Below are positions 1 through 64,000 of a DNA stretch of 64,000 bases, piece by piece; the first letter of the stretch is position 1, and each line of letters starts with the position of its first letter. The DNA lies in assembly GCF_013408745.1 (NCBI RefSeq), contig NZ_JACCBJ010000001.1, positions 1,736,001 through 1,800,000 of the forward strand. Direction: 5' to 3'. This DNA is from Leifsonia soli. Lineage in GTDB: Bacteria > Actinomycetota > Actinomycetes > Actinomycetales > Microbacteriaceae. The notes under the pieces are model-generated. The model ran no database searches, had not been told where the DNA came from, and saw only the letters and a list, made by a program, of their open reading frames with translations. A program made the position numbers and the translations under genes.

Positions 1-2841
1 ATCTCGCAGGCCAGCGCCAACCAGCGTTCCGGCCGCTCCGGCCGCACCAGCGACGGCATCGCCATCCGGCTGTACTCGGAGGAGGACTTCGCCAAGCGGC
101 CCGAGTACACCGAGCCCGAGATCCTGCGCACCAACCTCGCCGCCGTCATCCTCCAGATGATCTCGCTCGGCCTCGGCGACATCGCGGCCTTTCCGTTCCT
201 CACCCCGCCCGATTCGCGCGGCATCAAGGACGGCCTGGACCTGCTCACGGAGCTCGGCGCGATCACGGCGTCGAAGGAGGACACCACGCTCACGGCGGTC
301 GGCCGCCAGCTCGCCCAGCTCCCCATCGATCCCCGGTTCGCCCGCATGGTCGTCGAATCGAAGCGGCACGGCACCTCCCGCGAGGTCATGGCCATCGTGG
401 CCGGGCTCACCATCCAGGATCCGCGCGAACGGCCGGTCGAGCGCCGCGGCAGCGCCGACGAGAAGCATGCCAGGTTCGCCGACCCGACCAGCGACTTCCT
501 CACCCTGCTGAACCTCTGGAACTACCTCGAGGAGCAGCAGAAAGAGCTGTCGTCCAGCGCGTTCCGCCGGCTCTGCAAGGCGGAGTTCCTCAACTTCCTG
601 CGCGTGCGCGAGTGGCAGGACGTCTATCGCCAGCTGCGCCAGCTCGCCAAGCCGCTCGGGCTGGCCATCGGCGAGCCGTCCGTGAACCCGGATGGCATCC
701 ACCGCTCGCTGCTCGCCGGGCTGCTCTCGCACATCGGGCTGAAGGATGTGCGCGAGAGCGGGCAGGCTCCGAAGGGCGCGGGGAAGGGCCCGCGCAGCCG
801 GCAGGCCGAATACCTCGGCGCACGGCAGACCCGGTTCGTGATCTTCCCCGGATCCACCCTCGCCAAGAAGCAGCCCACCGCGCTGATGAGCGCAGAACTG
901 GTGGAGACCTCCCGGCTGTTCGCGCGGATGAACGCGGCCATCGACCCGGCCTGGGCCGAGCCGATCGCCGGCGACCTCTGCAAGCGGCAGTACAGCGAGC
1001 CGCACTGGGAGAAGAGTCAGGGCTCCGTCGTCGCCTACGAGCGGGTGACGCTGTTCGGCGTCCCGATCATCCCGCGCCGGCGCGTGCAGTACGCCCGGAT
1101 CGACCGGGAGCTGTCGCGGGAGCTGTTCATCCGGCACGCGCTCGTCGACGGCGAATGGGACTCCCATCAGGCCTTCGACCGCGCCAACCGCGCCCTGCGG
1201 GCCGAGCTGCGCGAGCTGGAGGAGCGCACCCGCCGCCGCGACATCCTCAACGACGACGAGGCGGTCTTCGAGTTCTACGACGCGCGCATCCCGGCCGATG
1301 TGGTGTCGACGCGCACGTTCGAGGGATGGTGGAAGAAGGCCAGGCAGGAGACGCCCGACCTCCTCACCATGACGCCGGAGGCCCTTCTGGACGAGGAGGC
1401 CGCCGAGGTCGACGAGGACGCCTTCCCGCCGGTCTGGCGGCAGGGCGACCAGCGGCTCACCCTGCGGTACCGGTTCGAGCCGGGCGCCGAAGACGACGGG
1501 GTCACCGTCCAGGTGCCGCTTCCGCTGCTCGCCGGACTCCTCCCCGACGGCTTCGACTGGCAGGTGCCCGGACTCCGTCACGAGCTGGTCACCGCGCTGA
1601 TCAAATCGCTGCCGAAGGCGATCCGCCGCCAGGTCGTGCCCGCCGCCGACTGGGCGCAGCGCCTGCTCGGCGAGCTGTCCGGGACAGCCGGGATGCGCGC
1701 GCACGAGGGCGAGCGGCCCGCGGCGTCGCTCGCCGACACGCTCGCGGCGACGATCTCGCGGCTGACCGGCTCGCGCGTCAGCGGCTCCGACTTCGACCTC
1801 GACCGGCTCCCCGCTCACCTGCGCCCGACCTTCCAAGTCGTCGGGGAGCGCGGGCGCACCCTCGCCAGCGGCAAGGACCTCGCCGCCCTCCAGGAGCGGC
1901 TGCGCTCGCGGGCCCGCGACTCGGTGGCCGCCGTCGCCGAGGCGCGGACGCCGAACGCGATCGAGCGGTCGGGGCTCACCACGTGGGACCTCGACGAGCT
2001 CCCGCGCTTCGTCGACTCGACGCACACCGGGCCGGGCGGCACCACGAACGTGATCCGCGCCTACCCGGCGCTCGTCGACGACGGCGACGCGGTCAGCATC
2101 CGCCTGATGGGAACGCCCGCCGAGCAGGCACGCGCGATGCCGGGCGGGGTGCGCCGACTGCTGCTCGCCAGCATCCCCTCGCCCGTCGCGTACGTGCAGC
2201 AGCACCTCACGTCCGCCGAGAAGCTCACGCTCGCCGCCAGCCCGTACCCGAACACCAAAGCGCTGTTCGACGACTGCCTGCTCGCCGTCGTCGACTCGGT
2301 GCTGTACCGGATGAAGCCCGACGGCCAGGTGTTCATGCGCGCCGAGTTCGAGGCGGTGCGCGATCGCGTCTCCGGCATCGTGATGGACTCGATGTTCGAG
2401 ACGGTCGCACTCGTCACCCGCATCCTCACCGCCGCGCGCACGGCCGAGAAGGCGATCGCGGGGGTGACGGCCCTCACCTACCTGTCGGCGCTGAACGACG
2501 CGAAGGGCCAGCTCTCCGGGCTCGTGTATCCGGGGTTCGTCTCCGCGACCGGCCTTGAGCAGCTGCGGCACCTTCCGCGTTACCTGGCGGGCATCACGCA
2601 GCGGATGCAGGCGCTGCCCACCAACCCCGGCCGCGATCGAGCCTGGCAGACGCAGGTGGAGACCGCGGTCGCGCTCTACACGGATGCCGGCGGACGCATC
2701 CCGCTCGCACCGGGCTCTCCGCCGTCGCTGGTGCACGCGCGGTGGATGCTGGAGGAGTTCCGCGTCTCGCTCTTCGCGCAGTCGCTCGGGACGGCCGAGA
2801 CCGTCTCCCTCCAGCGCATCCGCAAAGTCCTCACCTCCTGA
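1..2841 (+). CDS. hrpA: ATP-dependent DEAH-box RNA helicase HrpA, C-terminal part (5' end outside window)
   Basis: The frame is open from base 1, so the gene starts upstream and 946 codons are visible. Residues 8-15 read QRSGRSGR, which is superfamily-2 helicase motif VI. The catalytic DEAH core therefore lies mostly outside the window. Next come the winged-helix/ratchet region (about 60-200), an OB-like segment with the VIFPGSTLAKK stretch (about 275-290), and a long C-terminal region of the DUF3418 type that marks bacterial HrpA rather than HrpB. HrpA proteins are about 1300 residues, so roughly the N-terminal third is missing. The family is cytoplasmic and is linked to mRNA processing and ribosome rescue. 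A 74-bp palindrome follows the stop. Confidence 0.92.
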   Translation: MSQASANQRSGRSGRTSDGIAIRLYSEEDFAKRPEYTEPEILRTNLAAVILQMISLGLGDIAAFPFLTPPDSRGIKDGLDLLTELGAITASKEDTTLTAVGRQLAQLPIDPRFARMVVESKRHGTSREVMAIVAGLTIQDPRERPVERRGSADEKHARFADPTSDFLTLLNLWNYLEEQQKELSSSAFRRLCKAEFLNFLRVREWQDVYRQLRQLAKPLGLAIGEPSVNPDGIHRSLLAGLLSHIGLKDVRESGQAPKGAGKGPRSRQAEYLGARQTRFVIFPGSTLAKKQPTALMSAELVETSRLFARMNAAIDPAWAEPIAGDLCKRQYSEPHWEKSQGSVVAYERVTLFGVPIIPRRRVQYARIDRELSRELFIRHALVDGEWDSHQAFDRANRALRAELRELEERTRRRDILNDDEAVFEFYDARIPADVVSTRTFEGWWKKARQETPDLLTMTPEALLDEEAAEVDEDAFPPVWRQGDQRLTLRYRFEPGAEDDGVTVQVPLPLLAGLLPDGFDWQVPGLRHELVTALIKSLPKAIRRQVVPAADWAQRLLGELSGTAGMRAHEGERPAASLADTLAATISRLTGSRVSGSDFDLDRLPAHLRPTFQVVGERGRTLASGKDLAALQERLRSRARDSVAAVAEARTPNAIERSGLTTWDLDELPRFVDSTHTGPGGTTNVIRAYPALVDDGDAVSIRLMGTPAEQARAMPGGVRRLLLASIPSPVAYVQQHLTSAEKLTLAASPYPNTKALFDDCLLAVVDSVLYRMKPDGQVFMRAEFEAVRDRVSGIVMDSMFETVALVTRILTAARTAEKAIAGVTALTYLSALNDAKGQLSGLVYPGFVSATGLEQLRHLPRYLAGITQRMQALPTNPGRDRAWQTQVETAVALYTDAGGRIPLAPGSPPSLVHARWMLEEFRVSLFAQSLGTAETVSLQRIRKVLTS

Positions 2842-2851
2842 CCCCCATCGC

Positions 2852-2925
2852 CCCACCGTCGAGTCCGCAAACTTTGCACGTTCGCACCGCGTGTCGCGTG
2901 CAAAGATTGCGGACTCGACGGTGGG
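2852..2925. repeat. 74-bp intergenic palindrome, type A copy 1
   Basis: Left arm 2852-2880 pairs with right arm 2897-2925 over 29 bp with one mismatch. The arms begin CCCACCGTCGAGTCCGC and end GCGGACTCGACGGTGGG. The loop contains CGCGTGTCGCG. The element sits between the convergent hrpA and SDR genes. A second copy of identical length lies at 39402-39475. There is no T-tract, so simple terminator function is not evident. Confidence 0.9.
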
Positions 2926-2936
2926 ACGGGGGCGGG

Positions 2937-3707
2937 TCAGACGTCGAGGTGGAAGCCGCCGTTGGAGTGGAGGAGCTGGCCGGTGATCCAGCCGCCGGAC
3001 ACGGAGAGCAGGAATGCGACGAGGTCGGCGGTGTCGTGCGGACGGCCCAGCCGGCCGAGGGCGGTCTCCGCCGTCAGCTGCTCGACCAGCTCCGGCGTCA
3101 TCCACCCGGTGTCGATCGGCCCCGGGTTGATCAGGTTCGCGGTGATCCCGAGGTGCGCGAGCTCGACGGCCGCCGCCTTCACGATGCGATCGAGCGCGCC
3201 CTTGCTCGCGCCATAGGGCAGGTTGTGCGCGGTGTGGTCGCTGGTCAGCGCGACGATCCGCCCCAGACCCGCCGCCCCGGACGGGAACTGCTCGGCGAAC
3301 GCCCGGATGAGCAGCCACGAACCGCGCGTGTTCACGGCGAAGTGCCGGTCGAACGCCTCCACCGACGTGTCGAGGATGCCGCTGTCGACCGAGTGCGCGT
3401 GGCTCATCACCAGCGCCTGCACCGGCCCGAGCTCGTCGCGCACCCGCGCGACAGCGACGGCCGGCGCCTCCGCATCCGCCAGGTCGACGGATACCGGAAG
3501 AGCGCGCGCGCCCAGGCGGCGCAGCTCCTCCGCCAGAGCCTCATGCTCGGCGGGATGCGCACCCCACGGCATATCCGAGTCGTAGCCGTCCCAATACCCG
3601 AACGCGACATCGAACCCGATCGACGCGAGGTTCCGGGCGATCGCGTCGCCGATCGACCCCGGCCGGCTCGCACCGGTCACGAACACCACAGGCCGCTTCG
3701 CATCCAC
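2937..3707 (-). CDS. Short-chain dehydrogenase/reductase (SDR)
   Basis: 256 aa, the usual length for a classical SDR. The N-terminal nucleotide-binding segment VTGASRPGSIGDAIA (residues about 10-24) is a variant of TGxxxGxG. The catalytic Tyr-Lys pair is visible in PYGASKGAL, and NxxG-type strands precede it. The variant glycine motif resembles SDRs annotated as 3-oxoacyl-ACP reductase-like, but no substrate can be assigned. It lies downstream of the amino-acid ABC operon on the same strand, separated from it by a palindrome, and may or may not share its transcript. Confidence 0.85.
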   Translation of the reverse strand: MDAKRPVVFVTGASRPGSIGDAIARNLASIGFDVAFGYWDGYDSDMPWGAHPAEHEALAEELRRLGARALPVSVDLADAEAPAVAVARVRDELGPVQALVMSHAHSVDSGILDTSVEAFDRHFAVNTRGSWLLIRAFAEQFPSGAAGLGRIVALTSDHTAHNLPYGASKGALDRIVKAAAVELAHLGITANLINPGPIDTGWMTPELVEQLTAETALGRLGRPHDTADLVAFLLSVSGGWITGQLLHSNGGFHLDV

Positions 3708-3718
3708 CCCGCGATGCT

Positions 3719-3780
3719 ATCGGCTCCGGAGTTTCTCGCACCGACACGCCGTGTCGAGGCGGAGAAACTCCGGAGCCGAT
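3719..3780. repeat. 62-bp intergenic palindrome, type B
   Basis: Arms 3719-3737 and 3762-3780 are a perfect 19-bp inverted repeat (ATCGGCTCCGGAGTTTCTC and its complement). Inside them is a second small hairpin, CGACAC-GCC-GTGTCG. Read on the minus strand, the loop contains CGGCGTGTCGGTGC, the core shared with the other palindromes of this window. It lies between the ABC ATPase stop and the SDR start. Confidence 0.88.
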
Positions 3781-3789
3781 GGCGGGAGG

Positions 3790-4563
3790 CTAGAGCACCT
3801 TCGAGAGGAACGCCTGCGTCCGCTGGTGCTGCGGGTTGCTGAGCACTTCGCGCGGGTCGCCGGACTCGACGACCACGCCGCCGTCCATGAAGACCAGCTC
3901 GTCGGCGACCTCGCGGGCGAAGCCCATCTCGTGCGTCACGACCACCATGGTCATGCCGCTCGCGGCCAGGCCCTTCATCACATCCAGCACCTCGCCGACG
4001 AGCTCGGGGTCGAGTGCCGACGTCGGCTCGTCGAACAGCATCAGCTTGGGGTCCATCGCGAGCGCACGCGCGATCGCGACGCGCTGCTGCTGACCGCCGG
4101 ACAGCTGGGACGGGTAGTGGTCGCCCTTGTCGCTCAGCCCGACGCGGGCCAGCAGCTCGGTCGCCCGCTCCACCGCCTTCGCCTTCGAGAGCCCCTTCAC
4201 ACGGATGGGCGCCTCGATGATGTTCTCCAGCGCCGTCATGTGCGGGAACAGGTTGAACCGCTGGAACACCATCCCGATCTCGCGGCGCTGCCGGGCGGCC
4301 TCCTTGGGCTTCAGCTCGTACAGCTTGTCGCCGTGCTGCCGGTAGCCGACCACCTCGCCGTCGACCGAGAGCCGGCCGGCGTCGACGCGCTCCAGGTGGT
4401 TGATGCAGCGGAGGAAGGTGGACTTTCCGGAGCCCGACGGCCCGATGATGCACAGCACCTCGCCCGGGTTGACCTTGAGGTCGATGCTCTTGAGCACCTC
4501 GTTCGAGCCGAAGCTCTTCGAGACGCCCTCGGCCAGAACCATGGGGGTCTTCGTGTCGGTCAT
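3790..4563 (-). CDS. Polar amino-acid ABC transporter, ATP-binding protein
   Basis: 257 aa. Walker A is [11 protein letters not shown], the signature is [34 protein letters not shown], split as LSGGQQQR then [14 protein letters not shown], and the H-loop is [10 protein letters not shown]. The ...[19 protein letters not shown] region is typical of the GlnQ/HisP family. The start ATG at 4561-4563 overlaps the permease stop (ATGA), which implies translational coupling. It energises uptake through the adjacent permease and lipoprotein. Substrate specificity (glutamate, glutamine or another polar amino acid) cannot be read from the ATPase. Confidence 0.94.
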
Positions 4564-5543
4564 CCCTTGCCTCCGAGGTCGTTGCCGTCCGGTGCTCCGG
4601 CCGCGGGGAGCGCGCCGGTCGCGAGGGCCGGTTCGTTGCGGTCCGGGCGGCGCGCGTTGACGCCGCGGGAGAACCGCTTCTCCAGGAAGTACTGGCCCAC
4701 CATCAGCAGGGAGGTGAACAGCAGGTACCAGAGCGACGCCACGATGAGCAGCGGGATGGGCGTGTACGTTACCGCCGAGATGTCGCGTGCGACCCCGTAG
4801 AGGTCGGTCGTCAGCGGGATCGCCGCCACCAGCGAGGTCGTCTTCAGCATCGAGATGACCTCGTTGCCGGTCGGCGGGATGATGACGCGCATGGCCTGCG
4901 GGATGACGATCCGGGTCATGGTCTGCCACCACGACATGCCGAGCGCCGTCGCCGCCTCCTCCTGGCCCTCGTCGACCGAGAGCAGACCGGCGCGCACGAT
5001 CTCCGCCATGTACGCGGCCTCATTCAGCGCGAGGCCGATCACCGCGATGACGAAGGCGTTCTGCATGAACCCGAGGTCGAGGGTGAAGCCGACCTGGGTC
5101 CACGGAACGCCGAGGAAGATCTGCGGATAGATCAGCGAGAACAGGCCCCAGAAGACCAGCTGCACGTACACAGGCGTGCCGCGGAAGATCCAGAGGTAGA
5201 GCCAGGCGACCGACTTCACGACCGGGTTCGGCGAGAGGCGCATGACGGCCAGAATGAGGCCGAGCACGACGCCGATGATCATGGAGTAGATCGTCAGCTG
5301 GAGGGTCACGAGCGCAGCAGCACTGATGCGCTTGTCGAAGACGTACTTGCCGACGTACTGCCAGCCGTAGGCCTCGCGCTGGGAGGCGTCCACGATGAAC
5401 CAGACCAGCAGGAGGATGAGGATCGCCGCGATGACGATGCGCCAGGGGTGCCGGAGCTTGATCGCCTTGATCGGCTCGGGACGGGTCCCGCCCGGCGACG
5501 GGACGGATCCCGTCGCCGGCCGGGCGGTGTTGCTCTGTGACAT
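4560..5543 (-). CDS. Polar amino-acid ABC transporter, permease
   Basis: 327 aa with a hydrophilic N-terminus of about 35 residues, then a first membrane helix and a HisM/GlnP-type core. The EAA loop reads [26 protein letters not shown]; its key residues are EAA-G about 30 residues before the IPQA proline. The start is the ATG at 5543, five bases after the binding-protein stop. The protein is in the cytoplasmic membrane and pairs with itself to form the channel. It is the middle gene of a binding protein-permease-ATPase operon. Confidence 0.93.
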
Positions 5544-5548
5544 GAAGG

Positions 5549-6448
5549 TCAGCCCTTCGAGGCCGCGTTGACCTCGGCCTTCTCGACGGCGCCGTCGGCG
5601 ACGCCCCACTTGTCGAGGATCTTCTTGTAGGTGCCGTCGTCGATGAGGGCCTGAACGGCCTTCTGCAGCACCGGGGTCAGCTCCGAGTCCTTCTTGACGG
5701 GGAGGCCGTACGGCGCCTCGTCGAAGGTCTTGCCGGCCGCCTCGAGCTTGCCGTTCGACTTCGAGATCGCGTACAGGGTGACGGGCGAGTCGGCGCTGAG
5801 GGCGTCGGCCTTGCCGAGGATGACCGCGTTGGTCGCGTCGTCCTGCGTGTCGTAGCGGAGCGCCTGGATGGCGGGCTTGCCCTCATCCGTGCACTTCTTC
5901 GACTTGGTGGGAACCTCGTCGGTGTCCTCGTACGTCGTCGACTGGACGGCGACCTTCAGGCCGCAGGCGTTGTCCGGGTCGATGTTCTTGCCCTTCTGGG
6001 AGGCCCAGAGGATGCCGGCCGAGTAGTAGTTGACGAAGTCGACCTGCTGCTCGCGCTCGGTGGTGTCGGTGAACGACGACATGCCGTAGTCGTCCTTGCC
6101 TCCGGCGACGCTCGGGATGATGTTGTCGAACTTCGCGATCGCGAACTCCGTCTTCACACCCAGCTTGTCGCCGATGGCCTTGGCGAGGTCGACCTCCCAG
6201 CCGACGGGCTGGGCGTTGTCGTCCTTGTACTCGTTCGGCGGGTACGTGTTGTCCATGCCGACGACGAGCTTGCCGGCGTCCTTGATCTTCTGGGGCAGCT
6301 GCCCGGCGAGGGTGTCGTCCTTCTTCACGTCCGAGGCCGAGCTCGACGTTGAGCTGCCGGACGGGGTGCTGTTGTCGACACAGCCGCTGAGCGCGAGCGC
6401 TGCGACGGCGGCGACTGCGGCGATGGGAACCGCGGTACGAATGCGCAT
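5549..6448 (-). CDS. Polar amino-acid ABC transporter, substrate-binding lipoprotein
   Basis: 299 aa. A type-II signal peptide ends in the lipobox LALSGC (Cys about 24), followed by a Ser/Asp-rich linker. The body is a solute-binding protein family 3 domain (GKLVVGMDNTYPP near residue 60, GWEVDLAKAIGDKLG, and the conserved D in the second lobe). The ATG at 6448 follows GAAGAAGGA. It is anchored outside the membrane, delivers a polar amino acid to the permease and is first in the operon. The 238 bp upstream contain no gene. A weak promoter-like pair (TTGAGG and TATCCT on the minus strand) is present there. Confidence 0.92.
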   Translation of the reverse strand: MRIRTAVPIAAVAAVAALALSGCVDNSTPSGSSTSSSASDVKKDDTLAGQLPQKIKDAGKLVVGMDNTYPPNEYKDDNAQPVGWEVDLAKAIGDKLGVKTEFAIAKFDNIIPSVAGGKDDYGMSSFTDTTEREQQVDFVNYYSAGILWASQKGKNIDPDNACGLKVAVQSTTYEDTDEVPTKSKKCTDEGKPAIQALRYDTQDDATNAVILGKADALSADSPVTLYAISKSNGKLEAAGKTFDEAPYGLPVKKDSELTPVLQKAVQALIDDGTYKKILDKWGVADGAVEKAEVNAASKG

Positions 6449-6686
6449 GATTGTCGTTGTCCTTCTTCCTGTGCAGGAATGTGCCTGATGCGTATTGCAA
6501 GGGTAAGGGGAGGATACCCCAGCGGCGTTGCCGCACCTCAACACTAATTCGCGCAGAGAACGGCGTTTTTCGCGGACGTTTCCGGAAGGTTTCGTGCAAT
6601 CCGGCAGCGGAATTCGTGGAATCGTGCGTGGACGCGCTGCGAAACCCGCGCGGGAGGCGCCGGTCGCCGCTCCCGCGCTGCCGAGG

Positions 6687-7571
6687 TCACGCTCCCGTAA
6701 CGACCGGCCGTTCCGGGTCGTTCGACCACGCCGAGTAGGAGCCCGCGTACAGGGCCGGCATCGGCAGCCCGGCGGTGACCATGGCGAGCGCCTCGTGGGC
6801 GGCCGTGACGCCCGATCCGCAGTACACGCCGACGGGCGTGTCGGCGCCGATGCCGAGGCCCTCGAACCGCTGCGCCAGGGCGTCGGCCGGGAGCATCCGC
6901 CCGTCCGTCCCGAGGTTGTCGGTGGTCGGCGCACTCACGGCGCCCGGGATGTGACCGGGTCGCGGGTCCACGGGCTCCACCTCGCCGCGGAACCGCTCGC
7001 CCGCGCGCGCATCCAGCAGCACCCCTCGCGCGTCGGCGGCGAGCGCGGCGGCCGCGTCGCCGTCGAGGGTCGGAAGGGCGCCGAACCGCACGGTGATGCT
7101 GCCGGGGATCGGCGTCGCCCCGGGCCCCTTCTCCAGCGGCATGCCCGCGTCGCGCCAGGCGGCGATCCCGCCATCGAGAACCCGCACGTCGCGCACGCCC
7201 GCGTGGCGCAGCAGCCACCAGGCGCGGGCGGCCGACGTGCCTGAGGCGTCGTCGTAGACCACGACGGCGTCGCCGTCGCCGAGGCCCCAGCGTCGCGCGG
7301 CCTCCTCGAAGGCCGCCGCGGTGGGGAGCGGGTGGCGCCCGTCCGTCGGCTCCCCGTGCCCGGCGAGCTCCGTGTCCAGGTCGACGTACACGGCACCGGG
7401 GATGTGCCCGCGCTCGTACTCCTCGCGTCCGGGCGGGCCGCCCAGCTTCCAGCGCACATCGAGCACGCGCCACGCCGAACGCCGCCGGCCGGCGCCGCTC
7501 CACAGGGATTCAGCCCCGAGAGCGACGTCCAGCGCGGCGGCGGTGATCAGCGGAGAGATCTCCGAGGTCAT
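6687..7571 (-). CDS. Thiosulfate/3-mercaptopyruvate sulfurtransferase (two-rhodanese-domain)
   Basis: 294 aa with two rhodanese domains. The first (about 30-140) is inactive and structural. The second (about 165-290) contains the catalytic loop YCGSGVTAAH with Cys. CGSG rather than CRKG resembles the mercaptopyruvate-sulfurtransferase loop (CG[ST]GVT), so that substrate is favoured, but this is family inference. The ATG at 7569-7571 begins one base after the nrdB stop, so it is probably co-transcribed with the ribonucleotide reductase genes. A functional link, for example thiol supply, would be speculation. Confidence 0.88.
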   Translation of the reverse strand: MTSEISPLITAAALDVALGAESLWSGAGRRRSAWRVLDVRWKLGGPPGREEYERGHIPGAVYVDLDTELAGHGEPTDGRHPLPTAAAFEEAARRWGLGDGDAVVVYDDASGTSAARAWWLLRHAGVRDVRVLDGGIAAWRDAGMPLEKGPGATPIPGSITVRFGALPTLDGDAAAALAADARGVLLDARAGERFRGEVEPVDPRPGHIPGAVSAPTTDNLGTDGRMLPADALAQRFEGLGIGADTPVGVYCGSGVTAAHEALAMVTAGLPMPALYAGSYSAWSNDPERPVVTGA

Positions 7572-7572
7572 A

Positions 7573-8562
7573 TCAGCGTCCGGTGGAGGCCTTGGCGTTC
7601 GACTCGTAGGACGTGTTGGTCGACTCGAAGAAGTTCACCAGCTCCAGCGTGTCGTTGGCGGTCGCCATCCACTTGGCCGGGTTGGAGACCTTGTACTCGG
7701 CCTCGAAGCCCAGCTCCTCCAGGCGGCGGTCGGCCAGGTACTTCACGTACTGGTTGATGTAGTTGGCATTCAGGCCCAGGATGCCGCCCGGAAGGAGGTC
7801 GCGGTTGTACTGCTCCTCCATCTCGACGGCGTCCAGGATCATCTGACGGATCTCGGCGGCGAACTCCGGCGTCTGCAGGTCCGGGTTCTCCTCCAGCACC
7901 GTCAGGATGAGGTTGATGCCGAACTTGAGGTGCAGCGACTCGTCGCGCACCACCCAGTCGATGAGCGAGCCGAAGTTGCGCAGCAGGTTCCGCTGGCGGA
8001 ACGAGAGCGCCACCATGAAGCCCGAGTAGAACCAGATCCCCTCGAGGATGACGTTGTACGCCACCAGGTTGCGGATGAAGTCCTGCTTGCCCTCGGTCGT
8101 CGTGATGTCGAGCGCCTGCTCGGTCATCCGCTTGATGAACCGGACCTCGAACTCCTCTTTCTTCGCCATCGACGGCACGTCGACGTGGGAGTTGTAGGCC
8201 TGCTCGCGGTCGATCGGGAACGTCTCGAGGACGTACTCGAACGACATGCAGTGGTTCGCCTCCTCCCACATCTGCTTGGCGAGGTAGAGGTGCGCCTCCG
8301 CGGCGTTGATGTAGGGGTAGACACCGAAGGCCAGGGCCTTGTTGACGAGCAGCTCGTTCGGGTTGAAGTAGCTCATCAGGAAGGTGACCGCGTGGCGCTC
8401 CTCGTCGGTCATCCGCTTGAAGTCGGCGATGTCCTCACCGAGCTGGATCTCGTTCGGGAACCAGGTGTTCGCGACGGCCTGGTCGTAGAGGTCCATCGCC
8501 CACTGGTACGTGACCGGCTTGAGCAGCAGGCCCTCTTCGATTCCCGTTCCCAGAATCCCCAT
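7573..8562 (-). CDS. nrdB: Ribonucleoside-diphosphate reductase small subunit, class Ic-like (radical Tyr replaced by Phe)
   Basis: 329 aa, the usual length of an R2 protein. All six dimetal ligands are identifiable: Glu70 (NPNELLVN), Glu101 and His104 (WEEANHC), a Glu in ILEGIWFY, and Glu and His in RDESLHL. The residue four after the first His, where E. coli R2 has radical Tyr122, is Phe108. The first ligand is Glu instead of Asp. Both features are described for class Ic (Chlamydia-type, Mn/Fe) R2 proteins. It supplies the oxidising equivalent to NrdA for dNTP synthesis. It lies 38 bp after the small cysteine-tail reading frame and 112 bp after the nrdA stop. Confidence 0.93.
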   Translation of the reverse strand: MGILGTGIEEGLLLKPVTYQWAMDLYDQAVANTWFPNEIQLGEDIADFKRMTDEERHAVTFLMSYFNPNELLVNKALAFGVYPYINAAEAHLYLAKQMWEEANHCMSFEYVLETFPIDREQAYNSHVDVPSMAKKEEFEVRFIKRMTEQALDITTTEGKQDFIRNLVAYNVILEGIWFYSGFMVALSFRQRNLLRNFGSLIDWVVRDESLHLKFGINLILTVLEENPDLQTPEFAAEIRQMILDAVEMEEQYNRDLLPGGILGLNANYINQYVKYLADRRLEELGFEAEYKVSNPAKWMATANDTLELVNFFESTNTSYESNAKASTGR

Positions 8563-8600
8563 GGTGTTCCGTCTCTTTCGTTATTCGTTCGGTCGGCGGG

Positions 8601-8678
8601 TTACTGGCAGGACTCGCACTGCAGGTCGTCCATCGGGTCGACCGGCACGTAGTATTCCTCGATCTTGGTGCTGTTCAC
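8601..8678 (-). CDS. 25-codon frame encoding a CESC-ending tail, overlapping the nrdA stop (missing NrdA C-terminus or separate peptide)
   Basis: A GTG at 8676-8678 overlaps the nrdA TGA (GTGA). The frame runs 25 codons to a TAA at 8601 and ends VDPMDDLQCESCQ. A Cys pair at the extreme C-terminus after an acidic, Tyr-containing stretch is what class I R1 proteins carry as their redox-active swinging tail. The 826-aa NrdA frame ends without any Cys after its YYLH motif. One extra A in the AA of the overlap would fuse the two frames. This is therefore a coupled peptide, a frameshift product, or a one-base error in the assembly. Confidence 0.72.
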   Translation of the reverse strand: MNSTKIEEYYVPVDPMDDLQCESCQ

Positions 8679-11155
8679 TTGCTCTCACCACCCGTCGCGA
8701 GTCCGCCGAAGCCGAAGCCACGGCGAGCGGGCGCCGCGGCCGGAGCCGTCTCGGTCACCGCGGGAGCGGCCGAGGGAGCCGGAGCCCCGACGGTCGCGAA
8801 GCCCTTGCGGCCACCGCTGATCTCCTCGGCCTTGTTGACCTTGACGGTCGACTGCTCGGCCTGGTGGCGCGGCTTCATGTGGAGGTAGTACGTCGTCTTG
8901 ACGCCCTTCTCCCAGGCCGCGTAGTAGATGTCCATCATGTCGCCGAGGTCGCGCGTCTCGAGGTACATGTTGCGGCTGATCGCCTGGTCGATCCACTTCT
9001 GCGCGCGGGCCGCGACCTCGATGAAGGCGTACGGCGAGAGCTGGAAGCTCGTCTTGAACGTGGCCTTCACCTCGTCCGGGATCTCCGCGATGTTCTGGAT
9101 GTCGCCCTGCGACCGCAGGATCGCCTCGCGGACGTCCTGCCAGATGCCGCGCTCCTGCAGCGTCTCGACCAGGTTGCGGTTGACCTCGAGGAACTTGCCC
9201 GAGGAGGTCGAACGGCTGAAGATCTGCGAGAACTGCGGGTCGAAGCCGGGCGTGGTGCCCGCGACGAGACCGATGGACGCGGTCGGCGCGATGGCCATGA
9301 GGGTGGCGTTGCGCATGCCGCCCTTGACCTTCTCGCGGAGGCGGTCCCAGTCGAGGCGGATGGTGCGGTCCACCGTGATCGGGACGCCGCGGTCGGCCTC
9401 GGTGAGGGCGATGGAGTCGTAGGGCACCAGACCCTGCGACCAGCGGGAGCCCTCGAAGTTCGGGTACGCACCGCGCTCCTGCGCCAGGTCGGCGCTCTCG
9501 TCGATGGCGGCGTAGGAGACGTGCTCCATGATCTCGTCGATCAGGGCGTAGGCCTCTTCGCTCTCGTAGCTCAGGCCGAGCTTCTCGACGATGTCGGTGA
9601 AGCCCATGACGCCGAGGCCGATGGCGCGGTTCTGCTGGTTGGAGAAGTCGGCCTCCGGAACGCTCGACACGGTGATGTCGATGAGGTTGTCGAGCTGGCG
9701 GACCGCCTGGCGGGCGCTGGCCTCGATGCGCTCCCAGTCCATCTTCCCGTCGACCAGGTGACGCGACAGGTTGATCGACGCGAGGTTGCAGACCGAGACG
9801 TTGTCGCGGTCCTGCGGCAGCGTGATCTCGGTGCACAGGTTGGAGAGGTGGATGGTGCCCGTGTTGTTGTTGAGCGCACGGTTGTTGATCGTGTCCTTCC
9901 AGGTCAGCCACGGGTGGCTGGTGGTCTGGAGGCTCATCAGGATGTCCTTGAACTGCGCGCGGGCGCTGATCTTCTTGAACATCTTCAGGTTGCCGGCCTC
10001 GGCCTCTGCGACGTAGTGCGCGTAGCGCTCCGAGAAGGCCTTGCCGTACAGCTCGTTGAGGTCGGCGACCTCCAGCGGGTCGAAGAGGTACCAGTCCTCG
10101 TCGTTCTGGACGCGCTTCATGAACTCGTCGCTGATCCACACCGCGGTGTTCGCCGTGCGGGTGCGGCGGTACGGGTCGCCGGAGTTCTGGCGGAGGTCGA
10201 GGAACTCCGGGAAGTCCATGTGCCAGTTCTCCATGTAGAAGCAGAGGGCGCCGAACTTCTTGCCGCCGCGGCTGACCGCCCGCAGCACCGAGTCGATCGT
10301 GTGCATGAACGGGATGGGGCCGGTGGAGGTGGTGTTGTTGGAGCGGATGGGCGAGCCCTGCGCACGCAGCTTGGTGACCGACAGGCCGATGCCGCCGGTG
10401 CCCTTGGTGAGCCACATGACGTCGCGGACGCTCTTCGCGATGTGCTCGATGTCGTCCTGCATCTCCATGACGAAGCAGTTGGAGAGCTGCGGATAGGCGG
10501 TGCCCGCGTTGACGAGGGTCGAGCCGGCGGCCAGATACTCGAGCTTCGACATCTTGTCGTAGAACGCGATCGCGTGGCTGGTGGGGTCGGCCTCGTTGAG
10601 GGAGAGGCCCATGGCGATGCGCATCCAGAAGAACTGCGGCACCTCGAGGGAGTCGCCGTTGCGGGCCTTGATGCCGTAGCGGTTGTTGAGGGTGACGACG
10701 CCGATGTACTTCAGCAGCTCGTCGCGCGCGGGGTCGAGGTAGCCGGCCAGGCGGTCGAGGTCGAAGGCGGTGGTGAAGCGGCCGTCGAGCAGCGTCTCGG
10801 CGACGCCGCGCTCGATGTAGCCGCGGAAGCGGGAGGTGTGCAGCTCGACCAGCTCGTCGTGGCTCTCGTAGTCGCCGAGCACGCGCTTGTAGATGGTCTT
10901 GAGGAGGAGGCGCGCGGCGACGGTGTCGAACGCCGGGTCGTCCTTGACGTTCTGGAGGGCGACCTGGATGACCGCCTCGTCCAGCTGCTGGGTCGTGATG
11001 CCGTCGAACAGCGTGAGCTCGAGCTCGCTCGCGATCTGCGTCACCCACGTGATGTTCTCGTCGAGTCCCTTGGCCGCGTTCTCGATGGCCAGGTTGATCT
11101 TGTTGGCGTCGTACGGCTCGCGCTCGCCGTTGCGCTTCACGACTGTGATTGCCAC
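8675..11155 (-). CDS. nrdA: Ribonucleoside-diphosphate reductase large subunit (R1), lacking in-frame C-terminal cysteines
   Basis: 826 aa. An ATP-cone is at residues 1-95 (starting VVKRNGEREPYD), which gives dATP/ATP overall control. The catalytic barrel shows LSNCFVM (first redox Cys), SNLCTEI (thiyl Cys with Asn and Glu), VCNLASINL (second redox Cys) and the radical-transfer pair in KTTYYLHM. The tail from about 760 is Ala/Pro-rich, ends GGESK and has no Cys. The expected CxxC tail is in the overlapping downstream frame. It reduces NDPs to dNDPs in the cytoplasm together with NrdB. The upstream region holds NrdR-like and DnaA-like sites. Confidence 0.95.
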   Translation of the reverse strand: MAITVVKRNGEREPYDANKINLAIENAAKGLDENITWVTQIASELELTLFDGITTQQLDEAVIQVALQNVKDDPAFDTVAARLLLKTIYKRVLGDYESHDELVELHTSRFRGYIERGVAETLLDGRFTTAFDLDRLAGYLDPARDELLKYIGVVTLNNRYGIKARNGDSLEVPQFFWMRIAMGLSLNEADPTSHAIAFYDKMSKLEYLAAGSTLVNAGTAYPQLSNCFVMEMQDDIEHIAKSVRDVMWLTKGTGGIGLSVTKLRAQGSPIRSNNTTSTGPIPFMHTIDSVLRAVSRGGKKFGALCFYMENWHMDFPEFLDLRQNSGDPYRRTRTANTAVWISDEFMKRVQNDEDWYLFDPLEVADLNELYGKAFSERYAHYVAEAEAGNLKMFKKISARAQFKDILMSLQTTSHPWLTWKDTINNRALNNNTGTIHLSNLCTEITLPQDRDNVSVCNLASINLSRHLVDGKMDWERIEASARQAVRQLDNLIDITVSSVPEADFSNQQNRAIGLGVMGFTDIVEKLGLSYESEEAYALIDEIMEHVSYAAIDESADLAQERGAYPNFEGSRWSQGLVPYDSIALTEADRGVPITVDRTIRLDWDRLREKVKGGMRNATLMAIAPTASIGLVAGTTPGFDPQFSQIFSRSTSSGKFLEVNRNLVETLQERGIWQDVREAILRSQGDIQNIAEIPDEVKATFKTSFQLSPYAFIEVAARAQKWIDQAISRNMYLETRDLGDMMDIYYAAWEKGVKTTYYLHMKPRHQAEQSTVKVNKAEEISGGRKGFATVGAPAPSAAPAVTETAPAAAPARRGFGFGGLATGGESK

Positions 11156-11254
11156 TGTCTCTCCCTCATTCGCTAAGCCGCCTGAGCGGCGGAAATCCCC
11201 GCGGAACCGTGCCTTCCCGCATCGGGGGGAGGCTGACCGGCTCTGTGTGCTCGA

Positions 11255-11303
11255 CCACTATATAGCGGGGGTCCGACATTTCCACTCCCCCACATCTAGT
11301 GGG
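11255..11303. promoter_or_regulatory. nrdA: Possible NrdR boxes upstream of nrdA
   Basis: Two imperfect AT-centred palindromes lie 100-150 bp upstream of nrdA: CCACTATATAGCGG (11255-11268) and CCCACATCTAGTGGG (11289-11303). Both resemble the NrdR consensus of the ACACTATATAGTGT type. Their centre-to-centre distance is about 34 bp, slightly more than the 31-32 bp usual for NrdR pairs, so the second box is the weaker call. Confidence 0.4.
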
Positions 11304-11307
11304 CGTG

Positions 11308-11416
11308 TCGTCCACAGATGGGGAGAAGTTATGCACAGTTTCCACACCCCGCAAAGTGGGGATGGGCCGTGTGGATGATCCCGCGGAACGGCCCCCGCGA
11401 CCGATAGTGTGGATAG
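11308..11416. promoter_or_regulatory. Cluster of five DnaA-box-like 9-mers between nrdA and an MFS gene
   Basis: Compared with TTATCCACA / TTGTCCACA: TCGTCCACA (11308-11316), TTATGCACA (11329-11337), GTTTCCACA (11338-11346), and on the minus strand TCATCCACA (11370-11378) and CTATCCACA (11408-11416). Each differs from one of these consensus forms by one or two bases. Five in 109 bp is far above chance in such GC-rich DNA. In E. coli, DnaA boxes upstream of nrdAB tie dNTP supply to replication initiation; the same role here is inference. Confidence 0.6.
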
Positions 11417-11418
11417 TC

Positions 11419-12630
11419 GTGAGCACCTACTCGAGCCTCCTGAAGACGCCGGGCGTCGCCCGCATCATCGCGGCTCAGCTCACCGCCCGCTTCCCGTTCG
11501 GGATGCTGTCGCTGGCCTTCCTGCTGCACATCGAGCGCGTCCACGACTCGTACGCCGCCGCCGGACTGGTGCTCGGCGCCATGAGCATCGGGCAGGCCAT
11601 AGCCGGCCCGATGACCAGCAGGCTGATGGGCGTCCTCGGCATGCGCGTCGTGCTCTGGACCACCCTCGCCCTGTGCTCCGTGGCGGTCGCGGCGATCGGC
11701 ATCTTCGTCATGCCCATCCCCCTGACCATGGGCGTCGCGTTCTTCGCCGGGCTGAGCATGCCGCCCATCCAGCCGGCCGTGCGCACCATCTACCCGAAGA
11801 TGGTCAACTCGCGGCAGCTGACGCCGCTGTTCTCGCTCGACGCCTCGGCGCAGGAGATCATCTGGATCGCCGGACCGGTCGCCATCACGTTCGTCTCGAC
11901 GCAGATCGGCACCGTCGAGGGCATCCTGATGTCGGTGGCGATCATGCTCGCCGGCGGCTGCTGGTTCATCTCGTCGCCCGAGGTCGGCCGGGTGCGCATC
12001 CCCCGCAGCAAGCGGCGGTTCGGGACGGTGCTGGCGCGGCCGCCCGTCCTGCTCGCGACGGTCGTCGGCTTCCTGCTGATCGGATCCTGCTCGGCGGTCG
12101 AGGCCGGTGTCGTCGCCACGTTCGGCGAGGGCTCTCCGCTCGCCGGGATCGTGCTCGCCATCTGGTCGCTCGGTTCGCTGGTCGGCGGCCTCGCCTTCGG
12201 CCACGTGCCGATCGGGCCGTGGGCGACAGCGCGGCGCATGCTCATCGTGTTCGTCGGCGTCGTGCTGTCGACCTTCATGCTGTGGTCGTGGTGGGGGCTG
12301 TCGCTCACGCTGCTCGTCGCCGGACTCGGCATCGCGCCCGCCCTCGCCGTGCTGTTCGCCATCGTGTCCGCGAGCGTGAAGTTCTCCGACACGGCGGAGG
12401 CGTACGGCTGGGTCGGAACCGGGCAGCTGATCGGTGCCGCGCTCGGCTCGGCGCTCGCCGGCTTCCTCATCGACGGCGTCGGTGCAGTGGGAGCCTTCTG
12501 GGTCGCCGGGGCGTTCGCCCTGGTCGGCTTCGTCGTGCCCGCACTGGCGCACCGCATCCACCCCGACCTGCGGGGTCGCGACGCCTCCCCCATCCCCGAC
12601 ACCGAGCCCGTCCCCGTCCAGCCCTCCTAA
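11419..12630 (+). CDS. Major facilitator superfamily transporter
   Basis: 403 aa with about 12 predicted membrane helices, beginning near VARIIAAQLTARFPFGML. I place the start at GTG 11419, where similarity to the MFS N-terminus begins. No clear Shine-Dalgarno sequence precedes it, so the message may be leaderless. Longer in-frame starts back to 11299 would run through the DnaA-box cluster. The family exports or imports small molecules by proton coupling; no substrate is evident. It is divergent from nrdA, and a 56-bp palindrome follows the stop. Confidence 0.87.
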   Translation: MSTYSSLLKTPGVARIIAAQLTARFPFGMLSLAFLLHIERVHDSYAAAGLVLGAMSIGQAIAGPMTSRLMGVLGMRVVLWTTLALCSVAVAAIGIFVMPIPLTMGVAFFAGLSMPPIQPAVRTIYPKMVNSRQLTPLFSLDASAQEIIWIAGPVAITFVSTQIGTVEGILMSVAIMLAGGCWFISSPEVGRVRIPRSKRRFGTVLARPPVLLATVVGFLLIGSCSAVEAGVVATFGEGSPLAGIVLAIWSLGSLVGGLAFGHVPIGPWATARRMLIVFVGVVLSTFMLWSWWGLSLTLLVAGLGIAPALAVLFAIVSASVKFSDTAEAYGWVGTGQLIGAALGSALAGFLIDGVGAVGAFWVAGAFALVGFVVPALAHRIHPDLRGRDASPIPDTEPVPVQPS

Positions 12631-12648
12631 CGTCCCCAACCACCGCGC

Positions 12649-12704
12649 GAGGTGCTCGTCGTTGCGGTCGACACGCCGGGCTTGCGCGCATCTTCGAGCA
12701 CTTC
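12649..12704. repeat. 56-bp intergenic palindrome, type C copy 1 (inverted orientation)
   Basis: Outer arms GAGGTGCTCG (12649-12658) and CGAGCACTTC (12695-12704) pair with one mismatch. On the minus strand CCCGGCGTGTCG starts at offset 24, exactly as in the second copy at 13646-13701. The two copies flank the AbiEi/DUF559-type gene in opposite orientation. Confidence 0.85.
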
Positions 12705-12762
12705 ATGTGAGGGCTGTGGATAGTTCGGGGCAGGAGGGGCGCACGAGTGCGAGGGTGTGCGG

Positions 12763-13647
12763 ATGGATCCGCACCCCTTCACCCAACCGTTCTCAACCGC
12801 TGAGGCGCTACGCGACGGAGTCTCGCGCGGACGGCTCCGCTCACGCTCGCTCGTCGCACCGTTCCGCGGGATGCGCATCGCGCGTGACTCCGATTGCGAC
12901 GACGCCCGCCTCCGGGCTTTCGCCGCTCACCGGCTGACCGACTACGCCTTCAGTCACACGACCGCCGCCGCGCTCTACGGGATACCCCTGCCCGCCTGGT
13001 GCTCGGCCGAGATCCATGTCAGCGTGCCGGGAACGTGCCGTGCGCCCGTGGTGCGCGGCCACGTCGGCCACAAGCTGAGCCGGTGGGAGATCACGGAGGT
13101 GCGCGGACTGCCGGTCACCCGCCCGGAGCAGACCTGGCTCGACCTCGCGACCCTCCTCGACGTGCAGGAGCTGGTCGTCGCCGGCGACTCCCTCGTCGGA
13201 GGCCGGCCGCCACTCACCTCACTCGAGCTCCTGTCAGCAGCAGTGGCCGCATCGGCGGGGCGGCGTGGCGCGGGCCGGGCGCGCCATGCGCTCGAACGCG
13301 TACGTCGAGGAGCCGAGTCGCCGGGCGAGACGCGATTGCGCCTCGCGCTCAGCGACGCAGGTCTCCCGGAGCCGATCCTCAACCACCCGATCTTCGATCC
13401 GTCCGGCCGGTTCGTCGCCCGGGTCGACCTCGCCTACATCGGTCCGCGCGTCGCACTCGAGTACGAGGGAGACATCCATCGCGTCGACCGCGCGACCTGG
13501 CGCAAGGACATCACGCGACGCGAGCTGGTCGAAGACCTCGGCTGGCGGATGGTACGAATCACCGCCGACGATCTGCGCGACCAGGCGGCCCTCGTCGCGC
13601 GCATCACCCACCTCCTCCTCGCGCGCGCCCCGCGATCGGGCGCGTGA
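12763..13647 (+). CDS. AbiEi-type winged-helix / DUF559 nuclease-fold protein
   Basis: 294 aa from ATG 12763 (GAGGG seven bases upstream); a GTG at 12757 is an alternative. The N-terminal part (about 1-90) has the layout of AbiEi-like antitoxin domains, including the phrase YAFSHTTAAALYGIPLP. The C-terminal part (about 185-290) is a Vsr/DUF559-like fold: RVDLAYIGPRVALEYEGD with acidic residues, then RRELVEDLGWRMVRI. Such proteins are widespread and often multicopy in actinobacteria. No toxin partner is adjacent, so a toxin-antitoxin role is unsupported. A nuclease role is a family inference from the acidic residues. Confidence 0.8.
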   Translation: MDPHPFTQPFSTAEALRDGVSRGRLRSRSLVAPFRGMRIARDSDCDDARLRAFAAHRLTDYAFSHTTAAALYGIPLPAWCSAEIHVSVPGTCRAPVVRGHVGHKLSRWEITEVRGLPVTRPEQTWLDLATLLDVQELVVAGDSLVGGRPPLTSLELLSAAVAASAGRRGAGRARHALERVRRGAESPGETRLRLALSDAGLPEPILNHPIFDPSGRFVARVDLAYIGPRVALEYEGDIHRVDRATWRKDITRRELVEDLGWRMVRITADDLRDQAALVARITHLLLARAPRSGA

Positions 13648-13701
13648 GGTGCTCGTTGTTGTCGCGCGGCCCGGCGTGTCGCGTGCCCCTGCGAGCACCT
13701 C
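13646..13701. repeat. 56-bp intergenic palindrome, type C copy 2
   Basis: Perfect arms GAGGTGCTCG (13646-13655) and CGAGCACCTC (13692-13701) enclose the core CCCGGCGTGTCGCGTG. The length and core offset equal those of the copy at 12649-12704. It begins inside the stop codon of the preceding gene and ends five bases before the convergent aldo/keto reductase stop. Confidence 0.88.
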
Positions 13702-13706
13702 GGCGG

Positions 13707-14687
13707 CTACCAGCGGGGGTGGATGGAGGCGCGGAAGTGGCTGTCGTAGATGCGGTGCACGGCCGCGTCGAAGCCGTCGGGGAGGCGCACGGCGGCGGCA
13801 GCCGCGTTCGCGCGCGCCTGCTCCGGCGAGCGCGCGCCCGGGATGACGGTGGTGACGCCGTCCTGCGCGATGATCCACGCGATGGCGGCCTGCGCCGGCG
13901 TCGCACCCTCCGGCACCAGCTCGGCGAACTCGCGCGCCGCCTGCACGCCCTCCTCGAAGTCGACACCAGAGAACGTCTCGCCCACGTCGAACGCCTCGCC
14001 GTGACGGTTGTAGTTGCGGTGGTCGTCCGCCGCGAACGTCGTCTGCTCGCTGTACCGGCCGCTCAGCAGCCCCGAGGCGAGCGGCACCCGCGCGATGATG
14101 CCGACACCGGCCGCGCGCGCGGCGGGAAGGACACGGTCGAGCGGCTTGAGGCGGAAGGCGTTCAGGATGATCTGCACCGTGGCCGTGCCGGGCCGGGCGA
14201 TCGCCGCGAGGGCCTCGTCCACCGTCTCGACGCTGACACCGTAGTTCTCGATCACGCCCTCCTCCACGAGCGTGTCGAGCGCGTCGTACACGGCGTCGGT
14301 CGAGAACACCGGAGTGGGAGGGCAGTGCAGCTGGACCAGATCCAGCCGGTCGACGCCGAGATTGCGGCGCGAGCGGTCCGTCCACTCGCGGAACTTCGGC
14401 AGGGTGAAGTTGGCCGGGTCCTGCGCCTCGCGCCGCCCCATCTTGGTGGCGACGGTGAGCGGCAGTTCGGGGTGCTCCGTCACGAACCGCCCGATGAGCT
14501 GCTCGCTGCGGCCGTCGCCGTAGACGTCGGCCGTGTCGAAGAAGGTGACGCCGGATTCCGCCGCCGCCTCCAGCACGCCGAGGGCGTCGTCTTCGGAGAC
14601 GTCCCCCCAGTCCGCTCCGAGCTGCCAGGTGCCGAGTCCGACGACCGACACCTCCCGTCCTGTCCCGCCGAGGATGCGCTGTTCCAT
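13707..14687 (-). CDS. Aldo/keto reductase
   Basis: 326 aa, a single TIM-barrel domain. The catalytic tetrad is visible: Asp and Tyr in FFDTADVYGDG, Lys in VATKMGRR and His in LVQLHCPP. The C-terminal NADPH site is IPGARSPEQARANAAA. The closest pattern is the AKR11/YhdN-like group of general stress aldo/keto reductases, but substrate assignment is not possible. It is convergent with the AbiEi-type gene and lies nine bases downstream of the TetR gene stop on the same strand... the order of transcription is TetR then this gene. Confidence 0.9.
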   Translation of the reverse strand: MEQRILGGTGREVSVVGLGTWQLGADWGDVSEDDALGVLEAAAESGVTFFDTADVYGDGRSEQLIGRFVTEHPELPLTVATKMGRREAQDPANFTLPKFREWTDRSRRNLGVDRLDLVQLHCPPTPVFSTDAVYDALDTLVEEGVIENYGVSVETVDEALAAIARPGTATVQIILNAFRLKPLDRVLPAARAAGVGIIARVPLASGLLSGRYSEQTTFAADDHRNYNRHGEAFDVGETFSGVDFEEGVQAAREFAELVPEGATPAQAAIAWIIAQDGVTTVIPGARSPEQARANAAAAAVRLPDGFDAAVHRIYDSHFRASIHPRW

Positions 14688-14696
14688 GCCATCAGC

Positions 14697-15308
14697 CTAG
14701 GCCGCGCCGGAGGCGGTGTCGGGGGGTTGCGCTCCGCCGCTTCCCGGCCACCACGCGGGCGTGATCCGCCGCACCAGGGAGAGGAACGCATCCACGTCTC
14801 GAGGCCGCGGCCGGGTGAGCCACACGTCGATCGCGCCGATGATTCCGTCTGCGAGGTAGCGCGCGATCGCCCGCCTCTCCATGTCGTCGTTCGCCGGGAC
14901 GACCAGGCTGTGCTGGTCGAGCAGGAGTTCGATCGACGCCTGGAAGTGCTCGCTGAGCATGGCGTGCAGGCTCGCGGCGCCGCTGTCGGTCCCGAGGCCG
15001 CGGCGGTAGACGATGTCGTGGTCGTCGACGTGCCGCAGGACGGCGCGGGTGACCCCCACGACGGCGGCCGCGGCGTCCGACGGTTCGACGTCGACGAGGT
15101 ACTCGGCGCGCAGCGCGTCGAGCTCCGACCGCAGCACGCTCTCCAGCAGCGCAGCGGGCGAGGGCGCGTACTCGTACACCGTCGACCGGTGGACGCCGGC
15201 GGCGGCGGCGAGCGCGCTGACCGTGACCTCGCTCACCGGTCCGCGGCCGGCGAGGTCGAGGATGGTGGCGCTGAGCCGGGCGAGCGTCTTCTGCTGGCGT
15301 GCATCCAC
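14697..15308 (-). CDS. TetR-family transcriptional regulator
   Basis: 203 aa from GTG 15308. The N-terminal helix-turn-helix (about 20-50) reads SEVTVSALAAAAGVHRSTVYEY. The C-terminal ligand domain is divergent. It is transcribed away from the SDR gene at 15366, and a perfect 22-bp dyad lies between them at 15329-15350. The simplest model is a repressor of both its own gene and the divergent SDR; the ligand is unknown. Confidence 0.87.
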   Translation of the reverse strand: MDARQQKTLARLSATILDLAGRGPVSEVTVSALAAAAGVHRSTVYEYAPSPAALLESVLRSELDALRAEYLVDVEPSDAAAAVVGVTRAVLRHVDDHDIVYRRGLGTDSGAASLHAMLSEHFQASIELLLDQHSLVVPANDDMERRAIARYLADGIIGAIDVWLTRPRPRDVDAFLSLVRRITPAWWPGSGGAQPPDTASGAA

Positions 15309-15318
15309 CGCACGATCG

Positions 15319-15350
15319 TACAATGGAGTTATCCGACAGTTGTCGGATAA
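15319..15350 (+). promoter_or_regulatory. Promoter and perfect 22-bp operator of the TetR/SDR divergon
   Basis: TTATCCGACA-GT-TGTCGGATAA (15329-15350) is an exact inverted repeat with a 2-bp centre. A -10-like TACAAT at 15319-15324 lies directly upstream, so a bound dimer would cover the likely start of the SDR transcript. The SDR Shine-Dalgarno AAAGGAG follows at 15353-15359. Confidence 0.8.
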
Positions 15351-15365
15351 CGAAAGGAGATCTTC

Positions 15366-16121
15366 ATGGCTCAGTACGACGTCGCCGACCGGTCCGCGAT
15401 CGTGACCGGAGGCGGCTCGGGCATCGGCCGTGCCGTCGCCCTGACTCTGGCGGCGAGCGGCGCGTCGGTCCTGGTGACCGACCTCGACGAGGAGCACGCG
15501 AAGGCCGTCGCCGACGAGATCACGGCAGCGGGCGGCACTGCACGCGCCCTCGCCGGCGACGTGACCGACCCGGACTTCGCGACGGCGAGCGTCGCCGCGG
15601 CGAACGAGCTCGCCCCGCTGCGGATCGCGGTGAACAACGCCGGGATCGGCGGCGCGTCCGCTCCGGTCGGCGAGTACCCGCTCGACTCCTGGCGGAAGGT
15701 CATCGAGGTCAACCTCAATGCCGTCTTCTACGGAATGCAGCCCCAGCTCGACGCCATCGCGGCCAACGGAGGCGGCGCCATCGTGAACATGGCGTCCATC
15801 CTGGGCAGCGTCGGATTCGCGAACTCGTCCGCGTATGTGACCGCGAAGCACGCCCTCCTCGGCCTCACGCAGAACGCCGCGCTCGAGTACGCCGGGCAGA
15901 AGGTCCGCGTCGTCGCGGTCGGCCCCGGCTTCATCCGCACGCCGCTCGTCGCCTCGAACCTCGACGCCGACACCCTGACATTCCTCGAGGGCAAGCACGC
16001 GCTCGGCCGCCTCGGCGAGCCGGAGGAGGTCGCGTCCCTCGTCGCGTTCCTCGCGTCCGACGCCGCCAGCTTCATCACGGGCAGCTACCACCTGGTCGAC
16101 GGCGGTTATACCGCCCAGTAA
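15366..16121 (+). CDS. Short-chain dehydrogenase/reductase (classical SDR)
   Basis: 251 aa. The Rossmann motif is VTGGGSGIGRA (about 15-25), then NNAGIGG, and the active site is YVTAKHALLG (Tyr and Lys). The C-terminal FITGSYHLVDGGYTAQ is typical of NAD(P)-dependent fatty-acyl or sugar reductases. The start has AAAGGAG seven bases upstream. It is controlled by the divergent TetR protein through the dyad in its promoter, so induction by an unknown compound is likely. Confidence 0.92.
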   Translation: MAQYDVADRSAIVTGGGSGIGRAVALTLAASGASVLVTDLDEEHAKAVADEITAAGGTARALAGDVTDPDFATASVAAANELAPLRIAVNNAGIGGASAPVGEYPLDSWRKVIEVNLNAVFYGMQPQLDAIAANGGGAIVNMASILGSVGFANSSAYVTAKHALLGLTQNAALEYAGQKVRVVAVGPGFIRTPLVASNLDADTLTFLEGKHALGRLGEPEEVASLVAFLASDAASFITGSYHLVDGGYTAQ

Positions 16122-16130
16122 TCCTCCACA

Positions 16131-16161
16131 GCCCCCGGCTTTCCACAGAACAGCCGGGGGC
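16131..16161 (+). terminator. Stem-loop after the SDR gene
   Basis: GCCCCCGGCT (16131-16140) and AGCCGGGGGC (16152-16161) form a perfect 10-bp stem with the loop TTCCACAGAAC. No U-tract follows, which is common for actinobacterial terminators. It separates the SDR from the acyl-CoA dehydrogenase gene. Confidence 0.6.
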
Positions 16162-16198
16162 CTGCCGTGCCCGGTCGCGCTCGCCTAGGGTGAGGAAC

Positions 16199-17374
16199 GT
16201 GACCGAGCACGACACGTCCCCCGCGAGCAGCCTCCTCTCCGACGACCTCCTCTCCCGCTTCCGGGAGCGGGCCGCCGGCTACGACCGCGACAACCGGTTC
16301 TTCACCGATGACTTCGCCGAACTGGCCGACGAAGGGTACCTGCGCGCCCTCGTCCCGACCGAGCTGGGCGGGCTGGGGCTCAGCCTGCAGCAGACCGCGC
16401 GCCTCCAGGCGCGACTGGCCGGAGCGGCTCCCGCGACCGCCCTCGCCGTGAACATGCACCTGGTCTGGACGGGCATCGCCAAGACCCTCCGCGACCGCGG
16501 CGACGACTCCCTCGAATTCGTGCTGCGCGAGGCCGGGAAGGGCGAGATCTTCGCCTTCGGCCTCAGCGAAGCGGGCAACGACCTGGTGCTGTTCGGCTCG
16601 ACGACGGAGGCGCGGCCGGAGCCCGACGGGTCGTACCGCTTCCACGGGCGCAAGATCTTCACATCGCTCTCCCCCGCCTGGACCCGGCTCGGCACGATGG
16701 GGCTCGACACCACGAGCGACGACGCCCCGAAGATCGTCTACGGCTTCATCGAGCGCACCGGCGGCGGGTTCGAGATCCGCGAGGACTGGGACACCCTCGG
16801 CATGCGCGCCACCCAGAGCAACACGACGGTGCTGGACGGCGCCCGCGCCCCCGCCGACCGCGTCGTGCGCCGTCTCGACCCCGGCCCGAACCCCGATCCG
16901 CTCGTGTTCGCCATCTTCGCGAACTTCGAGATCCTGCTCGCCGCCGTCTACACCGGCATCGGCGCGCGGGCGCTCGATCTCGCGGTGGAGGCGGCCCACC
17001 GCCGCACCAGCCTCAAGAACGATGGGCGCAGCTACGCGAACGACCCGGACATCCGCTGGCGCGTCGCCGAGGCCGCGATCGAGCAGGATGCGCTGCTCCC
17101 CCAGCTGGATGCGCTGGCCGGCGACGTCGACGCGCTGGCCGACCACGGCCGCCTCTGGTTCCCGAGGCTGGTCGGGCTTAAGGTGCGCGCCACCGAGACG
17201 GCCCGGCGCGTCGTGGATCAGGCCATCCGCGTCTCGGGCGGCTCGACGTTCTTCTCGGGCAACGAGCTGGGGCGTCTGTACCGGGACGTCCTGGCCGGGA
17301 TCTTCCACCCGTCCGACGCCGAGTCGGCGCACAACACCGTCGCGAACGCCTGGCTCGGGCCGATCGAGGAGTGA
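16199..17374 (+). CDS. Acyl-CoA dehydrogenase family flavoprotein
   Basis: 391 aa from GTG 16199. The three ACAD segments are present: an N-terminal helical domain (about 1-115), a beta domain with the flavin-loop FAFGLSEAGND and GRKIFTSLSPAW, and a C-terminal four-helix domain (about 230-380). The conserved Glu base cannot be placed confidently by eye, so the acyl substrate is unknown. An oxygen-dependent relative (DszC/HpaA-like) is a possible alternative, since those share this layout. The next gene starts 26 bp downstream and may be co-transcribed. Confidence 0.86.
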   Translation: MTEHDTSPASSLLSDDLLSRFRERAAGYDRDNRFFTDDFAELADEGYLRALVPTELGGLGLSLQQTARLQARLAGAAPATALAVNMHLVWTGIAKTLRDRGDDSLEFVLREAGKGEIFAFGLSEAGNDLVLFGSTTEARPEPDGSYRFHGRKIFTSLSPAWTRLGTMGLDTTSDDAPKIVYGFIERTGGGFEIREDWDTLGMRATQSNTTVLDGARAPADRVVRRLDPGPNPDPLVFAIFANFEILLAAVYTGIGARALDLAVEAAHRRTSLKNDGRSYANDPDIRWRVAEAAIEQDALLPQLDALAGDVDALADHGRLWFPRLVGLKVRATETARRVVDQAIRVSGGSTFFSGNELGRLYRDVLAGIFHPSDAESAHNTVANAWLGPIEE

Positions 17375-17400
17375 CCGGGTCGCCCCGGAGGGAGACGCAC

Positions 17401-18513
17401 ATGCAGGACATCACCGCGCGGCACTTCGCCGAGCGCCTGGAGCGCGGGGCGCGCCAGGCCGAAGCGGCGGGATTCGACGGGCTGGTGATCGCGCCCGGTC
17501 CCGATCTCGCCTACTTCGCCGACTACCTTCCCGTCGCCACGACCGAACGCATCACGCTGCTGGTGATCCCGGCGCAGGGCGAGCCCACCATGCTCGTCCC
17601 CGCGCTCGAACACGGCGGCGCGGCCGAGACGCGCGCGGCCGGGGCGATCCGCCTGCGCGACTGGTCCGACGGGGAGGACGAATACGTCCCTGCGGCCGCC
17701 CTGCTCCGTCCGGACGGCCGTTACGCGATCTCCGACGCCACCTGGGCGATGCACCTGCTCGGCCTCCAAGAGAAGCTGCCCGACGCGCGCTTCGCGGCCA
17801 TCTCGACCGCCCTGCCGATGCTGCGGGCGGTGAAGTCGGCCGACGAGGTCGACCGGCTCGCGGCGGCGGGCGCCGCTGCCGACGCGACCTTCGACGCCAT
17901 CCTGCGCGTCCCGTTCGCCGGGCGCACCGAGGAGCAGGTCGCCGCAGACCTCGACCGGTTGCTGCGTGAGCACGGTCACTCGCAGGTCGACTTCACGATC
18001 GTCGCCTCCGGACCGAACGGCGCCGACCCGCACCACGAGCCCGGGTCGCGGATCATCGCCGACGGCGACATGGTCGTGCTCGACTTCGGCGGCCTGCTCG
18101 ACGGCTACGGGTCCGACACGACCAGGACGGTCCACGTGGGTGAGCCGACCGACGAGGAACGCGAGGTGTTCGACGTGGTGGCCCTCGCGCAGCAGACCGC
18201 GTTCGAGGCCGTGGCCGTCGGCGTCCCGTGCGAGGAGATCGATCGCGCCGCCCGGCGGGTCATCCGCGACGCCGGATTCGGCGAGTTCTTCATCCACCGG
18301 GTCGGACACGGCATCGGCGTGACGACGCACGAGCCGCCGTACCTGGTGGAGGGCGAGCAGCATCCGATCGAGGCGGGGATGTGCTTCTCGATCGAGCCGG
18401 GAATCTATCTGCCCGGGCGATTCGGCGTCCGGATCGAGGACATCGTCGTCGCGGCAGAGGACGGCGCGCACCGGCTGAACAACTCCAGCAGGGAGCTGCA
18501 CCTGGTGGGCTGA
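17401..18513 (+). CDS. M24 metallopeptidase (Xaa-Pro aminopeptidase family)
   Basis: 370 aa from ATG 17401, preceded by GGAGGGA. A GTG at 17371 overlapping the previous stop is less likely. The N-terminal creatinase-like domain is about 1-130 and the pita-bread catalytic domain about 140-370. All five metal ligands are visible: Asp in MVVLDFGG, Asp in GYGSDTTRTV, His in HRVGHGIG, Glu in FSIEPGIY and Glu in GVRIEDIV. It is probably a cytoplasmic dipeptidase releasing residues before proline. Confidence 0.92.
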   Translation: MQDITARHFAERLERGARQAEAAGFDGLVIAPGPDLAYFADYLPVATTERITLLVIPAQGEPTMLVPALEHGGAAETRAAGAIRLRDWSDGEDEYVPAAALLRPDGRYAISDATWAMHLLGLQEKLPDARFAAISTALPMLRAVKSADEVDRLAAAGAAADATFDAILRVPFAGRTEEQVAADLDRLLREHGHSQVDFTIVASGPNGADPHHEPGSRIIADGDMVVLDFGGLLDGYGSDTTRTVHVGEPTDEEREVFDVVALAQQTAFEAVAVGVPCEEIDRAARRVIRDAGFGEFFIHRVGHGIGVTTHEPPYLVEGEQHPIEAGMCFSIEPGIYLPGRFGVRIEDIVVAAEDGAHRLNNSSRELHLVG

Positions 18514-18520
18514 GCGGACG

Positions 18521-18934
18521 CTAGCGCACGGCCCGATCGACCGCGACCTGGTGCGCCGCGGCCAGCGTTCGGCGCCGTCGCACGAACGGCAGCGCGATCA
18601 GACGCCAGCCGACGAGGAACGCTCCGAGCACGACAGCCGCCACCGCGATGAACGACGGCTGCACGCCCTGGCCCGCGGCGGTGCGGATGAGCATCCCGAC
18701 GGCGACGGTCATCAGCCAGATCGGGATGCCGGGCCAGACGATCGCCAGCGGGCGGTACCACGCCCAGGTCACCAGCCAGCCGACGACCAGGCCGACGAGG
18801 AACGGCCAGAGGGTGTCGATGATGCCGAGGACGGAGTTCGCCTCACCGTGGCTGCGGCGCCCGACGAGCACGAAAAGGGTCACGAGGGCCACGTCGATGA
18901 CGAATGCGCCGAGCGCGGTCCTCCAGGATTTCAC
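18521..18934 (-). CDS. DUF3054-type integral membrane protein
   Basis: 137 aa from GTG 18934 with four hydrophobic segments (for example FVIDVALVTLFVLVG and TLWPFLVGLVVGWLVTWAW). The motif R-(S)-HGE followed by TLWPFLVG and W-x(5)-WPGIPIWLMTV matches the small actinobacterial DUF3054 family, whose function is unknown. It is convergent with the peptidase gene (7 bp between stops). An upstream in-frame ATG at 19024 would extend it into the DnaA-box pair and is disfavoured. Confidence 0.8.
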   Translation of the reverse strand: MKSWRTALGAFVIDVALVTLFVLVGRRSHGEANSVLGIIDTLWPFLVGLVVGWLVTWAWYRPLAIVWPGIPIWLMTVAVGMLIRTAAGQGVQPSFIAVAAVVLGAFLVGWRLIALPFVRRRRTLAAAHQVAVDRAVR

Positions 18935-18998
18935 GGGCTCCAGGCTACGCGGACACCCCCGAAGGTTGGCTGGACGGGAGCCGAGTTGATACCGGGGG

Positions 18999-19025
18999 TT
19001 ATCCACAATCGGCAGGCTGTCCACA
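18999..19025 (+). promoter_or_regulatory. Two DnaA-box-like 9-mers
   Basis: TTATCCACA at 18999-19007 is an exact consensus DnaA box. CTGTCCACA at 19017-19025 differs from TTGTCCACA by one base. They lie in the 174-bp divergent region between the DUF3054 gene and the kinase/aminotransferase fusion gene. Confidence 0.55.
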
Positions 19026-19108
19026 ACCTCGCCCCGCGGTCGACATGGCGTCCATACCCCGTCAATAGACTGGCGTCAGATCCGCCCCGCCCGAGCCCTG
19101 GAGCCCCG

Positions 19109-21982
19109 TTGCCGAACTTCGACTTCCTCACCCAGCCCGCTCTCCCGCGCCCCGACGTCACCCCCGACGACGCGGCGGCCATCGCGGCCAAGAACTTCGG
19201 CCTCGCCGGCCGGATCAGCGAGCTCGGCAGCAACCAGGACCGCAACTTCCGCATCGACACCGGCGACGCGCGATACGTGCTCAAACTCGCCAACCCGGTG
19301 TTCTCGGCCGACGAGCTGCGCGCGCAGAACGCCGCCCTCCGCGCGCTCGCGGGCTCCGGCATCCGCATCCCGGAGGTCATCGCCACGACCGGCGGCGACG
19401 AGCTGATCGAGGTGGAGGTGCGCGGCACCGCGCTGTTCGCCCGCGTCCTGCGCTATCTCGACGGCGACCCGCTCACCGACGTCGGCCGCCCGTCTCGGGA
19501 GCAGCTCCGCACACTCGGCGCCCTCGCCGGCCGCGTCGCCGCCGGGCTGTCGCCCCTCCGCCACCCCGGGCTCGACCGGACGACCCAGTGGGATGCGCGC
19601 GTCAGCGGCGAGGTCGTCGACCTGCTGCTCGACCACGTCGCCCAGCCCGCGAAGCGCACCGTCGTGCGGGAGGCGACCGACGCGGCCCTCGCTCGGCTGC
19701 GTCCGCTGCGCGACCGGTTGCGCGTGCAGGCGGTCCACGGTGACGTCACCGACGACAACATCGTCCTCGGACACGGCGGACCGGGCGTGATCGACTTCGG
19801 CGACGTGTCCGACGGCTGGCTCGTCGCCGAACTGGCCGCGACCGTGACGAGCGCCCTGCATCATGTGCCCGACGAGCCGCTCGCGGTTCTCGACGTCATC
19901 GAGGCGTTCCACGCCGAGTCGCCGCTCGACGACGCGGATCTCGCCGCCCTGTGGCCGCTGGTCGTGCTGCGCGGAGCTGTGCTCGTCGTCAGCGGCGAGC
20001 AGCAGGTCGCCCTCGAGGCCGACAACGTCTACGCCGCCGAGAACCGCGCCCACGAGTGGGTCGCGTTCGACGTGGCACGGCGGTTGGATGCGGCCGAGCT
20101 GGAGACGCTCATCCGCGCCCGACTCGCCCCGGCCCCCGCGCAGCCGTCGACCGGCTTCGGCCGGCTCGTCGCACTCACGACCGGTCCGGAGCACCTCGCC
20201 GACCTCTCGGTCATGGCACGCGACCTCGATGCGGGCGTGTGGCTGAGCGACGACGCGGAGGACCGCATCCTCGCCCGGGTCTGCCGCGAGCACGGGCACG
20301 CCGTCACCCGGTACACCGAGGCGCGGCTGACCCGCGCCCGGCCCGACCGCTCCCTGCCGTCGGCCACCGTCGCCCTCGCCGTCACGCTCGATGCGCCCAC
20401 CGGCGTCGACGTGACCGCTCCGTTCGCCGGGGAGCTCGCCCTCGTCGAAGGGTCGTGGCTGCTGCGCGGCGACGCCGTCGACCTGTGGCTCGACGGCCTC
20501 ACCCGCCCGCTGACCACGGCGACCGTCGACGCCGGGGAGACGATCGGCACCGCCATCCGCCTCACGGCGCAACTGAGCACCCTCGCCGGGCACCGGCCGC
20601 CCGCGCTCGTCACGCCGACGCTCCCGCTCAGCGCTTGGACGACCGTCTCCCCCGACCCCTCCGCGCTCTTCGGCATCGACCTCGCCGTGGGCGCTCCCGA
20701 CCCGGAGGCATCCCTGGCCCGGCGCGACGCCACCTTCGCCCATGTCCAGGAGCACTACTTCGCGCATCCGCCGCTGATCGAGCGCGGCTGGCGCCACCAC
20801 CTGGTCGACACCCGGGCGCAGAGCTACATCGACATGGTCAACAACGTCACGCAGATCGGTCACGGACACCCGCGGCTGGTCGACGCCGTCCGGGACCAGT
20901 GGGCGCGTTTGAACACGAACTCGCGGTTCCACTACGACGAGCTCTCGCGCTTCACCGAGCGCCTGGCGGAGATCGCTCCGGAGGGACTCGACACCGTCTT
21001 CCTGGTCAACAGCGGCAGCGAGGCGGTCGACCTGGCGCTGCGTCTGGCGCAGATCCACACCGGCCGGCGCACCATCCTCGCCGTCACCGAGGCCTACCAC
21101 GGCTGGACGATCGGCTCCGACGCGGTCTCCTCGTCCCTGGGCGACAACCCGCGGGCTCTGGAGACCCGGCCGGACTGGGTGAAGCTCGTCGCCGCACCGA
21201 ACTCGCTGCGCGGACGGCACCGTGGTCCCGACTCTGCAGCCGCCTATCTGGCCGACCTGGATGCCGATCTGGCCGAGCTGGATGCGGCCGGCACCGCGGT
21301 CGCCGGGTACATCGCCGAGCCGGTGTTCGGCAACGCGGGCGGCCTGATGCTTCCCGACGGCTACCTGGCGGGCGTCTACGAGCGCGTCCGCGCCCGCGGC
21401 GGCGTGTGCATCGCCGACGAGGTCCAGGTCGGCTACGGCCGTCTCGGCCACTACTTCTGGGGCTCCGAGCAGCAGGGCGTGGTGCCGGACGTCATCACGA
21501 TCGCGAAGGCCATGGGCAACGGGCAGCCGCTCGGAGCGGTCATCACCCGGCGTGACATCGCTGCGTCGTTCGCGGCGGAAGGCAGCTTCTTCTCCTCCGC
21601 CGGCGGCAGCCCCGTCTCGTCGGTCGTGGGCCTCACCGTCCTCGACGTCATGCGCGACGAGGGCCTGCAGCAGAACGCCGCGGAGGTCGGCGACCACCTC
21701 GCGGCGCGGTTGCGGGAGCTGGGCAAACGGCATCCGCTCGTCGGCGCCGTCCACGGCATGGGCCTCTATCTCGGCATGGAGCTCGTGCTCGACCGGGAGA
21801 CGCTGCAGCCGGCGACGGAGGAGGCCGCCCGGGTGTGCGATCGGATGCTGGCGGAGGGCTGCATCGTGCAGCCGACCGGCGACGACAAGAACGTGCTCAA
21901 GATCAAGCCGCCGCTGTGCATCACGCGCGAGAGCGCCGATCGCTTCGCGGACGCGCTCGATCTCGTGCTGGCGACGCTGTAG
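19109..21982 (+). CDS. Fused kinase / class-III aminotransferase-fold phospho-lyase
   Basis: 957 aa from TTG 19109; no better start is evident. The N-terminal third is an aminoglycoside-phosphotransferase (APH/choline-kinase) fold with VHGDVTDDN (about 209-217) and VIDFGD. A short beta-rich linker domain is at about 330-500. The C-terminal half is a class-III PLP aminotransferase fold with the Schiff-base Lys near 800 in TIAKAMGNGQPLGAV. In vertebrates the same two activities occur as separate enzymes, hydroxylysine kinase and the AGXT2-like phospho-lyases for phosphohydroxylysine or phosphoethanolamine. An amino-alcohol kinase plus lyase is therefore the inferred role. Confidence 0.87.
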   Translation: MPNFDFLTQPALPRPDVTPDDAAAIAAKNFGLAGRISELGSNQDRNFRIDTGDARYVLKLANPVFSADELRAQNAALRALAGSGIRIPEVIATTGGDELIEVEVRGTALFARVLRYLDGDPLTDVGRPSREQLRTLGALAGRVAAGLSPLRHPGLDRTTQWDARVSGEVVDLLLDHVAQPAKRTVVREATDAALARLRPLRDRLRVQAVHGDVTDDNIVLGHGGPGVIDFGDVSDGWLVAELAATVTSALHHVPDEPLAVLDVIEAFHAESPLDDADLAALWPLVVLRGAVLVVSGEQQVALEADNVYAAENRAHEWVAFDVARRLDAAELETLIRARLAPAPAQPSTGFGRLVALTTGPEHLADLSVMARDLDAGVWLSDDAEDRILARVCREHGHAVTRYTEARLTRARPDRSLPSATVALAVTLDAPTGVDVTAPFAGELALVEGSWLLRGDAVDLWLDGLTRPLTTATVDAGETIGTAIRLTAQLSTLAGHRPPALVTPTLPLSAWTTVSPDPSALFGIDLAVGAPDPEASLARRDATFAHVQEHYFAHPPLIERGWRHHLVDTRAQSYIDMVNNVTQIGHGHPRLVDAVRDQWARLNTNSRFHYDELSRFTERLAEIAPEGLDTVFLVNSGSEAVDLALRLAQIHTGRRTILAVTEAYHGWTIGSDAVSSSLGDNPRALETRPDWVKLVAAPNSLRGRHRGPDSAAAYLADLDADLAELDAAGTAVAGYIAEPVFGNAGGLMLPDGYLAGVYERVRARGGVCIADEVQVGYGRLGHYFWGSEQQGVVPDVITIAKAMGNGQPLGAVITRRDIAASFAAEGSFFSSAGGSPVSSVVGLTVLDVMRDEGLQQNAAEVGDHLAARLRELGKRHPLVGAVHGMGLYLGMELVLDRETLQPATEEAARVCDRMLAEGCIVQPTGDDKNVLKIKPPLCITRESADRFADALDLVLATL

Positions 21983-22856
21983 GGCGGAGGACGCGCCGCG
22001 CCTCCTCCCCGATCGCCGCGGCGACGGCGTCGAGCGCTGCGGACCGCAGCGTCCACTGGTGCCAGTACAACGGCACCTCGGCCGTATGCGCGTCGTCCAG
22101 CACGACGAGCGCGCCGGAGGCGACGAGCGCATCCGCCTGGAGGTCCGGCAGCATCCCCCAGCCCAGCCCGTGCACGGCGGCCTCGACGAACTGAGTCGAA
22201 GCCGGGATGAAGTGGCGCGGCGGCCGGGCGCCCGGTGCGACTGCGTCGAGGTAGCGGTCCTGCAGGGCGTCCTTGCGGTCGAAGACCAGCATCGGCGCCC
22301 GTGCAGCCGCCTCCGCGGTCCATCCGTCCGGGCACCAGCGCTCGACGAACGCCGGGCTCGCCGCCGCGCGGTAGACCATCGACCCGAGCGGGCGGGAGGT
22401 GCACCCCTGCACCGGCTCCGGATCGGACCCGATCGCGGCGAGGGCCGTGCCGTCGCGCAGGCGGTCGAGGGTGTGCTCCTGGTCGTCGATGCTCAGCTCG
22501 TACGCGACGCCGTCGAGCCGGGCGAGGGCGGGCAGCACCCAGGTGGCGAGCGAGTCGGCATTGACGACCAGCGGCAGCGGTGTGCCGGCCGCGCCGTCGT
22601 CGCCCGCGAGCTCGGCCGCCGCCTCCGCCTCCAGGAGGGTCAGCTGGCGCGCCAGCCGGAGCAGCACCCGCCCGGCCTCGGTCGGCTCGACCGGCTTGCT
22701 GCGCTGCACCAGCACGCGCCCGCTCTGCTCTTCGAGGGCTTTGATGCGCTGGCTCACTGCCGAGGGCGTGATGTGGAGGGCAGCGGCGGCCGCCTCGAAG
22801 GTCCCGCCGTCCACGACGGCTGCGAGAGTCCGCAGGTGTTCGACATGGGCCGCCAT
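21921..22856 (-). CDS. lysG: LysR-family regulator of the LysG/ArgP type
   Basis: 311 aa. The winged helix-turn-helix is residues 5-60 (FEAAAAALHITPSAVSQRIKALE), followed by a linker helix and a periplasmic-binding-like effector domain. It is divergent from a LysE exporter, the standard arrangement of lysG-lysE, where Lys or Arg activates exporter expression. Its C-terminus overlaps the convergent aminotransferase-fusion gene by 62 bp, so the two stops interpenetrate. The start ATG 22856 lies just before the dyad GATGC-TAAT-GCATC. Confidence 0.9.
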   Translation of the reverse strand: MAAHVEHLRTLAAVVDGGTFEAAAAALHITPSAVSQRIKALEEQSGRVLVQRSKPVEPTEAGRVLLRLARQLTLLEAEAAAELAGDDGAAGTPLPLVVNADSLATWVLPALARLDGVAYELSIDDQEHTLDRLRDGTALAAIGSDPEPVQGCTSRPLGSMVYRAAASPAFVERWCPDGWTAEAAARAPMLVFDRKDALQDRYLDAVAPGARPPRHFIPASTQFVEAAVHGLGWGMLPDLQADALVASGALVVLDDAHTAEVPLYWHQWTLRSAALDAVAAAIGEEARRVLRPTASPARDRARPRSDRRSRA

Positions 22857-22863
22857 ATGAAGG

Positions 22864-22877
22864 GATGCTAATGCATC
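22864..22877. promoter_or_regulatory. Dyad between lysG and lysE (probable LysG site)
   Basis: GATGC-TAAT-GCATC is a short inverted repeat 51 bp before the exporter start and adjacent to the regulator start, the position where LysR-type proteins bind. The assignment rests on position and symmetry only. Confidence 0.5.
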
Positions 22878-22927
22878 ATCAGGAACCTGAGCTGTACTTA
22901 GGCGCGAGAGCCCCTTAGCGTCGAGAG

Positions 22928-23527
22928 GTGCTCGCAACGTTCTTCACCGGCCTCGGCTCCTCCGCCTCCCTGATCGTGGCCATCGGCGCGCAGAACGCGT
23001 TCGTCCTCCGGCAGGGCCTGCGCCGCGAGCACATCCTGCCGATCGTGGTCATCTGCGTGGCCAGCGACGCGCTGCTGATGGCAGCCGGGGTCGCCGGAAT
23101 CGGCGTGCTGGTGAAGAACGCGCCGATCGCGCTCGAGATCGTCCGCTGGGCCGGCTTCGCCTTCCTGCTGGGCTACGCCGTCGTCGCCGCGCGCCGGGCG
23201 CTGCGCCCCGGATCGCTCACCGCCTCGGGGGCCGTCGCCGGCTCCCTCGCCGCCGCCATCGGCACCTGCCTCGCGATCACCTGGCTCAATCCCCATGTCT
23301 ATCTCGACACCGTGCTGCTGATCGGCTCGCTCTCCGCGTCGCACGGCGACCCCGGCCGCTGGGTCTTCGGCGCGGGCGCAGCGACCGCCAGCCTGCTCTG
23401 GTTCAGCCTGCTCGGCTTCGGCGCGCGCTTCGCCGCGCCGGTGTTCGCCCGGCCGGTCGCCTGGCGCATCCTGGACGGCGGCATCGCGGTGCTCATGGTC
23501 GTGCTCGCCATCCTGCTGGTCGTGTAG
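22928..23527 (+). CDS. lysE: LysE/ArgO-type basic amino-acid exporter
   Basis: 199 aa with about six hydrophobic segments. The N-terminal signature SLIVAIGAQNAFVLRQG is diagnostic of LysE/ArgO, and the mid-protein AITWLNPHVYLDT motif is also conserved. The start is GTG 22928. It exports lysine and arginine across the cytoplasmic membrane, preventing toxic accumulation from peptides. It is paired with the divergent LysG-type regulator. Confidence 0.93.
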   Translation: MLATFFTGLGSSASLIVAIGAQNAFVLRQGLRREHILPIVVICVASDALLMAAGVAGIGVLVKNAPIALEIVRWAGFAFLLGYAVVAARRALRPGSLTASGAVAGSLAAAIGTCLAITWLNPHVYLDTVLLIGSLSASHGDPGRWVFGAGAATASLLWFSLLGFGARFAAPVFARPVAWRILDGGIAVLMVVLAILLVV

Positions 23528-23560
23528 CCCGGCGGACGACACGATCGCGGCAGAACGGCC

Positions 23561-24163
23561 TCAGCCCCGAAGCCCGTCGAGGTGCGCCGTCAGCACAGCG
23601 ACGGCACGCTCCCGCTCCCGCTCCTGTTCTCGCTCCCCCGGGCCGCCGTCCCAGAGGAGGTGGAGCGCCACCCCGTCCACCAGAGCGTGCAGACGGTCGG
23701 CCTCGACCGTCCGGTCGGCGCCCGGCCGCAGCTCCCCGACCCGGTCGAGCTCCGCGATCAGGCCGGCGCACAGCTCGCGGATGCCCTCGTTGAACTGGAG
23801 CAGCACCGGTCGCAGCTGCTCGCTGCTCAGCGCCAGCGCGCCGAGCTGGAGGTGTGCGGTCAGCTCGATGCGCCGCTCCTCGTCGAGAGGCAGCAGCTCC
23901 TCAAGCACGGCGAGCACGGCCGGTCGGCCTTCGCCCCGGACGCCCTGGATGCGCCGCGTCGCGCTCAGTCGGATGTGCTCGAGGCAGAAGCGGCGGAGGG
24001 CGTCCTGCTCGGGGAAGGCGCGGCGGAGGGAGGCGGTGGCGATCCCCGCCTCGGCCGCCACATGGCGCACCGACAGTCCCGCCAGTCCGTCGCGCGCCAG
24101 CACCCGCATGGATGCCTCCGCGATCTGGCGGTCGCGCTCGTCGTGGTCGATCAGGCGGGGCAT
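23561..24163 (-). CDS. TetR-family transcriptional regulator
   Basis: 200 aa. The N-terminal HTH (residues about 28-48) reads SVRHVAAEAGIATASLRRAF. The C-terminal domain is of the BetI/TetR_C type, ending in an Arg/Glu-rich stretch. The start ATG 24161-24163 lies two bases after the stop of the membrane-protein gene, so the two form an operon in which the regulator is second. It may act on that membrane-protein gene; no operator was identified. Confidence 0.87.
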   Translation of the reverse strand: MPRLIDHDERDRQIAEASMRVLARDGLAGLSVRHVAAEAGIATASLRRAFPEQDALRRFCLEHIRLSATRRIQGVRGEGRPAVLAVLEELLPLDEERRIELTAHLQLGALALSSEQLRPVLLQFNEGIRELCAGLIAELDRVGELRPGADRTVEADRLHALVDGVALHLLWDGGPGEREQERERERAVAVLTAHLDGLRG

Positions 24164-24165
24164 CG

Positions 24166-24714
24166 TCAGCCCCGCGACGCGACGGGCTGCGCCGCCTTCT
24201 TCGGCCAGATCGTGTAGCTGACCGCCCAGAGCACGTCGATCCCGAGGATGAGACCGAGCGCGGGGAAGAAGCCGAGCAGTTCCGCCGTGCGCTCCGGAGC
24301 GCCGACCACGAGGATGAGCGCACCCAGGATCGCCCCGGCCACCGCGCAGGCGAGCAGGGTGCGCGCTGCGTCCTTCCAGCAGACGACGGTGTACGCCCAG
24401 CCGGTCGGCTTCGGCCGCGGTTCGGCGCCGCGGAACCGCTGCGCGAACTTCGCGTCCGCCCAGGCGATCATCCGGTGGCCGTAGGCGACCGAGATGCCGA
24501 TGTAGAGGGCGGCGAGGCCATGGTGCCAGGAGGCGGTGGCCCCGCCGATCAGGTCGGCCGCCACCAGGACGAGCAGCACGACGTCGATGAGCGGTGCTGC
24601 GATGAGCAGAGCGGCGCCCAGCTTCGGTCTCCCGGCCGGGTAGCGCGCGATCAGCCCGGCCACGATCGCCACCCAGAACCCGATCTCGCACGCCACGATC
24701 GCCAGCAGAATCAT
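24166..24714 (-). CDS. Integral membrane protein of unknown function
   Basis: 182 aa from ATG 24714 after a G-rich Shine-Dalgarno. Four or five membrane segments are visible, beginning MILLAIVACEIGFWVAIVAG. The conserved-looking phrase GISVAYGHRMIAWADAKFAQRF lies between helices 2 and 3, and TIWPKK near the end. I do not recognise a named family. It is co-transcribed with the TetR regulator downstream. Confidence 0.78.
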   Translation of the reverse strand: MILLAIVACEIGFWVAIVAGLIARYPAGRPKLGAALLIAAPLIDVVLLVLVAADLIGGATASWHHGLAALYIGISVAYGHRMIAWADAKFAQRFRGAEPRPKPTGWAYTVVCWKDAARTLLACAVAGAILGALILVVGAPERTAELLGFFPALGLILGIDVLWAVSYTIWPKKAAQPVASRG

Positions 24715-24781
24715 CTCGCCCCCCACATCCCCTGTGTTAGCACGAGTGTACCAACAAACCGCTGAGGCGGTCCGAGAGGGC

Positions 24782-24810
24782 AAACAAAAAGGCCGCCCAG
24801 CTGGGCGGCC
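24782..24810 (-). terminator. Rho-independent terminator of the tRNA-Ala gene
   Basis: GGCCGCCC-AGCT-GGGCGGCC (24791-24810) is a perfect palindrome. On the minus strand it is followed by TTTTTGTTTG (24781-24790). This is one of the few classical terminators in the window, located directly after the tRNA. Confidence 0.9.
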
Positions 24811-24820
24811 CTCTCGGTGG

Positions 24821-24896
24821 TGGTGGAGCTAAGGAGATTCGAACTCCTGACCTCTTCGATGCGAACGAAGCGCGCTACCAACTGCGCCATAGCCCC
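24821..24896 (-). tRNA. tRNA-Ala (anticodon CGC)
   Basis: The minus strand folds as a 76-nt cloverleaf. The acceptor is GGGGCTA/TAGCTCC, the D-arm starts GGCGCAG, the anticodon loop is TTCGCAT with CGC, and the T-arm is AGGAG-TTCGAAT-CTCCT. The 3' CCA is encoded (24821-24823). Only a G.U wobble occurs in the acceptor. A terminator follows. Confidence 0.95.
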
Positions 24897-24954
24897 GGGG
24901 AACTGCTTAGAAACAATAGCACCCCTCGCCGGTCCCGTCGAAATCGAGCGGGGC

Positions 24955-26031
24955 TCAGCTGGCCGCGCGACGACGACGCAGAACCGCGTCCAGGTCCATG
25001 CTGCCGGTGTCGACCTCGTCGAGGATGCCCATGCTGGCGTAGCGGCTCGGGACGGTCGCGGCGGGCGGCGCAGCGGGCGCGGACACCGGCACCGCGGCCG
25101 GCCGCTCCACCGCGCGCAGCGGGACCGGCGCGGCCACAGGAGCCGGCGGCACGACCTCTGCCGCCTTCCGCTCGAACTCGGCACGCGCGGCCGCGCGACG
25201 CAGCTCGGCCGCCGCATCCACCGACGCCATCGCGGCCGCGGCGACGGTTCCGGGAGACAGGTGCAGCGGCTTCGGGAGCGGACGCGGCGTCCAGCTCTGC
25301 CGGAGGCGCTCCTGCACCGGGATGTCGTCGTGCTGCGCGTCGTCGTACAGCTCCGGTGCGACGACAGACGTGCGGACCATCGGCTGCGCGACCGCGGCGG
25401 CGCGCTCCGGCCGCGCGAGGCGGCCCAGCATCCACCCGGACAGTGCGACCGCGCCGAGCGAGGCGACGGAGAGGAGCCAGGCTCCGGTCTCGAGGAGCAG
25501 GACGGCGCCCGAGACGAGCCCGATGAGCCCGGCGACGAGCACGAGGGTCGAGAGGCCGCGCGCCCGGCGGAGCCGACGGCGGCGCTGCGGCGACAGCACG
25601 GGGCGAGCGGCGGAGGTGGCGAGCACCCGGGCGCGCTGCGCGGCGGCAGCACGCGCGGCGCGCTCCAGCGCGATCGCGTCGTTGGCGGCTCGTTCCGCCT
25701 CTTCGGCGGCCCGGCGGCGCTCGTCCGCGAGCGCCTGCTCGCGGCGGGCGTGGGCCGCGGCCTCCGCGCGAGCGGTGGCGAGGGTCCTCTGCTCGGACTT
25801 GCGGAGGATGCGCTGCTGCTCCGCGACCGTGCGCGCGGTGGCTTCGAGACGCACCTCGTCGGGCAGTTCGCTGGTCTCCGCGAGGATGCGCAGCGTCTGC
25901 TGCAGCCGGACGGCGTTCCGCTCGGTGGCGAGGTACTCGCGGCGGCGCAGCCACACCGGGACCAGATAGGCGAGCCAGAGAGCGGCCGCGAGCGCGACGA
26001 TGACCCCACCGCCCATCACATCCCCGTTCAT
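24955..26031 (-). CDS. Membrane protein with coiled coil and Ala/Pro-rich tail, function unknown
   Basis: 358 aa. A first membrane helix at residues 8-28 (VIVALAAALWLAYLVPVWL) is followed by a long Arg/Ala/Glu-rich predicted coiled coil (about 60-150). A helical hairpin of two membrane segments lies at about 160-205. A hydrophilic Ala/Pro/Val-rich region leads to the C-terminal motif MGILDEVDTGSMDLDAVLRR. It resembles conserved uncharacterised actinobacterial membrane proteins; I cannot name the family. It lies directly upstream of the tRNA-Ala gene on the same strand. Confidence 0.82.
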   Translation of the reverse strand: MNGDVMGGGVIVALAAALWLAYLVPVWLRRREYLATERNAVRLQQTLRILAETSELPDEVRLEATARTVAEQQRILRKSEQRTLATARAEAAAHARREQALADERRRAAEEAERAANDAIALERAARAAAAQRARVLATSAARPVLSPQRRRRLRRARGLSTLVLVAGLIGLVSGAVLLLETGAWLLSVASLGAVALSGWMLGRLARPERAAAVAQPMVRTSVVAPELYDDAQHDDIPVQERLRQSWTPRPLPKPLHLSPGTVAAAAMASVDAAAELRRAAARAEFERKAAEVVPPAPVAAPVPLRAVERPAAVPVSAPAAPPAATVPSRYASMGILDEVDTGSMDLDAVLRRRRAAS

Positions 26032-26159
26032 GTCCTCTACGGTAGGGGCGGCGAGGGTCGTGCCACCGTCACTCGCGGGGGTGTGTCACCCGATCCAGCG
26101 TGCTTTCAGCACATTTCCACCGAAAGCGCCCGAGCAGGGCTCCGCGAATGAGAGCCGCC

Positions 26160-26822
26160 TCAGTAATGGCGGGCGATCGGCAGCGGGATGGCCGCCGCCG
26201 CGCGGTCCTCTGCGGGGATGACCGCCGCGTCGTCCGGGACGTTGTGGTCGAGCCAGCGGCGCAGCACGCCCTGGTTCAGCTCCTCCGACACCAGCGCGAA
26301 GCAGAAGTGGTCGCGCCAGTCGCCGTTGATGTGGATGTAGCGGCGCCGCAGCCCCTCGTACCGGAAGCCGAGCTTCTCGACGACGCGCAGGCTCGGGCCG
26401 TTCTCGGGGCGGATGCAGATCTCCATCCGGTGCAGCCCCAGCTGGTAGAAGCAGTAGTCGGTCGCCAGGGCGACCGCCGTCGGGGTGATGTTGCGGCCCG
26501 CGAACTCCTCGGCGATCCAGTAGCCGATCGTCGCACTCGACAGCGAGCCGTACGCGATCGACGAGACGTTCAGCTGCCCGGCGAGCCGGCCGTCCCACTC
26601 GACGATGAACGGAAGGCCGTGGCCGGCCCGCGAGTTCGCCAGCAGCGACCGGATGCTCGCCCGGGTGTCGAACGACCCCGGCGCGTACGGGCTGGTCGCC
26701 TCCCACTGCCGCAGCCAGCTGCGGTTGTCGAGCAGCGACCGCTCCAGCGGGCGCGCGTCGCGCAGGCGGATGGGACGCAACCCCACGCGACCCTCGGTGA
26801 GGGTGGGGACGACGAGCGCCAA
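26160..26822 (-). CDS. GNAT acetyltransferase, RimJ/RimL type
   Basis: 220 aa. The start is a TTG (26820-26822) five bases after a strong GGAGGA on the minus strand. RimJ-like features are GRVGLRPIRLRDARPLERSL at the N-terminus, IGYWIAEEFAGRNI in the acetyl-CoA loop region and NGPSLRVVEKLGFRYEGLRR near the end. The likely substrate is a protein N-terminus or amino acid. The stop of galU upstream lies 23 bp away on the same strand, so they are probably co-transcribed. Confidence 0.88.
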   Translation of the reverse strand: MALVVPTLTEGRVGLRPIRLRDARPLERSLLDNRSWLRQWEATSPYAPGSFDTRASIRSLLANSRAGHGLPFIVEWDGRLAGQLNVSSIAYGSLSSATIGYWIAEEFAGRNITPTAVALATDYCFYQLGLHRMEICIRPENGPSLRVVEKLGFRYEGLRRRYIHINGDWRDHFCFALVSEELNQGVLRRWLDHNVPDDAAVIPAEDRAAAAIPLPIARHY

Positions 26823-26845
26823 CGGAGTCCTCCTTCAGCCGGCCG

Positions 26846-27823
26846 TCAGCGGGACCGGTCGGAGAGCGTCTGGATGGGCCCGGTCGGGTCGACGGGCATC
26901 TCCTCGACGAACTCCACGGGCTCGTCCTCGAGCTCGGAGGCGAACTCGCGCAGCCACGGGCGCAGCTCGGGGCCGAGGTCCTCGCGGTCGACGGCGAGCC
27001 GCACGATCGCCTTGATGTAGTCGAGGCGGTCGCCGGTGTCGTAGCGGCGGCCGCGGAACACGACGCCGTACACGCCGCCCGTCCAGTCGGGGGCCTCCGC
27101 CATCGACTGCAGCGCATCGGTCAGCTGGATCTCGCCGCCGCGGCCCGGCTCCGTGCGCTCCAGGACGTCGAAGACCTCCGGGCGCAGCACGTAGCGTCCG
27201 ATGACGGCGTAGTTCGAGGGAGCGTGCTCCTTGTCCGGCTTCTCGACCAGACCGGTGATGCGCACGACGTCGTCCTCGTCCGTGGCCTCGACGGCGGCGG
27301 CGCCGTACAGGTGGATGGAGTCGGGGTCGACCTCGAGGAGGGCGACGACGCTGGTGTGGCGCTGCGCCTGCACGGTCAGCATCCGGCTCAGGAGGTCGTC
27401 GCGCGCGTCGATGATGTCGTCGCCGAGGAGCACGGCGAACGGCACCCGCCCGACGTGCATCTTGGCCCGGAGGACGGCGTGGCCGAGACCCTTCGGGTCA
27501 CCCTGGCGCACGTAGTGCATGTCGGCGAGGGCGGTCGAGTAGTTGACCTTCTCGAGCCGGTCGGTGTCGCCCTTCTTGGTGAGGGTCTCCTCCAGCTCGG
27601 CGTTGCGGTCGAAATGGTTCTCGAGGGCGTTCTTGTTGCGGCCGGTGATCATCAGGACGTCGTGCAGGCCCGCGTCGACCGCCTCCTCGACGACGTACTG
27701 GATGGCGGGCTTGTCCACGACCGGCAGCATCTCCTTGGGCATCGCCTTGGTCGCCGGGAGGAACCGGGTTCCGAGGCCGGCTGCGGGGATCACTGCTTTC
27801 GTAACGCGGTCGTGATTTGCCAT
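26846..27823 (-). CDS. galU: UTP--glucose-1-phosphate uridylyltransferase
   Basis: 325 aa from ATG 27823. The nucleotide-binding signature AAGLGTRFLPATKAMPKEML is at residues 12-31, followed by DKPAIQYVVEEA. LGDDII and the Lys in LVEKPDKE are the other active-site segments. It makes UDP-glucose for cell-wall and exopolysaccharide glycosylation. It is divergent from the formyl-THF cyclo-ligase across 59 bp. Confidence 0.96.
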   Translation of the reverse strand: MANHDRVTKAVIPAAGLGTRFLPATKAMPKEMLPVVDKPAIQYVVEEAVDAGLHDVLMITGRNKNALENHFDRNAELEETLTKKGDTDRLEKVNYSTALADMHYVRQGDPKGLGHAVLRAKMHVGRVPFAVLLGDDIIDARDDLLSRMLTVQAQRHTSVVALLEVDPDSIHLYGAAAVEATDEDDVVRITGLVEKPDKEHAPSNYAVIGRYVLRPEVFDVLERTEPGRGGEIQLTDALQSMAEAPDWTGGVYGVVFRGRRYDTGDRLDYIKAIVRLAVDREDLGPELRPWLREFASELEDEPVEFVEEMPVDPTGPIQTLSDRSR

Positions 27824-27882
27824 GCCGCCTACAGTATCCGCATTTCGGGGGTGCACAGGATGGCATCTCCTAGGATTGCCGT

Positions 27883-28467
27883 ATGGATCCGGACACTGCC
27901 GCTCATCGCAAGCGCGCCCTGCGCGCCGAGCTCCGCGAGCGCCGGCAGAACCTCACGACGACCGAGCGCCAGACCGCAACGGCAGGCCTGACCCGCAACC
28001 TGGTCGACCTCGCCACCGACCTCTCCGCCCGTTCCGTCTCGGCGTACCTCTCCACCCCGATGGAGCCGGACACGCGCCCCTTCCTCAACTGGGCGCACGC
28101 GCAGGGGCTGCGCGTGCTGCTGCCGATCTCGCGCGAGGACGGCCTGCTCGACTGGACGACCGGCGACGGCGAGACCGAGACGGAGGGGCTGTTCGGACTG
28201 CCCGAAGCCGTCGGCGAGCTGCTCGGGCCGATCGCGATCAACGACGTCGACCTCATCCTGGTGCCCGCGGCCGCCGTCGACGCGAGCGGGATGCGGATGG
28301 GCTGGGGTCGCGGATACTTCGACAAGACGCTCGGCAGCATGGAAAAATGTCCCCCGGTGTACGCCGTCCTGTTCGACGGCGAACTCGTGGACGAGGTGCC
28401 GCGCGAGCGTCACGACCAGCCGGTGGACGGCGCGGTCACGCCGACCCGCATCGTCCAGTTCACCTGA
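27883..28467 (+). CDS. 5-formyltetrahydrofolate cyclo-ligase
   Basis: 194 aa, a single-domain MTHFS/YgfA protein. The N-terminal basic helix KRALRAELRERRQ precedes the folate site. The hallmark GMRMGWGRGYFDKTL is at about 137-151. It converts 5-formyl-THF to 5,10-methenyl-THF with ATP. It is followed by fmdB and mscL at spacings of 34 and 16 bp, an arrangement common in actinobacteria. Confidence 0.95.
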   Translation: MDPDTAAHRKRALRAELRERRQNLTTTERQTATAGLTRNLVDLATDLSARSVSAYLSTPMEPDTRPFLNWAHAQGLRVLLPISREDGLLDWTTGDGETETEGLFGLPEAVGELLGPIAINDVDLILVPAAAVDASGMRMGWGRGYFDKTLGSMEKCPPVYAVLFDGELVDEVPRERHDQPVDGAVTPTRIVQFT

Positions 28468-28501
28468 CCACCACCCCGACAGCGAGCGCAGCGGAAGAAG
28501 A

Positions 28502-28837
28502 ATGCCGACCTACTCCTACTCGTGCCGCGACTGCGGCCATGCCTTCGACATCCAGCAGGCCTTCACCGACGACGCCCTCACGGTGTGCCCGAACTGCGGC
28601 GGATCGCTCCGCAAGGTGTTCGGGACCGTCGGCGTGACGTTCAACGGCTCCGGCTTCTACCGGACCGACTCGCGCGGTGGGGCGAAGAAGACGGATGCGG
28701 CCCCGGCCTCGGCCTCGGGCTCGTCGTCGTCCGGCTCCGGCTCGTCGGGCTCGTCCTCCTCCGGCTCCTCCGGCTCGTCGTCCAGCTCCTCCACCTCCTC
28801 GACTCCGTCGACGCCGTCGTCGGGTTCCGCCGCGTAG
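28502..28837 (+). CDS. FmdB-family zinc-ribbon protein
   Basis: 111 aa. The zinc ribbon is MPTYSYSCRDCGHAFD with Cys8-x2-Cys11, then VCPNCGG with the second CxxC. GFYRTD at about 58 completes the FmdB core. The C-terminal 45 residues are almost pure Ser/Gly/Thr/Pro low complexity and probably disordered. FmdB was named for formamidase regulation, but most members are uncharacterised. It sits between the cyclo-ligase and mscL genes on one transcript. Confidence 0.92.
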   Translation: MPTYSYSCRDCGHAFDIQQAFTDDALTVCPNCGGSLRKVFGTVGVTFNGSGFYRTDSRGGAKKTDAAPASASGSSSSGSGSSGSSSSGSSGSSSSSSTSSTPSTPSSGSAA

Positions 28838-28853
28838 AAGGGTTCCTCCGGTC

Positions 28854-29291
28854 ATGCTCAAAGGGTTCAAGGAGTTCATCCTCCGCGGCAATGTGATCGA
28901 CCTGGCCGTCGCGGTCGTCATCGGCGCGGCGTTCACGGGGGTCGTAACGGCGATCGTGAACAACCTGATCAACCCGCTGATCAGCGCGTTCTTCAAAGCG
29001 AGCGATCTGGACAATGCGATGATCGTGACGCTGAATAACTCCGACATCAAGTTCGGAGCGGTCCTCGGTGCGGTGATCAACTTCCTGATCGTCGCGGTCG
29101 TCGTCTACTTCGTCTTCGTCTACCCGCTGAACCAGGTCAAGAAGCGCGCGGAGCGCCTGCGCAAGAAGGGCGTCGTGGAGCCGGAGGCCCCCATCACGGA
29201 GCTCGACCTCCTCACCGAGATCCGCGACCTCCTGCAGGCGCAGCAGTCGCCGCCCCAGCCCGCCGGCAAGCACGCAGACCCGCTCCCCTGA
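28854..29291 (+). CDS. mscL: Large-conductance mechanosensitive channel MscL
   Basis: 145 aa from ATG 28854. The start MLKGFKEFILRGNVIDLAVA is the cytoplasmic helix and first membrane helix of MscL. The second helix is GAVINFLIVAVVVYFVFV, followed by a charged C-terminal bundle (KKRAERLRKK) with the TELDLLTEIRDLL helix. It forms a pentameric pore that opens under membrane tension and protects cells against hypo-osmotic shock. Confidence 0.97.
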   Translation: MLKGFKEFILRGNVIDLAVAVVIGAAFTGVVTAIVNNLINPLISAFFKASDLDNAMIVTLNNSDIKFGAVLGAVINFLIVAVVVYFVFVYPLNQVKKRAERLRKKGVVEPEAPITELDLLTEIRDLLQAQQSPPQPAGKHADPLP

Positions 29292-29385
29292 CCCGACCCC
29301 GTACCCGTCCCGTCGGGTCGTGACTCGGTGCCGTTATCCGGCGCGAGGTGCGACATGATGTCGCAACTCGGCGGAGGGGCGGCGG

Positions 29386-29574
29386 TCACCAGTGCGGCGG
29401 CACGTCGCGGCGCAGCCGCTCGTCGTTCGACGACCACGCCGGCGCGTTGTCGGAGTCGGGCGCGGCCGGCGGCGCGGGCTCGTCCCGCGGTTCGGCACGC
29501 GGCTCCGGGTCGGTTCCTGGCGCGCCGGGACGCTGCACGCGGCGGTGCCGTCGCCTCCCGGGTGTCTCGCTCAT
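29386..29574 (-). CDS. Small conserved-looking protein ending NDERLRRDVPPHW
   Basis: 62 aa from ATG 29574. A basic N-terminus (MSETPGRRRHRR) leads through a Pro/Glu/Asp-rich disordered middle to the C-terminal block NDERLRRDVPPHW. My recollection is that similar C-terminal blocks occur in small proteins of other Micrococcales; this needs a search. It starts 38 bp after the stop of the helicase-like gene upstream on the same strand, so it is probably co-transcribed. No function can be given. Confidence 0.68.
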   Translation of the reverse strand: MSETPGRRRHRRVQRPGAPGTDPEPRAEPRDEPAPPAAPDSDNAPAWSSNDERLRRDVPPHW

Positions 29575-29612
29575 CCCGTCCAGCCTAGAACGGGCGACCG
29601 CGAACGGGCGAC

Positions 29613-32600
29613 CTAGACCGAACGGCTGTCGACGAGCCCCGGCAGCACGATGGGCGCCGTCACGGCGTCCGGCTCGCCCTTGCCGATGAGCGTGGCGATG
29701 CGTCCGGCGACGGCGTCGGGGTCGGCGAACAGCTCGAAGCTGTGCACGCGCAGGTAGTGCCAGCCGAGGCGGCGCAGCACGTCCGGGCGCAGGCGCAGCG
29801 ACTCGCGCAGGCTGCCCTTCGACACGTCGTGGTCCGTCTCCACCGCCACCGCCCTGCCGCCGTGCGAGGCGACCAGGGTCAGTTTGCCGCGGTAGCCGAG
29901 GTGCACGTCGAGCCCGCGGCGGGCCAGGCGCTTCGCGAGGTCGAGCACCATCGGGTCGGCGTCCGGGCTCAGGTACTCCGGAGCGGCGGCCTGGATCTGG
30001 TCCGCCTCCCCCAGCACTTGGGCGAGCGCCGCGATCCCGTGCCGCATCCGCGTCTCGTCGATGTCCTCCGGCCGGAAGCAGGAGACGATGTCCATGCCGC
30101 GGCGGCCGCGCGTCATGCCGACTGCGAGCAGGCGGTCGCCGCCCGGCTCGGCGAGTGCGCCGAAGTTCGACAGCAGGCGTCCATGCGGGGTGCGCCCGTA
30201 GCCGATGGAGAAGATGACGCGGTCGCGGCTCTGCCCCACCGACTGGTCGAGCGTCACGACGGTGAACGGCTCCGCGCGGTCGCCGAGGATGAAGTCGGCC
30301 AGCTCCGAGCGCTTCGCGAACGCCGCGAGCACGGCCTGGTTGACCCGGACGGCATGACGCTCGCTCGCGGTGATGACCATGAGGGATTCGCGCGGACGCT
30401 CGGTGGCGTGCGCGAGCACCAGCTCGACGACCTTCGCGACCTCGGCATCCGTCGACTCGACGGCACCGGTGTCGGTGTCGGGCATGCCCTGGCCGCCGCG
30501 GACGTAGTGCAGAGACAGGCTGCCGTGGCCGAGGTACGTCCCGGCCCAGGGCAGGGAGTCGATCATCCCGCCGTAGAAGCGGCGGTTGACCAGCTCGGCG
30601 AGGTCTTCGCCGCCCGCGCGGTAGCTGCGGCTCAGCGTGTAGACCGGGAGCAGCTCGGAGAGCCGGGAGAGTGCGGAGTCGGCGTGCAGCGCATCCACGT
30701 CGACGGCCTCGACGGTCGTGCCGTACTCGTGCACGCCGATGTCGAAGCGCGACGGCGTCTGGGTCACCGGGTCGCCGAACGCGACGACCTGCTTGGCGCG
30801 GCGGATGACGGGGACGTTCTCGGCGAGGCTCGACGCGCCCGCGTCCACCAGCAGCACGGCGTCGAACCCGACCTCGCGCCCGATCGACGGCACCTCGTAT
30901 GGCGAGATCAGCCAGACCGGGGCCAGCGGCCGGGCCAGGTGCGGCGCGGCCTCGTTGAGCGTGGTCGCCGTCGGCGTCGTGCTCTTCAGGAGGCGCTTGA
31001 GCGCTGCGGCCTCGTCCGGCCAGTCGACGATGCCGATCTTCCAGGTCTCGGCGAGCATCCAGGCCAGCTGCTTGCCGGTCGCGGAGGCGTGCGCCTCGTC
31101 CACCAGGCGGAAGTCGGCCTCGAGCCGGTCGAGCACGCCGGTGTTGGCGTTCAGCAGGGCGCGGTCGGAGGCGAGCAGCGACTCGAGCACCGACTGCCAC
31201 CAGGCGAGTTCCAGCTCGGCGCTCACCTGCGCCTCGGGGACGTGCCGGATGGAGAGGTCCGAGATCAGCGGGTCGAGCTCCTGCTCGCGCAGCTGGGTGA
31301 GCAGCGCGGTGCGCTCCTGCAGGTTGGCGAGCACCTCGGACTCGGCGGCGAGGCCGGCGATCTGGCGGGTCAGCTCCTCCACCGGCAGCGCGGCGAGCGA
31401 CTGCGGGGTGCCGGTGCGGCGGAGCGGGATGTCGAGGCGCGCGAGGTCTTCGGCCACGCGCTGGTAGGCGACCTGCACGTCCGCGATCCCGACGGGGACC
31501 TCGGGCACGACGCCGGCGACGGCGAACCGGTTCCAGAGGATGCGCTGCTGCTGGATGCGCCGCAGGCTCTCGTTCAGATCGGTGACGTGCACGCCGGGCC
31601 GGACGTACTCGAGCGCGTGCTTGCGCAGACGGCGCCGGTTGGCGCTCGACATCGACGGCGACTCGCGGCGGGATGCGGTGGCCGCGATCAGCTCGGTGAG
31701 CGAGCGGTCGAAGACGGACGGCGTGAACTTGTCGAGCGTCTCGCGGATGTCGAGCAGGAGCCGCAGGTAGACGCCGAGCTCGGCGATCGAGGCGAACGGA
31801 CGCATCCGGGTCTGCCCGATGAGGGCCTGCGCGCGGTCGATGAGGCGCGGGAGCTCCGCGCGGTTGAGCTTCTTCGCCAGCTCGTGCGCTGCCTTCCCCT
31901 CCTCCGTCGTCGTGAAGGAGGCCCCGTACCAGGGCGAGTCGTTCGGGCCGTAGCGGAACTCGCCGAGGCGGGCGGCGCGGATCAGCGCGTCGGCCGACGC
32001 TGCACGGTCGCGGGCCAGCCCCTCGATCGCGCGACGGCCGAGACGGGCCGTCGTCGACGGCGGCGCCGGAAGAAGGGACAGGCGCGACAGCTCGCGCAGC
32101 GCATCCAGCACGGAGACACGGAGCACCGGGTCGCGGCGGGTCAGGGCGGCGCGGTAGTCGACCAGCACCTTCCGCAGCCGCACCAGCGCCTCGTCGACGT
32201 CGGTCACCTTGGGCTGCGTGGCCTTCTCGTTGCGCGCGATCGACTGGATGAGGTCGCGACGCAGCGTCCGCGGCGTCACGGCGAGACCGGGAAGGCCGGC
32301 CGTGCTCAGCCGCTGGGCGATGTCGTCGAGGCTCGACCGCCGGGGGCTCACCACGAGCACACGCTTGTGCTGGGCCACCAGGGCGCCGATCGCGTTCACG
32401 ATCGTCTGGGTGCCTCCGGTGCCGGGGAGCGTCTTGACGACGAGCGAGTTGCCTGCCGCGATCTGCGCGACCACGTTCTCCTGCGCCTCGTCGGCGTCGA
32501 GCAGGAGGGTGTCGGTCGCGGGCGGGCGCTCGTCCTGGCGGATGGGCTCCACCGGGTTGAAGGCGCTCTCGACGGTCGTGCGCGCGGTCGGGTTGCCGGC

Positions 32601-33386
32601 CAGCGCATCCAGCAGCACGGTGTCGAGGTCGCGCGCCTCCTCGCTCAGCGCTGGCGCGACGTCGGCGAACGACGACGCCACCAGGCGCGGCTGCACGTTG
32701 AACCATGGCAGGTGCGAGGTCAGGCCCCGCAGGCGGTCGATCACCGGCTGCGGCTTGAACACCCCGTTGCTGACGGCGAGCGCCACGAAGGCGTCCGCAT
32801 CCAGCGTGATCTGGAACTGCTCGTTGAGGGCGCGCGCCAGCTCCGGGTTGAGGAACGTCTGGCCCTTGAGCTTCAGCTCGAAGTCGCGGCCGTAGCGGCG
32901 GATGGCGAGCGGGCGCAGCAGGATCGGCGCCATGTACTCCTCGGAGCCGTGCCGCCACTGCGCCAGGCCGATCGCGAGGTGCACCGACTCGATGCCGCGC
33001 ACCGAGCGCAGCTCGATGCCCTTCGCGGTGATCGCGTTCGCGGCCGCCCGCGCGGTGCGCAGGGCCAGCTCGTCGCGGATGAGGCTGGAGAGCAGGGTGC
33101 TCTGCCCGGTGATGAACTGCGGAAGGCCGCCGGGATGCGTCGTGCTCAGCTCGATGCGTGTCCGCGGGCTGTCCTCGAAGTGGAGCAGCGGAGAGACCCC
33201 GCCCACCGCCGCGATCTCGTCGCGCCAGCGCTTCCACACCGGCTCGGCGATGTTGCCGGCGACCAGCGCCGGGTCGCCCAGGCTGAGCGCGTGCGGAGCC
33301 GTCGTCGTGCGCGGGTTCAGGGCGTCATCGTCTGGGATGCCCGACGTCGCGTCGTCATCCTCGGTCTTCCTGTCCAGTCGCCACAC
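29613..33386 (-). CDS. Helicase-like superfamily-1 protein with degenerate ATPase motifs and Vsr-like C-terminus
   Basis: 1257 aa from GTG 33386. The N-terminal DUF4011-like region (about 50-260) has GGVSPLLHFED and GRDFELKLKG. The Walker A position (about 335) reads LPGTGGTQTI, lacking the GKT lysine. The Walker B position reads VLLVDAGASS instead of DEAS, with GDPVTQTPS after it. The motif VI region LLAVGMTRGRRGM keeps the arginines. The last 120 residues look like the Vsr/DUF559 endonuclease-type tail of such helicases (VAVETDHDV, RPDVLRRLGWHYLRVHS). ATP hydrolysis is therefore doubtful, and the role is unknown. Confidence 0.8.
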   Translation of the reverse strand: MWRLDRKTEDDDATSGIPDDDALNPRTTTAPHALSLGDPALVAGNIAEPVWKRWRDEIAAVGGVSPLLHFEDSPRTRIELSTTHPGGLPQFITGQSTLLSSLIRDELALRTARAAANAITAKGIELRSVRGIESVHLAIGLAQWRHGSEEYMAPILLRPLAIRRYGRDFELKLKGQTFLNPELARALNEQFQITLDADAFVALAVSNGVFKPQPVIDRLRGLTSHLPWFNVQPRLVASSFADVAPALSEEARDLDTVLLDALAGNPTARTTVESAFNPVEPIRQDERPPATDTLLLDADEAQENVVAQIAAGNSLVVKTLPGTGGTQTIVNAIGALVAQHKRVLVVSPRRSSLDDIAQRLSTAGLPGLAVTPRTLRRDLIQSIARNEKATQPKVTDVDEALVRLRKVLVDYRAALTRRDPVLRVSVLDALRELSRLSLLPAPPSTTARLGRRAIEGLARDRAASADALIRAARLGEFRYGPNDSPWYGASFTTTEEGKAAHELAKKLNRAELPRLIDRAQALIGQTRMRPFASIAELGVYLRLLLDIRETLDKFTPSVFDRSLTELIAATASRRESPSMSSANRRRLRKHALEYVRPGVHVTDLNESLRRIQQQRILWNRFAVAGVVPEVPVGIADVQVAYQRVAEDLARLDIPLRRTGTPQSLAALPVEELTRQIAGLAAESEVLANLQERTALLTQLREQELDPLISDLSIRHVPEAQVSAELELAWWQSVLESLLASDRALLNANTGVLDRLEADFRLVDEAHASATGKQLAWMLAETWKIGIVDWPDEAAALKRLLKSTTPTATTLNEAAPHLARPLAPVWLISPYEVPSIGREVGFDAVLLVDAGASSLAENVPVIRRAKQVVAFGDPVTQTPSRFDIGVHEYGTTVEAVDVDALHADSALSRLSELLPVYTLSRSYRAGGEDLAELVNRRFYGGMIDSLPWAGTYLGHGSLSLHYVRGGQGMPDTDTGAVESTDAEVAKVVELVLAHATERPRESLMVITASERHAVRVNQAVLAAFAKRSELADFILGDRAEPFTVVTLDQSVGQSRDRVIFSIGYGRTPHGRLLSNFGALAEPGGDRLLAVGMTRGRRGMDIVSCFRPEDIDETRMRHGIAALAQVLGEADQIQAAAPEYLSPDADPMVLDLAKRLARRGLDVHLGYRGKLTLVASHGGRAVAVETDHDVSKGSLRESLRLRPDVLRRLGWHYLRVHSFELFADPDAVAGRIATLIGKGEPDAVTAPIVLPGLVDSRSV

Positions 33387-33551
33387 ACCGACACCCTACG
33401 TTCACATCCCCGGAAACAGCGGGAACCCGGGCGGGTTTCGCGTCAATATCATGCGCCGGACGAACGGCGCCAGCCTCGAGGCGCGCCCGGCGCGTCGCGA
33501 CGGAGCGGCGGACGCGACGGACCGAGCCGAGGACAGGAACGTCGAGAGCGA

Positions 33552-34049
33552 TCAGGGCGCCGGGGTGAGCGTCCCGTACGGCGGGAGGGCGCCGGTCACC
33601 ACCGGCACCTGGAGTCCGACCGACTCTCCCCCGCTCGTGACGGTCACGGTCGTGAGCGAGCCGGGGGCCGCATCCAGACCGCTCACCAGGCTCTCGTCGT
33701 CCGGCGGATCGCCCAGCTGACGGGTGTCGCGCGGGTCGAGGGACACCGAGATGCTCCCCCCTCCGGTCGGGGCGATCTCCACCTGCTGGGTGTCGCCGCC
33801 CTGGTTCACCAGCGTCACGACGAGGTTCGCCGTCGAGCCGCCGTCGCTCGTGACCAGCACGGCGTTGCCGACGAACACGTCCCCGACCGTCGCGCTGGAC
33901 CCGACGCTGGCCTCCTCGATGTCGAGGGTGTCCTGCGGCGCGAACAGGTCGCATGCGGTCAGCCCCGCGACGAGCGCTGCGGCGAGCGCCGCCGCTCCGA
34001 CGGTGCGTCGCAACGGCGGGATGCGGAAGAGCGGGGTGCGGAACGTCAT
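33552..34049 (-). CDS. Secreted lipoprotein, function unknown
   Basis: 165 aa from ATG 34049 with GGAGG five bases upstream. A type-II signal peptide ends in the lipobox GLTAC (Cys about 33), followed by an Asp/Glu-rich start and a beta-strand-rich body (LVVTLVNQGGDTQQVEI) of about 110 residues that looks like one Ig-like domain. It is anchored outside the cytoplasmic membrane. I know no family name. 165 bp of non-coding DNA separates it from the helicase-like gene start. Confidence 0.8.
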   Translation of the reverse strand: MTFRTPLFRIPPLRRTVGAAALAAALVAGLTACDLFAPQDTLDIEEASVGSSATVGDVFVGNAVLVTSDGGSTANLVVTLVNQGGDTQQVEIAPTGGGSISVSLDPRDTRQLGDPPDDESLVSGLDAAPGSLTTVTVTSGGESVGLQVPVVTGALPPYGTLTPAP

Positions 34050-34100
34050 ATCCACCTCCGGGGGACCACGGTGGCAGCACCCTAGCGCCCGCGCGCTCCC

Positions 34101-35375
34101 TTACGTAAGACGGGTCCCTCCGCCGGCCGGCGCCCTGTCGCGCAGGGCCACGATCCCGATGAGCCCGCAGAGCAGGTAGAGCGCCGCCTGCACGTCGAGC
34201 ACCGGCACGATGTCGCCCGAGTCGGCGAGCAGACCGCCGACCAGCAGGCCGACCGCCTGCGCGCCGCCGTCCAGCGTCGTGACGGCGGCGATCACCCGGC
34301 CGAGCGCGCGCGGAGGCACGGTCGTCTGGACGAGGGTGATCTCCCCCGTCGCCGATGTCACGCCCGGGACGCCCATGGCGACGAACAGCCCGGCGTACAC
34401 CCACAGCGCCGTGGTGAACGGAGCGAGGTTCCAGGTGAGGAGGGAGAGCGCACCGAACACCAGGTACCCGACGCCGATCATCCAGCGCGGAGCCAGCCGC
34501 TTCGCCAGCGCGCCGGTCACCAGGCCGCCCAGCACCCCGCCGATCGCCTGGACCCCGCGGATGATCCCGGCGCCGGTGTCTCCCGCCCCGAGGTTCTGCG
34601 TGACGTAGACGAGGAAGAGCACCAGGAAGAGGCCCTGCGCCATCCCGGCGAGCGCCGCGATGCCCGCGAGCGTCCGCAGCGTCGCGGACCGCGCGATCAG
34701 CGCGAGCCCCTCCACCCACTCGTGCAGGATGCGCCGCTCGGCCGCGACCGCCGGCTCGCCGTCCGCGGTCGCCTCGGCGCCGTCCTTCCGTCGCTGCGGC
34801 CGGACGAACAGCACGAGCGTCGCGGTGATGAGGTACGACGCCGCGTCGGCGATGACCACACCCGGCAGCCCCCACAGCGCGAACGAGAGGCCGCCGAGCG
34901 GGGAGCCGATGAGCCGCGCGAGGCTGTCGCTCACGGCGATAAGCGCATTGCCGCGCGCAAGCTGGTCGGCGCCGACCAGCCGCGGGATCATCGCCTGCCG
35001 CGCCGGGTTGATGATGGCCCCGAGCACCGCTTCGACGGCGGCCACCGCGTAGACGATGCCCATCCGGTCGGCGCTCGCCGCGAGGAGCGGCAGGAGCAGC
35101 AGGCCCTGCAGCAGGGCGACGACGACGATGGTGCGGCGGTGATCCCACCGGTCGACGAGCACCCCGAGGAAGCTGCCGACCAGCAGCATCGGGACGATCT
35201 CCACCAGGAACACGGTGGACGCGCCGAGCGCCGACCCGGTCGCCGACAGGGCGAACAGCGGCAGCGCGATCATGAGCAGCCAGTCGCCGGTGTCGGAGAC
35301 CAGGCCCGCCGTCCAGACGAGGGCGAAGTCCCGGCGGAGCAGCGGGGAGCGCTCGCGGGTCGCGGTCGCGGTCAC
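34101..35375 (-). CDS. MFS transporter of the MFS_3 (drug or enterobactin exporter-like) group
   Basis: 424 aa with about 12 membrane helices. It starts at GTG 35375, which overlaps the ArsR stop (GTGA), so the two are coupled. The N-terminal FALVWTAGLVSDTGDWLLMIALPL and the loop VDRWDHRRTIVVV are typical of MFS_3 exporters. The regulator-first operon suggests that an inducer relieves ArsR repression to express this pump. The substrate is unknown. Confidence 0.9.
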   Translation of the reverse strand: MTATATRERSPLLRRDFALVWTAGLVSDTGDWLLMIALPLFALSATGSALGASTVFLVEIVPMLLVGSFLGVLVDRWDHRRTIVVVALLQGLLLLPLLAASADRMGIVYAVAAVEAVLGAIINPARQAMIPRLVGADQLARGNALIAVSDSLARLIGSPLGGLSFALWGLPGVVIADAASYLITATLVLFVRPQRRKDGAEATADGEPAVAAERRILHEWVEGLALIARSATLRTLAGIAALAGMAQGLFLVLFLVYVTQNLGAGDTGAGIIRGVQAIGGVLGGLVTGALAKRLAPRWMIGVGYLVFGALSLLTWNLAPFTTALWVYAGLFVAMGVPGVTSATGEITLVQTTVPPRALGRVIAAVTTLDGGAQAVGLLVGGLLADSGDIVPVLDVQAALYLLCGLIGIVALRDRAPAGGGTRLT

Positions 35376-36082
35376 GACGCACTGCCGTCGGTCGGCTCGA
35401 TGTGGCCGGGCCGGACGGTCTCGTCGGGCTCGGCCGCGGCCCGCGCGGCGTTCGCCGCCGCGATCGCGTCCGGGTGCCGGAAGGCGTTGAGGTGCAGCGC
35501 GACGACGTCGCTGCCCTCCGGCGCCTCCGCACGGGTGAGGGCGATGTAGGGGCGGATGAGCGCATCCAGTCCCTCCACGAGCTCGCGGAGCTCGCCCGGC
35601 GTGAGCTTGAGGGCGTACCCGCTGAGCATGCTCGCCTCGCGCCACTCGATCGGCTGCTCGTCGCGCTGGGCGATCGCGCGGTGGACGAGCGCCGCCTCCT
35701 CGTCGACCTGGCGGTCGGCGAGGGCGCGCTCGACGGTGTCGGCTCCGATGGCGAACTCGGGGTCGTCCGTGCGGCCGAAGGAGAGGCCGGTGGACGACGA
35801 CCGATAGGGGCGCTCGCGGCCGTCCTCCGCATCCACCGGCTCGACGAGCCCGACCTTGGCGAGCGCGCGGAGGTGGTAGCTGCAGTTGGAGGGAGTGGAG
35901 CCGACGACCGCCGCGCACTCGCTGGCCGTGCGCGGCCCGAACGACATCAGGTGGTCGAGCAGGGCCAGGCGGAGGGGATGCGCGAGCGCGCGCAGCGCCC
36001 GCGGGTCGGTGACCGTGGTGCGCCGTTCCTGGCGGCCGGCGTCGGCGTCCGCCTCGTCCGGCGACCCAGCTATGAAAGACAT
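35372..36082 (-). CDS. ArsR-type winged-helix regulator
   Basis: 236 aa. The winged HTH (about 25-95) contains LAHPLRLALLDHLMSFGPRTASECAAVVG, here given as LAHPLRLALLDHL then ASECAAVVG, and the recognition segment SNCSYHLRALAKVGLV. The remainder is a helical effector domain without the metal-binding Cys pairs of classic ArsR, so the ligand is probably organic. It is first in an operon with the MFS pump. A TGAAA-N6-TTTCA dyad overlaps the start codon and suggests autorepression. Confidence 0.88.
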   Translation of the reverse strand: MSFIAGSPDEADADAGRQERRTTVTDPRALRALAHPLRLALLDHLMSFGPRTASECAAVVGSTPSNCSYHLRALAKVGLVEPVDAEDGRERPYRSSSTGLSFGRTDDPEFAIGADTVERALADRQVDEEAALVHRAIAQRDEQPIEWREASMLSGYALKLTPGELRELVEGLDALIRPYIALTRAEAPEGSDVVALHLNAFRHPDAIAAANAARAAAEPDETVRPGHIEPTDGSAS

Positions 36083-36088
36083 GTTTCA
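36073..36088. promoter_or_regulatory. Dyad over the ArsR start codon (probable autoregulatory operator)
   Basis: TGAAA (36073-36077) and TTTCA (36084-36088) form an inverted repeat with a 6-bp spacer that spans the ATG of the regulator. It is AT-rich relative to its surroundings and lies between the divergent ArsR and DHA2 pump genes. Confidence 0.5.
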
Positions 36089-36157
36089 GATTGTCGCGCC
36101 GACCCTCTTTCACGTCAAGCCGGGAATGCGAGCGCCTCTCCCACGTTGTTGACCTCT

Positions 36158-37603
36158 ATGAACGAACCCACCCGCGCCAGCGTCGGCTTCCGGTCGGAGC
36201 GCGGCCCCATCCTGATCGCCCTCATGCTGACGACCGGGCTCGTGGCCATCGACTCGACGATCCTCGCCACCGCGGTGCCCTCGATCGTTCAGGACCTCGG
36301 CGGGTTCGCGCAGTTCCCGTGGCTGTTCTCGGTCTACCTGCTCGCGCAGGCGGTGTCCGTCCCCGTCTACGCCAAGCTGTCCGACACCGTCGGCCGCAAG
36401 CCCATCGTCCTGATCGGCATCGCACTGTTCCTCATCGGGTCGGTGCTGTGCGGATTCGCGTGGAGCATGCCCGCGCTGATCGCGTTCCGCGCGCTCCAGG
36501 GTCTCGGCGCCGGAGCGATCCAGCCGATGTCGATGACGATCGCCGGCGACATCTACACCGTCGCCGAGCGCGCCAAGACGCAGGGCTACCTGGCGAGCGT
36601 GTGGGCGATCTCCTCCGTCGTCGGGCCGACGCTCGGAGGCGTGTTCTCGCAGTTCCTCTCCTGGCGCTGGATCTTCTTCGTCAACGTCCCGCTGTGCATC
36701 CTGGCCGCGTGGATGCTGATCCGCAGCTTCCACGAGAGCATCGAACCGCGGAAGCACCGCATCGACTACGCGGGAGCCGCGCTGCTGACCGGCGGGATGA
36801 CGCTGCTCATCCTCGCCGTGCTCGAGGGCGGACAGGCCTGGGCGTGGAACTCGGTGTGGAGCATCGGCGCGTTCGCGCTGGGCGGCCTCCTGCTCGTCGC
36901 GTTCGTGCTGGTCGAGCGACGCGCGGCCGAGCCGGTGCTGCCGCTCTGGGTGTTCTCCCGCCGGCTGCTCGTCACCACGACCCTCATCTCGCTCGGCGTC
37001 GGCGCCATCCTGATCGGGCTCACCTCGTACGTGCCCACCTACCTGGAGGGCACCATCGGCGTCGCGCCCATCGTGTCCGGCCTCGCGGTCGCCGCTCTGA
37101 CCCTGGGCTGGCCGATCGCGGCGAGCCTGTCCGGCCGGTTCTACCTGCGCATCGGCTTCCGCAACACGGCGTTGCTCGGGACCGCGATCGCGATCGTCGG
37201 CGCGGTGTCGCTCGCGGCGACCTCGGTCAGCCCGTCCGTGCTGTTCGTCGCGGTCAGCTGCTTCGTCGTCGGCCTCGGGATGGGCCTGATCGCCACCCCG
37301 ACGCTGATCGCGGCGCAGTCGAGCGTGCCCTGGAACGAGCGCGGCGTGGTGACCGGGAGCAACATGTTCGCCCGCTCGATCGGCAGCGCGGTCGGCGTCG
37401 CCGTCTTCGGAGCCATCGCCAACGCGATCATCGGAGCGTCGGCGGGCGGCGCACACGCCGCCGGGACCATCCAGCAGGCGTCGACGGCGGTGTTCGTCGC
37501 AGTGGCGATCGCCGCGGTGCTGACCATCGTCGCCGGCCTCGCGATGCCGCGCTCCCGCGTCGAGGACGTGGAGCTGGGCCGCACGCCCGCCCCCGCGGAG
37601 TAA
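36158..37603 (+). CDS. DHA2-family (14-helix) multidrug MFS transporter
   Basis: 481 aa with about 14 predicted membrane helices. It carries motif D1-like VAIDSTILATAVPSIVQDL in helix 1, motif A KLSDTVGRKPIVLIG and motif C-like SSVVGPTLGGVFSQ, all typical of EmrB/QacA drug:proton antiporters. It is divergent from the ArsR/MFS operon, and shared regulation through the 75-bp divergent region is possible. A 52-bp palindrome follows the stop. Confidence 0.93.
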   Translation: MNEPTRASVGFRSERGPILIALMLTTGLVAIDSTILATAVPSIVQDLGGFAQFPWLFSVYLLAQAVSVPVYAKLSDTVGRKPIVLIGIALFLIGSVLCGFAWSMPALIAFRALQGLGAGAIQPMSMTIAGDIYTVAERAKTQGYLASVWAISSVVGPTLGGVFSQFLSWRWIFFVNVPLCILAAWMLIRSFHESIEPRKHRIDYAGAALLTGGMTLLILAVLEGGQAWAWNSVWSIGAFALGGLLLVAFVLVERRAAEPVLPLWVFSRRLLVTTTLISLGVGAILIGLTSYVPTYLEGTIGVAPIVSGLAVAALTLGWPIAASLSGRFYLRIGFRNTALLGTAIAIVGAVSLAATSVSPSVLFVAVSCFVVGLGMGLIATPTLIAAQSSVPWNERGVVTGSNMFARSIGSAVGVAVFGAIANAIIGASAGGAHAAGTIQQASTAVFVAVAIAAVLTIVAGLAMPRSRVEDVELGRTPAPAE

Positions 37604-37643
37604 CCGCACCCGCCGCACCCCGGTCCGCCGTCGCCAGCAGCTG

Positions 37644-37695
37644 GTTGACGCGACGCGCCGTCGCCGGCGGCCGCCGGGCGGCGTGTCGCGTCAAC
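37644..37695. repeat. 52-bp intergenic palindrome, type D
   Basis: GTTGACGCGACGCGCCG (37644-37660) pairs with CGGCGTGTCGCGTCAAC (37679-37695) over 17 bp with a single G.T. The right arm contains the shared core CGGCGTGTCGCG. It lies between the convergent DHA2 pump and methyltransferase genes. Confidence 0.87.
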
Positions 37696-37714
37696 TCGCG
37701 GCACGCCGCGCGGG

Positions 37715-38356
37715 TCAGCCCGGCAGACGCGTCAGCATAACGAACTCGTTGTACGTGAACACCTTCCCCGCGAAGCGCGGCAGGGGGAACGAGTACTCCC
37801 GCTCCACCGTGAGGCCGAGTCGGTCCGCGAGGCGGCGCAGCCCGTCGAAGTCCGTGAACGAGACATGCGTCGCGTCGCTCGCGTAGCCGCGCTCCTGCGG
37901 TGTGATGAAGAGGACGCGTCCTCCCGGCTTCACATAGGGCAGGTACATGCGGACGAGCTCGACGGCGAAGTCCGGGTCGACGTGCTCGACCACATGGGCG
38001 AACAGCAGCGAGTCGAAGGCCCCCGGCACCGCGTGCGGAGTCGAAGGGAACTCGTCGCTGGTGAACGACGTGAGCCCCCGTGCCCGGGCGATGGCCACCG
38101 AGTCCGCATTGTGGTCGACGCCGACGCCGTTGTTCCCCAGATGGGCCAGATTGCGGCCGAGGCCGCTCCCCACATCCAGCACCCGCCCGAGATGCAGACG
38201 GCGGATGTTCCACCGGTACGGCGCCTGGACGTTGAGGGTCCGGCGCCACCAACTGGTGTCCAACCGGCGGAGGCGCTCCGCGTACTCGGACCCCGCGGTG
38301 TCCCGGCCTTCGTTCGGCTCCGCGCCCGTTTCGTGCCCTTCGGGCTCCGACGGCAT
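37715..38356 (-). CDS. SAM-dependent methyltransferase (class I)
   Basis: 213 aa from ATG 38356; in-frame ATGs up to 38482 are possible but lack similarity. Motif I is VLDVGSGLGRNLAHLG, motif II-like is GVGVDHNAD, and the post-motif FDSLLFAHVVEHVDPD precedes the PGGRVLFITPQ strand. This is the Methyltransf_11/23 layout. The C-terminal YNEFVMLTRLPG has no known meaning. The substrate is unknown, and neighbouring genes give no clue. Confidence 0.83.
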   Translation of the reverse strand: MPSEPEGHETGAEPNEGRDTAGSEYAERLRRLDTSWWRRTLNVQAPYRWNIRRLHLGRVLDVGSGLGRNLAHLGNNGVGVDHNADSVAIARARGLTSFTSDEFPSTPHAVPGAFDSLLFAHVVEHVDPDFAVELVRMYLPYVKPGGRVLFITPQERGYASDATHVSFTDFDGLRRLADRLGLTVEREYSFPLPRFAGKVFTYNEFVMLTRLPG

Positions 38357-38475
38357 CAGCTGGCCCGGTCTCTCGACTGCATGCGTCCACGGTAGAGCAC
38401 CCGGTACAGCGCCTTCAAAGCAAAGTCCCCCTACGATCATGGGAGAACTGTCCACTGTTCGATGGGATGAGCTGA

Positions 38476-39384
38476 ATGGCAACTGGCAGAGGATCGACAG
38501 GTCCGACGAAACGCGACCGCCGCGAGGAGGCGCGTGAGACCGCCAGGAGGATGCGCGAGGAGGCCGCCAAGAAGGCCAAGCGGCGCAAGATCATCGTTCA
38601 GGGCTCGGTCATCGCCGGCGTCGTGGCCGTGCTCGCCATCATCGGCGTCGTCATCTTCACGACCGTGGGGAACGGGGGCGCAGGCGCCGCCAACCCGAAG
38701 AACATGGCGAGCGGCGGCATCCTGCTCACGTCCCCGACGACCGCGGTCAGCACTCCCGCGATCCCGTCCGGCGGCCAGCCGACGCCCACGAAGATGAAGC
38801 TCGACGGCAAGACGGCGCACATCCAGATCTGGCTCGACTACCAGTGCCCCTACTGCGACCAGTTCGAGACCACCAACGACGACCAGATCAAGCAGTGGCT
38901 GCAGGACGGCACGGCGACGCTCGAAGTGCATCCCGTCGCCATCCTCGACAGCGTGCAGAACAACAACTACTCGACGCGCGCCGGCGCCGCCGCCTCGTGC
39001 GTGGCGAACTCGCAGCCCGACAAGTTCTGGGACATCAACTCGGCGCTGTTCGCGAAGCAGCCGAACGAGCAGACCGGCACCGGCCTCACCAACGCCGAGA
39101 TCCTCAGCATCTTCAAGGATGCGGGCGTCAGCTCGAAGGCGATCACCGACTGCGTGAACAACCAGACGTACGCCGACTTCGTCACCACCATGACGAAGGA
39201 CGCGTCGACCAACTCGCAGCTGAAGAACCCGGCCAACAACGGCTTCGGCACACCGACCGTCTTCGTCAACGGCGAGCGCTACCAGGGCGGCTTCACCGAC
39301 GCCTCCGTGTTCGCCGCGTTCACGCAGGCGGCCGTGAAGGACGCCGGCTCGGGCAAGACCATCACCTTCCCCACCGCCAAGTAG
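38476..39384 (+). CDS. Membrane-anchored DsbA-like thioredoxin-fold protein
   Basis: 302 aa. A basic cytoplasmic N-terminus (about 1-38) is followed by one membrane helix (residues 39-62) and an extracytoplasmic thioredoxin fold with Cys124-Pro-Tyr-Cys127 in DYQCPYCDQF. The cis-Pro loop is FGTPTVFVNG. A second Cys pair (CVANSQ... and ITDCVNN) could form a structural disulfide. The family catalyses disulfide formation in exported proteins of actinobacteria. A type A palindrome follows. Confidence 0.92.
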   Translation: MATGRGSTGPTKRDRREEARETARRMREEAAKKAKRRKIIVQGSVIAGVVAVLAIIGVVIFTTVGNGGAGAANPKNMASGGILLTSPTTAVSTPAIPSGGQPTPTKMKLDGKTAHIQIWLDYQCPYCDQFETTNDDQIKQWLQDGTATLEVHPVAILDSVQNNNYSTRAGAAASCVANSQPDKFWDINSALFAKQPNEQTGTGLTNAEILSIFKDAGVSSKAITDCVNNQTYADFVTTMTKDASTNSQLKNPANNGFGTPTVFVNGERYQGGFTDASVFAAFTQAAVKDAGSGKTITFPTAK

Positions 39385-39401
39385 CCCCGCACCCCCGCAC
39401 C

Positions 39402-39475
39402 CCCACCGTCGAGTCCGCACAAATTGCACACCGCTTCGGCGTGTCACGTGCAAAGTTTGTGGACTCGACGGTGGG
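39402..39475. repeat. 74-bp intergenic palindrome, type A copy 2
   Basis: Same length and outer arms as the copy at 2852-2925: CCCACCGTCGAGTCC at 39402-39416 and GGACTCGACGGTGGG at 39461-39475. The inner stem has several mismatches. The core CGGCGTGTCACGTG is at 39437-39450. It lies between two genes on the same strand. Confidence 0.9.
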
Positions 39476-39511
39476 TGTAGCGTCGGAGGCGAGAGCGGAA
39501 GGGACGAGGCG

Positions 39512-39835
39512 ATGGATCGGATTCCGGAGGACGGCGTGGACGGCGTCGAGATCGGCGAGACGGATGCGGGCGAGACGCCCGGCTGGGCCGACCCGGCCGA
39601 CGGCGACGTCGACTACGCGCTGAACGACCCGGAAGCCGAAGCCGACTTCGCCGATGAGCTGGTCACGAACGACGCGGTCGCCGGCGAGACCATCTGGCCC
39701 GGACCGGGCGACGGCAACGACGGCCCCACCGGCGGCCAGTCCCGCGAGGCCGAGCCGGTCTACGACGAGCACGGCGACGAGCCCGAGGATGACGGCGTGC
39801 TGACCGAAGAGGACGTCGAGGAGGAGGGCATCTAG
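39512..39835 (+). CDS. Small highly acidic protein, function unknown
   Basis: 107 aa, about one third Asp or Glu and almost no Lys (Arg is also rare), so it is strongly acidic and probably disordered. It starts MDRIPEDGVDGVEIGETDAG and ends EEDVEEEGI. No domain is recognised. Its stop overlaps the stop of the convergent TetR gene by four bases. The purine-rich GGAAGGGACGAGGCG before the ATG supports translation. Confidence 0.7.
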   Translation: MDRIPEDGVDGVEIGETDAGETPGWADPADGDVDYALNDPEAEADFADELVTNDAVAGETIWPGPGDGNDGPTGGQSREAEPVYDEHGDEPEDDGVLTEEDVEEEGI

Positions 39836-40446
39836 CCCTCCGCACCTCCGCCGGCGGACGCGCCCAGCGCATCCACCACTCCCCGGGCGCTGCGCTCGAG
39901 GAAGCCGACGATCTCCTCCGACGGCAGCTCCGTGCCGATCGCGCTCTCGACGAGCGCCTCCTCGGCGAACGCGATCCACGATCGCAGGCCGATGCGCAGC
40001 AGCAGCGTGTCCGGCACGCCCAGTTCCAGGAACGCCGCGATCACCCGGTCCGCCTGCTCGCCGCGCGCCTCCTCGACGACCTGACGCACCTCCGTGTCGG
40101 CGGAGGCGACCCCGCGCACGAGCGAGTAGAACGTCCCGCTGTGCTCGCGGACGAACGCGACGGTCCGCGTGAGCGTGTCGTGGAGGCGGTCCAGTGGCGC
40201 CAGCCCTACCACCGGCTCCGTGGCGTGCAGCATGCTGTCGCGGGCCGTCCGCACGACCTCCCGGTGGAGTCCCTGCTTCGACCCGAAATAGTGGAACAGC
40301 AGCCCCCGCGAGACCCCGGCGCGGGCCGACAGTTCTTCGATCGAGAGCTGGTCCAGCGGGTTGTCGGCGAGGAACGCCACCCCGAGGGCGACGAGCTGCG
40401 CCCGGCGCTCGTCCGGCGTGAGCCGCGTGCGCCGGTCGGTCTCCAT
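39832..40446 (-). CDS. TetR-family regulator of the exported-protein operon
   Basis: 204 aa. The HTH (about 33-60) reads SIEELSARAGVSRGLLFHYFGSK, which I split as SIEELSARAGVS and RGLLFHYFGSK. The C-terminal domain resembles TetR_C of the AcrR kind. It is divergent from the DUF6230-DUF6114 operon, and the operator TATTGAC-N5-GTCAATA overlaps the -35 of that operon. A TetR gene beside DUF6230/DUF6114 genes suggests dedicated control. Confidence 0.88.
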   Translation of the reverse strand: METDRRTRLTPDERRAQLVALGVAFLADNPLDQLSIEELSARAGVSRGLLFHYFGSKQGLHREVVRTARDSMLHATEPVVGLAPLDRLHDTLTRTVAFVREHSGTFYSLVRGVASADTEVRQVVEEARGEQADRVIAAFLELGVPDTLLLRIGLRSWIAFAEEALVESAIGTELPSEEIVGFLERSARGVVDALGASAGGGAEG

Positions 40447-40494
40447 GCTTCGACCCTATCGGCCGTCTCCCCGACCGTGAGGTGCGCGATCGGC

Positions 40495-40524
40495 TATTGA
40501 CAGCCGGTCAATAACGTCTAAGCT
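40495..40524 (+). promoter_or_regulatory. Promoter with overlapping TetR operator for the DUF6230 operon
   Basis: The -35 TTGACA (40497-40502) and -10 TAAGCT (40519-40524) are separated by 16 bp. The dyad TATTGAC-AGCCG-GTCAATA (40495-40513) covers the -35 completely. This is the clearest repressor-over-promoter arrangement of the window. Confidence 0.82.
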
Positions 40525-40578
40525 CACATCTGGACCTGACTGCGCCGACGCTGTCAAGTCCCCCGAACAGGAGGATCG

Positions 40579-41175
40579 ATGAAGTTCCGAAAGCTCGCCG
40601 GGTCGCACGCCGGACGGATCGTGCTCGCCGCCGTCCCCGTCGCCCTCGTCTCGACCGTGCTGATGACCGGCGTCGCCCAGGGCGCAGTCCCCGTCTCGTT
40701 CGCCGTCTCCGGCAGCCAGTTCCAGATCAGCGCGACCAAGCTCGACGGCACCGGCTTCTCGCAGTACGCGGGCGTCGCTCCCGACACCGCGGGCAAGGAG
40801 CACCAGGTCGCCATCGCCAACATCAAGTCCGCCACCCTCTCCGATCTCTGCCAGGCCGTCGTCACCGACACCCCGCTCGGCAAGGTCGGGATGCTGATCA
40901 CCGCGGGCGGCGGCGGGACCCCGGCCTCGGCCTCCGACCTGCAGATCGGCATGACCGACCTCAAGGGCGACTCCGAGTTCCACAACATCCGGATCGGCGT
41001 GGACGCTTCCACCGTGAACACCGCCGCCAAAGGCACAGCGGGCGACTTCGCACAGGATGCGGACACGGTCACGATCACAAACCTCCAGCAGACCGCGTGG
41101 AGCACCCAGGCCTCCGTCTTCACCCTCAACGGCATGCACGTCCAGCTGACCGACGGCTCGAAGGGATGCTTCTGA
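40579..41175 (+). CDS. DUF6230-type exported protein
   Basis: 198 aa from ATG 40579 with AGGAGG upstream. The hydrophobic signal segment is residues 14-36 (IVLAAVPVALVSTVLMTGVAQG). The mature part is beta-rich with LSDLCQAV and a final C, giving two Cys that may pair. The pattern (VPVSFAVSGSQFQISATKL) matches actinobacterial DUF6230 proteins, whose function is unknown. It is first of three genes under a TetR-controlled promoter. Confidence 0.82.
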   Translation: MKFRKLAGSHAGRIVLAAVPVALVSTVLMTGVAQGAVPVSFAVSGSQFQISATKLDGTGFSQYAGVAPDTAGKEHQVAIANIKSATLSDLCQAVVTDTPLGKVGMLITAGGGGTPASASDLQIGMTDLKGDSEFHNIRIGVDASTVNTAAKGTAGDFAQDADTVTITNLQQTAWSTQASVFTLNGMHVQLTDGSKGCF

Positions 41176-41177
41176 TC

Positions 41178-41690
41178 GTGGCCCGCGCGCACGCGAACGG
41201 CCCGATCCCGCCCGCCGACGAGTCGGAGGCGCCGGGCGGCCGCGCACGCTTCCGGGCGTGGCGCCGCAGCCGCCCCTTCGTCGGCGGCCTGCTGACGGCG
41301 CTCGGCGGCGTCGAGATGTTCTTCTCCGGCCAGCTCGACATCGGCAAGATCCACGTGCAGCTCGGCATCGAGGGGCTGCAGGCGACGATCATCCCGATCC
41401 TGCTGGTGCTGCTCGGGATCCTGGTGCTGGCGATGCCCGCGCACCGCATCTTCTACGGCGTGATCGCGCTCGCGGTCGCCGTCTACTCGCTCGTCGGCGT
41501 GAACCTGGGCGGGTTCTTCATCGGGATGCTGCTGAGCAGCATCGGCGGCATCCTCACCGTCGCGTGGATGCCGAAGAAGGCCGATGTGGACGCGGCGGGC
41601 ACGGAGGCGGCCGACGCGGAAGCCGCGGAGACTGATGCAGCCGGGCCCGCCGCCGCCCAGCACAACACCGTCGAAGGCACGACCGCATGA
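41178..41690 (+). CDS. DUF6114-type membrane protein
   Basis: 170 aa from GTG 41178, two bases after the DUF6230 stop. An ATG at 41166 overlapping that stop is the alternative but has no spaced Shine-Dalgarno. The hallmark FRAWRRSRPFVGGLLTALGGVEMF leads into four hydrophobic segments; the tail is Ala/Glu/Asp-rich. DUF6114 proteins regularly follow DUF6230 in actinobacteria. Their function is unknown, but membrane location and pairing suggest they act together at the cell surface. Confidence 0.83.
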   Translation: MARAHANGPIPPADESEAPGGRARFRAWRRSRPFVGGLLTALGGVEMFFSGQLDIGKIHVQLGIEGLQATIIPILLVLLGILVLAMPAHRIFYGVIALAVAVYSLVGVNLGGFFIGMLLSSIGGILTVAWMPKKADVDAAGTEAADAEAAETDAAGPAAAQHNTVEGTTA

Positions 41691-42394
41691 GGCGGGGCCG
41701 CTCCGGCATCGTCGCGGGCGCGCTGGTCGCGTGCATCGCCGCCGCCCTCGCCGGGCTCGGCGCGGCCCGGGTGCCCACCGCGGCCCCCGCCGCGCTGTGC
41801 ATCCCGATCATCATGCCGTGCACCTCGCCGACGCCGACGCCGTCTCCCACGCCGACCGCCACCGGCATCCCGGGCGTCCCCACCCTGCCGATCCCTGGTG
41901 CACCCGGAGCCCCTGCGGCGCCCGGCTCCCCCACCCCCGCCCCGTCCGCACCGGCGACCCCGGCCGCCCCGGATGCGGGCGCCCCGGTATTCACCCAGCC
42001 GCCCGCGCAGCTGGGCAGCCAGTCGCTCTCGTTCTCCGGCCTCCGCGGCATCAGCGTCGTGACCGTCCCGCTCGCCGACGGCAGCCGCATCCCGGTGCTC
42101 AAGATCTCCGCCGACAGCATCACCATCGACGGCTTCAGCCTGACTGTCCGCAAGGAGACCGGCCCCAAGCTCGCGACGACCGCCGACCAGATGGCCCTGC
42201 GCGGGAACGTGCAGGTCTACCTCGACTCGGTGACCGCGACCGGCCCGGACGGGAAGACGCTGACGCTCGGCGCGGCGACTCCTCCCCCGGCGGACGGCCT
42301 GCCGCCCCAGCTGCTCCGGGTCACGCTGGGGCTCGTCGGGGTGACGGCGGACAGCATCCACTTCACCAACCCGCACCAGCACCTGACGGACTAG
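41687..42394 (+). CDS. Exported protein with Pro/Thr-rich linker, third gene of the DUF6230/6114 operon
   Basis: 235 aa. The start ATG overlaps the preceding stop (ATGA). The signal segment is residues 8-32, followed by IMPCTSPTPTPSPTP and a Pro/Ala/Gly linker to about residue 100. The globular C-terminal domain (about 105-235) contains ISVVTVPLADGSRIPVLKIS and QVYLDSVTATG. It is probably exposed outside the membrane. Its beta pattern is reminiscent of the DUF6230 partner. No named family is recognised. Confidence 0.8.
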   Translation: MRRGRSGIVAGALVACIAAALAGLGAARVPTAAPAALCIPIIMPCTSPTPTPSPTPTATGIPGVPTLPIPGAPGAPAAPGSPTPAPSAPATPAAPDAGAPVFTQPPAQLGSQSLSFSGLRGISVVTVPLADGSRIPVLKISADSITIDGFSLTVRKETGPKLATTADQMALRGNVQVYLDSVTATGPDGKTLTLGAATPPPADGLPPQLLRVTLGLVGVTADSIHFTNPHQHLTD

Positions 42395-42404
42395 CCGGCC
42401 GCGC

Positions 42405-43019
42405 TCAGCGCCCGCGGCGCAGCCGACGTCGCTCGCGCCAGGAGAGCGCCGCGTACGCCTCCTGCTCGGCTCGCCGCCGCGCATCCGCCTCCCGGATGCG
42501 CTCGTCGCGTCGCTGCCGCCAGCGGGCGATCTCCTCGTCGACGTCGCGCGTGCGGGTGATGACGGGCGGGCCGCCCTGCAGCTGGCGGCGCGCCTCGATC
42601 ACGCGCCGGTTGAAGCTCTCGAGCTGCTCGCGCACGCTGCTCTCCGACGCGAGCCGGTCGAGTTTCGCGTCGAGTTCGGCATCCTCCGTGCGCAGCAGCA
42701 GGGCGGGCGGGCCCAGCCCCGTCAGCTGCTCGCGCTCGATCTTGCGGCGGATCCACCAGTCCGGGTCGTGCGTGCCGGTGAGCCCGGGGAGCGGCTTGCC
42801 CGCGCCGGGCAGGTTGTCGAAGTCGCCGCGGCGCATCGCCTGCTGGATCGCCGTCTCCACGATCTGGGCGCGCTGCTCCATCGTCGGCTGGCCGGGGTTG
42901 GACTCCTCCACCGGCTCTCCGCGCGCCTCCGCGTCTCGGCGCAGGCGGTACCGCGCGGCCTCCACGAGCGGGTCGGACTCGCGAGGCGCGCGACGGGTCT
43001 CGTCGCGGTTGCGGGCCAT
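42405..43019 (-). CDS. DUF1992 (DnaJ homologue subfamily C member 28-like) protein
   Basis: 204 aa. The DUF1992 core (about 45-115) has IQQAMRRGDFDNLPGAGKPLPG followed by WWIRRKIEREQL; I read it as AMRRGDFDNLPGAGKPL plus the WWI motif. The remainder is a highly charged helical tail ending in Arg. The domain is conserved from bacteria to DNAJC28 of mammals, but there is no J-domain here and no established function. It is convergent with the exported-protein operon (10 bp between stops). Confidence 0.9.
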   Translation of the reverse strand: MARNRDETRRAPRESDPLVEAARYRLRRDAEARGEPVEESNPGQPTMEQRAQIVETAIQQAMRRGDFDNLPGAGKPLPGLTGTHDPDWWIRRKIEREQLTGLGPPALLLRTEDAELDAKLDRLASESSVREQLESFNRRVIEARRQLQGGPPVITRTRDVDEEIARWRQRRDERIREADARRRAEQEAYAALSWRERRRLRRGR

Positions 43020-43105
43020 GCCTCCACATTACGCCGCGCTGCCGACACCGCACCGGGTCGGAGCCGGCCTCCGCCGGTGTCGGCGGCAGGCGCTAGCGTC
43101 ACCCC

Positions 43106-44191
43106 ATGGAGTTCCGCATCGACGTGCCGCAGCCCGTGCTCGACGACCTGCGCCGGCGGCTGGAGGCGACCATCCTGCCCGAGCCGACGCCCGGTCCCGA
43201 GTGGTCGAACGGCATCCCGCCCCGCATCCTGGCGGCCCTCGTCGACCGCTGGAGCAGCGGGTACGACTGGCGTGCCTTCGAGCGCCGGCTCGTCGGCTAC
43301 GAACAGCGGATTGTCGACCTCGCTGGCTGCGATGTGCACGTCGTCCGCCTCCCCGCCCGCCGCGGGACCGGCCTCCCGATCGTGCTGACGCACGGCTGGC
43401 CGTACTCGTTCGCCTCGATGCTCGACCTCGCAGATCTTCTCTCCGAGGAGCGCGACGTCGTCATCCCCTCGCTGCCGGGCTACAGCTACTCGGCCGTGCT
43501 GCCGGAGCCGTTCTCGTCGCCGGGCGTCGCGCACCGCTGGAACGCCCTGATGACCGCCGAGCTGGGGTACGACCGCTACCTGGTCTACGGCGAGGATGTG
43601 GGCGCCGGCGTCAGCGACTGGCTGGCGGGCGCGCATCCCGAGTCGGTCGCCGGGATCATCGCACCGCACGCCTCTTTCTCTGCGCGCTCCCGCCCGGGCG
43701 TCGAGCTGACCGAGGAGGAGAAGGAGTTCCTTCGGTCGGTCGCCCGCCCCGAGGAGTCGGGCTACGCCCACCAGCAGGGCACGCGTCCCGACACCCTCGC
43801 CGCCGCGCTCATCGACTCCCCCAGCGGCCTGCTCGCCTGGATCGCCGAGAAGGTGGCCGCCTGGAGCGACGGGGAGGGTCTGGAGCCGTTCGACGTGGAT
43901 GACGTGCTCACGAATGCGGCGCTCTACTGGGTCACGCGCTCCATCGGCACCAGCTTCCGGCCGTACCGGGAATCGCCGGACGACGACGAGCTGCACCCGC
44001 TGATCGAGGTGCCCGCCGCCATCGTGGTCCAGCGGCACGAGGCCGGCTACCCGCGCTCGCTCGCCGAGAAGAGCTACACCGACATCCGGTCGTTCGAGCG
44101 GCTGGAGCGCGGCGGGCACTTCACCGCGTGGGAGGCGCCGGACGCCGTCGCACGCATCGTGCGTGAACTCGAGGTGAACATCCGGAACTGA
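43106..44191 (+). CDS. Epoxide hydrolase-family alpha/beta hydrolase (EHN type)
   Basis: 361 aa. The N-terminal EHN cap segment (about 1-95) has FRIDVPQPVLDDLRRRLEAT. The alpha/beta core shows the oxyanion HGWPYSF, the nucleophile Asp near 163 in GEDVGAGV (usual GGDWG), and the His in ERGGHFTAWE. Full family length. It probably opens epoxides by an alkyl-enzyme ester. GED instead of the common GGD is the only oddity. A separate small transcription unit follows. Confidence 0.91.
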   Translation: MEFRIDVPQPVLDDLRRRLEATILPEPTPGPEWSNGIPPRILAALVDRWSSGYDWRAFERRLVGYEQRIVDLAGCDVHVVRLPARRGTGLPIVLTHGWPYSFASMLDLADLLSEERDVVIPSLPGYSYSAVLPEPFSSPGVAHRWNALMTAELGYDRYLVYGEDVGAGVSDWLAGAHPESVAGIIAPHASFSARSRPGVELTEEEKEFLRSVARPEESGYAHQQGTRPDTLAAALIDSPSGLLAWIAEKVAAWSDGEGLEPFDVDDVLTNAALYWVTRSIGTSFRPYRESPDDDELHPLIEVPAAIVVQRHEAGYPRSLAEKSYTDIRSFERLERGGHFTAWEAPDAVARIVRELEVNIRN

Positions 44192-44205
44192 CCTCCGCCG
44201 ACCCG

Positions 44206-44233
44206 TTGACAATCCGGGAAAGCCCTTTACTGT
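44206..44233 (+). promoter_or_regulatory. Strong promoter for a short untranslated unit
   Basis: TTGACA (44206-44211), a 16-bp spacer and TACTGT (44228-44233) form a near-consensus vegetative promoter. It lies 15 bp after the epoxide hydrolase stop and points at a region with no protein-coding frame. Confidence 0.78.
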
Positions 44234-44239
44234 GTGCAC

Positions 44240-44345
44240 TAAGCAACGGATGGCAGGCTGAACCGCAGGGGGCGGGCAGCTGTACTGCGTTCCCGGTGCG
44301 CGGCGGTCGGCTTTTTTCGGGTGAGCCGACCGCCGCACCTTCTTT
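44240..44345 (+). ncRNA. Candidate small RNA (about 105 nt) with its own terminator
   Basis: Between the promoter at 44206-44233 and the methyltransferase start at 44394 no convincing frame exists; only a three-codon ATG-GCA-GGC-TGA occurs. The 3' end is a strong hairpin. GCGGCGGTCGGCT (44300-44312) pairs with AGCCGACCGCCGC (44324-44336), and outer GGT/ACC are separated from it by a 2-nt bulge. TTCTTTAA follows. A G-rich middle could pair with the C-run at 44291-44294. It could alternatively be an attenuated leader of the methyltransferase gene. Confidence 0.6.
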
Positions 44346-44393
44346 AACCGGCCGATCTCGCTCGAGACGCGCGACCTCGGTACGCTGGCGGCC

Positions 44394-45014
44394 GTGACCG
44401 ATGACGACCATCTGAGGGCCGTGCGCGAGCGCTTCGACGATCGCGCGCCCACCTACGACGACAGCGCGATGCACCGGGCGCTCGCGGCTGCGGTCGCCTC
44501 GTTCGTCGACCTGGACGGCGTGGATGCTGTGCTGGATGTCGCGACCGGCACCGGTCTGGTGCTGCGTGCGCTGCGCGACCGCGGCTACGCGGGCGCCGCC
44601 ACCGGCGTGGACCTGTCCCCGCGCATGATCGCGGAGGCCCGACGGCACCGTCCGGACGCCGAGCTCCTCGTCGCCGACGCGACCCGGCTGCCCTTCGGCG
44701 ACGACGCGTTCGATCTCGTGACGTGCGTCACCGGGCTGCAGCTGTTCCCGCATCCCGGCGCCGCCATCGCCGAGTGGGCGCGCGTGCTCCGTCCCGGCGG
44801 ACGTGCCGTCACCGCGACCTTCCTCGCCTTCGATCCCAGCCGCCACCGCTCCGCCCCGCCGCAGGCCTTCATCGACCACACGCCGTTCGACTCCATCGAG
44901 CATCTCGCCAGGACGGCCGCGCCGGCCGGCTTCGGCATCGCCCGCACCGAGACGTGGACGGACGGCGCCGACGAGGTCCTCATCGCCGAGCTGACGCTCC
45001 CGTCCGAATCCTGA
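44394..45014 (+). CDS. SAM-dependent methyltransferase (UbiE/COQ5-like)
   Basis: 206 aa from GTG 44394. Motif I is VLDVATGTGLVLRAL, motif II region GVDLSPRMIAEAR, then LLVADATRLPFGDDAFDLVTCV (LPFGDDAFDLV is the post-II motif) and LRPGGRAVTATF. The N-terminal RERFDDRAPTYDDS is characteristic of UbiE-like enzymes. The substrate is unknown. It is preceded by the candidate small RNA and is convergent with the FAD monooxygenase (6 bp between stops). Confidence 0.88.
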   Translation: MTDDDHLRAVRERFDDRAPTYDDSAMHRALAAAVASFVDLDGVDAVLDVATGTGLVLRALRDRGYAGAATGVDLSPRMIAEARRHRPDAELLVADATRLPFGDDAFDLVTCVTGLQLFPHPGAAIAEWARVLRPGGRAVTATFLAFDPSRHRSAPPQAFIDHTPFDSIEHLARTAAPAGFGIARTETWTDGADEVLIAELTLPSES

Positions 45015-45020
45015 CCGGCG

Positions 45021-46848
<1,828 letters not shown>

Positions 46849-47055
46849 ATGACCTACATCGATCTGCCCATCGGGCTGACGCCGCGCCGCGGGGCGGAGT
46901 TCCACCTGATCCGGTGGACGCGCGAACGCGACGAATGGACCGCCGAGACGATCATCGCGGTCTACATCTCGTCCACCCTCGACGAGTGGATCGTCGACCA
47001 CCGTGGCCGCCGAGTGCGGCTGTCGAGGCAGGAGTGGCTGCGGTACCTTCCGTGA
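46849..47055 (+). CDS. Small protein of 68 aa, function unknown
   Basis: The ATG has GAAGGAG eight bases upstream. The product is charged and compact (LIRWTRERDEWTAETIIAVY, then DEWIVDHRGRRVRLSRQEWL), with four Trp in 68 residues and no signal peptide or membrane helix. I recognise no family. It is preceded by the long hairpin and lies 113 bp upstream of dinB on the same strand. Confidence 0.72.
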   Translation: MTYIDLPIGLTPRRGAEFHLIRWTRERDEWTAETIIAVYISSTLDEWIVDHRGRRVRLSRQEWLRYLP

Positions 47056-47168
47056 GTCCGGTCGGCGGCGCGGCGACCGCCGCGGTCCCGCCGAGCCCTC
47101 TGCGCTGCGGCCGATGTCCGCGGTCCCTGCGACCATCTCCCTGAAGGTTCGGACGACCGGAGGGCGGG

Positions 47169-48365
47169 ATGCGAGGCGAGGCGACAGTGCTGCACGCGGA
47201 TCTCGACGCGTTCTACGCCTCAGTCGAGCAGCGGGATGCGCCGGAGCTGCGCGGCCGCCCGGTCATCGTCGGCGGCGGGGTCGTGCTGGCGGCGAGCTAC
47301 GAGGCGAAAGCGCGCGGGGTGCGCACCGCGATGGGCGGCCGGCAGGCACGCGACCTGTGCCCGGAGGCCGTCGTCGTCCCTCCGCGCATGGACGTGTACT
47401 CCGCAGCGAGCAAGGACGTGTTCGCGATCTTCCGCGACACCACCCCGCTCGTCGAGGGCCTGTCGATCGACGAGGCTTTCCTCGAAGTCGGTGGGCTCCG
47501 GCGCATCGCGGGCACGCCCGAGCAGATCGCGACACGACTGAGGGAACGCGTCCAGACCGAGGTCGGCCTCGCCATCTCGGTCGGCATCGCTCGCACCAAG
47601 TTCCTCGCCAAGGTCGCCAGCGCCGTCAGCAAGCCCAACGGCCTGCTGCTCGTCGAGCCGGAGCGGGAGCAGGAGTTCCTCCTTCCGCTCCCGGTAGAAC
47701 GCCTGTGGGGCGTCGGCGCCGTCACCGCCGAGAAGCTGCACCGACTCGGCATCCGCACCGTCGGCCAGCTCGCCGAGCTCGAGGAGTCCGCCGCCGAGAG
47801 GCTGCTCGGCCGGGCGGCCGGCGCGCACCTGCACGCGCTGGCCCGGCTCCGCGACCCGCGTCCGGTCAACGCCACGAAGCGACGCGGATCCATCGGCTCC
47901 CAGCGCGCGCTCGGAAGCCGCCCGCGCACGGCCGAGGAGCTCGACCTCATCCTCACCCAGATCATCGACCGGCTCGCCCGCCGGCTCCGCGACGGCGACC
48001 GCACCTGCCGCACGGTCGTGCTGCGCCTCCGCTTCGGCGACTTCACGAGGGCCACGCGGTCGCGCACGCTCGGCTTCCCGACCGACCGCACCTCCGTGCT
48101 GCTGACCATCGCGCGAGCGCTCGTCGCCTCCGTTCAGCCGGACATCGCGGAGCGCGGGATCACCCTCATCGGTGTCTCGCTGTCTCACTTGGGACGGTCC
48201 GACACCTTCCAGCCCGAGCTGCCGATCGACTGGGAGGACGGAGCGCGCCTCGACACCGTGCTCGACGCCGTCCGCGACCGCTTCGGCGCCGCCTCGGTCG
48301 CCCGTGCCGCGCAACTCGGTCGCGACCCCGGCTGGTCCACGCCGCTTCTGCCGGAGCACGAATGA
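47169..48365 (+). CDS. dinB: DNA polymerase IV (Y-family)
   Basis: 398 aa. The palm motifs are VLHADLDAFYASVEQRD (first metal Asp) and LVEGLSIDEAFLEVGG (Asp-Glu pair). YEAKARGVRTAMGGRQA is the finger region, and LWGVGAVTAEKLHRLGI the helix-hairpin-helix. The little-finger domain follows from about 245. It performs error-prone translesion synthesis. A canonical beta-clamp peptide is not obvious at the C-terminus (TFQPELPID is the nearest), and no LexA box was seen upstream. Confidence 0.94.
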   Translation: MRGEATVLHADLDAFYASVEQRDAPELRGRPVIVGGGVVLAASYEAKARGVRTAMGGRQARDLCPEAVVVPPRMDVYSAASKDVFAIFRDTTPLVEGLSIDEAFLEVGGLRRIAGTPEQIATRLRERVQTEVGLAISVGIARTKFLAKVASAVSKPNGLLLVEPEREQEFLLPLPVERLWGVGAVTAEKLHRLGIRTVGQLAELEESAAERLLGRAAGAHLHALARLRDPRPVNATKRRGSIGSQRALGSRPRTAEELDLILTQIIDRLARRLRDGDRTCRTVVLRLRFGDFTRATRSRTLGFPTDRTSVLLTIARALVASVQPDIAERGITLIGVSLSHLGRSDTFQPELPIDWEDGARLDTVLDAVRDRFGAASVARAAQLGRDPGWSTPLLPEHE

Positions 48366-48383
48366 CGGATCCCGCGGGCGCCC

Positions 48384-48611
48384 TTATGGGCTGACGCGGA
48401 CGCTGCGCCCCTCGAACGTGACGACGTCGCCGAGCTGCAGCTGGCGTCCGCGGCGGCGATCGACCTCGCCGTTCACGGTCACGTAGCCGTCGATGATGGC
48501 CTCTTTGACGTTGCCGCCGGAGTCGAGCAGCCCGGCGAACTTCAGGAACTGGCCGAGGCGGATGCCGTCGCCACCGATCGAGATGTCGTCGATGGATGTC
48601 GGGTCGCTCAT
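48384..48611 (-). CDS. S4-domain RNA-binding protein (YbcJ/YaaA-like)
   Basis: 75 aa, essentially one S4 domain: IRLGQFLKFAGLLDSGGNVKEAI then YVTVNGEVDRRRGRQLQLGD (start and end of the fold). Proteins of this size bind structured RNA and are thought to act in ribosome-related processes. It is convergent with dinB (18 bp between stops) and divergent from the dihydrofolate-reductase-like gene. Confidence 0.9.
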   Translation of the reverse strand: MSDPTSIDDISIGGDGIRLGQFLKFAGLLDSGGNVKEAIIDGYVTVNGEVDRRRGRQLQLGDVVTFEGRSVRVSP

Positions 48612-48706
48612 CCCGAAAGGCTAACCCACCGCAGGCATCCAGGGAGTACGGTCCCGGTGAGAACGCGCCTCGCGCATCCACCTCGTGCATCAAGGGAGAC
48701 ACCGGG

Positions 48707-49267
48707 ATGAGACCGCTCCGCTACGCGATCAACGTCACGCTCGACGGCTGCTGCCATCACGAGGCCGGGCTTCCGCCCGACGAGGAGTCGATGCGCTACT
48801 GGACCGCCGAGCTGGAGCGGGCCGACGCCCTCCTCTTCGGCCGGGTCACCTACCAGATGATGGAGTCCGCGTGGCGGCGACCGCCCACCGGCGCATGGCC
48901 CGAGTGGATGCTGGACTGGCAGATCCCCTTCGCCGAGGCCATCGACGGCGCGCAGAAGTACGTCGTGTCGAGCACGCTGACCGAGCCCGACTGGAACGCC
49001 GAGCGGCTGCGCGGCGACCTCGGCCAGGCGGTCGAACGGCTCAAGCAGCAGCCCGGCGACGGCCTGTTCGTCGGCGGGGTGACGCTCCCGCTCGCTCTCG
49101 CGGATCTGGGACTGATCGACGAGTACGTGTTCGTGGTGCAGCCGATCCTGGCGGGGCACGGGCCGCGCCTGCTCGACGGGCTGCGGGAGCACATCCACCT
49201 CGAACTCATCGATCGGCAGGAGTTCCGGTCCGGGGTAACCGCGATGCGGTACCGGCCGCGGGAGTAG
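48707..49267 (+). CDS. Dihydrofolate reductase-fold (RibD C-terminal-like) protein
   Basis: 186 aa from ATG 48707, with AAGGGAGA eight bases before. MRPLRYAINVTLDGCCHHE starts the first strand, RADALLFGRVTYQMM carries the conserved GRxTY, and GLFVGGVTLPLALADLGLIDEY the C-terminal nucleotide-binding GG. These match the widespread actinobacterial YyaP/RibD_C reductases. The substrate is unknown. There is no deaminase domain, so it is not a complete RibD. Confidence 0.88.
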   Translation: MRPLRYAINVTLDGCCHHEAGLPPDEESMRYWTAELERADALLFGRVTYQMMESAWRRPPTGAWPEWMLDWQIPFAEAIDGAQKYVVSSTLTEPDWNAERLRGDLGQAVERLKQQPGDGLFVGGVTLPLALADLGLIDEYVFVVQPILAGHGPRLLDGLREHIHLELIDRQEFRSGVTAMRYRPRE

Positions 49268-49350
49268 CGGAAGCGGCCTCTGGAATTCGGGGGGCCACCG
49301 TCGGGGTTCCCGGTCGTACCCTGAAGGCGTCGACCGAGGGGGACGGCATC

Positions 49351-50484
49351 ATGGGATGGAGACTCAAGAATCTGACGACGTCGACCGCGGGCGCGGGACT
49401 CGCGGTGTACCGGCCGACCGCGTGGCTGTTCGCGCAGTTCACCCGGCACGTCGTCTACCAGGGCTTCTCGTACCAGGACGGCGATGACGGCCAGCTGTAT
49501 GAGCTGTATAGCAGCCAGAGCGACGACTGGAACGTCAAGAACCTCGTCGCGGAGGCGGGCGGAGCGGAGGTCGCGACCACCGCATCCGGCTACATCTGGG
49601 CCCATCAGGGCTCGCAGCATGTCGTCTACCAGGGAGTGCGGTTCGACGGTCACGTGCACGAGCTCTGGTACACGGAGGACGACGGCTGGAACGCCAACGA
49701 CCTGACATCCGCGGCGCGGGCGCCCCTTACATTGACGCAGCCGTTCGGCTTCGAGACCTCCTACGACGGCGCGCAACGGGTCGTCTACCAGGGCCGGGAC
49801 CGCCATGTCCACGAGCTTCGAAACGCCGGGAGCGGCTGGCATGACCACGACTTGAGCGCCGCCACCGGCGCACCGCTCTGCTCGGTCATCTCCGCGCCGA
49901 CCGGCTACTCGTTCGAGCACCAGGGCACGGCGCACGTGCTCGTCCACACCGACAGCGACGTACCCGGCGGCGGCCACATCCTCGAATACTGGGCGGATGC
50001 GACGGGATGGCACTGGGGCGACCTCATGGCGGCGACCGGTGCGCCCGGCGTCTCCGACTCGGAGACCGTCCACGGTTACGTGTTCCGCGGTGAGGGCAGT
50101 CAGCACGTCGACTACATCGGACTCGACGGGCACATCCACGAGTTGTGGTGGAGCACCGACGGCTGGCACCACAACGACCTGAGCGTCGCCGCGTCGGCAG
50201 CGACGCCCGCGCAGCTCGGCGGGAGCCTCGCCTGCTACGCGTTCGAGGCGGGACTGTTCCAGCCGGTGGCCACGCAGCACGTCTTCTACACCGGCACCGA
50301 CTCGATGATCCACGAGCTGTGGTGGAGCGCCGGCGGCTGGCACGTCAACGACATCGGCAGCCGCCTCGGCGCCCCGGCCGTGTGGGGAGACCCCGCCGGT
50401 TTCGTGGAGGTGGACAACGGCAGCCAGAACATCTTCTACCTGAGCGACGCGCACCAGATCATCGAGCTGCGCTGGCGCCCCTGA
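49351..50484 (+). CDS. Seven-repeat beta-propeller protein of the PLL-lectin-like type
   Basis: 377 aa from ATG 49351. About seven repeats of 50-57 residues follow the pattern QHVxYxGxDxHIHELWWSxxGWHxNDL, with alternating Trp, His and Tyr. The first 30 residues supply the strand that would complete the last blade. The length and repeat number match seven-bladed fucose/galactose-binding PLL-type lectins of Photorhabdus, so glycan binding is inferred. There is no signal peptide or membrane segment, so the export route is unclear. The ATG follows GAGGGGGACGGC. Confidence 0.82.
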   Translation: MGWRLKNLTTSTAGAGLAVYRPTAWLFAQFTRHVVYQGFSYQDGDDGQLYELYSSQSDDWNVKNLVAEAGGAEVATTASGYIWAHQGSQHVVYQGVRFDGHVHELWYTEDDGWNANDLTSAARAPLTLTQPFGFETSYDGAQRVVYQGRDRHVHELRNAGSGWHDHDLSAATGAPLCSVISAPTGYSFEHQGTAHVLVHTDSDVPGGGHILEYWADATGWHWGDLMAATGAPGVSDSETVHGYVFRGEGSQHVDYIGLDGHIHELWWSTDGWHHNDLSVAASAATPAQLGGSLACYAFEAGLFQPVATQHVFYTGTDSMIHELWWSAGGWHVNDIGSRLGAPAVWGDPAGFVEVDNGSQNIFYLSDAHQIIELRWRP

Positions 50485-50529
50485 GCCGCTGGCGGCGTCC
50501 ACGGCCATGACTCAGGGGATGATGGACGC

Positions 50530-50967
50530 ATGCCCGCCGCCCACCGTCCCGGCCTTCGCGTCGACGCCGGACTCACGATCCCCGAGTCCGAGCTGTCGTG
50601 GCGGTTCTCGCGGTCATCCGGTCCCGGCGGCCAACGAGTGAACACCGCCGACTCCCGGGCGGAACTCGTGTGGGATGTGGCGGGCTCCGCCGTTCTCGCG
50701 CCGTTCCAGCGGGAGCGGCTCCTCGAGCGGTTGAGCGGGCGCATCGTCGACGGGAAGCTGACGATCACCGCATCCGAGCACCGCGCGCAATTGCGAAACC
50801 GCGAAGCCGCGCGCGCCCGGCTCGCCGACCTCGTGGCCGACGCCCTCCGCCCGCCGGCGGCCCCGCGAAGACCGACCAAGCCGAGCCGCGGGGCCAGGGA
50901 ACGGCGGCTGGATGCGAAGAAGCGCCGCACCGACGTGAAGCGCCTGCGTCGCCCTCCTCAGGACTGA
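50530..50967 (+). CDS. arfB: Peptidyl-tRNA hydrolase ArfB (class-I release-factor-like rescue factor)
   Basis: 145 aa. The catalytic GGQ is in FSRSSGPGGQRVNTADSR (about residues 28-45). The C-terminus is the basic tail typical of ArfB/YaeJ (RGARERRLDAKKRRTDVKRL), which enters the mRNA channel of stalled ribosomes. It releases peptides from non-stop ribosomes independently of tmRNA. Family length is normal. Confidence 0.95.
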   Translation: MPAAHRPGLRVDAGLTIPESELSWRFSRSSGPGGQRVNTADSRAELVWDVAGSAVLAPFQRERLLERLSGRIVDGKLTITASEHRAQLRNREAARARLADLVADALRPPAAPRRPTKPSRGARERRLDAKKRRTDVKRLRRPPQD

Positions 50968-51030
50968 GGCGGCCCGCCCGCATCCCGACGCAGCACCCAC
51001 GGATCACGAGTTGAGACGTACCCTCGCATC

Positions 51031-51237
51031 GTGAAAGCGAAGTGGTTGTTCCTCATCCTCGGCATCGTGCTCGTCCTCATCGGACTGCTGTGGACGCTGC
51101 AGGGATTGAACGTGCTCGGCGGTTCCGTGATGAGCGGATCCCCGCTGTGGGGCACCATCGGCCCCCTCGTGCTCATCGTCGGAGTCGTGCTGATCCTCGT
51201 CGCGCTGCTGCGCCGGCGCCGGGGCTCGGGCACCTGA
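51031..51237 (+). CDS. Small two-helix membrane protein
   Basis: 68 aa. Helix 1 is LFLILGIVLVLIGLLWTLQG, helix 2 about residues 42-60 (IGPLVLIVGVVLILVALL), and a basic end RRRRGSG. The phrase GLLWTLQGLNVLGGSVMSG is a recurrent motif of small actinobacterial membrane proteins of unknown role. The start is GTG or ATG-like at 51031 (GTGAAAGCG). No operon partner is apparent. Confidence 0.8.
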   Translation: MKAKWLFLILGIVLVLIGLLWTLQGLNVLGGSVMSGSPLWGTIGPLVLIVGVVLILVALLRRRRGSGT

Positions 51238-51273
51238 CGACGCCCGGCTCGGCCCGGCCCGGCCTGGCCTGTC

Positions 51274-51438
51274 TCAGACGCGCCGGCTTTCGGTGAGCAT
51301 CCGGACGAGGAAGACGATGGCCGCGATGACGAGGAGGACGATCCCGACCCAGAGCAGGAAGTTCAGCGACGAGACGAACCCTCCCGTGAGCAGGAGGACG
51401 ATGGCGATCACGGCGATAACGATCAGCAGAATGTTCAT
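51274..51438 (-). CDS. Small membrane protein, 54 aa
   Basis: From ATG 51438, with AGAAAGGG eight bases upstream. Two hydrophobic segments, ILLIVIAVIAIVLLLTGGFV and FLLWVGIVLLVIAAIVFLV, end in RMLTESRRV. It resembles DUF6131-type small membrane proteins, but the assignment is tentative. It is convergent with the other small membrane-protein gene at 51031-51237. Confidence 0.75.
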   Translation of the reverse strand: MNILLIVIAVIAIVLLLTGGFVSSLNFLLWVGIVLLVIAAIVFLVRMLTESRRV

Positions 51439-51528
51439 CAGTTGACCCTTTCTGGTCGGGGGTTGATGGCTCCATGCAACCACCGGCGAGGAGGGGGCGC
51501 CTCACCCCTAGGGGTGTAATGTGCGGCC

Positions 51529-51954
51529 ATGTCGGCAGCCCCGGACGGAGCGACGAAGCCGTTCACGATCGCCCTCGAGGGCGTCCACGGCTACCTCTCG
51601 AAGACCCTCACGGCACCGGAGCTGGTCGCCGCCCTCGAATCCGTGAACTCCGGCCAGATCGTGGTGAGCAACTCCCCCGCGCGAGCCCGCAGCGCCGAGG
51701 AACTCGACTGGCCCGGGAAGGAAGAAGGGATCACCGACCGCGAGTCCGAAATCCTGGCCCTCATCACGCAGGGCAAGAGCAACGCGGCGGTCGCCGAGCT
51801 CACCTACCTCAGCCCGAACACGGTCAAGTCGCACATCCGCAGCGTCTACCGCAAGATCGGCGCCAGCAGCCGGACGCAGGCGGTGCTGTGGGGCGTGGAG
51901 CACGGCTTCACGCCGGACCACCGGAGGATCGAGCGGTGGGTGGGTAGGCGGTGA
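51529..51954 (+). CDS. LuxR/NarL-type DNA-binding protein lacking a phospho-receiver domain
   Basis: 141 aa. The C-terminal HTH (about 70-130) is complete: ITDRESEILALITQGKSN, LSPNTVKSHIRSVYRKIG. The N-terminal 45 residues resemble only the last helix-strand part of a NarL receiver (GVHGYLSKTLTAPELVAAL), where GYLxK precedes the linker. The phosphorylation Asp is absent. TGTAAT 11 bases before the ATG and no Shine-Dalgarno suggest a leaderless message. It probably responds without phosphorylation. Confidence 0.85.
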   Translation: MSAAPDGATKPFTIALEGVHGYLSKTLTAPELVAALESVNSGQIVVSNSPARARSAEELDWPGKEEGITDRESEILALITQGKSNAAVAELTYLSPNTVKSHIRSVYRKIGASSRTQAVLWGVEHGFTPDHRRIERWVGRR

Positions 51955-52070
51955 GGGCGTGGTGTCGAGGTCGGGGCCCGCGGCTCATATAGCGGCCCGG
52001 ACATAGAGCAACGCCCGATCCACGGGCGGTCGGTGCGCACGATCCCTCGAACTCTTGGCATCACCCGGAG

Positions 52071-52142
52071 CAGCCCTGGAGGGACTCGAACCCCCAACCG
52101 TTTCCTTAGGACGGAACTGCTCTTCCATTGAGCTACAGAGGC
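52071..52142 (-). tRNA. tRNA-Arg (anticodon CCT) with several stem mismatches
   Basis: 72 nt without encoded CCA. The D-arm is GCTC-AATGGAA-GAGC, the anticodon loop GTCCTAA, and the T-arm GGGGG-TTCGAGT-CCCTC. The acceptor GCCTCTG/CAGGGCT has a G.U at 1:72 and a C.C mismatch at 2:71. The anticodon stem GTTCC/GGAAA has G.A at 27:43, and position 32 is G. It is recognisable as tRNA-Arg(CCT) but weaker than usual. Confidence 0.8.
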
Positions 52143-52189
52143 TGGCCCGTCGAGTCTAGCGAACGCCGCGCATCCCCCTCGCAAAAAAT

Positions 52190-52264
52190 CTTGCTATTCA
52201 GTGTTGCTAACTACCGGTACTCATGCTTACTATGTACCGGTAATCAGCAACACTGACTAGCAAG
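52190..52264. promoter_or_regulatory. 75-bp composite dyad enclosing the PadR operon promoter
   Basis: Nested inverted repeats read outward to inward: CTTGCTA/TAGCAAG, CAGTGTTGCT/AGCAACACTG, and TACCGGTAC/GTACCGGTA, with arms 52190-52220 and 52234-52264. The spacers between the blocks are 2 and 3 bp on both sides. A promoter TTGCTA (52205-52210), 17 bp, TACTAT (52228-52233) lies inside. Each arm also has TTGCTA twice, 14 bp apart. Two PadR dimers could thus cover the promoter. Confidence 0.85.
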
Positions 52265-52280
52265 CAGGAAGGAGGGTCCC

Positions 52281-52610
52281 ATGGGCAAGCAAGAGACCGA
52301 GATGCTCAAGGGGACGCTCGAGGGCATCGTGCTCGCCATCCTGTCGCGTCGGCCCGCGTACGGGTACGAGATCACCGCGTGGCTGCGCGACCAGGGGTTC
52401 GCCGACATCGCGGAGGGCACCATCTACGCCCTCCTCGTCCGGGTCGAACAGCGTGGGCTCGTGGATGTCGAGAAGGTTCCATCCGAGAAGGGGCCGCCCC
52501 GCAAGGTGTACACCCTCAACGCCCGGGGTCGTGACTACCTCGAAGAGTTCTGGAGGACGTGGAGCTTCCTCGCAGAACGGATCGAACAGCTCCACGAAGG
52601 AGACAACTGA
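52281..52610 (+). CDS. PadR-family transcriptional regulator
   Basis: 109 aa. The PadR winged HTH reads MLKGTLEGIVLAILSRRPAYGYEI, split as LKGTLEGIVLAIL and RPAYGYEI, followed by EGTIYALLVRVEQRGLV. The C-terminal dimer helix is short (PadR-s2 type). GGAAGGAGG precedes the ATG. It is first of a PadR-DUF1048-ABC-permease operon, the common arrangement for repressors of drug or antimicrobial peptide exporters. The dyad upstream is its likely target. Confidence 0.94.
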   Translation: MGKQETEMLKGTLEGIVLAILSRRPAYGYEITAWLRDQGFADIAEGTIYALLVRVEQRGLVDVEKVPSEKGPPRKVYTLNARGRDYLEEFWRTWSFLAERIEQLHEGDN

Positions 52611-52612
52611 TC

Positions 52613-52977
52613 ATGGCAGCGAAGTGGATCGAGACGATCACCGGATCCCTCGAGCAGAAGAAGCAGTACCGGCAGTACAAGGCCCGCGTGCAGGCCCTGC
52701 CGGAGCCGTACCGCGGCGCCGCGAAGGCGTTCGAGCGGTACTTCATGTACAACGGCGGCATCACCGACGGCGACACGCTCGTCACGATGCTCTCCGATTT
52801 CGCCGACATGTGGGAGCGGGCGGCCATCGACGGCACGCCGATCAGCGAGCTCGTCGGGGGCGACCCGATCGACTTCGCCGAGACCTACACGGAGTCCTAC
52901 GGCGGCGTGAAGTGGATCGACAAGGAGCGGGCCCGCCTCATCAAGGCGGTCCAGGAGGCGGAACAGGAGGAGAAGAA

Positions 52978-52981
<4 letters not shown>
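52613..52981 (+). CDS. DUF1048 protein
   Basis: 122 aa from ATG 52613, three bases after the PadR stop. MAAKWIETITGSLEQKKQYRQY begins the typical DUF1048 helix bundle (FERYFMYNGGITDGD follows). DUF1048 genes are found between PadR regulators and ABC exporters in many Gram-positives, and their function is not established. The ABC ATPase start overlaps its stop (ATGA), so coupled expression is likely. Confidence 0.9.
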
Positions 52982-53795
<814 letters not shown>

Positions 53796-53799
<4 letters not shown>

Positions 53800-54566
53800 C
53801 CGCCACCGTTCTCAGCGACACCGGTGTGCTCACCGGGCGCTCGCTCCGCCACATCCTGCGCAGCCCCGACACCATCATCACCACCGCGGTCACGCCGATC
53901 GCCCTGATGCTGCTGTTCGTCTACGTGCTGGGCGGCGCGATCAACACCGGCTCCAGCAGCTCGTACGTCAACTACCTGCTGCCGGGCATCCTGCTCATCA
54001 CGATCGCCTCCGGGGTCGCGTACACGTCGTACCGGCTGTTCCTCGACCTGCAGGGCGGGATCTTCGAGCGGTTCCAGTCGATGCCGATCGCCCGCAGCAG
54101 CGTGCTGTGGGGGCACGTCCTCACGTCGGTCGTCGCGAACATCGTCTCGATGGCGGTCGTGATCGGGGTCGCGCTGATCATGGGCTTCCGAACGGGAGCA
54201 TCGGTGTGGGCCTGGCTCGGCGTCGCCGGCATCCTCATCCTCTTCACCCTCGCCCTCACCTGGCTCGCGGTCATCGCGGGGCTCTCGGCGAAGACGGTGG
54301 ATGGGGCCAGCGCCTTCAGCTACCCGCTGATCTTCCTGCCCTTCATCAGCTCGGCGTTCGTCCCCACGACGTCGATGCCCGGACCGGTCGCCTGGTTCGC
54401 CGAGAACCAGCCGGTGACGTCCATCGTCAACACCATCCGCGCACTGTTCGAGCAGCAGCCGGTCGGAGGGGACATCTGGATCGCCCTCGCCTGGCTCGTC
54501 GGCATCCTCGTCATCGCGTACGCCTTCGCGATGGTCATCTACCGCCGCAAGGTCACCGCGGGCTGA
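53796..54566 (+). CDS. ABC-2 type exporter permease (DrrB-like)
   Basis: 256 aa with six membrane segments. The N-terminal SLRHILRSPDTIITTAVTPIAL, LFVYVLGGAI and the conserved loop FERFQSMPIARSSVLWGHVL fit the ABC-2/DrrB family. SAFVPTTSMPGPVAWFAENQPVT is the extracellular C-terminal motif. It forms the membrane part of the exporter with the preceding ATPase. A hairpin terminator follows. Confidence 0.94.
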
Positions 54567-54591
54567 CCGGGGTCACGCTGCCGGCCCCGGC

Positions 54592-54630
54592 GCCGAACGG
54601 AAGGTTCCCACGAGGGCCTTCCGCTTCGGC
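54592..54630 (+). terminator. Stem-loop after the PadR-ABC operon
   Basis: GCCGAACGGAAGG (54592-54604) pairs with CCTTCCGCTTCGGC (54617-54630) through 13 base pairs and one bulged base around a 12-nt loop. There is no U-run, but position and strength suit an operon terminator. Confidence 0.6.
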
Positions 54631-54681
54631 CGTTAAGCCGCCCTTCGCCCGCCGCCGGGACGGGGCCGTCGAGATGCTGCG

Positions 54682-54897
54682 TCACCCTTCGCCGTTTGCG
54701 ACCGCCTCGATCCAATCCGTCTCCTCATCGGAGAGATACAGGCCGTCCTCGTCATCCTCCGCGGAGCCTTCGGTCAGAACCCCGCCGGCCGCGACGACCT
54801 CGTCCGCCACCGGCTCAGGGACGGCATCCCCGTTGTTGGCGATCAGCCACGCCCTCGTCGCTTCCGACAGCGTCGGCCACAACTGCTCGATATCCAT
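54682..54897 (-). CDS. Small acidic protein, 71 aa, function unknown
   Basis: From ATG 54897. MDIEQLWPTLSEATRAWLIANNGD starts a helical segment and the second half is very acidic (SAEDDEDGLYLSDEETDWIEAV). No family is recognised; the first half has a look of short antitoxin-like or phage proteins, which is weak. It lies 11 bp downstream of the HNH-like gene fragment on the same strand and was probably its co-transcribed partner before the disruption. Confidence 0.65.
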   Translation of the reverse strand: MDIEQLWPTLSEATRAWLIANNGDAVPEPVADEVVAAGGVLTEGSAEDDEDGLYLSDEETDWIEAVANGEG

Positions 54898-54908
54898 GAC
54901 GAAGAGGC

Positions 54909-55091
54909 TCACCCGGCCAGCTGCAGCTCGTGGCGGCGCCAGGGCTCGGTGAACTCCTCCCAGTTGGGGTCGTTCCAGCGCATGCTGATCAGGGACGCCA
55001 TGTTCAGGTGTGGCTCCTTCAGCTCGAACGGGAGCTTCCAGCCCAGCTCGCTGAGCAGGCGGTCGGACTTCACGTTGTTGCAGCGGAAGCA
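54909..55091 (-). pseudogene. 3' fragment of an HNH-nuclease-like gene
   Basis: The open frame reads from a TAA just upstream (55092-55094) through CFRCNNVKSDRLLSELGW to PWRRHELQLAG and a TGA at 54909. A CxxCN-xxK-S-(D)-R segment followed by a hydrophobic helix is how many HNH endonucleases end their zinc-binding core. There is no start codon or N-terminus, so the gene is truncated. The break coincides with the change in composition at about 55,092, suggesting an insertion point. Confidence 0.6.
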
Positions 55092-55155
55092 TTATCTGAA
55101 CTAGAGATCCGTACTTCCCGACCGAACGCTCCCGAGCGTGAGGCAGTATGTGAGC

Positions 55156-55814
55156 ATGAGCAAGCCAGTGGACTCAACCCGACGTTGGCTCCCGCTTGAT
55201 GTTGGCGGAGTCCTGGAAACCGTCGATGACGACGCTCGTCCCGATGCGTTCGCGTCTCGATGGGCACCAGCGCTTGGCATGACGGCAGAGGACTTCAGGC
55301 AACGCATCAACGAGCTGACTTGCCTGATGCCACACGCCGCACCGGCGTGGCCGAGCTTTACTGGCGAGGCATTGGCGAAGCTGTAGGGGCGAGTGATGAC
55401 CTCCTCGCTCAGATGCAGTCGGATTTCTGGGACGAATACTGCGGGGTGGCAAACGAAGAGCTGCTCGAATATCTACGTGGCCTTCGCGAGACAGTTGGCC
55501 TCGCCATACTCTCCAACTCGGGTGATGGTGCTCGAGAGGAGGAAGAGCGACGCTTCGGTTTCTCGGACCTTTTCGATCCGATCTGCTATAGCCACGAGAT
55601 CGGGGTCACGAAGCCGGATCGCGACGCCTTCCGCATCGCACTCACTCACATGGACGCGAGCCCCAACGACGTCCTATTCATAGACAACGTCGGAGAAAAC
55701 ACCGACGCTGCGGCCGAACTAGGAGTCCGCGCTCATCTACATGTCGATACGAAGACGACCATTCGGGCTATTGAGTTGTTCCTGGATGAGTCAGACGTGG
55801 ATTATCTGAGATAG
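55156..55814 (+). pseudogene. HAD-family hydrolase with a frameshift near 55,325
   Basis: The first frame (ATG 55156) gives RRWLPLDVGGVLETVDDD, the HAD nucleophile motif, and is normal up to ELTCLM. It then runs into a stop at 55386. The second frame takes over at about 55,325 (ATRRTGVAELYWRG) and contains the other HAD motifs: ILSNSGD, the Lys in VTKPDRDAF, and FIDNVGENTDAA. Together they give one REG-2-like HAD of about 215 residues. A single indel explains this, so it is either a pseudogene or a sequence error. Confidence 0.75.
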
Positions 55815-56004
55815 TCGCGACCGCTCGGGGCAGCCGTCACAGCCAACGATCATGGGTCACCCGATTCGTGATTGAACTCACCGGTGTTCGAGATGAAAGT
55901 ACGACTCGCGAGCGAACCGCTTCCGCCGCATCGAGCAGTGAAAACGGCCAAACGAATGTGGATCAGTATGATCGCGATGGATGTCACCGTAGACAGGGGG
56001 AATC

Positions 56005-56412
56005 ATGAAACTGCGCGCCCGCGCTTCAACAGGAGTGGCTATCGCCGCGTTGTTGGTGGCTATCTGCCTGGCTGGTTGCTCCACCGAGCCGAGCGGCCGC
56101 GCGGCAGGTGTAGAAACCAGCTGCCTGAATCTGCGGTCAGTCGTCACCAACCTGGAGGCGCTGCGGTCCTGGTGTCTGGATCACGGAGACGCCGCGGGCG
56201 CAGCCGCCTGGCTTTCCGGGATCGACAACTCGCTGAAAGCTGAAGCCCCTGCGCACGCCCGAGTCCGCGCGGTGACAGACAAACTCGACGCGCAGGTCAA
56301 GCTGTTGAGCGGAGCCGACCAGAAGTCGACGCTAGAGCAGCTGCCGGATGCCCTCTCCAACGTGATCGACGAGCTCATTCCGGCGCGCGACAGCGCCTGC
56401 GCCTCAGTTTGA
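56005..56412 (+). CDS. Small secreted lipoprotein
   Basis: 135 aa. GGGGGAAT precedes the ATG. The signal peptide has the lipobox CLAGC (Cys about 25). The mature part is helical with three Cys (ETSCLNLRS, SWCLDHGD, DSACASV). No family is recognised. It would be anchored outside the membrane. The 190 bp upstream of it (55815-56004) contain no gene that I can support. Confidence 0.75.
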   Translation: MKLRARASTGVAIAALLVAICLAGCSTEPSGRAAGVETSCLNLRSVVTNLEALRSWCLDHGDAAGAAAWLSGIDNSLKAEAPAHARVRAVTDKLDAQVKLLSGADQKSTLEQLPDALSNVIDELIPARDSACASV

Positions 56413-56450
56413 GCCCGGCTGCGATCGGTGTCGGCTGCGGAACCGAGACG

Positions 56451-56945
56451 TCAACTCGATGCACGCCGGAGACGTATCTCTCGAACGCCGTCTTCGTCCT
56501 TGGCGTTACCGTCGGCGACGAACCCGTGCTTCCGATAGAACGCCTGAGCCCTCGGGTTGGGGTCCGCAACCCACAGACTGGCCGGCTTGTCACTGCGCAA
56601 CACCGCGTCCAGGAGCGCAGCACCTGCCCCGGTTCCGTGGTGCGTTCGTAGGACGTAGAGCACATGAAGCTGCTGCGGTTCAGCCGATAACAACGGCTGA
56701 GCCATCGCAATGCCGATGATGGCACCGCCAACCTCGGCGACAGCTGCGACCCGATCCGAGAAGCGACTGTCCGTGAGCACCGTGTTCCAGAAACGCGTCC
56801 GTCGAGCGACAGCGTCTGGGTCGTCGAGGACGGCATCGGGCATCACGCCGCGATACGTCTCCTGCCACGACCGCACGTGAACCTCAGCCATGGACGCCGT
56901 ATCAGCCGCCTGGGCCTGCCGGACAACGACCGGCTCACGAGACAA
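56451..56945 (-). CDS. GNAT family N-acetyltransferase
   Basis: 164 aa, assuming the TTG at 56945; other in-frame starts up to 57029 exist, so the N-terminus is uncertain. VVVRQAQAADTASMAEVHVRSW is the GNAT beginning. LHVLYVLRTHHGTGAGAALLDAVL carries the acetyl-CoA motif A (HHGTGAG), and ANPRAQAFYRKHGF-type end reads PNPRAQAFYRKHGFVADG. The target is unknown. It shares its divergent promoter region with the membrane-protein gene at 57028. Confidence 0.82.
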   Translation of the reverse strand: MSREPVVVRQAQAADTASMAEVHVRSWQETYRGVMPDAVLDDPDAVARRTRFWNTVLTDSRFSDRVAAVAEVGGAIIGIAMAQPLLSAEPQQLHVLYVLRTHHGTGAGAALLDAVLRSDKPASLWVADPNPRAQAFYRKHGFVADGNAKDEDGVREIRLRRASS

Positions 56946-57027
56946 CGCGACGTCACCGACCTCCCCCACGACGCTCAGCTTAGCTAGAACTCGATGCGCG
57001 CCCGCTACCATCTCTCCCGGAGGGCAC

Positions 57028-57510
57028 ATGGGGCGGAAGTCGCTGGCGGAGCGGATACAGGACGGGTTCGAATCACGCCCGCTGACTGAGCATCACCCGA
57101 CGCCGCCGGAACCGCCGGTCACCCCAGCTCGGCGACGTCTGGGAGTGTTCGGCTTCATCATGGCTGGCTTCGCGTTCACCATCGTGTTGCTCGTTATGGC
57201 CTTCCTGGCGGTCGACGGCGTCTGGTGGAACGTACAATCGCAGGCGGTCTGCACGATCACCTCCACGAGCCATCACCCGGTGTACTCGAAGAGCGGTTTC
57301 CTCGGCACCGACTGGAAGATCGGCACCGCCCAGTGCGGGGCCTTCCAAGTGACCCGGAACGGGGAACGGTTCCCCGACGAGGCCGCGCAACGGGTCGGCC
57401 GGTCACTCCGCATCGGAGACACCTACCGGCTGTACCTGCGTGGCTGGGACGGCTGGCCGGAACCGGCCAAAGCGATAGTCGCATCGAAAGCCGCGCATAG
57501 TGGGCACTGA
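57028..57510 (+). CDS. Single-pass membrane protein, function unknown
   Basis: 160 aa from ATG 57028, with CGGAGGG six bases upstream. A Pro-rich cytoplasmic N-terminus precedes one membrane helix (about 48-72, FGFIMAGFAFTIVLLVMAFL). The outer domain has two Cys (AVCTITSTSHH and TAQCGAFQ) that could form a disulfide, and ends SLRIGDTYRLYLRGW. I do not know a family. It is followed closely by the kinase gene (47 bp). Confidence 0.75.
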   Translation: MGRKSLAERIQDGFESRPLTEHHPTPPEPPVTPARRRLGVFGFIMAGFAFTIVLLVMAFLAVDGVWWNVQSQAVCTITSTSHHPVYSKSGFLGTDWKIGTAQCGAFQVTRNGERFPDEAAQRVGRSLRIGDTYRLYLRGWDGWPEPAKAIVASKAAHSGH

Positions 57511-57557
57511 GAAACGAAATGTCCGGCCCAAGCGGAAGGAAAGGAGGGGCGACCGTT

Positions 57558-58475
57558 TTGAAAACTAGCGACCGCATCCCGTGGGCGGACGTTCCAGCAC
57601 CCTTGCTGCACCGGATCGCTGCACTTCTCGGGTCGCATATCGACACCGTGGACGAGCAGACCGGTGGTTTCTCGCCGGGCGTCGCTGCCCGCGTCAGCAC
57701 CATTTCTGGCCGTCGTGCGTTCGTGAAGGCGGCGCCGCACAGCTTGGGCGCGGCAGCCTCCCTGTATTCCCGGGAGGCTGATGTGCTGTCCGTCCTGCCC
57801 TCAGGAACATCAGCGCCTGCACTCATCGGCTCCGCAGAAGCGGACGGATGGTTCGCCCTAGTCTCCGAGGAGATAGACGGATCCCACGCTCAACCACCGT
57901 CCGAGGAGCACCTTGTCGCGGTTCTCGACCTACTGGCAGCGTCGCCCGAGGCAAACGAGCTTCCCCTGCCGAAGCTGACGGAGTCGGTGGACTTCACACA
58001 ATGGCCGATTCTCGCCGCCGAATACTGTGACAGGCTCGGCCGCTGGGAGCTTGAGAACGCGAGCCGCCTATCCGACGCTGCCATTTCTGCTCTGCCACTA
58101 CTCACCGGCACGCGACTCGTTCATCTGGATACCCGACTGGACAACATCCTTTTCAACGCCGGAGGCCAGCCTCACCTCGTTGATTGGGCATGGGCGTGCA
58201 TCGGTCAACCGTGGATCGACGGACTGTGCTTGCTGCTCGACGCCCGCTACCACGGCTTCGCCGGGACCGACGCGCTCACGAGTCACGAACTGTTCAGCGG
58301 TGTTGATCCGACAACCGTCGACGGGGTGCTCGCCGGCCTTGCCGGCATGTTCCGTCTCGGCTCCTTCCAGCCGGCACCACCGAGAATGGGATTCCTCCGT
58401 GCATTCCAAGCGGCGGAAGCTAACGAGGCCACCGCATGGATCCGCGAGCGCCACGCGAAAAGGGTGTGCAGCTGA
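57558..58475 (+). CDS. Aminoglycoside phosphotransferase (APH)-fold kinase
   Basis: 305 aa from TTG 57558, chosen because AAGGAGGGG lies eight bases upstream; an ATG at 57519 has no such site. RAFVKAAPHS contains the nucleotide-binding Lys. LVHLDTRLDNILF is the catalytic Brenner-type loop (HxDxxxxN), and LVDWAWACIG supplies the metal Asp. Active-site residues are complete. Whether it phosphorylates an antibiotic, a sugar or an amino alcohol cannot be said. Confidence 0.87.
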   Translation: MKTSDRIPWADVPAPLLHRIAALLGSHIDTVDEQTGGFSPGVAARVSTISGRRAFVKAAPHSLGAAASLYSREADVLSVLPSGTSAPALIGSAEADGWFALVSEEIDGSHAQPPSEEHLVAVLDLLAASPEANELPLPKLTESVDFTQWPILAAEYCDRLGRWELENASRLSDAAISALPLLTGTRLVHLDTRLDNILFNAGGQPHLVDWAWACIGQPWIDGLCLLLDARYHGFAGTDALTSHELFSGVDPTTVDGVLAGLAGMFRLGSFQPAPPRMGFLRAFQAAEANEATAWIRERHAKRVCS

Positions 58476-58585
58476 TCCCTCACGCTTCTACGCTGCTGGA
58501 TCACGCGCGTCTTCGATGAGCGCGACCCGTAGCATGTTGACGTGGTCGGGCTGACGGGTTTTGAGCTCCGGGTAGCGTTGTGTGC

Positions 58586-59035
58586 ATGAAGGCTGCAGCT
58601 GACATCGAGGTCGCATCCACGCTGAGTTCCACCGATCTGGATGCCGTGGAGCGCCTCCTTCCGCTACTCTCGTCCACCGCCGGCTACGACCGCAACCGGA
58701 TGCTGGCGATGCTCGACCATCCCGGACTCAACCTCTTTGTCGCACGCGTCGGCGGAGAGATCGTCGGAATGGCGACCCTCGCCACCTTCCCCCTCCCGAC
58801 CGGCTGGCGCGGGCACGTCGATGACGTCGTGGTGGATGACACGCAGCGCGGTAAAGGGATCGCCCGAAGCCTGCTCGTTGCGATTATCCAGCTCGCGCGG
58901 GAGCGCGGGCTGCGTACCCTCGACCTGACGTCCCGTCCCTCCCGGGCCTCGGCCATTCACCTTTACGAGTCCGTCGGTTTCGAGCGGCGCGACTCCGTCC
59001 TGATGCGGTTCAGGCCAACGGAGTTCAACAACTAG
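58586..59035 (+). CDS. GNAT family N-acetyltransferase
   Basis: 149 aa from ATG 58586; a GTG at 58580 is an alternative. The core is VGMATLATFPLP, then VDDVVVDDTQRGKGIARSLL with the acetyl-CoA loop QRGKGIA, and ASAIHLYESVGFERRDSVLMRF. It is a compact single GNAT domain. Its stop overlaps the stop of the convergent GNAT gene by four bases. The target is unknown. Confidence 0.88.
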   Translation: MKAAADIEVASTLSSTDLDAVERLLPLLSSTAGYDRNRMLAMLDHPGLNLFVARVGGEIVGMATLATFPLPTGWRGHVDDVVVDDTQRGKGIARSLLVAIIQLARERGLRTLDLTSRPSRASAIHLYESVGFERRDSVLMRFRPTEFNN

Positions 59036-59730
59036 AAGCTCAGCCGGATCCCGATGTTCTCCCCGCGGTCTTCGAACCCGAGCGATCGCGCCAGAGAACG
59101 CGACGCCGCATTGTTCGCCAGGCTCCTCCAGCGGGCGATGCCTGCCAGCGCGATTGCCTCGTTCACGGCAGCCGCTGCCACCAGCTGGCCGTAGCCCCTT
59201 CGCCGGGCCCACGGGAGGGTGAGCACCCCGACATCCGACGGCTCATTCATCCAGGCGCTCAGACCGGTGGCAGCGGCGAGCTTCCCGTGCTCCCGAAGAC
59301 CGAACACTCGGGTGGCGTTGGCTAAGCCCGACTCCTCAAACTCTCCGTCCTCCGCTTCGCGTGCAAACAAAGCGAGGTCTGGCTCGGATACCAACTCAAT
59401 ATCCCAGGAGTCCCGCGCCACAGGGTCGCTCCGGTACGAGTGAATCGCGGGTCCTAGCACTTGCGGCGAAAACGCAGCCAGGGCGTTCTGCCAGTGTCGC
59501 GTGTTGAGTGCGCCCTCGGCGGTGATCGTTCGGAAAACCGGTTCGAGCTTCGCCCGTTCAGGGCGCGGAGCGCGAAGACGCACCACGCCGGGTCGGACCA
59601 GCACGTACACGCCGGGCCAGGGGTCCTTCGTCCACGTCGTGCGGATGCCCGGCTCCCAAACCCGAGCGGACTCCACCTCAAAGACCTCAGCCCAGTAGTT
59701 ATCGACTCGCGCCTCCGTCGCCGGCTTCAT
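59032..59730 (-). CDS. GNAT family N-acetyltransferase with extra N-terminal domain
   Basis: 232 aa from ATG 59730. The first 110 residues (VWEPGIRTTWTKDPWPGVYV) are not typical GNAT and may bind the acceptor. The C-terminal half carries the GNAT core: VGVLTLPWARRRGYGQLVAAA with RRRGYG as the acetyl-CoA loop, and NNAASRSLARSLGFEDRG. It follows the methyltransferase gene by 34 bp on the same strand, and these four minus-strand genes may form one operon. Confidence 0.82.
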   Translation of the reverse strand: MKPATEARVDNYWAEVFEVESARVWEPGIRTTWTKDPWPGVYVLVRPGVVRLRAPRPERAKLEPVFRTITAEGALNTRHWQNALAAFSPQVLGPAIHSYRSDPVARDSWDIELVSEPDLALFAREAEDGEFEESGLANATRVFGLREHGKLAAATGLSAWMNEPSDVGVLTLPWARRRGYGQLVAAAAVNEAIALAGIARWRSLANNAASRSLARSLGFEDRGENIGIRLSF

Positions 59731-59764
59731 CTGAACCAAGCCAGCCCTCCCGACTGGCCGTTCG

Positions 59765-60517
59765 TCAGCATGCTTCGAGCACAAAGAAGAGGAACGCGAG
59801 AAACCGCCCACTGGGGCGGTCCTTGAGCTCCGGGAAGCGCTCGAACGCCTCCGCAGCCGGACCGGGCTCGCTGATGACGGAGATGCGAAAGCCCGCCTCC
59901 GCGAAAGCGTCGGTCATGGCGTGCAACGGCCGATCCCAGAAGATGAGCTCTGCGGACTGCTCGCCGAAGTCCCAATTCTCGAGGCGCTTGTGGATACCGA
60001 AATACTCGCGATCCTTACCGGCGAGCTTGTCCGCCAGGAACACTGCGGCTGGATGCTCCTCTGAGACGATGAGCCGACCGCCGGGTCGGAGGACCCGGTG
60101 AAACTCTGCAAGGGTGGGGCCCCAGTCCGGCATGTAGTGGAGAACTAGCGACGCGACTATGTCGTCGAACGCGTCGTCCTCGAAAGGGAGCGGGCTGGCA
60201 AGGTCGGCGACGCGGAGGTCGACGTTACTCCCAAGCCGCTCCCGCGCGTGCTGTAGCAATTGCGCGCTTGAGTCGATGCCGACCACCTCCGCACCGCGGT
60301 CGCGCAGGTCAGCCAGGATGGGGCCCGTACCGCAACCTGCGTCCAAGATGCGTCGCCCCTCGACGTCCCCTGCAAGCTCGATGATCGCAGGTCGGTTGTA
60401 GAACTCGTTCATCAGGCTGGATGCGTTCAGCTGCGCATAGCCTTCGGCGATGCGGTCGTATGCCGTCTCGCTGGGTTCGTTGCCGTCGACGACGGTGGAC
60501 GAGTCATTGTCGCTCAT
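59765..60517 (-). CDS. SAM-dependent methyltransferase
   Basis: 250 aa. Motif I is ILDAGCGTGPILADL, then VVGIDSSAQLLQHAR, the LPFEDDAFDDIVASLVLHY segment and LRPGGRLIVSEEHPA. The order and spacing are those of Methyltransf_11. The C-terminal cap (about 165-250) probably binds the substrate, which is unknown. It lies 8 bp after the P-loop kinase stop, so the two are co-transcribed. Confidence 0.9.
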   Translation of the reverse strand: MSDNDSSTVVDGNEPSETAYDRIAEGYAQLNASSLMNEFYNRPAIIELAGDVEGRRILDAGCGTGPILADLRDRGAEVVGIDSSAQLLQHARERLGSNVDLRVADLASPLPFEDDAFDDIVASLVLHYMPDWGPTLAEFHRVLRPGGRLIVSEEHPAAVFLADKLAGKDREYFGIHKRLENWDFGEQSAELIFWDRPLHAMTDAFAEAGFRISVISEPGPAAEAFERFPELKDRPSGRFLAFLFFVLEAC

Positions 60518-60524
60518 TCGCCCA

Positions 60525-61106
60525 TCATGGCATCCGCCCGTCGGCGTCCACTGGAGCGTGCAGGTGTTCGGAACGGTAGAACTCGCGGAGGGCTTGCCTG
60601 GTTGGTAGAAGGATCGCGGGGAGCTCAGTAGATTCCGCCGTGGCGCGGTAGCGGGCCCTGTTGCGCGGGGTCTCCTCGATAATCCAGCGCATCATCCGCA
60701 GATTCAGGCGGTCGGCGACGCCGGGGAGCCCGCCGTGACGGTGAGACTCAAACAGGGTTCGGCGGAAATAACGGGCAAGGCTGACTCCGGTTGAGACGTC
60801 CAGCACGATCAGACCAGTGGCTCGATCGAGGCGCTGCGGCAGCCACGTTGAGTAGTTGCCCTCAATCACCCAACGCTCCCGTCTGACTGCGGCCTCATGA
60901 AGCCGGCCGAAGTCATCGGCGTCACGTTCGACCCACTGGGATCCGGGGATATGGCGCAGCACGTCGAGGTGAATGACGGGTAGTTCCGCGGCCATCCCGA
61001 TCGCGACGGCGAGCGTAGATTTTCCGCTGTTGGAAGGCCCCAGGATGCAAATGCGTTCACCCAGATCGGCAAGGCAGGGCATTTGGCCGGTGTTCGACTC
61101 CTTCAC
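60525..61106 (-). CDS. P-loop kinase-like protein (adenylate-kinase fold, FlaR/topology-modulation type)
   Basis: 193 aa. Walker A is ILGPSNSGKSTLAVAIG (about 21-37), followed by VIHLDVLRHIPG, where Asp and Arg hold the acceptor. RRERWVIEGNYSTWLPQRLDRA is typical of proteins annotated as topology-modulation/FlaR-like, and ESHRHGG the lid. It likely phosphorylates a small molecule; the substrate is unknown. It is in an apparent minus-strand operon: GNAT, this kinase, methyltransferase, GNAT. Confidence 0.87.
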   Translation of the reverse strand: MKESNTGQMPCLADLGERICILGPSNSGKSTLAVAIGMAAELPVIHLDVLRHIPGSQWVERDADDFGRLHEAAVRRERWVIEGNYSTWLPQRLDRATGLIVLDVSTGVSLARYFRRTLFESHRHGGLPGVADRLNLRMMRWIIEETPRNRARYRATAESTELPAILLPTRQALREFYRSEHLHAPVDADGRMP

Positions 61107-61115
61107 GAGCGGACG

Positions 61116-61625
61116 CTACCTGACTGCGGGCGGGCCCGCCTTCCTAGCGGCGAAGATGTCGGTAGGCGCGATGAACGCGTGGAGCAGCCGGTCGTCGTCA
61201 GATGTAAAACCATGCCGTTCATAAACAGCAACAGCACGTGGGCTGCTGTGTACGGTGACCCGCTCGAGCCCGAGTTCGGCGGCACGCGCCAGAACAGCTT
61301 CGATGAGCTGGCCTCCGATTCCACGGTTGCGCTGGTCGGGCGCGACGTAGGCACATTGGAGATCGCCTGATGCTCGTTCAAACTTGCGCGCGCTCGGTAC
61401 GCGGTCGGTGACGGCGAGCCAGGCCATGCCGAGGACGCGACCCGGGCTGACTGCCACGAAGCATTGATGACTGGTGTGCGTGGCCGCCCAGGCAGCGAAC
61501 TGTGCTGCGAACGAATCTCGCGAAGCGTCGGCCTCACCCTCTAACTCCTGCAGGTAATCCCAGCGGAGACCTCCGACAGCCGCCCATTCCTCGGGTAGCG
61601 CCGGCCGAACCTCGATGTCGTCCAT
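61116..61625 (-). CDS. GNAT family N-acetyltransferase
   Basis: 169 aa from ATG 61625; an earlier in-frame ATG at 61682 is less likely. DIEVRPALPEEWAAVGGLRWDY begins the domain, QCAYVAPDQRNRGIGGQLIEAV carries the acetyl-CoA loop RNRGIG, and VHSSPRAVAVYERHGFTSDD completes it. It is the first gene of the apparent minus-strand operon with 9 bp to the kinase gene. The target is unknown. Confidence 0.88.
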   Translation of the reverse strand: MDDIEVRPALPEEWAAVGGLRWDYLQELEGEADASRDSFAAQFAAWAATHTSHQCFVAVSPGRVLGMAWLAVTDRVPSARKFERASGDLQCAYVAPDQRNRGIGGQLIEAVLARAAELGLERVTVHSSPRAVAVYERHGFTSDDDRLLHAFIAPTDIFAARKAGPPAVR

Positions 61626-61665
61626 TCCGTCACGATACGACGTCGCTTGGCTGGCGCTTGTGTCC

Positions 61666-62502
61666 TCACACCGTCGGGTCAAGCTGAAGTGCCGGTGCTA
61701 CCACCGACGAGGGGGCGGACTCGAGTGCGAGAAACCCGCCGATGTCGATAGCCGCGGTGTGAGAGGCGCTGATGACGTTAGCGACGAGACCGACCGCGAC
61801 CATGACCCGCTCGACTGCCTCCCTCACCCGCTTCTTCTTTCCGACCTCGACACGGACGCTGCCATCACGGACGATCAACCCCAGCAAGCGATCCAATTCC
61901 GTCAGTAGCGCGTCAACACCGCCCACGAAGAACTGGTCGATGCTCGAGGTCAGCAGGTTGACGTGTTTTAGGAGCGCAGATCGGACGCGCTCGTCGATGG
62001 ACTCGTCGTCACGCAGCACCCCCGCGAGGTCCGCCAGCGCGATCCTCACCTCTTCAATGCCCGATTGGGTCGAAGCGAGGCTTGAGCCTTGGGACTGGTT
62101 CAGCGTCTCGCTCCACATCTCCAGCACACGAAGAGTGCCTGCGTCGTATTGGTTGCGGAAGGCATCGACCTGACCCTGCAACACCGCGCCCCATCGGAGC
62201 GCGGTGTCCACCTTCGCCAGTTCCTCAGCGGCGGCTTTGGCTCCGGGCAACTGGCTGTTGGTGGTGACCGACTTCGACGCTAAGACGCTTAGCGTCGCTA
62301 TGGATTGAGCAGTGGAGTAGAGGGCGGGCAGGTCTGAGACAGAAACCTTTACCCATGAAGCGACACAGTCGGCCATGTTCTCGTTGCCGGCGCGGCCGCC
62401 GACGTGGGAGAGATAGAGGTAGAGGCGGCCTGCGGGGTTCAGCTCGTGCTGACTGAGCACCCTCGGTTCATTGGAGGTGTCCGAGGAACTGGGTTCCGTC
62501 AT
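61666..62502 (-). CDS. Helical protein of unknown function (278 aa)
   Basis: From ATG 62502. It is mostly alpha-helical by composition. It has no signal peptide. A central stretch (ALLKHVNLLTSSIDQFFVGGVDALLTELDRLLGLI) is amphipathic. A hydrophobic segment near residues 245-262 (AVGLVANVISASHTAAIDIGG) could contact a membrane. I recognise no family. It is divergent from an XRE-type regulator 77 bp away, an arrangement often seen for mobile-element accessory pairs. Confidence 0.72.
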   Translation of the reverse strand: MTEPSSSDTSNEPRVLSQHELNPAGRLYLYLSHVGGRAGNENMADCVASWVKVSVSDLPALYSTAQSIATLSVLASKSVTTNSQLPGAKAAAEELAKVDTALRWGAVLQGQVDAFRNQYDAGTLRVLEMWSETLNQSQGSSLASTQSGIEEVRIALADLAGVLRDDESIDERVRSALLKHVNLLTSSIDQFFVGGVDALLTELDRLLGLIVRDGSVRVEVGKKKRVREAVERVMVAVGLVANVISASHTAAIDIGGFLALESAPSSVVAPALQLDPTV

Positions 62503-62579
62503 GCCGTGAGCATAACGGCTGCCCGCGACAGCACGCCGCTGGGACTCGGGCCGTCGGAGGGCGCCTGTACGCTCGTGCT

Positions 62580-62942
62580 GTGGCGAAGACCGGACGCACC
62601 AAACCGAATGAGCTGACCAGCTCATGGCCGGACGCGCCGTCAACCGACCCAGCAGGCGAGATGGCTCGCCGCTTCACCCTCAAACTCCAGGCCGCGATGG
62701 GTGACCGAGGCGTTCGCGATGTGGCACGAGACGCCGGCATCAACCACTCCACCTTGATCTCGCTGCTTGCCGGCAAGACCTGGCCGGACTTCCTGACGAT
62801 GGCGAGGCTCGAGACGGCACTTCACGCACAGTTGTGGCCGGGGGCTGTCGAACTTCACGGCGACCCGAACGGGGAGCACGACCTGGACTTCCGGTTGCCG
62901 GACGACCTACCCAAGAATAGGTCGTCCGACACTCCGGGCTAA
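62580..62942 (+). CDS. XRE-type helix-turn-helix protein
   Basis: 120 aa from GTG 62580. The HTH (about 42-75) reads GVRDVARDAGINHSTLISLLAGKTWPDFLT, with ARDAGINHSTLISLL as the recognition part. A short acidic C-terminal tail follows. It is divergent from the 278-aa gene and convergent with the recombinase (6 bp between stops), so it may regulate either the helical-protein gene or element functions. Confidence 0.82.
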   Translation: MAKTGRTKPNELTSSWPDAPSTDPAGEMARRFTLKLQAAMGDRGVRDVARDAGINHSTLISLLAGKTWPDFLTMARLETALHAQLWPGAVELHGDPNGEHDLDFRLPDDLPKNRSSDTPG

Positions 62943-62948
62943 GTGGCG

Positions 62949-64000
62949 CTACTCGTCGGCTCGCACCGTTGGAAGACCGAGGAAGGTCGGCCCATCGGCA
63001 ACCTGCCTCCGCATGGACTCGAGCTTCTGATAGGCACCGGCGAGGGTCTGTTCGAGGAGCTCCACTTCGCCGAGCCAGCGCTGTTCGTTCGCTTCAGCGA
63101 TGCGCGCCTTGAGGTTGTCGATCCGTTCCAGGAGTCGGCCTTCTTGCGCTGGATCTGGGCGCAGGAGCTGGCAGCGTAGGCACGCGCCGTCGTGAGCGCA
63201 TGAGCTTCCGAACGCCCGGCCGCAGATGCCCATTTCGGTCTGCCGGCGTTCGTAATGACCGAGAAACTCCTCCCATTCTTCCGGGGTCGGTGTGCGGTAT
63301 TCCTCTGCTGGCCGAAGCGCGCGTCGAGCATCGATAAAGCTCCTGAAGTGCCGGTAGACATCCTCCTCGTAGATGGCGTTGTAGCGCTGGGTGGTGTTCA
63401 GGTCGCGGTGCCCGAGTAGCGCCGCGGCGATGTGGATAGGGAGCCCGTTCTTGATGGCGTCGGTTGTGAAGATTCTGCGGAGGTCGTGGTTGGCGAACTT
63501 GATGGGTTCACCGTCATCGCCGACAAAGCCAGCGTCACTCGCTGCGTTCGCGAGATGGCGGCCGATCCAGGCGCGGTTTATCGTGCGGCGTTCGCCGTTG
63601 ATTTCCCGTTGGAAGAGAAATGGCATCGGTGCGGACTCCTTCTTCTCTTGGTAGTCCCACCGGGTCACCAGCGGGAGCCGTTCTGTCCCCGCCTCACGTC
63701 TTACGCGCGAGATCATTTCGGCGAGGACCGAGGCGAGCTCCGGCGACACGGGGATGACCCGTTCTTCGTCGGTCTTCGACGGGGCGATCTGGAGCAATGG
63801 CAGCAGCTCCCCGGTGGTAGGGAGCTTGTACTGGACAAGGGCCGTGTGCGTTAGTTCCTCGAGTTCCTCGATTCGGACGCCGGTCTCCGCCATGACGTTG
63901 ATTGCTGCCCACCGCCAGAAGTGGTTCGCTTCGGCATGTACGGCGTCGAAGATGTCACCGTTGTCTAGCCGGCGCACGGGGATGCCGCCGGCCCGCTTGT
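62949..64000 (-). CDS. Tyrosine recombinase/integrase with Cys-rich C-terminal extension (5' end outside window)
   Basis: The frame is open to the window end, and 350 codons are visible. The catalytic residues are Arg in ETGVRIEEL, His and Arg in NHDLRRIFT, His in LLGHRDLNT and the nucleophile Tyr in TTQRYNAIY. After the catalytic domain comes an unusual tail with ICGRAFGSSCAHDGACLRC and a coiled coil (RIDNLKARIAEANE), as in recombinases of the Tn554 TnpA/TnpB kind. It probably mobilises the island whose left end is near 55,092. Confidence 0.88.
   Translation of the reverse strand, partial: KRAGGIPVRRLDNGDIFDAVHAEANHFWRWAAINVMAETGVRIEELEELTHTALVQYKLPTTGELLPLLQIAPSKTDEERVIPVSPELASVLAEMISRVRREAGTERLPLVTRWDYQEKKESAPMPFLFQREINGERRTINRAWIGRHLANAASDAGFVGDDGEPIKFANHDLRRIFTTDAIKNGLPIHIAAALLGHRDLNTTQRYNAIYEEDVYRHFRSFIDARRALRPAEEYRTPTPEEWEEFLGHYERRQTEMGICGRAFGSSCAHDGACLRCQLLRPDPAQEGRLLERIDNLKARIAEANEQRWLGEVELLEQTLAGAYQKLESMRRQVADGPTFLGLPTVRADE

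Follow-up and report, generated by a model that had tools for sequence, protein, structure and literature searches.

The redox-active tail of a class I ribonucleotide reductase (RNR) has very probably been detached from its catalytic subunit in the 64,000-nucleotide stretch of Leifsonia soli DNA analyzed here (the window), and would act in trans, as a dissociable subunit, in the form of an independent peptide of about 25 residues. RNR is essential, and a covalent redox tail counts as a regular component of the class I enzymes. At the level of sequence, the tail is split from NrdA, conserved, and separately coded; it co-occurs with the tail-less enzyme, shares NrdR-like sites with it, and is carried by phages.

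The nrdA 3' end and the enzyme it encodes

The features of the window that bear on this reading are the following.

11287..11302, minus strand: NrdR-like box 1 upstream of nrdA, CCACTAGATGTGGGGG; tandem score 21/32 at 32 nt spacing
11255..11270, minus strand: NrdR-like box 2 upstream of nrdA, CCCCGCTATATAGTGG
8675..11155, minus strand: nrdA, tail-less class I RNR catalytic subunit, 826 amino acids; ATP-cone, all-alpha, and barrel domains by Pfam and NCBIfam
8711..8725, minus strand: RRGFG motif near the NrdA end; kept in the tail-less enzymes examined
8682..8698, minus strand: Shine-Dalgarno-like stretch for the peptide, within the end of nrdA; predicted duplex energy -10.2 kcal/mol
8675..8678, minus strand: GTGA overlap of peptide start and nrdA stop; probable translational coupling
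8601..8678, minus strand: putative redox-tail peptide ORF, 25 codons, GTG start, TAA stop, MNSTKIEEYYVPVDPMDDLQCESCQ
7573..8562, minus strand: nrdB, radical-generating subunit, 329 amino acids; Phe at the Tyr-radical column, class Ic-like

Read along the minus strand, nrdA (11155-8675) is followed by the 25-codon ORF (8678-8601) and then by nrdB (8562-7573). In the ORF list of the window, nrdA coding spans 11155-8678 and its TGA stop lies at 8677-8675; the translation ends in ...FGGLATGGESK, with no cysteine beyond TTYYLH. The small ORF opens at a GTG (8678-8676) and closes at a TAA (8603-8601), and its product ends in ...VPVDPMDDLQCESCQ, the last residues being LQCESCQ. An earlier note on this DNA had described an 826-residue NrdA that ends in GGESK with no Cys past YYLH, as the window sequence and ORF list confirm, and a GTG overlapping the nrdA stop (GTGA) that opens a 25-codon frame, which the sequence likewise contains. 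The likeness the note saw between the end of this frame and the CxxC tail of class I R1 proteins holds as well, the ORF end being homologous to the C-terminus of fused relatives. The in-frame TGA that it placed upstream is present (8687-8685), at nine bases from the GTG rather than eight, and the short A-run that it invoked is absent from the junction, which reads GAGAGCAAGTGAACAG.

In its ATP-cone, all-alpha, and barrel domains, and in its active-site cysteines and YY dyad, NrdA conforms to a class I RNR catalytic subunit. Residues C227, C441, C456, Y756, and Y757 (L037 numbering), which we take to be these cysteines and the dyad, are invariant in 25 aligned sequences; NrdA was also aligned with 5im3. 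A class II, AdoCbl-dependent enzyme is not indicated, since class I profiles score best and an R2 gene follows. NrdA carries no CxxC pair at the C-terminus of its own chain. NrdB aligns best with the R2 chain 1syy, presumably the R2 of Chlamydia trachomatis, and a Phe replaces the radical Tyr in what we take to be the radical-site column; on this sequence basis the enzyme looks class Ic.

In the ESSENTIALITY context, the genome is one contig, 100% complete, with one PF02867 protein and one PF00268 protein. No match to NrdD (PF13597) was found in the complete genome, nor any RNR besides NrdA/NrdB. The tail-less enzyme must therefore supply the dNTPs, unless an undetected RNR exists.

The RRGFG motif belongs to a linker end that is widely kept: [RK][RK]GF[GA] occurs 7-23 residues from the end in 106/106 tail-less NrdAs (the window, L002-L027, and L031-L110 less L104, duplicates included and L028-L030 left out), and in 18 of the 23 fused NrdAs. 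None of the 106 has a Cys after TTYYLH. We can only guess at a docking role for this conserved segment. An AlphaFold model, built on an alignment of only 25 sequences, has a mean pLDDT of 60 with residues 756-849 below 50 and gives no docking.

Split and fused relatives, and coding of the peptide

When the window and 146 related loci were sorted (147 sequences), 108 were split and 23 fused, leaving 16 without a match to the core. Counting only different 330-nt junctions, the 131 classified sequences comprise 93 distinct split and 22 distinct fused versions (the window and L001, L029 and L116, L030 and L115, L028 and L117, and L112 and L134 are examples of duplicates). The split R1 that the earlier note listed as one of its options is the right one. 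The fused NrdAs come from other families of the class, are 70-77% identical over NrdA, and have an nrdA frame that continues into ...ACPVDPQERLQCESCQ or a very similar sequence; the small ORF is therefore the former NrdA tail. Clavibacter and Pontimonas records also have a tail-less NrdA with the peptide, and in L028 and L030, the exceptions, the nrdA frame continues past the peptide.

The 16 sequences without a core match are of several kinds. Four (L048, L078, L094, and L105) have NrdA without an adjacent peptide, four (L096, L104, L121, and L132) are cut by contig ends, and seven (L113, L114, and L142-L146) encode more distant NrdAs whose in-frame tail is of another kind. The last, L141 (noted at 3774-3927), encodes an NrdA from another family (64% identical) that has no fused tail, and no peptide was found in the part of the locus examined; the peptide pattern is also absent from its genome, G314, and independent loss or a damaged 3' end is possible.

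The position of the peptide start relative to the first base of the nrdA stop was compared in 101 loci (the tail-less set less loci without a usable peptide, starts being chosen by rule). It is an ATG at +2 in 49, a GTG at -1, as in the window, in 21, and an ATG at -1 in 13, with the remaining 18 elsewhere, from +2 to +19. In six loci (five distinct) the peptide lies in the nrdA frame behind the stop, and in L045, L069, and L089 it occupies the third frame. Anti-Shine-Dalgarno duplex energies upstream of the peptide have a median of -9.9 kcal/mol in the 101 loci, 89% being at or below -5, compared with a median of -2.7 kcal/mol and 27% at random nrdA coding positions. Over the last 18 codons, pooled pN/pS (101 loci, 69 distinct DNA versions) is 0.31 in the frame of the peptide versus 1.8 and 2.7 in the shifted frames, indicating purifying selection. 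Two versions of the peptide gave no match to Pfam and NCBIfam at E 10, a search in which HMMER filters drop most weak matches.

Genomes were scanned with a degenerate DNA pattern for DPM[DE]xLxC[DE]SCQ-stop, which requires DPM and is blind to fused DPQ tails; the reversed pattern gave no match in all eight genomes scanned with it. Among 398 genomes of the family, 170 have NrdA (E <= 1e-150) together with the peptide, none has NrdA only, 7 have the peptide only, and 221 have neither. The seven, out of 228 genomes without a detected NrdA, are all <95% complete. Among 394 genomes of the class, 118 have an NrdA relative at E <= 1e-100 and a single one, the window's own genome, has the pattern. Because of this restricted distribution and the purifying selection in the peptide frame, a chance ORF is excluded.

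Standalone and viral copies

The four genomes whose nrdA has no adjacent peptide (L048, L078, L094, and L105) each have exactly one copy of the pattern, away from nrdA. The window's genome has a second copy (C1:3765539-3765577), a small gene, MDYENDSVGGYSVPVDPMDLLQCDSCQ, with an SD-like energy of -11.0, and standalone genes have their own ATG and SD. Two copies are found in 123 of the 170 genomes, one in 21, three in 21, four in 3, and five in 2; in the 23 two-copy genomes compared by eye, among the matches listed, one copy always lies directly behind nrdA and the other elsewhere.

Many standalone copies are preceded by tandem NrdR-like boxes. Two sites were scored against ACACWATATATWGTGT, taken as the NrdR box consensus, with a spacing of 31-33 nt imposed and a cut-off of >=20/32. 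Of 26 standalone copies, 20 score >=21/32, the six without boxes being L156, L157, L161, L162, L296, and L310, and all 66 nrdA upstream regions with enough flank (of 80 loci) score >=20/32. None of 21 nrdA-adjacent peptide starts reaches the cut-off, and among 115 viral copies only that of L224 does, upstream of its own nrdA. Random windows reach it in 92 of 3200 draws, taken from nrdA loci and possibly including real boxes. When the spacing rule is lifted, box pairs 32-33 nt apart are found in some loci. Judged by sequence only, nrdA and the standalone copy thus have the two boxes about three helix turns apart that mark an NrdR regulon, and the window's genome has an NrdR gene; NrdR probably controls both genes. 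This spacing agrees with what is given in the consulted parts of PMC9110341 and PMC12051234, the latter describing NrdR proteins that bind boxes with 14-17 bp spacers.

The surroundings of the standalone copies were also surveyed. A motif of what we take to be MaoC-like hydratases occurs within ~260 codons downstream in 12 of 15 boxed loci checked, further off in L286 and L290, and not in the stretch examined of L285; it is found beside none of the six copies without boxes. No tRNA was found in ten standalone loci scanned, and PHROGs did not identify most of the genes that flank one genome's extra copies. In L162 (1501-2091, minus strand) a 196-codon ORF ends in the tail motif VPTDPMDELGCDSCQ, which here seems to be fused to another protein. 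Two public proteins, P0135 and P0139 (33 and 25 amino acids), are named "ribonucleotide-diphosphate reductase subunit beta," a misleading name for the peptide.

The peptide is also present in at least 120 viral contigs. Of the 120 listed, 119 have a start codon in frame ahead of the core, L237 being cut by the contig end. In L174, L187, and L228, most of the scanned neighbors have matches to phage families, with tail, tape-measure, terminase, portal, and polymerase-exonuclease families represented. Searches with NrdA and NrdB (tblastn) find neither gene in 117 of the 120 stretches, which are partial contigs that may have RNR genes elsewhere. L224 has both: a tail-less R1 of 1120 amino acids (9955-13317) whose intein-like insert falls narrowly short of the Pfam cut-off, then nrdB, with the peptide gene directly upstream of nrdA behind the tandem NrdR-like site. 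L241 (3885-4972) and L274 (13175-14152) have an nrdB 82-83% identical to that of the window and no nrdA in the stretch searched; in L241 the peptide is directly upstream of nrdB. R1-like motifs in L216 and L231 were dropped as short spurious matches.

In a collection of annotated phages, three distinct phages matched, Clavibacter phages CMP1 and CN1A and Pontimonas phage phiPsal1, and a hit in a Staphylococcus phage (H6, E 10, inside an antirepressor) was discounted as a chance match. In these three records no annotated feature underlies the match, and the start of the peptide either overlaps the end of a gene labeled hol, holin, or metallophosphatase or lies right next to it. The three annotations list no RNR, and tblastn with NrdA and NrdB finds none, but CMP1 has an annotated thymidylate synthase and CN1A an annotated thymidylate kinase. 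A separate observation is that phrog_30277, of unknown function, adjoins the peptide in both a viral contig (L174:904-1215, minus strand) and a bacterial genome (L161:1582-1980, minus strand), which suggests a prophage cassette.

Competing explanations and known systems

We predict that translation of the peptide begins at the nrdA stop, through re-initiation or coupled initiation, and that, in the window's genome and many relatives, it would also be made from the second, standalone gene, usually behind tandem NrdR-like boxes. The CxxC pair of the peptide would reach into the active site of NrdA and reduce the disulfide that every catalytic cycle leaves behind; thioredoxin or a comparable donor would then reduce the pair again, just as covalent tails work elsewhere. 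A redox tail is expected to be needed because the active-site disulfide residues and the YY dyad are present. From the sequences we infer that the peptide is translated, binds NrdA, and takes part in electron transfer in a redox role; the most economical reading, by analogy, is that it would supply the tail in trans, in the way that NrdJb serves NrdJa. That the second gene controls the dose is a guess. The broader proposal, that the tail is a diffusible subunit whose dose a second, NrdR-controlled gene can adjust independently of NrdA, and that phages carry only the peptide to drive or retune the host enzyme, strikes us as evenly balanced between right and wrong.

Several observations count against a detached tail: the linker end kept in 106/106, which is unexplained if the tail is simply gone, L141, the frames of L028 and L030 that read past the peptide, the seven peptide-only genomes, the 6/26 copies without boxes, and the model without docking. 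The kept linker, together with the same relative frame and tight overlap in most loci, would suit a programmed frameshift or stop readthrough that joins the tail to NrdA, the working enzyme being one chain. Such a mechanism implies a fixed frame relation and a slip site shared by relatives. However, tail frames of 0, 1, or 2, start offsets from -1 to +19, distant-only copies in four genomes, the viral copy upstream of nrdA in L224, the SD-like sites, and standalone genes with their own ATG and SD make it very unlikely, and the frameshift entertained in the earlier note can be rejected as a general mechanism. A one-base sequencing or assembly error, with NrdA really fused, was another of its options. 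The region is GC-rich and the tail matches the expected continuation, but the same split recurs across many separate assemblies (the 108 sequences above), and in the relatives, where the note proposed to look for an in-frame fusion, 0/111 sequences (a few cut by contig ends) have a CxxC in the NrdA frame; we give an error practically no credence.

The peptide could instead be a separate RNR-associated regulator (an inhibitor, assembly factor, or metal carrier), another thiol system reducing NrdA directly. The presence in many genomes of two copies whose surroundings differ would fit this too, as would the phage copies unaccompanied by RNR, but the peptide matches the fused tail in sequence, CxxC included, and co-occurs with tail-less NrdA in 170/170 genomes; moreover, the in vivo activity of NrdJa depends on NrdJb, as stated in the consulted part of PMC4520616. 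We therefore consider a regulator improbable. A tail encoded on a separate chain, as in a split RNR with its redox cysteines in trans, is the reading we prefer.

If the tail is detached, a synthetic peptide could test how a tail finds the active site and how its reduction limits turnover, and it becomes testable whether dNTP supply is tuned by tail dose. A micro-gene found in many bacteria and phages, now without annotation in three phage records and called "subunit beta" in two public entries, would gain a name, and if phages do use the peptide on the host enzyme, it would be a viral metabolic gene of ~25 codons.

No report of a separately encoded class I tail was found in the open-access literature searched, judged by title or abstract opening, and the available text of PMC9531940 gives a C-terminal CXXC in 1737 of 2022 class I sequences. 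The outgroup relatives, like the NF005101 profile, represent the same enzyme family with a homologous tail in cis; there the tail is in the same chain, whereas in the window it is a separate peptide. The closest parallel is NrdJa/NrdJb of Pseudomonas aeruginosa, a split class II RNR in which the second chain does thiol-disulfide exchange (PMC4520616, in the part available). As here, the redox cysteines are encoded on a second chain in the same operon, and NrdJb is needed for the exchange; unlike that system, which is class II with a second chain of 229 residues, the present one is class I, has ~25 residues, and occurs in standalone and phage copies. The same text describes split NrdJ as the sole split RNR found outside viruses, and a class I case in cells would therefore be new relative to that paper. 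The NrdA of Aeromonas phage Aeh1 is likewise a class I NrdA in two chains, reported as fully functional, that was cut by a homing endonuclease gene (mobE insertion) in a functionally critical region (PMC2988022, as far as its accessible text goes). Unlike in Aeh1, only the tail is detached here, and no insertion is seen at the junction in the window. Unusual genetic packaging of the RNR reductant is also seen in the Facklamia NrdB with a fused glutaredoxin, in the portion of PMC6187632 consulted; there it is a fusion of a glutaredoxin domain, whereas here it would be the detachment of a tail peptide.
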